The notes under the pieces were generated by a model. The model searched no databases. It had not been told where the DNA came from and worked only from the letters and a program-made list of their open reading frames with translations. Both the position numbers and the translations under genes were made by a program. A DNA stretch of 27,090 nucleotides, taken from the NCBI GenBank assembly GCA_027023165.1, contig JALVWX010000217.1:1-27090 (forward strand). The letters are read 5' to 3'. Position 1 is the stretch's first letter. Every line of letters begins with the position of its first letter. Shown here in pieces: positions 1 to 27,090 of the stretch. The stretch comes from Thermococcus sp. Its GTDB lineage: Archaea > Methanobacteriota_B > Thermococci > Thermococcales > Thermococcaceae.

Positions 1-876
1 ACACATGACAGACTCTATGCTCTCAAAGAAAGGCTTGGTGTTCCATTCTCCGAGCTTCTTACTTGGCTTGTGGACCTCGCGGAAGGAAAAATTGATGAAA
101 TGGAACTGAGGGCCAAGGTTAAACGCCTTAAGGAAGCCCTTGAGCGGGAGATAAAGGAGAAAGACCAGCTTCTAAGAGACTACGAGCGTTTGGTTAGAGA
201 TTACGAAAAACTCCAACTCAAGTATGAGGATTGCTGTCAGAAGCTTCAAGAATGCAAGAACAACAAGCCCAAGCTCGCCTCGAAGTGGTCTAAGATTCTC
301 CTCGCCATTCCCAAGGCCGTCGAAGAAGGCCTGACCTGGAACGACTTCATGCGGGACCTCGGAATCCTCGACCCGCAGGAGCAGGTAGCGGTAATGCAAC
401 GCTTCTTCATCACGATTGACGAGAACGGCAAGATTCCCGAAGTCATCAGGCCTTTGCAGGGCATCAAGGAGCTTGAGGGCATCGTCCTCTACCGGTCAAA
501 CGGTGAGAACGTCCGCTTCGCGAAGATTGTCAGGGAGGACACTCTCAAGGCCGCGAGGAGCATTGAGACCAAGAAGCCAAAGCCGGCCAAGGACGGCCAG
601 CCTGCCCTCGAGGTCCCGCGGGTGGAGGTGGAGAAGAGCCTCAAGGTCTGGCTGAAGCAGTACGAGGATTGGGCATCCGACTGGAGGACGAAGGAGAAGG
701 CTGAGCAGTTTATGAAGGGCGTGGGCAACAACGGCCTGCGCCGGCTGGTGAATGAGTACGGTTTCGATGTTGTGGCGGGAGTTATCGATTCTAACGCGGA
801 TTACAGGGCCTTGTTTGGCCCGTTTCTCGAGAAACTGAGGAAGAAACTGGAGGTGAAGGCCGATGTCAGGAGTTAG
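1..876 (+). CDS. Coiled-coil protein of the integrated element, 5' truncated by window
   Basis: The frame is open from base 1 to the TAG at 874-876, giving 291 visible residues. The true start is probably upstream of the window; a GTG at 70 is only the first internal candidate. Visible residues about 20-82 are charged and heptad-like, rich in K, E, R and L, and predict a coiled coil. A globular, helix-rich C-terminal part follows, with a proline/lysine-rich linker near visible residues 190-202. I do not recognise a family. It is the first visible gene of the operon and overlaps the next gene by 14 nt. A structural, DNA-binding or segregation role is possible, but nothing in the sequence decides it. 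Confidence 0.7.
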   Translation, partial: THDRLYALKERLGVPFSELLTWLVDLAEGKIDEMELRAKVKRLKEALEREIKEKDQLLRDYERLVRDYEKLQLKYEDCCQKLQECKNNKPKLASKWSKILLAIPKAVEEGLTWNDFMRDLGILDPQEQVAVMQRFFITIDENGKIPEVIRPLQGIKELEGIVLYRSNGENVRFAKIVREDTLKAARSIETKKPKPAKDGQPALEVPRVEVEKSLKVWLKQYEDWASDWRTKEKAEQFMKGVGNNGLRRLVNEYGFDVVAGVIDSNADYRALFGPFLEKLRKKLEVKADVRS

Positions 877-1342
877 GGTTCCGGTTAGAGTGCTGAAGCC
901 CCTCGCGAACTTCAAGGAGAGTGATATCATCCTCCTCCAGGAGAAGGACGTGAAGGCCCTCTGGAGCTACGGTCTCGTGGAAGTGGTTGATGAGACGAGC
1001 AGGATGGTGGGCGAAGTTGACAGGGTGTTAACTGAGGAGAAGGAGAACGAGCCGCTGTCAGAGCTTCCGGAGGGCCTCTATGAGAGGGCCGAGTTCTGGA
1101 TGTGGTACGCGGAGAACTACATCAGGCGGCATCCGGAAGACACCGATGCTATTGCCGTCAAGCTGGCGAAGCTCGCCACTTTGAGGAAGAAGGTTCAAGC
1201 GTTGAGGGCCATCAGGCTGAACAAGATTCTCAAGGCCGCCATGTTAAGGCCGCATTCTGAAACGATTCTTTCGCGTCTTTCGCCTGAGGAAGCTGAGGTT
1301 TACGAGTATCTCTCGGGCTTTGTTGAGAGGTGGTTGGAATGA
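863..1342 (+). CDS. Unrecognised helical protein, 159 aa
   Basis: The ATG at 863 follows GGAGGTGAA at suitable distance and lies inside the end of the upstream gene, so the two are probably translationally coupled. The N-terminal third (residues 1-50) has short beta-like stretches such as VRVPVRVLKP. The rest is predicted helical, including a tryptophan-rich segment (EFWMWYAENY) near residues 73-82 and a basic stretch (LRKKVQALRAIRLNK) near residues 109-123. No membrane segment or catalytic motif is visible and I recognise no family. The next gene starts within its stop codon (ATGA). It is probably an element-specific accessory or structural protein. Confidence 0.7.
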   Translation: MSGVRVPVRVLKPLANFKESDIILLQEKDVKALWSYGLVEVVDETSRMVGEVDRVLTEEKENEPLSELPEGLYERAEFWMWYAENYIRRHPEDTDAIAVKLAKLATLRKKVQALRAIRLNKILKAAMLRPHSETILSRLSPEEAEVYEYLSGFVERWLE

Positions 1343-1584
1343 CCGCGGAGGCGGATTTCTGGAGTTGGGTCGCCTCTGAGAAGGCGAAGCTGGATCGGAC
1401 CCTTGAGCAGGCGGAGGAAGTGCCGGACATCATCACGTGGCTGGAGCGGGAGATTCAGGTTGCTAGAGACACGGCGTTCTCGCTCTCGCTCAGGGGCGAG
1501 AACGGGGCCGAGTACTGGACGGGCTACGCGGACGCGCTGGAGGACCTGCTGAGGAAGATTCAGAGGCGGGAGGTGAGGGCATGA
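1339..1584 (+). CDS. Small helical acidic protein, 81 aa
   Basis: The ATG at 1339 overlaps the upstream TGA in ATGA and follows GAGGTGG. An in-frame upstream start at 1330 would lose this coupling. The 81-residue product is acidic and predicted almost fully helical, with aromatic residues in DFWSWV and EYWTGY. No domain is recognised. Its end overlaps the next start by 4 nt. It could be a small virion, partner or anti-host protein; the sequence gives no functional evidence beyond conserved operon-style packing. Confidence 0.6.
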   Translation: MTAEADFWSWVASEKAKLDRTLEQAEEVPDIITWLEREIQVARDTAFSLSLRGENGAEYWTGYADALEDLLRKIQRREVRA

Positions 1585-1814
1585 CTTGGGAGCCTAAAAA
1601 ATATACGCTCGTCCTCCAGGAGGACGGGAAGGAAATACTAAGGATGGAATTCGAGGGGAGAGTCATCAGCAATGGTTCAACATCTCTTGACGAGGAGAGT
1701 GTAAAAGCGAAGGTTTCTCACAAGCACCCTCTTGGCGTTATCTCCTTGGTCAGGTGGGCAGTTGAAGTCGTGGAGGACTACCCCGATGACGTGATTGAGG
1801 AGGCCTCGCCATGA
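1581..1814 (+). CDS. Small unrecognised protein, 77 aa
   Basis: The ATG at 1581 lies in an ATGA overlap and is preceded by GGAGGTGAGGGC, a strong ribosome site that recurs before several genes of this operon. The first half looks beta-rich, with alternating segments such as YTLVLQEDG and LRMEFEGRVI. The C-terminal half contains a hydrophobic helix-like stretch ending in acidic residues. No family is recognised and no catalytic or metal-binding motif is visible. It overlaps the next gene by 4 nt. It is most likely a small accessory protein of the element. Confidence 0.55.
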   Translation: MTWEPKKYTLVLQEDGKEILRMEFEGRVISNGSTSLDEESVKAKVSHKHPLGVISLVRWAVEVVEDYPDDVIEEASP

Positions 1815-1999
1815 TTCTCCGCACGCCTTCCTCAATGAAGGTGCTCGAGGTCCTCGAGCAGGGGCCGGCGACGTTCAGCGAGCTCGTCAGGAGGACTGGC
1901 CTGCCCGCCAAAGACGTGGCTGGAGCGCTTGACCAGCCCGGCAGGAAGGGACTCGTCGTCAAGGGGGAGTACTGGTTCGAGCTGGAGGTGAGGGCATGA
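1811..1999 (+). CDS. Minimal winged-helix DNA-binding protein, 62 aa
   Basis: The ATG at 1811 overlaps the previous stop by 4 nt. Residues 9-62 read like a compact winged helix: a helix with MKVLEVLEQGP, a turn, the probable recognition region FSELVRRTGLPAKDVAGAL, then a hydrophobic wing (GLVVKGEYWFELEV). This resembles the cores of MarR/ArsR-like regulators but is shorter than most. A second ATG at 1835 could give a 54-aa form, but the ATGA coupling favours 1811. It probably binds DNA as a small regulator of the element; its target is unknown. Confidence 0.6.
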   Translation: MILRTPSSMKVLEVLEQGPATFSELVRRTGLPAKDVAGALDQPGRKGLVVKGEYWFELEVRA

Positions 2000-2163
2000 G
2001 CGTGATGATTGTCAGGCTCTGGCACAAAGGACGGATGTACGAGCAGTATTCACTCATTGGCTCGAGGAGAGTGAGAAACGCGGAAGAATTGAGGAAGCTT
2101 GAGGAGCACTATGATGTCGAGTTTTGGGGCATGGTTCCAGATGAAGAGGAGGGTCGTTCATGA
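1996..2163 (+). CDS. Small unrecognised protein, 55 aa
   Basis: This short gene fills what would otherwise be a 160-nt hole in the operon. The ATG at 1996 overlaps the preceding TGA in ATGA and follows GGAGGTGAGGGC, the same ribosome site used at 1581. The frame is open to a TGA at 2161-2163, which again overlaps the next ATG at 2160. The product begins MSVMIVRLWHKGRMYEQYSL and ends in an acidic tail. It appears to have a beta-hairpin-like start followed by a charged helix. No family is recognised. Exact stop/start overlaps on both sides are the main evidence that it is real. Confidence 0.6.
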   Translation: MSVMIVRLWHKGRMYEQYSLIGSRRVRNAEELRKLEEHYDVEFWGMVPDEEEGRS

Positions 2164-2453
2164 GCTGGCTTCGTGTTCGCGCGCCTCACTTCTCGAGGGG
2201 CACTAGAATCGTGGACTTGAGCAAGGTGGCGGCGCTCAGCGTGATTGAAAATGACGAGAAGACGGTCATTGAATTAAGGAGCGCAAACGACTCCACGTTA
2301 GCGCAGGTAATAGCGAAAAAGGACGAGGCGGAGCGCGTGATTGACGCGCTAACCCTCCTCATCGAGCAGTCAAAGCAATTCAGCGACGCGAGGATATTCA
2401 CCCTCGAGGAGGTCCTCAATGACAGCACTCCCGAGCAGGGGGTGTGGGCATGA
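2160..2453 (+). CDS. Unrecognised protein, 97 aa
   Basis: The ATG at 2160 overlaps the stop of the 55-aa gene by 4 nt and follows GAGGAGGGTCGTTC. Residues 1-50 alternate in a beta-like way (RIVDLSKVAALSVIENDEKT, then VIELRSAN). They are followed by a helix (IAKKDEAERVIDALTLLIEQ) and an acidic tail. The first half resembles small PH-like or single-strand-binding-like folds in general character only, and I do not assign a family. The next gene begins at 2450, again in ATGA. Confidence 0.55.
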   Translation: MSWLRVRAPHFSRGTRIVDLSKVAALSVIENDEKTVIELRSANDSTLAQVIAKKDEAERVIDALTLLIEQSKQFSDARIFTLEEVLNDSTPEQGVWA

Positions 2454-2869
2454 CTTTCCGCCCTGCCGTGAAGCACCTCCGCCTTTCCGAGGAAGTCCAG
2501 GCCAAGTGGCAAGAGGCGGTTGAAGAGTTCAACGCTCTCAAGGTTCAAGTCCTTATCGATGACGACGAGCTGCCGGAAAATGCGGCCAATGTTGTCGAGC
2601 TGGAACGGCTCCAGGCTGTCCTGGAGGACGCGCCGGTCCCCTCGAGGGTGTACGTGGACGGGAAGGTGTACAAGGTCAAGCTGAGGAAGCGCGTCTCGAG
2701 GGAGGAGTACAAGGCCCTCATGGGCGAGTTAGAGAAGATTAGCAGGACCTGGTGGGACAGAAGTGAGCGCGTCATCAAGGTACTGAGGTACGAGGAGCAG
2801 CAGGTGAGTGAGGAAGAGCTCCTCGAGGTTGAAGAGATCGTCGTCGCGCCCAAGGAGGTGAGAGCTTGA
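2450..2869 (+). CDS. Unrecognised acidic helical protein, 139 aa
   Basis: The ATG at 2450 forms ATGA with the preceding stop, so I prefer it to the in-frame GTG at 2444. The product has a helical N-terminus (residues 8-34) and a short acidic segment with DDDELPE near residues 38-44. A beta-like patch, VYVDGKVYKVKLRKRV, lies near residues 67-82. The C-terminal half is long, helical and strongly acidic and ends VVAPKEVRA. No enzyme motif or membrane span is seen. Its last codons carry the ribosome site for the Cas4-like gene, with the TTG start overlapping its TGA. Confidence 0.6.
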   Translation: MTFRPAVKHLRLSEEVQAKWQEAVEEFNALKVQVLIDDDELPENAANVVELERLQAVLEDAPVPSRVYVDGKVYKVKLRKRVSREEYKALMGELEKISRTWWDRSERVIKVLRYEEQQVSEEELLEVEEIVVAPKEVRA

Positions 2870-3531
2870 ATATTGATTCCCTTATTATCTCGGTGTCAAA
2901 TGATGTGAACGAGCTTCCAGAACCCATTAAACGCCATATTGAGGAGATAACTTCAAGTGAGTACACTCATCGAGACGGCGAGGTTCACGTGACTGAACTC
3001 CTGTACTGCCTCCGCAAGGCCTATTACAGGCGCATGGCTGAGAAGAACGGGGAAAATGTCGAGAAAGAGCTTAAGAACAGGTGGTGGCTGTACCGGGGAG
3101 TGGTCTTTGACGAGCTGTGGACTGGATTATTCCCGAAAAACCAGGTCCGCATAACCCACCGTATTCCTGACGGGCCGGTAATAGCGGGCAAGATTGACTT
3201 CATTTACAATGACACGGTTTATGACCTGAAGACCATCAGCAATGAATACGCCGTCCGCGACGGCCCGAAGGAGGAGCACGTGAAGCAGGTCCTCTTCTAT
3301 GCTTGGGTGAACAACACTCCAAAGGCCGGTCTGATCTATGTCTGGCTTGGAGGTGTCAAGATTTTCCTCATCGACACTTCAAGGGCCTATGAGGTCGTCA
3401 AGGAGCTCGAGGAACGTGCCATGAAGCTTTGGACGGCACTCAGGAAGATGGAGCCGCCAGAGCGGGAGGAAAGCTGGCAGTGCAAATACTGCGAGTTCAA
3501 AGACATTTGCCTCAGGGGAGGGATTGAGTGA
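2866..3531 (+). CDS. Cas4/RecB-like PD-(D/E)XK nuclease with cysteine cluster
   Basis: The likely start is TTG at 2866, placed by GGAGGTGAGAGC and an overlap with the upstream TGA (TTGA). Residues 109-122 hold a RecB-type core: GKIDF with D111, then YDLKT with D120 and K122. Q141 and Y145 in QVLFYAW form the following helix motif. Four cysteines (C48 in LLYCLRKAYY; C206, C209 and C215 in CKYCEFKDIC) are arranged as in Cas4 and AddB-like iron-sulphur nucleases. These families degrade or trim DNA ends. No cas1 or cas2 is near, so a role in replication, recombination or anti-CRISPR-type interference is more likely than spacer acquisition. The assignment to the superfamily is solid; the biological role is inferred. 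Confidence 0.82.
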   Translation: MNIDSLIISVSNDVNELPEPIKRHIEEITSSEYTHRDGEVHVTELLYCLRKAYYRRMAEKNGENVEKELKNRWWLYRGVVFDELWTGLFPKNQVRITHRIPDGPVIAGKIDFIYNDTVYDLKTISNEYAVRDGPKEEHVKQVLFYAWVNNTPKAGLIYVWLGGVKIFLIDTSRAYEVVKELEERAMKLWTALRKMEPPEREESWQCKYCEFKDICLRGGIE

Positions 3532-4283
3532 TGGTCCAGAGGGTTTTCCTCGCTCTCGAAGGTTCGGGAACTGACAAGAAAGTTGACTGGCCGTATGTGC
3601 TCATCTCAGCCGCAACGCTGTGGACTGGCAAAAAATTCAAGCCGCTGCGCACTCACGAGAGTGTCAAAGAACTCTTCCTCGACAGTGGCGGCTTCTCATT
3701 CTTCTCCCGCTATGGCGAGTATCCGTACACTTGCCTGCAACTCTGGCGCCTCGCGAGGAAGTTGAACGCGAACTACGTCGCCATAATGGACTACCCTTGT
3801 GAGCCTGGCGTGAACCGCGAGCGCTACAAGACAAACATCGAGAGGATCGAGCGTACGATTGAGAACGGCATGAAGTGTCTGGACCTAGATGGTGTGAATT
3901 GGGTCATGGTGATTCAGGGCTACACGGTAGATGAATACCTCTATGCGATTGACAGGATCCGCGAGCAGGGCCTTCTCACTGATGTCATGGCAATTGGTAC
4001 TCTCTGCACGCGCAGGAGTATCTCGGCGGCCAGAGAGGCCATACTTGCTATCAGGAAAGCTGTTCCAGGGTGGGTCAAGCTCCATGGTTTTGGCGTCGAC
4101 CTTCGTTTCCTCCGGGATCCCGCGATTTTCCACGCGCTCTACTCTACTGATACGGGGGCCTGGAAGGGGTTCATGCCAATGAAGGAGATCGAGAAGCTCC
4201 AATACCTCGAGCAGTACAAGATGAAGTTGAGCGCGGTGATGGACTTCCACTCCCGCCAGAAGAGGCTTGTGGAGGTGGTCTGA
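3531..4283 (+). CDS. TGT-superfamily protein, DpdA-like DNA 7-deazaguanine transglycosylase candidate
   Basis: The 250-aa product carries the tRNA-guanine transglycosylase pattern in order: DSGGF at 51-55, an aspartate in MDYPC (D87), the glutamine of VIQG (Q129), MAIG at 153-156, and a late aspartate in STDTGAW (D207). D207 sits where the catalytic nucleophile is expected. TGT enzymes replace a guanine base with a 7-deazaguanine such as preQ0. The protein lacks the CxCxxC zinc motif of ordinary TGT and the RNA-binding PUA domain of archaeal TGT. It is short like the phage DpdA proteins that modify DNA. Its setting, between two nuclease-like genes in an integrated element, supports DNA as substrate. 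The start is ATG at 3531, overlapping the upstream TGA by 1 nt. Superfamily assignment is strong; the DNA substrate is inferred. Confidence 0.78.
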   Translation: MVQRVFLALEGSGTDKKVDWPYVLISAATLWTGKKFKPLRTHESVKELFLDSGGFSFFSRYGEYPYTCLQLWRLARKLNANYVAIMDYPCEPGVNRERYKTNIERIERTIENGMKCLDLDGVNWVMVIQGYTVDEYLYAIDRIREQGLLTDVMAIGTLCTRRSISAAREAILAIRKAVPGWVKLHGFGVDLRFLRDPAIFHALYSTDTGAWKGFMPMKEIEKLQYLEQYKMKLSAVMDFHSRQKRLVEVV

Positions 4284-4837
4284 TGGCCAGCCGGACGGCT
4301 TTCGTGTATGATTCCTCCTTCCCTCTTCACCAGCTTGAGACGTTCTTCATCAGGCACTCGAAGGATGTCTTCAACAGGCTGGAGTTCAGCAGGGCGCTTG
4401 AGGCGGCGAGGGCCCTCTCGGACAGGAGACACTTCGTGAAGGTTATGGACATTGACGCGCTAGTCGTCGTTGATAACGTCATTAGGGCTGGCTTTGAGAT
4501 CAAGACCCTCAGAGAGAGCGTAGTGAATTACCGCGACGCTACGGGTTCCTATGTGAAGGTGAATGGCAACCAGTACAAGACTTACATGGACTTCGTGAGG
4601 CGGACGGGGATTGACGTGTATTACCTCGTTCGCGTGCAGGGCCAGCGTGGAGTCTACTTCTACCTGTGGAGTGTTCTCCGGGCGCCGGTTCGGTTCGAGT
4701 GGCTCGGGAGCAGGGAGCACGGGACGTATGATTACTATGCTCTTGTTAGGCGGGAGAAGGTGGCGAGGCTCAGTGAGGGTGAGTTGGCTAAAACGCTCAG
4801 GGACATCCTGCTCGAAGGGGGCGCGGGTGATGGCTAA
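4283..4837 (+). CDS. PD-(D/E)XK nuclease-like protein, 184 aa
   Basis: The ATG at 4283 overlaps the DpdA-like stop in TGATG, so expression is coupled. A restriction-endonuclease-like core is visible: D58 in DIDALVVV, then E72 and K74 in FEIK. This D-x13-ExK spacing is flanked by hydrophobic strands. A following helix has Q97 and K99 in NQYKTYMDFVRRTG, and a strand YYLVRV comes next. The order resembles Hjc resolvases and NERD/Mrr-like nucleases. The N-terminal 50 residues and the C-terminal helix are not recognised. It could be a resolvase, a restriction-like enzyme or a modification-linked nuclease. No assigned family is evident, so the nuclease call rests on the motif pattern alone. Confidence 0.6.
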   Translation: MASRTAFVYDSSFPLHQLETFFIRHSKDVFNRLEFSRALEAARALSDRRHFVKVMDIDALVVVDNVIRAGFEIKTLRESVVNYRDATGSYVKVNGNQYKTYMDFVRRTGIDVYYLVRVQGQRGVYFYLWSVLRAPVRFEWLGSREHGTYDYYALVRREKVARLSEGELAKTLRDILLEGGAGDG

Positions 4838-4907
4838 GTGGATTCGCCGAGCTGTGTGGTTTGAGGAGAACATAAGAGAACAGTTCGGTATAGGCAGAAT
4901 TCCTTAG
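4830..4907 (+). CDS. Possible 25-aa peptide at operon end
   Basis: An ATG at 4830 overlaps the end of the nuclease-like gene by 8 nt and opens a 25-codon frame, MAKWIRRAVWFEENIREQFG and five more residues, ending at TAG 4905-4907. The peptide is amphipathic and could form one helix. Overlap in the same style as the rest of the operon supports it, but its short length gives little evidence. It may also be the fortuitous tail of the operon transcript. Confidence 0.3.
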   Translation: MAKWIRRAVWFEENIREQFGIGRIP

Positions 4908-4937
4908 GGAGGTGGAGATATGACCCACGTTAACTTT

Positions 4938-4947
4938 CATACGTATG
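4938..4947. promoter_or_regulatory. Palindrome CATACGTATG flanked by GTTAAC repeats
   Basis: A perfect 10-bp palindrome sits between two GTTAAC hexamers at 4929 and 4947. The AT-rich symmetry between the end of the long operon and the regulator gene makes it a plausible protein-binding site, for example for the winged-helix protein encoded at 5135. No functional evidence is available. Confidence 0.3.
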
Positions 4948-4979
4948 TTAACAGCGATAATAACGCCTCCTGTATAGTA

Positions 4980-4991
4980 TCATTCTTTTTC
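4980..4991 (+). terminator. Oligo-T tract, possible operon terminator
   Basis: ATTCTTTTTCC lies about 75 nt after the last operon gene. Archaeal RNA polymerase terminates mainly at oligo-T tracts, so this is the most likely end of the long operon. It is weaker than a run of six or more T. Confidence 0.3.
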
Positions 4992-5022
4992 CAGAACCTT
5001 TCCCGTGTGACCAACTCTAATC

Positions 5023-5037
5023 GCCGGAAAACCCGGC
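5023..5037. repeat. Small hairpin GCCGG-AAAAC-CCGGC
   Basis: A perfect 5-bp GC stem with a 5-nt loop lies about 55 nt before the winged-helix gene's TATA element. It could be an operator or an RNA hairpin. It is too short to exclude chance. Confidence 0.3.
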
Positions 5038-5090
5038 ATAATATACACCACCTGTACCTATTCCACCCAACTCCAGAAGAGTCCCGGCAC

Positions 5091-5104
5091 CTGAAAAATA
5101 TAAG
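5091..5104 (+). promoter_or_regulatory. Promoter of the winged-helix gene
   Basis: CTGAAAAATATAAG matches an archaeal BRE plus TATA element. Its centre near 5100 predicts a start about 5126, a short leader carrying GAGGTGG at 5128-5134, and the ATG at 5135. Confidence 0.6.
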
Positions 5105-5134
5105 TCCCGTAAACGAAGTAACAGAGGTGGTATA

Positions 5135-5488
5135 ATGCCCCGCAGGAGAAAGTTTCCAGACTATGTTGAGATAAGAGTTCCAGTCTATCAGCCACCCTCC
5201 AGCACCCTCGAACTCCTCTTCGAGGGCAAAACCCTCGAAATAGCCAAGAGGCTCGTCGAGTACTTGAAAAAGAACGGCGGCCTCTTCAAAGACGAGTACC
5301 AGGAAGCCCTCGGCATTGATGGTGCTGATAAGGTCCTCTACTTCAGGGTCTTGAAGAAGCTCCTGGCCCTCGGAATGGTTTACGAGGACCGCGGGATGTA
5401 CAAACTCTCAGACCGTTTCTCTGAGAGAATGGAGAACCTGGCCAAGATGTGGAAGTTTGAGATTGGCAAAGTCGCTGAGCTGTGGTGA
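5135..5488 (+). CDS. Winged-helix DNA-binding protein, 117 aa
   Basis: The ATG at 5135 follows GAGGTGG and its own promoter. The N-terminus is basic (MPRRRKF). Residues 25-105 read as a winged helix: LEIAKRLVEYLKKNGGLFKD, a second helix with YQEALGI, a probable recognition helix VLYFRVLKKLLALGM, and a wing with VYEDRGMYKLSD. A C-terminal helix follows. The family is not recognised. It stands apart from the long operon and just before int(N), where archaeal elements commonly place regulators or excision factors. Autoregulation through the nearby palindromes is possible but unproven. Confidence 0.7.
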   Translation: MPRRRKFPDYVEIRVPVYQPPSSTLELLFEGKTLEIAKRLVEYLKKNGGLFKDEYQEALGIDGADKVLYFRVLKKLLALGMVYEDRGMYKLSDRFSERMENLAKMWKFEIGKVAELW

Positions 5489-5546
5489 GCCTCATGACCG
5501 CAGTCCTAATAACCCGCGAAGTTGCACTCCGTAGCGGTGGGACAAC

Positions 5547-5915
5547 ATGCCCAAAAAGGCCCACAAAAATAGGGGCTTTCACACGGCCCAAAAAGCCCGA
5601 AAAAGCGAGAAGGTGCGTGTTCATCTGTACCTTGATAAGGAGGTTGTCGGAGGCTTACGCGAAGAGGGGTTCAACCTCTCCAGATTGTTTAACAAGCTCG
5701 GGAGGGAGCGCCTTATGATGATTCGCTCTCAGAGGGGTCTCTTTTTCACTTCAGAAAAGCTGGCGGGCCGGGCGGGATTTGAACCCGCGACCTTCGGCTC
5801 CGGAGGCCGACGCTCTGTCCAGGCTAAGCCACCGGCCCATCCCGATACCCATACACGAGAAGCCTTTAAAAATATAATTCTTCCCCCGTCCAAAGGTTTC
5901 AGCACAAACCTTTAG
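5547..5915 (+). CDS. SSV-type integrase N-terminal fragment, int(N), read-through into tRNA
   Basis: The ATG at 5547 follows GGTGGGA. Residues 21-57 look like a ribbon-helix-helix domain (VRVHLYLDKEVV, then NLSRLFNKLGRERL). From about residue 72 the frame is the antisense of tRNA-Arg, giving GRAGFEPATFGSGGRR. The SSV1 integrase contains an almost identical stretch (PGFEPGTSGSGG) because its attachment site is also tRNA-Arg(CCG). I therefore read this as the integrase N-terminus left beside the tRNA after integration. Codons beyond roughly position 5804 are host sequence and the remainder of the integrase should be at the left end of the element. An alternative is a simple ribbon-helix-helix protein whose stop was lost into the tRNA. 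Confidence 0.65.
   Translation: MPKKAHKNRGFHTAQKARKSEKVRVHLYLDKEVVGGLREEGFNLSRLFNKLGRERLMMIRSQRGLFFTSEKLAGRAGFEPATFGSGGRRSVQAKPPAHPDTHTREAFKNIILPPSKGFSTNL
5761..5804. other. Probable attachment site (3' half of tRNA-Arg)
   Basis: SSV-type integrases recombine within the segment from the anticodon loop to the tRNA 3' end. That interval here, including the encoded CCA, is shared between the tRNA and the int(N) frame. The exact core length is inferred from the SSV1 arrangement; the partner copy lies outside the window. Confidence 0.5.
5761..5838 (-). tRNA. tRNA-Arg (anticodon CCG)
   Basis: On the minus strand the sequence folds as a cloverleaf. The acceptor stem pairs GGGCCGG with CCGGCCC and the discriminator is G, with CCA encoded. 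The anticodon stem TCGGC/GCCGA carries loop CTCCGGA, and the T-arm is GCGGG-TTCAAAT-CCCGC. The anticodon CCG (5801-5803) reads arginine codon CGG. No intron is present. The gene remains intact although an element is integrated at its 3' end. Confidence 0.96.
5863..5880 (-). promoter_or_regulatory. Promoter of tRNA-Arg
   Basis: Read on the minus strand, GAATTATATTTTTAAAGG is a strong AT-rich TATA region centred about 30 nt upstream of the mature tRNA 5' end. That is the usual archaeal spacing. Confidence 0.6.
5892..5913. repeat. Inverted repeat AAAGGTTT-(6)-AAACCTTT
   Basis: Two perfect 8-bp arms are separated by CAGCAC, lying just upstream of the tRNA-Arg promoter. It could be a regulatory site or an RNA hairpin; its role is unknown. 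Confidence 0.45.
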
Positions 5916-6092
5916 CACGCGAGCGAAACGGCCAGTTGTCGTCGGACCGTCTCTGTTATTCCATCGGGGCCAGCACAGCAACACTTCTACTTTCCGGGAT
6001 AATCATATCGAGCAGCAGAAATAGTGTAATCAGGACTCCACTCAAGCATCGATTTCACCAAAAATGAAAGAGGGGTTGGGGTTAATATACCT

Positions 6093-6965
6093 TCACCCGA
6101 AAGCCGTCATGACCCTGTGAAGCGCGTTTGCGAAGTCCTCCGCGTGGACTACAATATACCAGTCGTCGGTTCTCGTAAGCTCTCCCCTCGATTTGCCCAT
6201 CAACTCCCCGTAGAGGCCCTGAATCTTCACCCTCGGCTCCGTGGTTGAGAGCTTCAGCGTTATCTCGCTCGACCTCCCTTCCTCCCAAACGACGCCAACC
6301 TTCAGGCCCGCTTTGGTCTCCTTCTTCTTTCTGAGGCCGAGCTTGAGGTAGCGGAGTCTCTCCTCCGGAACGCCGTTCTCCTCTCCCTTCTCGCGGAGGT
6401 ACTCATCCGCCAGGGTCAGCCCGTGAAGGCCGAGGGCGTAGCCGAAGACTGGAATTCCAAGGTCTTTTCTGGTTCTCCCCTTGTATGCGTAGACCTCTAT
6501 CCTCCTCCCAGAGCCCCTCGAGGCGAGGTAGAGGCCGTTCGTCTCCTCCCGCATGAACTCGCTCAAAAAGTCTGCCAGCGTTTCGTAGAAAGAGAACGGT
6601 ATCGAGAAGCTCGCCCACGTTCCCCATATCCTCGGCGGAACCGAGACGAAGCCCATCTCCTCAAGGTGGTATTCGAGGGGCTTCGGCCTCAGTATCAGGA
6701 AGCCCTTCTCCGTGAGCTCCATCTCCATGACTGCCTTCTCTCCCGGCACCAAAGTGAACTTCCCGTCGCTCTCAAAGTCCTTCGCCTTTAGGAGTCTATC
6801 CCTTCTCAGCCGTCTCTCTTCCCTCGAGCTTACCACTACCGGAACCGGCGTTTTCCTTCCGCGTTCCTTGTCATAGGGCACCTTAAAGCCCGCCTTCAAA
6901 AGCTCCTCCTGGATCTCGAGCGAGGCTGGAAAGAAGACCTGCATCCTCTTCATTTCAACCTCCAT
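6093..6965 (-). CDS. Uncharacterised protein, 290 aa
   Basis: The minus-strand ATG at 6965 follows AAGGAGG at 7 nt. A second ATG twelve bases on is also preceded by GGAGGTTG, so either could be used. The protein is soluble and basic. A mixed N-terminal region ([20 protein letters not shown]) is followed by an arginine/lysine-rich segment near residues 48-62. Two alpha/beta-like halves come next, and the C-terminus is [20 protein letters not shown]. No catalytic motif, membrane span or known domain is recognised. It is divergent from lysS, with separate promoters in the shared gap. It is probably a Thermococcales-specific protein. Confidence 0.75.
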
Positions 6966-7008
6966 AGGAATGCCTCCTTACGTTCTTGAATGGTTTTTAC
7001 CATTTGCG

Positions 7009-7018
7009 CTTATAAAAT
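7009..7018 (-). promoter_or_regulatory. Promoter of the 290-aa gene
   Basis: Minus-strand ATTTTATAAG is a TATA element whose spacing predicts a start near 6987. This leaves a 20-nt leader containing the AAGGAGG site. Confidence 0.45.
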
Positions 7019-7055
7019 TTTCCCTTCCCGAATTGTTACCAGTGGCCGAGCTTAA

Positions 7056-7065
7056 GCTTAAAAGG
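7056..7065 (+). promoter_or_regulatory. Promoter of lysS
   Basis: GCTTAAAAGG is centred about 35 nt before the ATG at 7096. It predicts a transcript start near 7088, just upstream of the start codon. Confidence 0.5.
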
Positions 7066-7095
7066 GCCTCCGCGGAGTTAAGCGCGGTGGTGAGA

Positions 7096-8676
7096 ATGGT
7101 TCACTGGGCAGACTACATGGCCGAGAAGATAATCCAGGAAAGGGGCGATAAAGAGGAGTACGTCGTTGAGAGTGGAATCACCCCGAGCGGTTACGTTCAC
7201 ATAGGAAATTTTAGGGAGTTCTTCACGGCTTACATCGTCGGTCACGCCCTCCGCGATAGAGGCAAGAAGGTTCGCCACATCCACATGTGGGATGACTACG
7301 ACCGCTTTAGGAAGGTTCCAAAGAACGTCCCACAGGAGTGGAGAGAGCATTTAACAAAGCCCGTTCGCGAGGTTCCCGATCCTTGGGGATGCCACGATAG
7401 TTATGCGGAGCACTTCATGGAGAAGTTCGAAGGGGAAGTGAGAAAGCTCGGCATCGAGGTGGACTTCCTCCACGCCTACGAGCTTTACAAGAGCGGCGAG
7501 TACGCGGAGGAGGTAAAGCTCGCCCTCCAAAGGCGCGATGAGATCAAGGCGGTTCTCGACAAGTACCGCGAGAGGGCCAAGCAGCCGCCGCTCGAGGAGA
7601 GCTGGCAGCCGGTGATGATCTACTGCCCGCACTGCAGGAAGGAGGCCGAATTCCACGGATGGGATGGTGAGTGGAAGGTCAAATATCGCTGTGAGCACTG
7701 CGGAGAGGAAGGAGAGACCGACATAAGGGAGGGCAACGTCAAGCTTCGCTGGCGCGTTGACTGGCCGATGCGCTGGGCGCACTTCAAGGTTGACTTTGAA
7801 CCGGCCGGAAAGGACCACTTAGCTGCTGGAAGCTCCTACGATACAGGCAAGGATATCGTGGAGAAGGTCTTTGGCTGGAAGGCCCCCATGACGCTGATGT
7901 ACGAGTTCGTCGGAATAAAGGGTCAAAAGGGCAAGATGTCGGGAAGTAAAGGCAACGTCATCCTGCTCAGCGACCTCTACGAAGTTTTAGAGCCTGGAAT
8001 AATCCGCTTCATCTACGCCAAGTCGAGGCCGAACAAAGAACTCAAGATAGACCTCGGCCTCGGACTGCTCAACCTCTACGATGAGTTTGACAAGGTCGAG
8101 CGCATCTACTTCGGCCTTGAGCACGCCAAAAAACCTGAGGAAGAAGAGGAACTGAAGAGGACCTACGAGCTTTCGATGCCAAAGGTTCCTGAAAGGCTAG
8201 TGGCCCAAGCTCCTTTCCGCTTCCTCGTGACCCTCGTCCAGATGCCGCACCTCAACGAGGAAGGCATCATCAGAATCCTCCAGGATCAGGGCCACGTTCC
8301 AGGGGAGCTGAGCAAAGAAGACCTCGAAAGGATTAGGCTCCGCATAAGACTTGCCAAAAACTGGGTCGAGAAATATGCCCCGGATAACGTAAAGTTCAGC
8401 CTGCTTGAAAGACCGCCGGAGATCGACCTCCAGCGCGAGGTCAGGGAGGCGATGCTCGAGGTGGCGGAATGGCTCGAGGAGAACGAGAGGTTCAGCGTCG
8501 ATGAACTCAACAACGTTATATTTGACGCGGCAAAGAAGCGCGGAATCCCGAGCAAGAAGTGGTTCAAGGCACTCTACAACGTCTTCATCGGCAAGGACCG
8601 CGGCCCGAGGCTCGCTCCTTTCCTCGCTTCCCTTGACAGGGACTTCGTGGTGAAGAGGCTCCGCCTTGAGACCTGA
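7096..8676 (+). CDS. lysS: Lysyl-tRNA synthetase, class I
   Basis: This cytoplasmic enzyme charges tRNA-Lys with lysine. The 526-aa product has the class I signature YVHIGN at about 33-38, in place of HIGH. The KMSKS loop appears as KMSGS at 280-284, and an inserted zinc-ribbon-like pair CPHC (177-180) and CEHC (199-202) is present. Most archaea of this lineage use this class I form rather than the bacterial class II enzyme. The frame is open upstream to 6970, but ATG 7096 is preceded by GGTGGTGA and agrees with the expected N-terminus [10 protein letters not shown]. The gene is divergent from the 290-aa gene and followed by guaD with its own promoter. Confidence 0.97.
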
Positions 8677-8684
8677 CCGGCAGT

Positions 8685-8692
8685 CTTTTAAC
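8685..8692 (+). promoter_or_regulatory. Promoter of guaD
   Basis: CTTTTAAC lies 42 nt before the ATG. It predicts a start near 8715 and a leader of about 12 nt containing GGGTG. Confidence 0.5.
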
Positions 8693-8726
8693 CCCCTCTT
8701 CCTTACCCCCATTTTGGGTGCAATCC

Positions 8727-9947
8727 ATGAGGGTTTACAAGGTCAGGATTCTGAGCTTCGAGGACCCCTCTTCTCCCAGAGAGTACCGCTACATGGCGGT
8801 CAATGACGACGGAAGGATAGCGGCCCTTTCCAACGAGAGACCCCCGGTTGGGGGCGAACTGGTGGACTACTCTGGGCACCTCATACTTCCGGGCTTCATC
8901 GACACCCACATCCACCTGCCGCAGCTCCACGAGAGGGCCATGATAAGCGATTCTCTATTAGAGTGGCTTGAAAGGTACATATTCCCCGCCGAGGAAAAGT
9001 TTGCCGACCCGGAATTTGCCCGAGGGGTAAGCCGCGAATTCTTCAGCGGCCTGCTGAGGAACGGAACGACGACCGCGGTGGTGTTCTCCTCTTCCCACAG
9101 GGAGGCGACGGAGATAGCCTTCGAGGAAGCCATGAAGAGCGGAATCCGCGTCGTTATCGGCCAGGTTCTCATGGACATGAACGGCCCCGAGGAACTCCTA
9201 ACAACGCCGGAGAAAGCTGTGGAAGACATCAAGGCCGTTGCCTCTAAGTGGCACGGCTTCGACGGCAGGCTCTTCTACGCGGTAACGCCGCGCTTCGCCG
9301 TCAGCTGTACTATGGAGCTTATGAGGGCAGCGGCCGAGGTTGCAAAGGAGATGAACCTCTACATCCAGACCCACCTGTCCGAGCAGATCGGTGAGATCGA
9401 GGAGGTCATGAGACTCTTCCCCGAGGCCGAATCCTACACCGACGTTTACCGCAGGGCGGGTCTTCTCGGGGAGAGGACGATAGTGGCCCACGCCATCCAC
9501 CTGAGCGACCGCGAGAGGAGGATTTTAGCCAAGACAGGAACCAGGATAGCCCACTGCCCGTCCTCCAACTTCTTCCTCCACAGCGGCGTCATGGACCTCA
9601 AAGCGCAGGAGAGGGCCGGTTTAATCGTTTCCCTCGGCTCCGACGTGGGGGCCGGGCCTTTCCTCTCGATGCTCGAAGTCCTGAGGGACGCCTACTACGC
9701 CAACGTGATGAACCCCTTCAAGGCCTTCCACCTGCTGACCATGGGCGGCGCGAGGGCGCTGGGCATGGAGGAGAGAATAGGGAGCCTGGAGGTCGGTAAG
9801 GAGGCCGACTTCGTCGTTCTGAATCCAGAACCTCTGGCGGGGGTCGATGAGGACCTGGAAGTTCTCCTGTCAAGGCTCATGATACTGGGCGACGAGAGAA
9901 ACGTCAGCGCCACCTACGTGCGCGGGAAGAAGCTCTGGGGGCACTGA
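8727..9947 (+). CDS. guaD: Guanine deaminase-like amidohydrolase
   Basis: A 406-aa metal-dependent amidohydrolase. Likely zinc ligands are H61 and H63 (DTHIHL), H216 (THLSE), H255 (AHAIHL) and D306 (GSDVGAG). HCPSSN near 276-281, DSLLEWLERYIFPAEEKF near residue 75-92 and the TPRF segment near 187-190 resemble guanine deaminases, which convert guanine to xanthine in purine salvage. Related chlorohydrolase/adenosine-type deaminases share most metal motifs, so the substrate is probable rather than certain. ATG 8727 is chosen over GTG 8718 because GGGTG lies at correct distance. It is convergent with the methyltransferase gene. Confidence 0.85.
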   Translation: MRVYKVRILSFEDPSSPREYRYMAVNDDGRIAALSNERPPVGGELVDYSGHLILPGFIDTHIHLPQLHERAMISDSLLEWLERYIFPAEEKFADPEFARGVSREFFSGLLRNGTTTAVVFSSSHREATEIAFEEAMKSGIRVVIGQVLMDMNGPEELLTTPEKAVEDIKAVASKWHGFDGRLFYAVTPRFAVSCTMELMRAAAEVAKEMNLYIQTHLSEQIGEIEEVMRLFPEAESYTDVYRRAGLLGERTIVAHAIHLSDRERRILAKTGTRIAHCPSSNFFLHSGVMDLKAQERAGLIVSLGSDVGAGPFLSMLEVLRDAYYANVMNPFKAFHLLTMGGARALGMEERIGSLEVGKEADFVVLNPEPLAGVDEDLEVLLSRLMILGDERNVSATYVRGKKLWGH

Positions 9948-9964
9948 GCTTTTCTTTTCACTTC
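9948..9964 (+). terminator. T-rich tract between convergent genes
   Basis: GCTTTTCTTTTCACTTC follows the guaD stop and overlaps the end of the opposing methyltransferase gene. Two T4 runs would fit archaeal oligo-T termination. Confidence 0.35.
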
Positions 9965-10644
9965 TTCGGAACGTAGACCTGGAGATAGGTGTGCTCGTTC
10001 AGGTTCTCACTGTGAACCTGCCTGAAGTAGAGCTTTGCGAGAAGCCCCACCGCTGTCTTTCCCCAGACGTTGAAGCGCACCCTGAAGCTCTCCTTATCAC
10101 TCTGGAACTCTATCACGACGGTTTTCTCCTCTTCGTCCGTTAGAACCCTGCTGATCCAGTACTCGGCCCCGACGACGGTTCCGTTCATAAGGACTGAGAG
10201 GAGTTCTCTCAGGTCTGTGAACTGGAGTATGAACCTTCCCCCTGGCTTTAGGACCCTCGCCGCCTCGCGGAAGAGCTGGTTCAGCTCCCGCGGCTCAAAG
10301 TGGACGAGACTGTCAATAAAGAGCACGTAGTCGAAGCTGTTGTCCTCGAACGGGAGTTCCCTGGCGTCCCCCTTAACGAACTCAACCTTCGAGCGCTTGT
10401 CCCTTGCGAACTCCCTGGCCCTCTCGAGCATAGCCTCGCTTGAGTCCAGTCCGACGACCTGAAAGCCGAGGTCTTCGAGGAGAAACGAGAAGCCTCCAGC
10501 GCCGCAGGCAAGATCTAAAACCTTTCCCTTTGAGGGCATGTGCTTCATCAGAAGCGGCTCGAGCGTCTCGATCCTCTTCCTGTACTCATCGGAGTATATG
10601 TCGCTGTAGGCTTTGAAGACCCCGTAGTACTTCTCGAAGGACAT
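9958..10644 (-). CDS. Class I SAM-dependent methyltransferase
   Basis: The 228-aa protein has the Rossmann methyltransferase order. Motif I is VLDLACGAGGFSFLL near residues 41-55, and the acidic end of strand 2 is VVGLDSSEAML near 62-72. GDAREL and FDYVLFIDSLVHFEP follow. This places it among the Methyltransf_11/25-like enzymes, whose substrates range from small molecules to tRNA or lipids; the substrate cannot be read here. The ATG at 10644 has no ribosome site, and a TATA element sits about 25 nt upstream, so the mRNA is probably leaderless. It is divergent from the IorB gene. Confidence 0.85.
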   Translation of the reverse strand: MSFEKYYGVFKAYSDIYSDEYRKRIETLEPLLMKHMPSKGKVLDLACGAGGFSFLLEDLGFQVVGLDSSEAMLERAREFARDKRSKVEFVKGDARELPFEDNSFDYVLFIDSLVHFEPRELNQLFREAARVLKPGGRFILQFTDLRELLSVLMNGTVVGAEYWISRVLTDEEEKTVVIEFQSDKESFRVRFNVWGKTAVGLLAKLYFRQVHSENLNEHTYLQVYVPKK

Positions 10645-10665
10645 GATAGGGATTTGGTTCCGGAG

Positions 10666-10673
10666 TTTAAATA
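10666..10673 (-). promoter_or_regulatory. Promoter of the methyltransferase gene (leaderless)
   Basis: Minus-strand TATTTAAA is centred about 25 nt from the ATG. Transcription would begin at or next to the start codon. Confidence 0.55.
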
Positions 10674-10689
10674 TTTTCCCGGGCTTAGG

Positions 10690-10697
10690 TTTTTATT
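10690..10697 (+). promoter_or_regulatory. Promoter of the iorB-like gene
   Basis: TTTTTATT is centred about 34 nt before ATG 10728. It predicts a transcript start near 10720 with a very short leader. Confidence 0.45.
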
Positions 10698-10727
10698 GCC
10701 CCGCTCCAACAATAGGCGGTGATGGAG

Positions 10728-11321
10728 ATGGAGTTCAACCTCATAATAACCGGTGTCGGCGGTCAGGGTGGTTTGACGCTCTCGAGGATAGTTGGCAACG
10801 CGGCCATGCACGAGGGCTACAACGTAAGAATCGGCGAAACCCTTGGAATGAGCCAGCGCTACGGGAGCGTCCTCAGCTACCTCCGCTTCGGCGAGGAGGT
10901 TTATTCCCCGCTCATCGAGGAAGGAGAGGCGAACCTCATGCTCGCCCTCGAACCAGCCGAGGCCTTGAGGAACGCGCGCTTCCTCTCGAAGAAGAGCACC
11001 GCGATAATCAACGCCTACCCTATCCACACGGCGACCACTTTAGTCAGCAAGGAGAAGTACCCGGAACTGGACGAGATAAGGGAAGCGATGGGGGAAATCT
11101 GCCCCGTCCACATGATGAACTTCCAGAGGGATGCGGATAAGATAAACCCGAGAACGCTTGGCGTTCTGATGCTCGGCTACGCCTTCGGCAAAGGCTTGAT
11201 TCCGCTTAAGAAGGAGAGCATCCTGGAGGGAATCAAGGAGACCCTCCGCGAGAGGTTCTGGGAGGTCAACTTCAAGGCATTCGAGAGGGGAATCGAGCTT
11301 TCGCGCGGGGATTCCCTTTGA
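10728..11321 (+). CDS. iorB: Indolepyruvate ferredoxin oxidoreductase beta-type subunit (IorB)
   Basis: A 197-aa protein of the 2-oxoacid oxidoreductase gamma/beta fold. It begins with the nucleotide-binding-like ITGVGGQGGLTLSRIVGNAA and contains GETLGMSQRYGSVLSYLRFG near residues 36-55, both hallmarks of IorB/PorG subunits. With IorA it oxidises aryl pyruvates to aryl-acetyl-CoA using ferredoxin. Usually iorA and iorB are adjacent, but no iorA is on either side here, so its partner must be encoded elsewhere or this is a paralog. ATG 10728 is preceded by GGTGAT at 4 nt; ATG 10722 is an alternative. The gene is convergent with the MFS gene, 7 nt apart. Confidence 0.85.
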   Translation: MEFNLIITGVGGQGGLTLSRIVGNAAMHEGYNVRIGETLGMSQRYGSVLSYLRFGEEVYSPLIEEGEANLMLALEPAEALRNARFLSKKSTAIINAYPIHTATTLVSKEKYPELDEIREAMGEICPVHMMNFQRDADKINPRTLGVLMLGYAFGKGLIPLKKESILEGIKETLRERFWEVNFKAFERGIELSRGDSL

Positions 11322-11328
11322 TCGCCCC

Positions 11329-12492
11329 CTACCCTTTCTCCCTGAAGAATGCGTAGAATATCGCCGTCGCGACGACGTACAGCAGAGCCGTCGCGTAGAA
11401 GGGGTAGCCCAGCGAGGTGGCGAAGAGCAGTCCCCCAACGTAGTTCCCGCCGCCCCTCATGAACGTCGAAAAGGCCCTCCTTATTCCGGCGGCGGTTGCC
11501 TTCTCCTCGGTCGAGAAGAAGCCCATCATGAAGGAGTCGTTTATGGGCCAGACTATGTTCATCAGTATCGAGCGGAGCACGTAGAGGAAGGCCGCCAGCA
11601 GGAAGGTTTCTATCGACGGGAATATCGCGAAGAGAAAAGCGGCGGTGCTCTGGAAGGAAGTTATGACCTTAACCGGCCCTATCCTGTTCACCAGCCTCGG
11701 CAGGCCGAAGGAGCCAAGCCCCATCGCCAGCTGCTGGAAGAAGAATATCCAGCTTATCGCCGCGAGCGTCTGGCCGAAGCGCAGATTGAAATAGAGGCTC
11801 ATGTAGGGTATCGTTATCCCGGCCCCAAATCCTATGAGCGCGCTCGGGAGCGAGAACTTGAGTATCTTGACGACCAGCTCGCGGTTCCAGTTTATGCGCG
11901 GGTTCTTGACCGGGACGTCGCTTATCATCAGCAACGCCGGGATCACGAGGGCGAACTGCAGGAGGGCGAGCGAGATGACCAGCCTGTAGGCTATCCCCTC
12001 GGAGATGCCGAGCCCCTCGAAGAAGCCCGGGGCAAAGCCTGCAACGAGAACCCCTGCGGCGTTGAATATTGTTCCCAGTCCGAAGCTTATCGAGAAGGCG
12101 TGGTGGCGTTTCTCCTCCCCAACCTCCTCACTGAGGAGTGCCGTGAAGTTCGGCTGCCTCAGCCCCATGTTCACCCCAACGAGAAAGAAGCCGAGGGCGA
12201 GGACGTAGGTGTTAATAGCTGCCACCTGCAGGAGCCTCCCGGCGAGGCCGAGGAGGGCGCTCAGGAGGAGGGTCTTTCGATAGCCAATCCTGAGCGATAT
12301 CTGTCCTGCAAGGAGGAAGAAAAGGCCGCCCGTGAATGTCTGGATCGAGAAGAACGTCCCCATCGCGGACATGCCGTAGCCGAGTGCCCTCAGGTAGAAG
12401 GGCATTATGAACACCGAGAACTGGAGGAAGAGCTGGCCCACCGCGTTGGCCAGAATGAGTATCCTCGCATCCCTCCCGTATCCGGCGAACAT
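11329..12492 (-). CDS. MFS transporter, 387 aa
   Basis: A polytopic membrane protein with about twelve hydrophobic segments. Between the second and third segments it has a cytoplasmic loop of MFS type (GQISLRIGYRKTLLLSALLG), and the second half repeats the pattern (LVNRIGPVKVITSF). This indicates a major facilitator permease in the cytoplasmic membrane; the substrate is unknown, with drug or sugar efflux as common options. The minus-strand ATG at 12492 has no ribosome site. A TATA element is centred 25 nt upstream, so it is probably leaderless. It is divergent from the PhoU-like gene. Confidence 0.85.
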   Translation of the reverse strand: MFAGYGRDARILILANAVGQLFLQFSVFIMPFYLRALGYGMSAMGTFFSIQTFTGGLFFLLAGQISLRIGYRKTLLLSALLGLAGRLLQVAAINTYVLALGFFLVGVNMGLRQPNFTALLSEEVGEEKRHHAFSISFGLGTIFNAAGVLVAGFAPGFFEGLGISEGIAYRLVISLALLQFALVIPALLMISDVPVKNPRINWNRELVVKILKFSLPSALIGFGAGITIPYMSLYFNLRFGQTLAAISWIFFFQQLAMGLGSFGLPRLVNRIGPVKVITSFQSTAAFLFAIFPSIETFLLAAFLYVLRSILMNIVWPINDSFMMGFFSTEEKATAAGIRRAFSTFMRGGGNYVGGLLFATSLGYPFYATALLYVVATAIFYAFFREKG

Positions 12493-12513
12493 GCTGAAAC
12501 GTTTCTCATAGCG

Positions 12514-12521
12514 TTTATAAG
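12514..12521 (-). promoter_or_regulatory. Promoter of the 11.3-12.5 kb MFS gene (leaderless)
   Basis: Minus-strand CTTATAAA, in the context GGCTTATAAACGC, is centred 25 nt from the ATG at 12492. Confidence 0.6.
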
Positions 12522-12537
12522 CCTATCGAAATGAGAC

Positions 12538-12544
12538 TTTTTAT
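12538..12544 (+). promoter_or_regulatory. Promoter of the PhoU-like gene
   Basis: TTTTTAT is centred 36 nt before ATG 12577. It predicts a start near 12567, just before the GGTGGT ribosome site. Confidence 0.4.
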
Positions 12545-12576
12545 CCGGTCAGAGGTATATATCCGCGGTGGTATCT

Positions 12577-13491
12577 ATGGAGTTCCGGAAAATCCAATTT
12601 ACCGGAAGAAGCTCATACATAATCTCCCTCCCCAAAAAGTGGGTTCGCGAGCATAACCTTGCCCAGGGTGATGTTGTACCGCTTTCTATAAACCCTGACG
12701 GCAGTATAACCATCTTTCCTAAGGAACCCAGAGAGGTCAGCGAGAGAAAGGTTCTAACGATCTCCCGCAGGTTCTCACCGGACATGGCGGTGCGCCTTGC
12801 AATCTCGGCCTACATTCAGGGCTACGACGTTCTCGAGGTAGTCTTCACCGAGGAGATGCCCATCTACAAGGTGAAGGTAAGGAAGGTCCTTCAGAGCCTC
12901 CCAGGCGTCGAGATAATCCTGGACGAGCCGCAGCGGATAGTGGCCAAGAGCCTCCTCGACGAGGACGAGATAAACATCTCCGAACTCCTCGGGAGGATAC
13001 GCTCCCTCATAGTGTCCATGCTCGGCGACCTCGAACTCCTCATCTCCTCGCCTGGGGACGGAGAAATCCTGAGGGACATAACGGATCTTGAAAACGAACT
13101 CGACCGCTTCTACTTCCTGATAATCCGTGCCGTCAACAGATTATTGAGCAAGCGCAGCGTGACCGAGGGGAGCGGAGTAATCCGCAGGACCTTTGACATG
13201 CTGGGCATACTCTTCATCGTCCGGAACATCGAGAGGATAGGCGACCACATAACCCGCATAGCCGAGAACCCGAGCGAGATAAACGTGCCATACCTCAAGG
13301 AGAAGTTCGTTGAGATGATGGCCCAGATAGAGGAGCGCGACCTGGGCAAAATCGACAGGCTGATGCTGGAACTCAAGAAAGAAATACGCTCCATCGACTA
13401 CCGTCAGTCAATAGCTCTCGAGAGCTACCGCAGGATCCTCGAGTATCTCGAGAACATCGGCGAGACGATAATCAACATGGCCCTGAGCTGA
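12577..13491 (+). CDS. AbrB-like / PhoU domain regulator
   Basis: The 304-aa product starts with a swapped-hairpin AbrB/SpoVT-like DNA-binding module at residues 1-45 (MEFRKIQFTGRSSYIISLPK, then W, then NLAQGDVVPLS). A PhoU-like helical domain covers about residues 115-300, with repeated E/D-rich helices such as DLENELDRFYF and NIERIGDHITRIAEN. PhoU proteins link phosphate status to transport and gene control. This archaeal fusion likely combines DNA binding with phosphate or metal sensing. No pst transporter is adjacent. ATG 12577 is preceded by GGTGGT; the longer GTG start at 12568 is less likely. Confidence 0.87.
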   Translation: MEFRKIQFTGRSSYIISLPKKWVREHNLAQGDVVPLSINPDGSITIFPKEPREVSERKVLTISRRFSPDMAVRLAISAYIQGYDVLEVVFTEEMPIYKVKVRKVLQSLPGVEIILDEPQRIVAKSLLDEDEINISELLGRIRSLIVSMLGDLELLISSPGDGEILRDITDLENELDRFYFLIIRAVNRLLSKRSVTEGSGVIRRTFDMLGILFIVRNIERIGDHITRIAENPSEINVPYLKEKFVEMMAQIEERDLGKIDRLMLELKKEIRSIDYRQSIALESYRRILEYLENIGETIINMALS

Positions 13492-13508
13492 TTTTGCCTT
13501 TATCTTTC
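13492..13508 (+). terminator. T-rich tract after the PhoU-like gene
   Basis: ATTTTGCCTTTATCTTT directly follows the stop codon and precedes the asparaginase promoter. It is a plausible weak oligo-T terminator. Confidence 0.3.
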
Positions 13509-13521
13509 CGTTTCCATAAGC

Positions 13522-13529
13522 CTTTTAAC
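13522..13529 (+). promoter_or_regulatory. Promoter of the asparaginase gene
   Basis: CTTTTAAC is centred 35 nt before ATG 13561. It predicts a start near 13552 and a short leader with GGTGG. Confidence 0.5.
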
Positions 13530-13560
13530 CGTTCGAGCCTTCTTTTCTCCGGTGGTTTCC

Positions 13561-14481
13561 ATGGTCGCGATCATAGTCCACGGCGGTGCCGGGACGATTA
13601 AAAAGGAGGAGCGCATTCCAAAGGTTCTGGAGGGCGTTAGAGAGGCCGTCTTAGCTGGCTGGAAGGAACTGAAGCGCGGCTCCGCCCTTGATGCCGTTGA
13701 GGAAGCGGTTAAATCCCTCGAGGACAACCCGGTCTTCAACGCCGGGACCGGGAGCGTTCTAACGCTCGACGGCAGGGTCGAGATGGACGCGGCAATAATG
13801 CGCGGCAGAACTCTAGAGGCGGGCGCCGTCGCTGGAATCTGGGGTGTTAAAAACCCCATAAGCGTCGCAAGAAAGGTCATGGAGAAGACGGACCACGTCC
13901 TTCTGAGCGGCGAAGGAGCCGTGAAGTTCGCCCGTCTTCTCGGCTTCGAGGAGTACAGCCCCGTAACCGACGAGAGGCTGAAGCAGTGGGAAGAACTCAG
14001 GAAGAAGCTGATCGAAAAGGGCGAAACCAGGCACTGGAAGAAGCTCAACGAGCTGATAAAGGAGTATCCCGAGGTTCTTAGGAGCACGGTCGGAGCGGTG
14101 GCCTTCGACGGCGAGGAGGTGGTTGCCGGAACCTCAACCGGCGGCGTCTTCCTCAAGATGTTCGGCAGGGTTGGGGACACACCGATAATCGGCGGCGGAA
14201 CATACGCCAATGAGGTTGCTGGAGCCTCCTGCACGGGTCTCGGAGAGGTCGCCATAAAGCTGGCTCTGGCGAAGAGCGCCACCGACTTCGTGAGGCTGGG
14301 CATGGACGCCGGGGCCGCGAGCGAAGCGGCAATAAGCCTCGCGACCAAATACTTCGGGAAAGACACGATGGGCATCATAATGGTTGATTCCCGCGAAAAC
14401 GTCGGCTTCGCCAAGAACACCAAACACATGAGCCACGCCTTTATGAAGGACGGCATGGACGAACCGGAGGTTGGGGTTTAG
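13561..14481 (+). CDS. Plant-type L-asparaginase / isoaspartyl peptidase (Ntn hydrolase)
   Basis: The 306-aa precursor hydrolyses L-asparagine to aspartate and ammonia, and in this family often beta-aspartyl dipeptides. Recognisable segments are IIVHGGAGTI at the N-terminus, NPVFNAGTGS at about 56-65, VEMDAAIM at 73-80, and STVGAVAFDG at 175-184. T176 there should become the nucleophile after autocleavage into two subunits. AGTSTGG follows at about 189-195. From memory it corresponds to T. kodakarensis TK2246. ATG 13561 is preceded by GGTGG. Its stop codon overlaps the GTG start of the next MFS gene, so the two are probably coexpressed. Confidence 0.95.
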   Translation: MVAIIVHGGAGTIKKEERIPKVLEGVREAVLAGWKELKRGSALDAVEEAVKSLEDNPVFNAGTGSVLTLDGRVEMDAAIMRGRTLEAGAVAGIWGVKNPISVARKVMEKTDHVLLSGEGAVKFARLLGFEEYSPVTDERLKQWEELRKKLIEKGETRHWKKLNELIKEYPEVLRSTVGAVAFDGEEVVAGTSTGGVFLKMFGRVGDTPIIGGGTYANEVAGASCTGLGEVAIKLALAKSATDFVRLGMDAGAASEAAISLATKYFGKDTMGIIMVDSRENVGFAKNTKHMSHAFMKDGMDEPEVGV

Positions 14482-15653
14482 TGGAGAGAACCTTTCGGAA
14501 CATCTGGCTCCTCAATCTATCGACCTTCTTTTTCTTCCTCGGCATAAGCTCGGTTAGCCCCATCGTTTCCCCATTCTCCATAACCCTCGGTGCCAGTCCG
14601 TTCCTTGTCGGTCTTCTCGCAGGGATAACATCCGTCCTCTCCCTGGTTTCGAAGCCCATGGGCGGACTCATCGGGGACAGGGGCTACAGGCTCGAGGCCA
14701 TGATCCTCGGAAACCTCCTGAGCCTCGTTTCCGGCGTTCTTTACGTTGCCTCGGCTTTAACGGGCAGCATCTGGCTCTTCGCCTTCACGAGGGCTTTACA
14801 CGGCTTCTCGATGGGTATCTTTTTCCCCTCGAGCCTCTCGACGGCAGTTGACCTCGCCCCCGTTGGAAGGGTCGGCGAGACCCTCGGCTGGCGCGGCATG
14901 ATGTTCTCCCTCGGCAACATCGTCGGCCCCGCCCTCGGCGGCTACGCCTCCGACTACCTCGGCTTTTCCGGTGCCTTTGCCCTCGTTGCCGTATTCTCCG
15001 CAATTGGTGCACTTTTCGTGGTTCCTGTGAGAAGGGACGTTGGAAAAATTTTCGTTTCAACCGGGAGAGAAGAGAAGGCCGACTACTCCGAACTCCTGAG
15101 ACCGTACTTCGTGGCGGCATCGATAGCCCTCCTGTTCTTCTCGGCCTCATATGCCGGCGTGACCACCTTCCTCCCTGCCCTCTACAAGGAGCTTTCCTAT
15201 CCCCAGAGGGTCTTCGGAACGTACATGATGGTTATAGGGATAGCGAGCTTCGTCACCAGGTTGATTGGGGGCAGGAGTGCTGACAGAATGGGGCCTGTAC
15301 CCGTCTCCGCAGCGGGCCTGATGACGGTCATAGCCGGCTACCTGGTTCTCCTCCGCTTTACAACCCCTCCGGCTTCATACGCGAGCGCGGTTCTCATCGG
15401 TGCCGGCTTCGGTCTTGCCGTCCCAGCGATGCAGCTCATGGCCCTCGGGAACCTGCCCCAGAGGATAAGGACGATGGGTTCCAGCGTCTACACGATGTTC
15501 TTTGACCTCGGGACCATGGGGGGCCAGTTCGCCCTCGGATATGCCGCGGGACTGCTGGGCTACGAGGGAATCCTGGAGTTTCTGCCTGCCCTGGCTGGGA
15601 TAGCCCTTTTAACCGTGGCCCTGCCACTCCTCTGGAGGGATGGAAATGGCTGA
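14481..15653 (+). CDS. MFS transporter, 390 aa
   Basis: The start is GTG at 14481, overlapping the asparaginase TAG by one base and preceded by GGAGGTTGGGG. The product has about twelve membrane segments. An MFS loop with GGLIGDRGYRLEAMI lies near residues 59-73 and the half-repeat GGRSADRMGPVPVSAAG is near residues 262-278. It is a cytoplasmic-membrane permease of unknown substrate. Coupling with L-asparaginase suggests an amino-acid-related solute, but that is only context. It overlaps the LipS2 start by 8 nt. Confidence 0.87.
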   Translation: MERTFRNIWLLNLSTFFFFLGISSVSPIVSPFSITLGASPFLVGLLAGITSVLSLVSKPMGGLIGDRGYRLEAMILGNLLSLVSGVLYVASALTGSIWLFAFTRALHGFSMGIFFPSSLSTAVDLAPVGRVGETLGWRGMMFSLGNIVGPALGGYASDYLGFSGAFALVAVFSAIGALFVVPVRRDVGKIFVSTGREEKADYSELLRPYFVAASIALLFFSASYAGVTTFLPALYKELSYPQRVFGTYMMVIGIASFVTRLIGGRSADRMGPVPVSAAGLMTVIAGYLVLLRFTTPPASYASAVLIGAGFGLAVPAMQLMALGNLPQRIRTMGSSVYTMFFDLGTMGGQFALGYAAGLLGYEGILEFLPALAGIALLTVALPLLWRDGNG

Positions 15654-16599
15654 ACTCATAAGGGTCTCCTATGGAACGGCGGTTGCAATGGGCCTAAAGA
15701 AGGGAAAGATGCTCGCCAGGCCGACCACAGCTTACCTCATGACCTACTGGCCGGGCCACTGCAGGAACAACTGCGCCTTCTGCGTTCAGGCGAGGGAAAG
15801 CAGAGCCGACCTGGAAAAGCTTTCCCGCATCACCTGGCCGGCCTTCGAGCTTGGGGAGGTTTTGGATGCACTACCGAAGGGGAACTTCTCCCGGATCTGC
15901 CTCCAGACGATAGACTACCCGGGAATGGTGGAGGACGTCTTGGATCTCCTTGAGGCCTTTGCTCCCTTTAACCTCCCGGTCTCGGTCTCGATAACGCCCG
16001 TTGAAAAGAGAACGCTGGAGGAGTTCAAAAAGAGGGGCGTTGACTACATCGGGGTGGGTCTAGATGCCGCGAGCGAGCGGGTTTACGGAGAAGTCAAGGA
16101 CTCCCTCTATTCCTGGGATGAGATGTGGACCTTTACCCGGGACGTCATCGATGTCTTCGGCCCCGGAAAGGCCTTCGTCCACCTCATAGTGGGCCTCGGT
16201 GAGACAGACGGGGAGATGGTCGAGACGATGGCGAAGGTCTATGACCTGAACGCCGAGGTTTCCCTCTTCGCGTTCACCCCAGTTAAGGGAACGCGCCTTG
16301 AGAACGCCAGACCGCCGTCCCTCGAGCGCTACCGCAGGATACAACTGGCAAGGTATCTCCTTGAGGCTGGCCTCGCATCCATAGAGAACTTCACCTTTGA
16401 TAACAACGGCAACCTCACCGGCTTTGGAATTCCAAAGGAGGAGATTGTGGAGCTGGTTCCGCCCGAGGTCTTCTCTACCCACGGTTGCCCCGGCTGCAAC
16501 AGGCCCTACTACAACGAGAGGCCGAGAAAGGAGCCTTACAACTTCCCGGTGAGGCCGGAAAAAGAGTACGTGAGGAGGGTAATCGGGGCTATCCTGTAA
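15646..16599 (+). CDS. lipS2: Radical SAM lipoyl synthase component LipS2
   Basis: The 317-aa protein has the radical SAM cluster motif C39-x3-C43-x2-C46 (CRNNCAFC). A further pair C281/C284 lies in HGCPGCNRPYYNERP, suitable for a second iron-sulphur centre. It resembles BioB/LipA-like radical SAM enzymes. From memory it is the counterpart of T. kodakarensis TK2248, shown to act with LipS1 in sulphur insertion to make lipoate. LipS1 is not in this window, as in T. kodakarensis where the two genes are separate. ATG 15646 is 7 nt after GGAGG, better spaced than ATG 15640. It overlaps the MFS gene by 8 nt. Confidence 0.82.
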   Translation: MAELIRVSYGTAVAMGLKKGKMLARPTTAYLMTYWPGHCRNNCAFCVQARESRADLEKLSRITWPAFELGEVLDALPKGNFSRICLQTIDYPGMVEDVLDLLEAFAPFNLPVSVSITPVEKRTLEEFKKRGVDYIGVGLDAASERVYGEVKDSLYSWDEMWTFTRDVIDVFGPGKAFVHLIVGLGETDGEMVETMAKVYDLNAEVSLFAFTPVKGTRLENARPPSLERYRRIQLARYLLEAGLASIENFTFDNNGNLTGFGIPKEEIVELVPPEVFSTHGCPGCNRPYYNERPRKEPYNFPVRPEKEYVRRVIGAIL

Positions 16600-17059
16600 T
16601 GGCTTCGATAACCTCCCTGAACTCCTCCGGCACGGAGTCGGCGTTTACCTTCGCTCCCCCCGCGATTTTAATGAGGGCTGTGGTGAATTCGTGGAGTGCT
16701 CCATCATCCTTTATCAGCGCCAAAGTCGGCTCCATGTTCTCGGCCAGCTCCCGAAGGCGGTTCTCGCTCTTCAGTATGGCCAGTATGTCGCCCAGCCGCC
16801 TTATCCCGAGCTTCCTGAGTTCGCCGTTCGGTGCGCGGTAGATTCCCCTGATGGCGCACTTAACGGCCCCGCGGTAGTTGTCCTCCTGAATGAACACCTC
16901 CGCCATCCTGAAGCAGGCTTCAAAGTAGAGTTCAGGCTCGGCTTCACGTGTTATGTCCATGATGTCGTCGAGCTTCCTCTTGGCTGTTTCAAGATCGCGC
17001 CTGTTCTCAGCCAGCAGAGCCTCTCTAAAGAGTTCAAGCGCCCTTTCTCTCGCATCCAT
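16589..17059 (-). CDS. TPR-like helical protein, 156 aa
   Basis: The start is ATG at 17059, after GGTGAGTGAG and one base beyond the Rio2 stop; upstream frame extension to 17131 lies inside rio2. The sequence is a series of antiparallel helices (ALELFREALLAENRRDLETA, then YFEACFRMAEVFIQEDNYRG, then GAVKCAIRGIY) with the spacing of tetratricopeptide-like repeats. No catalytic residue is seen. Coupling with rio2 hints at a protein-interaction role in ribosome maturation or a related process. It overlaps the LipS2 end by 11 nt, convergently. Confidence 0.7.
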   Translation of the reverse strand: MDARERALELFREALLAENRRDLETAKRKLDDIMDITREAEPELYFEACFRMAEVFIQEDNYRGAVKCAIRGIYRAPNGELRKLGIRRLGDILAILKSENRLRELAENMEPTLALIKDDGALHEFTTALIKIAGGAKVNADSVPEEFREVIEAITG

Positions 17060-17060
17060 C

Positions 17061-17984
17061 TCACTCACCCCTGCTCTCGCGCCAGGCTTCCTCAAAGGCG
17101 GGCCAAACTTCCTCAAACTCCCTCTCAACACGCCACTTTCTCCGGAAGGCGTTGAGGAGAACGGTTAAATCCCTCCTCAGGAGTTCGTGGCTCTCGGGTT
17201 TGTCAGTGGTAACGTACTGCGCCCAGTCTATTATAAGAACTTCCCCCTCGTCGGTCAGGACCACGTTGAACTCGCTCATGTCGGAGTGAACTATTCCAAA
17301 GCGGACTATCTTCAGGTACTCGTCAAGAACCTTGGACAGTATCTCATCCGCCTCTTCCCTCGTCAGGTCCCTGTCCCTCAGGTCGGCAAGCTCGGTACCG
17401 TTTATGAACTCCATCACCACGACGTGCCTGTTCCACGCTATCGGCCTCGGCACCCTCGCTACCGGACTGAGAAGCGTTAGAGCCTCGTGCTCCTTTTTCG
17501 CTATGAGTCTCGACACATAGAGCCAGCTCGTGTGGCGCTTGTCTTGGAAGACGTGGCCATGATAGCCGGCCTTCCTCGAAGCGGTTCTCCCGCCTATGCG
17601 GTTGAACTTGACTGCGACCTTCTCGCCCGAGGGAGTCACCCCAACGTAGACGTCGGCGTCCTTTCCAACTCCTATCTGGGCGGTGCTTATCGCCTCTATG
17701 ACGCCCTTCTTCGAGAGCGCCCTTATTGCAAGCGCATCGTAGCCGTGTATCGTGAGCTGGTAGCCGATGTAACCCATGTCGCTCCTCCTCACGACGAGCC
17801 CCCAGTCGTCGAGCTTGCCGAGCTTGAAGGAGGCTGTCTCTACATCCACCCTGGAAAAGCGCGCTATCTCCTCGAGGGGCACCCATTTGTAGCGGCGCAT
17901 GTTCAGCTCTACCCCCCTCAGTATGCGAAAGTCGAGGTCCCTGAGGCTGGGGTAAGCGTCGAGAGCGAGTAGCTTGCTCACCAT
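17061..17984 (-). CDS. rio2: Rio2 serine kinase/ATPase
   Basis: The 307-aa protein starts with a winged helix (about residues 1-90) typical of Rio2, followed by a RIO kinase fold. IGVGKDADVYVG at 104-115 is the nucleotide loop, K126 lies in VAVKF, D235 and N240 in HSDMSEFN are catalytic, and D253 in IIDWAQ is metal-binding. Rio2 acts in late small-subunit maturation, where it works mainly as an ATPase. The ATG at 17984 is preceded by GTGAGAG and a TATA element at 18016-18023. It is in operon with the TPR-like gene and divergent from the frameshifted MFS gene. Confidence 0.96.
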   Translation of the reverse strand: MVSKLLALDAYPSLRDLDFRILRGVELNMRRYKWVPLEEIARFSRVDVETASFKLGKLDDWGLVVRRSDMGYIGYQLTIHGYDALAIRALSKKGVIEAISTAQIGVGKDADVYVGVTPSGEKVAVKFNRIGGRTASRKAGYHGHVFQDKRHTSWLYVSRLIAKKEHEALTLLSPVARVPRPIAWNRHVVVMEFINGTELADLRDRDLTREEADEILSKVLDEYLKIVRFGIVHSDMSEFNVVLTDEGEVLIIDWAQYVTTDKPESHELLRRDLTVLLNAFRRKWRVEREFEEVWPAFEEAWRESRGE

Positions 17985-18015
17985 CTTCTCTCACGGGGTT
18001 TGCTAACTCCCGGGA

Positions 18016-18023
18016 TTTATAAA
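18016..18023 (-). promoter_or_regulatory. Promoter of rio2
   Basis: TTTATAAA is centred 35 nt from the rio2 ATG and predicts a leader of about 9 nt. It lies back-to-back with the MFS promoter. Confidence 0.55.
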
Positions 18024-18043
18024 CCTAGTTGCCCTGCGACAGA

Positions 18044-18052
18044 CTTTTAAAC
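18044..18052 (+). promoter_or_regulatory. Promoter of the frameshifted MFS gene (leaderless)
   Basis: CTTTTAAAC is centred 26 nt before the ATG at 18074, which has no ribosome site. The transcript probably starts at the ATG. Confidence 0.5.
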
Positions 18053-18073
18053 GCTCAGCTTTCAGTCGAATAC

Positions 18074-19215
18074 ATGAGGAAGAGGCTTCTCCTCCTGCTC
18101 AGCCTCGGCTGGATATTCAACTACGCCCACAGGATGGCTATTCCGCCGCTGATACCGATGATAAAGGCAGAGCTTGGAATAAACAACGCCGAAGCAGGGC
18201 TACTAATGACGGCGCTCCTCCTCCCCTACGCCATCGTCCAGGTTCCCTCCGGCTACCTCGGGGACCGACTCGGTAGAAAGCGCCTCCTCGTGATGAGCAT
18301 CACCGGTTATTCCCTCTCCTCTGCCCTCATACTCTTCACCCGAGGGTACTGGCAGCTCTTGGCCGTCAGGGCGCTCTACGGTATCTTCTCCGGCTTCTAC
18401 TACGCCCCCGCGACGGCCCTAATAAGCGACGTCTACCGCAAGAGGAAGGGCTCCGCCCTCGGAGTTTTCATGGTCGGCCCGCCGGTGGGAACCGGAATAG
18501 CGCCCCTCATCGTCGTCCCCATAGCCCTCCATCTCCAGTGGCGCTACGCCTTCGTGATTCTCTCCGCAATGAGTCTGGCCGTCGGCCTCGCGCTTGTTTT
18601 CGCGGTTCGCGGGGAGGTCTCAAAACCGGCGAGGCATCGTTCTCCATTCCCCGGCATGCGTTCCTCCTCAGCTTTGCCAACTTCGTGGTTTTAGCTGCCT
18701 TCTTCGGCCTGCTGACGTTCCTCGTATCATTCCTCGTTAGCTCGGGCCTCTCCCTAGGGGAAGCCTCTGCGCTGTTCTCCCTACTCTCGGTGATTGGAAT
18801 CGCCGGCTCCCTCCTCGGTGGCGGCCTCTACGACCGGATTGGGAGAAAGAGCATATCGGTTGTCTTCGGCCTCAACGCCCTCCTCACTCTACTGCTCTCT
18901 CTAACCGCATCTCCCTGGGTTGTGGTTTCCCTCGGCCTGACATTCTACTCAGTTGGGGCCATAGTTACCGCCTACACCTCCGAGAAGGCCTCCCCTGAGA
19001 ACCTCGGCTCGGTAATGGGCTTTGTGAACATGGTGGGCTTCTTCGGAGCAACGGTCGGCCCCTACCTCCTCGGCCTTCTCATAGATCACCTCGGTTATGA
19101 AAAGGCGTTTCTAACTGTTCCGGCGATGTACCTCCTCTCCTGGGGCCTGATAAGACCGGAAGAAATCGAGGAAGGGAGAAAGGAAAAACCTGGCGGCGAA
19201 ATCAGCCGTACATGA
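18074..19215 (+). pseudogene. MFS transporter interrupted by a -1 frameshift
   Basis: Two overlapping frames together encode one MFS permease of about 380 aa. The first runs from ATG 18074 to a stop at 18692-18694. It covers the N-terminal six spans and the loop GYLGDRLGRKRLLVMS, then turns into non-homologous residues. The second frame is open from before 18538 to 19215 and carries the C-terminal spans with GGGLYDRIGRKSISVVFG. The switch maps to the A run at 18622-18625. One extra A, or a -1 slip after TCA AAA, restores reading through KTGEASFSIPRHAF. Possible causes are a sequencing error, a real pseudogene or recoding. The end overlaps the PAN gene convergently by 14 nt. Confidence 0.8.
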
Positions 19216-20398
19216 CCTCGTGCATCGCTATCTGCTGTGCCAGTCTCTGCTCCGCTCCAAAGACCTTCTCTATTGCCCTGAGGAAGTCATCCTGCGTGAC
19301 GTGCTCGCGCCTGGCCCTGATGGCAAACATTCCCGCCTCGGTCGCTATTGCCTTCAGGTCGGCTCCGCTCGCTCCCTCCGTCATCTCCGCTATGACGCGC
19401 AGGTCGACGTCCCTGAGGTTCATCTTCCTCGTGTGGACTTTGAGTATCTCCAGCCTTCCGCGGAAGTCCGGGAGCGGAACCTCTATGAGCCTGTCAAACC
19501 TTCCCGGCCTCAGCAGAGCCGGATCGAGGATGTCCGGTCTGTTGGTGGCGGCTATGACCTTCACGTTTCCGCGCGGGTCGAAGCCGTCCATCTCAGCGAG
19601 GAGCTGCATGAGGGTCCTGTTGACCTCCCTCTCGCCGCCGGTGGTTTCGTCCATCCTTTTCGCTCCAACCGCGTCTATCTCGTCGATGAATACTATCGTT
19701 GGAGCTTTCTCCTTGGCCAGCTCGAAAAGCTCGTGGACAAGCCTTGCCCCCTCACCTATGAACTTCCTGACGAGTTCGCTGCCTACGACGCGGATGAAGG
19801 TGGCGTTGGCCTCGTTCGCTATGGCCTTGGCCATGAGCGTCTTACCGCAGCCGGGCGGGCCGTAAAGAAGGACCCCCTTCGGAGGCTCGATTCCAACCTT
19901 TTCAAACAGCTCGGGGTGCCTGAGCGGAAGCTCTACCGCCTCCCTAAGTTCCTGGAGCTGCTTGTCAAGGCCGCCTATATCCTTGTAGGTAACCTTCGGC
20001 CTCTCGATGACCTCGAATCCGAGGACCCTCGGATCCTTCTCGCTCGGAAGGAGTTCCACGACCGCCATCGTCCTCTGGTCAAGGGCTACCCTTGATCCTG
20101 GCTTGAGTTTGTCGCGCTCTATCCACGGGGCAATTCTAACGACGAAGCGCGGCCCGTTGAAGTTCTGAACTATGGCCCTATCGTCATCCAAGACCTCGAG
20201 CAACGTCCCTGCGAAGGCCGGCGGCTGCTTTAGGCGTGACATCTCCATCCTGACGCGCGACAGTTCCCGCTCCAGCCTCTCCTTGTCGGCCTCTAATGTT
20301 CTCACCTGGAGTTCAAGCTGTCTTATCCTTCTCTTCAGGTACGTGATGTAATCATCGTAATCGTCCGATGGCTTTGCGCCTATGTTCTCGGCACTCAT
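19202..20398 (-). CDS. pan: Proteasome-activating nucleotidase (PAN)
   Basis: The 398-aa AAA+ ATPase unfolds proteins for the 20S proteasome. It has an N-terminal coiled coil at about 15-57, an OB-like domain at about 60-130, Walker A GPPGCGKT at 180-187, Walker B IVFIDEID at 235-242, and arginine fingers in LLRPGRFDR near 295-303. The C-terminus ends MYG, the HbYX motif that docks into the proteasome alpha ring. ATG 20398 follows GGTGAGAGAA; the ATG three codons upstream lacks good spacing. A TATA element lies at 20434-20441. From memory it matches TK2252 of T. kodakarensis. Confidence 0.97.
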
Positions 20399-20433
20399 TT
20401 CTCTCACCTCTCCCTATAGTACTCCGCGCGGGG

Positions 20434-20441
20434 CTTTTTAA
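20434..20441 (-). promoter_or_regulatory. Promoter of pan
   Basis: Minus-strand TTAAAAAG is centred about 40 nt from the ATG, predicting a start near 20411 and a short leader with GGTGAG. Confidence 0.5.
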
Positions 20442-20516
20442 CTCTATTGTCATTGGCCATTCCTCATCCCGTTGCCAAATTTCCGCTCCTTTAGAACTTT
20501 TTTAAAGGGTAATCCA

Positions 20517-20565
20517 TTCGGAGTTTACTTTCCGAAATTCTTATTAACCCGAAAATCGGAGTTTA
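20517..20565. promoter_or_regulatory. Palindromes and direct repeats around the cas6 promoter
   Basis: TTCGGA-(8)-TCCGAA at 20517-20536 is an inverted repeat just upstream of the TATA element, and CCGA-AAA-TCGG at 20549-20559 lies just downstream. The decamer TCGGAGTTTA occurs twice, at 20518 and 20556, 38 bp apart. Such symmetry on both sides of a TATA box suggests an operator. Confidence 0.45.
20540..20547 (+). promoter_or_regulatory. Promoter of cas6
   Basis: CTTATTAA is centred about 50 nt before the ATG, predicting a start near 20570 and a 24-nt leader with AGGGGTGGG. Confidence 0.45.
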
Positions 20566-20593
20566 AGGGTGGTCTACTTAGGGGTGGGTTACA

Positions 20594-21343
20594 ATGAGGG
20601 TGGAAATCAAGTTCAGACCTGTAGAGGGAGACACCATCCTTCCCTTCAACTACAACTATGATGTTTACAATCAGTTGCTCGGTAAGATTGCACTCGTTTC
20701 TCCTGAGATCGCCCACGAGGCTGAGGTCAACCACGTTGACTACTTCACCTTCTCGAGGATTATGGTTCGCAAGAGGGAGCTTCTGCCTGACAAGGGCATA
20801 AAGGTTCTCTCCGATGACGTCTCCCTTTACATCTCATCCTCCTCAACGGAGCTGATAAAGGCCGTCGTCGAGGGATTCATCGACAGCCCGACCCTCCAGA
20901 TTGGCGATGCATCCTTTATCGCCGAGGACGTTAAAATCCTTAAGGAACCCAACCTTGGGAGAAAAGCCCTCTTCTCGACGCTCAGTCCCATAATGGTGCG
21001 CACAGTCAAGCTCAGCGGCGACAGGATGAAGATATGGGACCTCTACCCCAACGAGGATGCCTTCTTCGACAAGCTCCGCAAGGTAATGCTCATGCGCTAC
21101 TCGGCAATAATGGGGTCTATGCCCGAGGAGAAGGACTTCTCCATAGACGTCATCAAGTTCAAGCCCGTCAGGATACTCGTCAAGGACACCTACTACCGCG
21201 GCTCTCTCATGATATTCCGCTACACTGGCTCGGAGGAGATCGCGAGGTTCGGCTACGAAAACGGCTTCGGCGAAAAGACACGCTACGGCTTTGGGATGGT
21301 CAAAGTGATAGATGAAGAGCAAGGACGAGAAGCCCGAGAATGA
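20594..21343 (+). CDS. cas6: Cas6 family CRISPR RNA endoribonuclease
   Basis: The 249-aa protein has the double ferredoxin-like layout of Cas6. ATLSP-like LFSTLSPIMVRT lies near residues 136-147, and the C-terminal glycine-rich loop ENGFGEKTRYGFGMVKV lies near 223-240. Cas6 cleaves CRISPR precursor RNA within repeats. No CRISPR array or other cas gene is in the window, so it works in trans. By eye against P. furiosus Cas6, its Tyr31 position is glycine here and the catalytic histidine is uncertain (H41 or H47). Activity should therefore not be assumed. The 3' end overlaps the opposing glycosyltransferase gene by 44 bp. Confidence 0.9.
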   Translation: MRVEIKFRPVEGDTILPFNYNYDVYNQLLGKIALVSPEIAHEAEVNHVDYFTFSRIMVRKRELLPDKGIKVLSDDVSLYISSSSTELIKAVVEGFIDSPTLQIGDASFIAEDVKILKEPNLGRKALFSTLSPIMVRTVKLSGDRMKIWDLYPNEDAFFDKLRKVMLMRYSAIMGSMPEEKDFSIDVIKFKPVRILVKDTYYRGSLMIFRYTGSEEIARFGYENGFGEKTRYGFGMVKVIDEEQGREARE

Positions 21344-22208
21344 ACTCTATTCCCCAGACTACTGCCACGAGCTTCGGCTCGTTCACCCTCACTTTTCTCA
21401 TGATGATTCCCAGAAAGCTCGGGTAGGGTGGTGCCTGAAGCGTCCCGTCCGGCAAAACTGTCGTTCTCCCGTGCTTCCTAACTCCAAAGCGAACGCTCAG
21501 AGCCTTTATCGTGAAATCGAGGAAGTGCGGGATGAGAAGTATGGCCGCGTAGACTTCCACCTTCCCTATTATTCCCACAAGGCCTATCAGCGCCCCCATG
21601 CTCAGAGTACCTGTATCGCCTGGGAAGACCCTCGCAGGGTATTTGTTCCACCAGAGGAAGCCAAGGGCCGCGCCCAACCCCGTTAGTGCCACTATCCTCG
21701 CCGGGCCGTCGGTTATCGCCGCCAGAAAACCCAGCGCTATTGCCGAGGTGCCTACCTCAAGGCCGTTGAAGCCAGCCAGTAGATTGACTAGGTTGGCCGA
21801 GCCAACGACGAAGAGGAGGGCGAAGAGGGGGTAGAGAACCCCAAGGTTCAGGGTGTAGCCGAAGACGTCAACCTCAGGTGAGACGTCAAGGAAAGCCACT
21901 GGAACCGCCACGAGGAGCGAGAGGAGAACCTTATGCGACTGTCTGAGCGCCACGAGGTCGTCTATTATCCCAACCAGCCCGAAGAGGAGGAAGACCGCAA
22001 GTACCTTGGACACCTCTGAGTCCGCGAAGGGGAGCAGAGCGACGGCAAGGCTAATGAGTATCGCCAGGCCCCCCATCTCCGCAACTTCCGGCTTCTCGGG
22101 CTTGTGGATATCCCTGCCTGTGATTCCAGCCCTCTTCATTTCCATCGCAACGTAAGGGGTCAGGATGAACGTTAGGGTTAAACCTATAAGCGGAGCGAGC
22201 GCTATCAT
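21300..22208 (-). CDS. GT4-family UDP-GlcNAc dolichyl/undecaprenyl-P GlcNAc-1-phosphate transferase-like protein
   Basis: The 302-aa integral membrane protein has about ten hydrophobic spans. It carries MraY/WecA/Alg7 family motifs: HKPEKPEVAEMGG at about 35-47, IIDD at 81-84, NLLAGFNGLEVG at 142-153 and VFPGDTGTLSMG at 194-205. These enzymes transfer sugar-1-phosphate to a polyprenyl phosphate as the first step of glycan-lipid assembly. In archaea this usually means N-glycosylation. ATG 22208 follows GGGTG and is preferred to GTG 22217. It is divergent from the HAD-GT2 gene and convergent with cas6. Confidence 0.88.
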   Translation of the reverse strand: MIALAPLIGLTLTFILTPYVAMEMKRAGITGRDIHKPEKPEVAEMGGLAILISLAVALLPFADSEVSKVLAVFLLFGLVGIIDDLVALRQSHKVLLSLLVAVPVAFLDVSPEVDVFGYTLNLGVLYPLFALLFVVGSANLVNLLAGFNGLEVGTSAIALGFLAAITDGPARIVALTGLGAALGFLWWNKYPARVFPGDTGTLSMGALIGLVGIIGKVEVYAAILLIPHFLDFTIKALSVRFGVRKHGRTTVLPDGTLQAPPYPSFLGIIMRKVRVNEPKLVAVVWGIEFILGLLVLALHLSL

Positions 22209-22240
22209 ATTGGACACCCTTCCCCCCTACGAATCCGGGA

Positions 22241-22248
22241 AAATAAAC
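22241..22248 (-). promoter_or_regulatory. Promoter of the GT4 gene
   Basis: Minus-strand GTTTATTT is centred 36 nt from ATG 22208 and predicts a leader of about 10 nt. Confidence 0.4.
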
Positions 22249-22263
22249 CCTTCGGTGGACAAA

Positions 22264-23586
22264 ATGGACATTCAGTTAGTTGTCTTCGACCTCGACGGAA
22301 CCCTGATAGGCGCACCGGAGCCGTTCTCAACCCTCAAGGAGAAGCTGAGGAGGCGCCTTTTGGAGATGGGCATACCCAACGAGGCTCTCGGTGACCTGAC
22401 CCCAATGTACGAAACGCTGAAGCGTGTTTCAAAGGAGCTGGAGGTTGATTTCAACGAACTCTACAGACACATGGTCGAACTCGAAAGCGAGCGCATGGGG
22501 GAGAGCTTTCTCTTCGATGGCGTTGTAGAGGCTCTCGAACTCCTCCGTGAAAGGGGAGTTAAGCTCGCGGTCATGACCCGGAGTTCGAGGAGAGCCGCCA
22601 TTAAAGCCCTGGAGATGCACGGGATAAAGAACTACTTTGAGGTCGTGTCGACGAGGGACGACGTTCCCGTTGAGGCGCTGAAGCCCGAGCCGGGACAGCT
22701 GCGAGCGATAATTGAGTCGCTCGGCGTGGAACCCACGAAGACCCTCGTCGTCGGCGACCACGGCTACGACATCCTTCCAGCGAAAAAACTCGGCGCCCTC
22801 TCCGTCATGATCACCTCCCACGACTCAGGCAGGATGAGCTTCTCCATCGACGCCGAGCCGGATTTTGAGGTTCCAACCATGGTGGAGTTCAGGAATTTAA
22901 TAGAGAACCTTCTGGACACCTACGTCGTTGTCCCAGCCTACAACGAGGAGCGAACCATAGGGGGCGTTCTCGTAGACCTGCTCCGCCGCTTTAAGCGGAA
23001 TGAGATAATCGTCGTCAACGACGGCTCCAGGGACGGGACGAAAGAGATAGCGCGCTCCTACGGTGTCCACGTGTTGACCCATCTCGTCAACCGCGGTCTG
23101 GGCGGCGCGCTGGGAACCGGTCTCGCATATGCCCTCAGGAGAAACGCGAGGCTGATCCTCACCTTCGACGCCGACGGCCAGCACCTGGTGAGCGACGCAC
23201 TCCGCGTCATGAAGCCCGTGGCAGAGGGAAAGGCCGACTTCGCGGTTGGCTCCCGCCTGAAGGGCGATACGAGCGAGATGCCCTTCGTAAAGAAGTTCGG
23301 CAACTTCGTTCTTGACAGCATAACGGCCCTTTTCGCAGGCAAATACGTCAGCGACAGCCAGAGCGGGCTTAGGTGCTTTAACCATGACTGTGCCTCAAGG
23401 ATTAGGATAACCTGCGACCGCTACGCCGTCTCGAGCGAGATAATCATCGAGGCAGCAAAGAACGGGTGCAGAATCGTTGAAGTGCCGATAAAGGCTGTTT
23501 ACACTGAGTACTCAATGAAGAAGGGGACCAATGTTCTCGAGGGTGTTAAAATCGCTCTCAACCTGCTGTTTGACAAGCTGAGGTGA
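22264..23586 (+). CDS. HAD phosphatase fused to GT2 glycosyltransferase
   Basis: The 440-aa protein joins two enzymes. Residues 1-215 are a HAD hydrolase, with FDLDGT at 8-13 (D9 nucleophile, D11), MTRSS and GDHGYDI. Residues 220-440 are a GT2 glycosyltransferase of dolichyl-phosphate mannose/glucose synthase type, with VVVPAYNEERTIGG, VVNDGSRDGT, and DADGQ at 302-306. The GT2 part probably moves a sugar from NDP- or GDP-sugar to dolichyl phosphate; the HAD part may remove a phosphate in the same route. ATG 22264 follows GGTGGA; the frame's longer version overlaps the divergent GT4 gene. The DUF2304 gene follows at once. Confidence 0.88.
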   Translation: MDIQLVVFDLDGTLIGAPEPFSTLKEKLRRRLLEMGIPNEALGDLTPMYETLKRVSKELEVDFNELYRHMVELESERMGESFLFDGVVEALELLRERGVKLAVMTRSSRRAAIKALEMHGIKNYFEVVSTRDDVPVEALKPEPGQLRAIIESLGVEPTKTLVVGDHGYDILPAKKLGALSVMITSHDSGRMSFSIDAEPDFEVPTMVEFRNLIENLLDTYVVVPAYNEERTIGGVLVDLLRRFKRNEIIVVNDGSRDGTKEIARSYGVHVLTHLVNRGLGGALGTGLAYALRRNARLILTFDADGQHLVSDALRVMKPVAEGKADFAVGSRLKGDTSEMPFVKKFGNFVLDSITALFAGKYVSDSQSGLRCFNHDCASRIRITCDRYAVSSEIIIEAAKNGCRIVEVPIKAVYTEYSMKKGTNVLEGVKIALNLLFDKLR

Positions 23587-23591
23587 TGGGT

Positions 23592-23975
23592 ATGTATGTT
23601 GTTCAGTACCTGGCCATAACCATCGTCTTTGTATTGATGGTTTATGTATTGGGCAGATACGGCAAAAGGGAGTTCGAGTGGGGCGACTTCCTCTTCTGGG
23701 AGGCGATTTTAGCTGGCCTGTTAATAGTGTCTATATTTCCCGTAGAGATAGCCATCGAGATAAAGAACCTCCTCGGACTAGGCAGGGGCCTAGATGCCCT
23801 GTTCGTGATATCCATAGGGCTTGCATACCTTATCATTTTCAAGGTCTACCTTACCGTCGATAAGACCGAGCGGGAGATAACTGAGCTGACGAGGGAAGTG
23901 GCCATAGAACTTGAGGAGATAAACCAGAGGCTCAGTGAGATAGAGCGCTCCATAAAAGAGGGGAAAACGGGGTAA
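23592..23975 (+). CDS. DUF2304 membrane protein, GT2 partner
   Basis: This 127-aa protein has three hydrophobic spans at about 3-20, 31-48 and 60-80, followed by a charged coiled-coil-like tail (REITELTREVAIELEEINQR). This is the pattern of DUF2304, small membrane proteins commonly found beside GT2 glycosyltransferases, where they may anchor or assist the enzyme. ATG 23592 follows GAGGTGAT at 4 nt, inside the region just beyond the HAD-GT2 stop. It is convergent with the dCMP deaminase gene with no gap. Confidence 0.8.
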   Translation: MYVVQYLAITIVFVLMVYVLGRYGKREFEWGDFLFWEAILAGLLIVSIFPVEIAIEIKNLLGLGRGLDALFVISIGLAYLIIFKVYLTVDKTEREITELTREVAIELEEINQRLSEIERSIKEGKTG

Positions 23976-24512
23976 TCACTCCACGAACTCTCCAAAAAGC
24001 TCCTCGAGGAAGAGCCTGACGCGCTTCTTGGGGAGCCGGAACTGTCTTATCTTCACTATCCCCTTTTCCTGGGCCTCCCTGAGGAGTATCTCAGTTGCTT
24101 CATTCGGGTAGATCTCCTCGTAGACTATCTCCTTTATGCCAGCGTTAACGACGAGCTTGAAGCATGTGTCGCAGGGGAAGTGGGTGACGTAGAGGGTAGC
24201 GCCTTCAAGACTTATGCCCTTTCGAGCGGCCATCGCTATGACGTTCTGCTCCGCATGGACTGCCCTGTGGCAGTGGCCGTCAACGATGAGGCAGCCGACG
24301 TCAATACAGTGGTCCATTCCCCTCGGCGCCCCGTTGTAGCCCGTCGCCAGAATGTAGCCATCTTTGACTGCCACAGCTCCAACCCTGAGGCGCGGGCATG
24401 TTGCCCTCAGAGAGACTAACTTTGCTATGAGCATGAAGTACTCGTCCTTCGTTGGCCTGACCCGTTTTATCCTCTCCGCCTTCTCCTCGTCTAGCACTAT
24501 CTCTACTCCCAT
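23976..24512 (-). CDS. dCMP/cytidine-type zinc deaminase
   Basis: The 178-aa protein has the zinc deaminase motifs HAE (86-88, in HRAVHAEQN) and PCDTC (113-117). Zinc ligands are H86, C114 and C117, with E88 as proton shuttle. TGYNGAPRG at 57-65 and an extra cysteine/histidine cluster (C69, C74, H80, H82) match deoxycytidylate deaminases, which make dUMP for thymidylate synthesis. The start ATG 24512 lies after GTGAT at 4 nt and just past the M48 stop. It is last in the BlaI-M48-deaminase operon. Confidence 0.9.
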   Translation of the reverse strand: MGVEIVLDEEKAERIKRVRPTKDEYFMLIAKLVSLRATCPRLRVGAVAVKDGYILATGYNGAPRGMDHCIDVGCLIVDGHCHRAVHAEQNVIAMAARKGISLEGATLYVTHFPCDTCFKLVVNAGIKEIVYEEIYPNEATEILLREAQEKGIVKIRQFRLPKKRVRLFLEELFGEFVE

Positions 24513-24517
24513 ATCCA

Positions 24518-25306
24518 TCACTGAATGCGGTTCTTAATCATGCGGTTGCCGTTGATCTCGATTATTATGCGGAGAACGCGCTCGTCGTAGCTTGGGTGGG
24601 TCTCGATTATCGGGGGTCTCTGCTTTGGTTTCCTCTCTATGGTAGGCTCGATGCTGGGCACGGCGTTCGATCTCATGCCAGTGCGGAGGTCCTCGTAGTA
24701 CTTCAGCTCTTCAAGTGCACGCTTGAGGCTCATTGGAGTCTCAAGCAACCTGAGAGCGGTTTCGTCCGCTGCGAACTCCCTATCCTTGTGGAACCTGGCC
24801 CATGAAAGCTCGTAGAGTCCCGCAAGCGCCAGAGCGGATATGCTCAGGGCGGCGTTCCTCGTCAGCACCATTAGGAAGAGGGTAAAGGCGAGCATAAGGT
24901 ATTTTCCGCAGGCGAGGAGCGGGAAGGTCTTAGTATCCCCGTTCTTTATGTGGCCAATCTCGTGGGCCGCAACGGCCAGTATCTCCTCCTGGGCGAGTAC
25001 TTCGAACAGCCCCAAGGATAGCACCACCGTGTTTTTGAAGGAGTAGGCCGTTGGTATGTAGTCATCGAGAAGGTAGACCCTGGGCATCGGTATGTTTGCT
25101 TTTTTTGCCATCTCGGCTATACCATCGTAGAGCCAGGGCATCTCAGCCCGCTGGAGGGGAATGTAGCGTCCCTTAATATCGCGGAGGGAGGCCCAAGCGT
25201 AGAATAACATGACCGCCCCGAAGGCCGCCAGCGATACCTTGAGGCCGAGCTGGGCCAGTGCAATAACTGCAAGGAGGGCTTCGAGGAGCACGATGAGGAA
25301 CAGCAT
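24518..25306 (-). CDS. M48 zinc metallopeptidase, HtpX-like
   Basis: The 262-aa membrane protein has two N-terminal hydrophobic spans (about 2-18 and 22-40). HEIGH lies at 115-119, two further hydrophobic spans at about 128-170, and the third zinc ligand E177 in DREFAAD. M48 enzymes such as HtpX degrade misfolded membrane proteins. Its C-terminal tail is rich in basic residues and prolines. It directly follows a BlaI-like repressor, like the bacterial BlaI/BlaR1 and MecI/MecR1 pairs. ATG 25306 after GTGAT is preferred; ATG 25312 is an alternative. Confidence 0.88.
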   Translation of the reverse strand: MLFLIVLLEALLAVIALAQLGLKVSLAAFGAVMLFYAWASLRDIKGRYIPLQRAEMPWLYDGIAEMAKKANIPMPRVYLLDDYIPTAYSFKNTVVLSLGLFEVLAQEEILAVAAHEIGHIKNGDTKTFPLLACGKYLMLAFTLFLMVLTRNAALSISALALAGLYELSWARFHKDREFAADETALRLLETPMSLKRALEELKYYEDLRTGMRSNAVPSIEPTIERKPKQRPPIIETHPSYDERVLRIIIEINGNRMIKNRIQ

Positions 25307-25311
25307 CGTCA

Positions 25312-25677
25312 TCACTTCTTGATTTTGGAGAGGTAGGCGTAGGTTGCCTCCCTGAAGTTGGACATGAGGGCATCGAGGATGCTCTGAACCACTTTCTCCT
25401 CGAACTCTTCCCGGGTGGAGGTGATGCTGTACACGTACCTCATCCCGCCCCTGCCGGTCTCGACACTTCTCTCAAGAAGTCCTCGCTCACAGAGCCTGTT
25501 CATGAGGATGCTTATCGTAGAGCGCCGTATGTCGGGGTGCTTCTGCCTCATGACCTCGTAGACCTGTCCCGCTGTGGCGACTTTAACCTTCCACATGTGC
25601 TCCATGATTTCGGCTTCGAGAGGGGGCAGGACCGCTTTTATGCCGTCTTCCGTGAGCTTGAACTCGTGAGGTTTCAT
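25312..25677 (-). CDS. BlaI/MecI/CopY-like winged-helix repressor
   Basis: The 121-aa protein contains a winged helix with EAEIMEHMWKV, then ATAGQVYEVMRQKHPDIRRS and TISILMNRLCERGLLERSVE, the layout of BlaI/MecI repressors. A C-terminal helical region would mediate dimer formation. In bacteria such repressors are inactivated after signalling by a metallopeptidase partner, and here an M48 peptidase follows 5 nt later. The target operator and inducing signal are unknown. ATG 25677 is preceded by GGGGGATG; the ATG two codons upstream is too close to it. Confidence 0.85.
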   Translation of the reverse strand: MKPHEFKLTEDGIKAVLPPLEAEIMEHMWKVKVATAGQVYEVMRQKHPDIRRSTISILMNRLCERGLLERSVETGRGGMRYVYSITSTREEFEEKVVQSILDALMSNFREATYAYLSKIKK

Positions 25678-25709
25678 ACTCATCCCCCATGTTTATTTCG
25701 GTTTCAGTG

Positions 25710-25717
25710 CTAAAAAG
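25710..25717 (-). promoter_or_regulatory. Promoter of the BlaI-M48-deaminase operon
   Basis: Minus-strand CTTTTTAG is centred 36 nt from ATG 25677 and predicts a 10-nt leader. It separates this operon from the DUF366 gene. Confidence 0.45.
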
Positions 25718-25737
25718 GTTTTGGAAGTCTGCTGCCC

Positions 25738-26304
25738 CTACTGCGCCCACCTAACCTTCAGGCTGTCCTTCTTCACCTTGTTGAACTCATCAACCAGGGC
25801 TTTTCCTATCCTTTCCATGAAGCCCTCGACGTCGGTGATGCCGAGTTCCTTGAGGCCGATGGCATCGACGCCCGCGGGGATTCCCTTGGCCTCGACGTTT
25901 ATTCCGATGTGAATTTTGACGCTGACGGGCGAAACCGTGGCTATTGAAATGCTGAGCTTCCTGCCGTCCACATAGATGTCGTCGCCCTTCCGGGTGGTTT
26001 TAACCCCATATTCAGCCAGAACCTCGCAGAGTTTAGCTATGAAGAGCTTCTGGAGCGTTGAGGCAAAGAGGGTGTTAACAAGGTCGAAGACCTCGATTAT
26101 GTAGTGCACCATGTCGTCGCTCTTTATCTCCTTGCTCCCGCGCAGGTCCTCGATGTCGATCATCTCCTCGACCTTAACGTCGCACTTCCCGCGGAAGACG
26201 ACAAGAGAGTTGCCAAGGATTCCGAAGTTCCTGTAGGCCCAGTGGCTCTGGATCGCCGAGCCGTCGTAATCGATGCGCCTGTCCTTAACGACCAGCAGTT
26301 CCAT
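25738..26304 (-). CDS. DUF366 family protein
   Basis: The 188-aa soluble protein opens MELLVVKDRRIDYDGSAIQS and continues to LGNSLVVFRGKCDV, which I recognise as the archaeal DUF366 family of unknown function. It is alpha/beta with no clear catalytic residues; MIDIEDLRG and KIHIGINVEAKGIPAG are conserved-looking parts. ATG 26304 follows GGTGAT at 4 nt. Its start overlaps the end of the HAD gene by 20 nt, so they are probably cotranscribed. No function is proposed. Confidence 0.8.
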   Translation of the reverse strand: MELLVVKDRRIDYDGSAIQSHWAYRNFGILGNSLVVFRGKCDVKVEEMIDIEDLRGSKEIKSDDMVHYIIEVFDLVNTLFASTLQKLFIAKLCEVLAEYGVKTTRKGDDIYVDGRKLSISIATVSPVSVKIHIGINVEAKGIPAGVDAIGLKELGITDVEGFMERIGKALVDEFNKVKKDSLKVRWAQ

Positions 26305-26785
26305 CGCGATCACCCCATCTCTCAAGGAGTTCTCTCAGTTCTTCAAAAGACTTTACATCGACCCACATGTGGACAAAATCAACCTCTGGTAGGGTCATCT
26401 TGATATCATCGACGTGAATGTCCCTGTCGTTCACATAGATGACGTCCTCCATATTGTACCCAATGGACGCGAGTTCCTCAAGGGTTCGCATTATCATGTC
26501 GGCCTTGTTGGGATGCCCCTCGATCTTCGGGAACAGGAAGTAGTCCCAGAGGCCGAAGCCCTCAAGGATGGGCCTAACCCTCTCCTCAACGTTCCAGCTG
26601 GCTATCGTGAGCAGGAAGCGTCCGCTAGCCCACTCAAGGAACTCGCGGACACCGGGGAAGAGGCACAGCCGCTCACCAAAGGCATCGACCACACAGTCAC
26701 CGTGGAACTCGTATGGGGGGACTAAGCGAGATGCGTCCTCGTGATCCCACAGCGTTCCGTCAAGGTCAAGCACGAGGAGGCGCAT
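26285..26785 (-). CDS. HAD-superfamily phosphatase, MDP-1-like
   Basis: The 166-aa protein has the HAD motif LVLDLDGT at 4-11, with D7 as nucleophile and D9 as acid/base. FPGVREFLEW, TIASWN and VIYVNDRDIH follow. The compact form without a large cap matches magnesium-dependent phosphatase-1 (MDP-1) type enzymes, which act on small phosphates or glycated proteins. The substrate is not evident. ATG 26785 follows GGTGACC. Its promoter lies between the rRNA gene end and the start codon, with an overlapping palindrome. Confidence 0.85.
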   Translation of the reverse strand: MRLLVLDLDGTLWDHEDASRLVPPYEFHGDCVVDAFGERLCLFPGVREFLEWASGRFLLTIASWNVEERVRPILEGFGLWDYFLFPKIEGHPNKADMIMRTLEELASIGYNMEDVIYVNDRDIHVDDIKMTLPEVDFVHMWVDVKSFEELRELLERWGDRDGTAGR

Positions 26786-26802
26786 GGTCACCACAAGAAA
26801 AG

Positions 26803-26816
26803 CTCCGCTGGCGGAG
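26803..26816. promoter_or_regulatory. Palindrome CTCCGC-TG-GCGGAG next to the HAD promoter
   Basis: A perfect 6-bp inverted repeat with a 2-nt centre abuts the TATA element and ends just upstream of the predicted transcript start. On the minus strand it is followed by CTTTTCTT, so it could also end the rRNA transcript. Confidence 0.4.
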
Positions 26817-26823
26817 TTTTAAC
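26816..26823 (-). promoter_or_regulatory. Promoter of the HAD phosphatase-DUF366 genes
   Basis: Minus-strand GTTAAAAC is centred 34 nt from ATG 26785 and predicts a start near 26793. Confidence 0.45.
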
Positions 26824-26959
26824 GGTTGCGGATGGAAAACACGATTACCAAGTCCGGCTGTTTAGAAGGTGCAAGCATAATCATGCAGAACAGGTGGGAT
26901 TTAAGGGCCAGGACCGTGCACAGGCCGATTGACCTATCAAATGCCCAGCCCCCCTTTCA

Positions 26960-27090
26960 GGGGCAGAAACCTCGGGCTGTTGGGAGCGGCAGACTGAACG
27001 GGTCGGTTTCCCTTCCCGCTTACATCCCCGCCCCATCAAACGGGTCTTCTTCCCGAGCCCTCGTCCCAGGCAAAGGACCGGTCGCCCGAC
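26960..27090 (-). rRNA. 23S ribosomal RNA, 3' end (partial)
   Basis: Read on the minus strand, the sequence contains GATGGGGCGGGGATGTAAGC, then CCGACCCGTTCAGTCTGCCG, then CTCCCAACAGCCCGAGG. This corresponds to the last helices of archaeal 23S rRNA; the E. coli equivalent begins GATAGGCCGGGTGTGTAAGC. The mature 3' end is placed near 26960 by comparison with the E. coli terminus and could be off by about ten bases. The rest of the gene lies to the right of the window. Confidence 0.88.

Follow-up and report, generated by a model that had tools for sequence, protein, structure and literature searches.

Does the DpdA-family gene of an archaeal mobile element serve to modify the element's own DNA, and do the two nuclease-like genes that flank it belong to the same system? 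The question is raised by three consecutive plus-strand genes in 27,090 nucleotides of Thermococcus sp. DNA (contig JALVWX010000217.1, positions 1 to 27,090; the whole stretch analysed is referred to as the window). Gene 1 (2866..3531, TTG start, 221 aa) encodes a Cas4/RecB-like PD-(D/E)XK nuclease, gene 2 (3528..4283, 251 aa from GTG or 250 aa from the ATG at 3531) a DpdA-family protein of the TGT superfamily, and gene 3 (4283..4837, ATG start) a t26-28p homologue with a PD-(D/E)XK motif and a weak likeness to Hjc. The first-pass annotation had described three consecutive, overlapping genes, and this layout is real: internal stops are absent from all three frames, genes 1 and 2 overlap by 4 bases and genes 2 and 3 by 1 base, and a Shine-Dalgarno-like stretch (GGAGG- or GGGAGG-like) lies upstream of each start. 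The three genes are part of a plus-strand run of 12 ORFs (1..4907) in which all 11 junctions overlap and which is probably one operon. A GINS/Sld5-like gene (863..1342, plus strand; PF05916, 28.2 bits versus a cut-off of 22.3, E 2.4e-6) is a further member, and gene 1 is adjoined by an element gene without assigned function (2444..2869, plus strand; phrog_28411, E 8.3e-32).

The element is probably one end of a pT26-2-family plasmid integrated at a tRNA-Arg gene. A regulator-like gene (5135..5488, plus strand; phrog_32591 'transcriptional regulator', E 7.8e-73) is followed by an ORF (5547..5915, plus strand) that reads through the complement of a tRNA and probably represents the Int(N) fragment of a type I integrase; across 50 residues its product is 64% identical to the N-terminal end of t26-1p of pT26-2, an archaeal integrase by PF16795. 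The integration target is tRNA-Arg(CCG) (5761..5838, minus strand), the 3' part of which matches the interior of the pT26-2 integrase gene (39 bases at 92%). The split type I integrase and the att site at the tRNA-Arg 3' end bear out the earlier proposal of an archaeal integrated element. As described by Badel et al. 2019 (PMC6972569, available text), the pT26-2 plasmid family likewise has a type I integrase gene carrying att and targets the tRNA-Arg 3' end, and the t26-28p homologue (gene 3) is also common to both; in contrast to the element, pT26-2 itself contains neither dpdA nor the Cas4-like family of gene 1. None of the seven pT26-2 core genes was seen within the window because the element leaves it at the left edge. 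Megablast of positions 1-6100 against phages and plasmids, viral-contig scans with the ORFs at 5135, 2444 and 863, and tblastn of ORF 5135 against phages gave zero matches.

Family assignment, motifs and predicted fold all agreed with the DpdA-like character proposed for gene 2 at first pass. The protein passed the Pfam DpdA model (PF23859, E 8.3e-11, 41.8 bits versus a cut-off of 27), and matched phrog_1279 (E 1.1e-15); each of its 72 homologues (E ≤ 1e-3) carries the PF23859 tag. With the Pfam TGT model it reached 18.6 bits, under the cut-off of 26.3, whereas the ArcTGT and TGT controls scored 287 and 405 bits. Pfam detected neither PUA nor TGT_C2, both present in the ArcTGT control, and CxxC occurs nowhere in the protein, confirming the reported absence of a zinc CxCxxC and of a PUA domain. 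The motifs listed in the first-pass annotation were all present, each one residue later when counted from GTG: D52 in DSGGF, D88, Q130, A155-I156-G157, and D208 in STDTGAW. In a 48-row alignment of gene 2 relatives, D52, D88, Q130, G157 and H186 were invariant and D208 was kept in at least 90%; the residues originally numbered D51, D87 and D207 thus coincide with catalytic positions kept across the relatives. By the roles we take over from TGTs, D208 would presumably act as nucleophile and D52 as acid/base, with D88, Q130 and G157 holding the base. The AlphaFold2 model (mean pLDDT 94.7) shows an intact TGT-type barrel. Its first Foldseek match was the DNA preQ0 insertase 7ui4 (E 3.3e-7), with ArcTGT 1iq8 at E 3.5e-7; by VIA-align 1iq8 ranked first and 7ui4 was missing from the best 50 rows, which excludes nothing. 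PDB sequence searches with gene 2, as single sequence or profile, revealed no convincing relative.

We infer that gene 2 acts on DNA, and its activity, preQ0 as the base and a protective effect are put forward on the same footing; the DNA substrate is only inferred because the proven phage DpdAs tested resemble gene 2 no more closely than tRNA TGTs do. PF23859 did not match the DpdAs of CAjan, 9g and 7-11, which belong to phrog_887, and a profile of gene 2 relatives scored ArcTGT at 32 bits, CAjan DpdA at 27 and 9g DpdA at 25. The check for a grouping with tRNA TGTs, named at first pass as evidence against the proposal, neither refuted nor proved it: Pfam assigns gene 2 to DpdA and not to TGT, but the proven DpdAs of CAjan and 9g lie outside PF23859 and in another PHROG. 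The tree, built from 44 of the 72 homologues, gene 2 and eight other sequences, contained two TGTs, no outgroup and long branches. The proven CAjan and 9g DpdAs (PMC6884629, available text) resemble gene 2 in superfamily and in the motifs DSG[GA]F, H[AG]FG and S-x-D-[ST]-x-[AS]-W; they differ in their length of ~310 residues, in the adjoining preQ0-synthesis genes and in the missing PF23859 match. The last of these motifs surrounds the nucleophile in 63 of the 72 gene 2 relatives, and the corresponding region reads LFDSAS and IFDSAF in the two TGT controls. ArcTGT from Pyrococcus horikoshii (PDB 1iq8), at 12% identity, differs in its 577 residues and in C-terminal domains that are missing from gene 2. 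A tRNA TGT identity for gene 2 was rejected on the absent Pfam domains and the TGT score below cut-off; the fold by itself cannot reject it.

The fold of gene 2, equally close to P. horikoshii ArcTGT and to DpdA, and the profile scores, which do not favour proven DpdAs over TGTs, would also suit an enzyme acting on host tRNA, on another RNA or on a protein. The protein case is exemplified by Cap10 of type IV CBASS, which Foldseek placed 17th and which is described as a member of the TGT family reshaped to bind the deazaguanine-bearing N-terminus of a protein (PMC11996544, available text). We regard such a non-DNA substrate as unlikely: gene 2 is devoid of PUA and TGT_C2 and stays under the TGT cut-off, its nucleophile signature is that of the CAjan and 9g DpdAs, no PADLOC model matched it, and neither a QueC-like nor a nucleotidyltransferase domain was found among the element ORFs scanned.

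A preQ0-synthesis gene was likewise not found among the element ORFs scanned with Pfam. Use of host preQ0 by the gene 2 enzyme is a reasonable assumption, as archaeosine formation in T. kodakarensis involves preQ0 in tRNA (PMC11298593, available text). According to the accessible part of PMC6884629, 9g dpdA expressed alone gave rise to dPreQ0 in plasmid DNA of a preQ0-making host; the DNA of the DpdA-only phage Orion, the host of which makes no preQ0, is unmodified there, and phage 7-11 carries the modification at only 0.02% of G. A counterpart by description is HRTV-29, an archaeal element that encodes a DpdA homologue but lacks preQ0 genes and for which use of host preQ0 was proposed (PMC8651126, available text); it differs in being a tailed halovirus.

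Relatives of gene 2 were present on 91 of 50,697 phage records and on 67 of 72,556 plasmid records. Examples of PF23859/phrog_1279 members are those of the DpdA-only mycobacteriophages MarkPhew, phiLM21 and Gilgamesh, of T. nautili plasmid NZ_OX281346 and of Methanofastidiosa virus vir519. These relatives resemble gene 2 in passing the family cut-off, in their catalytic motifs and in their location on mobile elements, and no preQ0 genes are named in the annotated stretches round them; they differ in that identities are mostly 28-37% and that many have a zinc-like CxxC after the nucleophile, which gene 2 lacks. On a haloarchaeal plasmid, a queuosine-precursor transporter and an AccI-type restriction gene lie 2.2 kb and 3.0 kb, respectively, from a relative. 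Viral-contig scans yielded zero matches for gene 2 alone and a single locus (L005) when 17 closer gene-2 sequences served as queries; the genome-contig scan identified one Thermoplasmatota contig (L001), a phylum in which 2 of 389 genomes had a match and 387 had none, Thermococcales lying outside that scope. Among the open-licence papers listed, none announced a DpdA from a Thermococcales element in its title or abstract opening. The PF23859 lineage is spread over mobile elements of archaea and bacteria.

Gene 2 might instead be dispensable cargo that is at present inactive in the integrated copy, which we consider quite unlikely. Its frame is open, its start is preceded by a Shine-Dalgarno-like stretch and its catalytic positions are kept; its GC3 of 0.71 falls inside the range of the other element genes (0.60-0.83) and at the low edge of that of the 12 chromosome genes tested (0.71-0.79). 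The loop after the nucleophile is the shortest among the homologues, a form common to 4 of the 72 (P0001-P0003 and P0005), and counts in favour of inactivity together with the split integrase of the element and with Orion, where a dpdA gene goes with unmodified DNA (PMC6884629, available text); the same short loop, however, occurs in relatives with 97, 90 and 88% identity to gene 2.

For gene 1, the assignment as a Cas4/RecB-like nuclease was confirmed by matches to PDDEXK_1 (PF12705, 36.6 bits, cut-off 22) and Cas_Cas4 (PF01930, 29.4 bits, cut-off 22.7) and by the presence of the active-site residues D111, D120, K122, Q141 and Y145 and of cysteines C48, C206, C209 and C215. With the CRISPR Cas4 equivalog model TIGR00372 it reached 49 bits, below the cut-off of 65. 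Gene 3, on sequence grounds, is a pT26-2-type backbone gene, with 48.9% identity to its homologue in pGE2 and 29.7% to that in pT26-2. Residues D58, E72 and K74 (D58...E72-x-K74) were invariant in 17 aligned rows, in accordance with its earlier classification as a PD-(D/E)XK-type protein. It appears weakly Hjc-like: it matched PHROG 27407 'Holliday junction resolvase' (E 1.2e-26), and the best Foldseek match of its moderate model (pLDDT 76.3) was Hjc ST1444 at E 0.012, with none at E ≤ 0.001. Gene 3 matched no Pfam family at E values up to 1 and gave zero matches in phages (tblastn) and viral contigs.

The three gene families do not travel together, and a conserved trio was rejected on co-occurrence. 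At 12 further, distinct dpdA loci, searched over flanks of about 1.5-8 kb, neither the Cas4-like nor the gene-3 family was found near dpdA; the Cas4 profile represented only the subfamily of gene 1, and the annotated Cas4-domain exonucleases of CAjan and 9g escaped it as well. In pT26-2 and the examined part of pGE2, gene 3 was present and genes 1 and 2 were not found. The viral-contig scan with gene 1 yielded two loci, both without dpdA, tblastn against phages gave zero matches, and its 25 Cas4-like relatives are scattered, with no known modification partner seen. Genes 1 and 3 thus appear not to be fixed partners of gene 2, and the three-gene modification/restriction unit of the first-pass annotation is unsupported. 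A unit in which gene 2 marks element DNA and gene 1 (or 3) destroys DNA that lacks the mark is therefore very unlikely, even though the genes adjoin and overlap, both flanking proteins have PD-(D/E)XK residues, a Cas4-domain exonuclease is annotated ~8 kb from dpdA in the CAjan and 9g records, and phage MiCath has both Cas4-type and dpdA-type genes (PMC10710427, available text).

We consider it rather probable that the integrated pT26-2-type plasmid encodes a compact DpdA-family enzyme that swaps guanine in element DNA for host preQ0, thereby blunting restriction. Insertion into DNA is supported by the PF23859 match, the barrel model and the kept catalytic positions within a mobile-element operon; by the CAjan/9g-type nucleophile signature, the lack of PUA and TGT_C2 and the first Foldseek rank of 7ui4; by the relatives on phage and plasmid records, including the one near a transporter and a restriction gene; and by the dPreQ0 that 9g dpdA alone put into plasmid DNA (PMC6884629, available text). 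It is weakened by the position of the CAjan, 9g and 7-11 DpdAs outside PF23859, by the highest profile score going to ArcTGT and the top VIA-align rank to 1iq8, by the lack of a preQ0-synthesis gene in the scanned ORFs, and by the results for Orion and 7-11 in the same source. In the proposed course of events, the enzyme would use the TGT mechanism to exchange guanine for preQ0 in the excised, replicating element, drawing on the host archaeosine pathway in the DpdA-only mode proposed for HRTV-29, and restriction by the host would be blunted by the modified DNA. Gene 1 (Cas4-like) and gene 3 (Hjc-like) may serve replication and recombination of the element and would not be restriction partners.

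Thermococcales are cultivable and some are genetically tractable, so that a direct test of gene 2 is possible. Its outcome would settle whether PF23859 proteins, DpdA by Pfam name, act on DNA. If the reading is true, 7-deazaguanine DNA modification extends to plasmids of hyperthermophilic archaea, where one gene could suffice because the hosts make preQ0 for archaeosine. We tentatively suggest that a hyperthermophile plasmid may hide its DNA with a host tRNA-modification precursor by means of a zinc-free DpdA of ~250 residues, and that, beside the proven phage enzymes, PF23859 may represent another kind of DNA 7-deazaguanine insertase, one that depends on the host.

An integrase fragment and a tRNA-Arg attachment site, arranged as in the pT26-2 family, mark positions 1 to about 5760 of the window as the right end of an integrated element that most likely belongs to this family. 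The layout described by Badel et al. has a type I integrase, with the att site within the integrase gene and at a tRNA 3' end; the target of pT26-2 itself is tRNA-Arg (PMC6972569). ORF 5547-5915 is an integrase N-fragment, the first part of which shares 64% identity over 50 residues with the N-terminus of t26-1, the archaeal integrase (PF16795) of pT26-2. It continues through the complement of tRNA-Arg(CCG) (5761-5838), as expected for a type I (suicide) integrase once integrated, and the 3' part of this tRNA gene matches the interior of the pT26-2 integrase gene (39 bases, 92%). The element is known here from its right end alone; the seven core genes of the family would fall left of the window.

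A run of 12 ORFs (1 to 4907), overlapping at 11/11 junctions, includes three consecutive plus-strand genes with open frames and Shine-Dalgarno-like starts: gene 1 (Cas4/RecB-like nuclease, 2866-3531), gene 2 (DpdA-family protein, 3528-4283), and gene 3 (weakly Hjc-like, 4283-4837), overlapping by four bases and one base, respectively. Within the same run, a GINS/Sld5 helical-bundle-like gene (863-1342; PF05916, E 2.4e-6, above cut-off) encodes a possible replication factor. A winged-helix-like gene (1811-1999) matched DprA_WH barely above the cut-off, and a 55-aa ORF (1996-2163), under the size limit of the ORF list, overlaps both adjoining ORFs. After a gap of 227 bases, the run is followed by a regulator-like gene (5135-5488, phrog_32591).

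Gene 1 scored above the PDDEXK_1 and Cas_Cas4 cut-offs of Pfam and under the Cas4 equivalog cut-off; D111, D120, K122, Q141, Y145, and four cysteines are retained. A search of proteins returned 25 entries, including the window's own protein, and homologues were found in two viral loci (L010, L011). Gene 3 had 16 relatives, of which five are assigned to an organism (Palaeococcus ferrophilus, Thermococcus barophilus, Pyrococcus horikoshii, a Thermococcus MAG, and Pyrococcus abyssi), and aligned at 48.9% with a pGE2 protein and at 29.7% with t26-28p of pT26-2. D58, E72, and K74 were invariant in 17/17 alignment rows. The PHROG family is named Holliday junction resolvase, and the best structural match of the moderate model (pLDDT 76.3) was Hjc ST1444, a weak one (E 0.012).

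The first-pass annotation read the trio as a three-gene modification/restriction unit. Profiles of the three families were run over all comparison loci, giving strong gene 2 relatives at 12 distinct other loci (L001, L003, L004, L005, L009, and L017-L023; L001, L002, and L008 are one place, counted once). All nine put through Pfam passed PF23859, the Pfam family DpdA (L009, L021, and L023 were outside that run). In their flanks (about 1.5 to 8 kb, some cut by the contig or record end), a Cas4-like gene or gene 3 homologue was found at 0/12 loci, a count valid for gene 1's subfamily alone because the narrow Cas4 profile missed the annotated Cas4-domain exonucleases of phages CAjan and 9g. No dpdA was found in the two viral loci with a Cas4-like gene; gene 3, and neither gene 1 nor gene 2, was found in the whole of pT26-2 and in the 14.5 kb of pGE2 (24.0 kb in full) that were searched. 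These results speak against the proposed unit. A PF23859 gene also occurs in a second Thermococcales element, the T. nautili plasmid NZ_OX281346 (L003:7878-8684), about 19 kb from a Cas4-like gene; in CAjan and 9g a Cas4-domain exonuclease lies about 8 kb from dpdA, and phage MiCath has both kinds of gene (PMC10710427). Thus, recombination-type exonucleases and DpdA repeatedly share a mobile genome, although in the loci searched they did not form a linked pair. The simplest reading is that dpdA and the Cas4-like gene are cargo inserted between two element genes with PHROG relatives (2444-2869 and 4283-4837).

The label DpdA, also assigned in the first pass, is correct as the name of a family but conceals a gap, since the proven DpdAs of CAjan and 9g lack a PF23859 match. 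CAjan DpdA is required for dPreQ0 in CAjan, and dpdA of 9g was by itself enough to bring dPreQ0 into plasmid DNA (PMC6884629). PF23859 matched 0/3 of the DpdAs of CAjan (L015:28848-29768), 9g (L016:3007-3960), and phage 7-11 (L024:30787-31491), all of PHROG 887; judged by sequence, the name spans two lineages, PF23859 and PHROG 887. Scored with a profile of gene 2 and its relatives, nine phage and plasmid relatives reached 167-222 bits, versus 32 bits for ArcTGT, 27 for CAjan, 25 for 9g, 21 for bacterial TGT, and 8 for 7-11. Gene 2 was placed firmly amid metagenomic PF23859 proteins, with two TGTs apart, in a tree of 53 proteins whose long branches and lack of an outgroup cannot decide a common origin of the proven DpdAs and PF23859. 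Besides its PF23859 gene, the Thermoplasmatota genome of locus L001 has three TGT matches: one bacterial-type frame, one ArcTGT, and one partial match (L012, L013, L014).

The family, fold, and residues of gene 2, the element, and the operon are directly established; substrate, base, timing, and benefit we infer. Upon excision the operon would be read, gene 2 would replace guanines of the element's DNA with preQ0, and DNA so modified would withstand host restriction enzymes, a mechanism that we consider, as a whole, somewhat probable. Several observations count for DNA as substrate. PUA and TGT_C2 domains, both present in the ArcTGT control, were not found in gene 2; the signature S-x-D-[ST]-x-[AS]-W is common to gene 2, CAjan, and 9g and absent from two TGT controls; and the gene lies in a mobile-element operon with a GINS-like gene. 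Furthermore, a haloarchaeal PF23859 relative has a Vut_1 queuosine-precursor transporter at 2.2 kb and an AccI-type restriction gene at 3.0 kb. This locus (L020:4034-8729, Salinibaculum plasmid NZ_CP129994), with three proteins in between that lacked a Pfam match, is a candidate deazaguanine modification/restriction island. Counting against DNA, the DpdA-only phage Orion had zero modification, although its host does not produce preQ0, and phage 7-11 had 0.02% of G modified (PMC6884629). In T. kodakarensis, preQ0 in tRNA is handled for archaeosine (PMC11298593). Cap10, a TGT-family protein of CBASS, binds a protein end bearing a deazaguanine (PMC11996544) and ranks 17 in the Foldseek list for the gene 2 model; a substrate other than DNA is therefore conceivable, if rather unlikely.

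Modification of element DNA from host preQ0 was likewise proposed for HRTV-29, a DpdA-only archaeal element (PMC8651126), and according to PMC6884629, DpdA or genes of the pathway occur in 16 archaeal viruses. Among open-licence papers, covered mainly by titles and abstract starts, no report of DpdA in Thermococcales elements was found; the element described here is therefore an addition to a known kind. Its gene 2 raises the role of the PF23859 lineage as a testable point.
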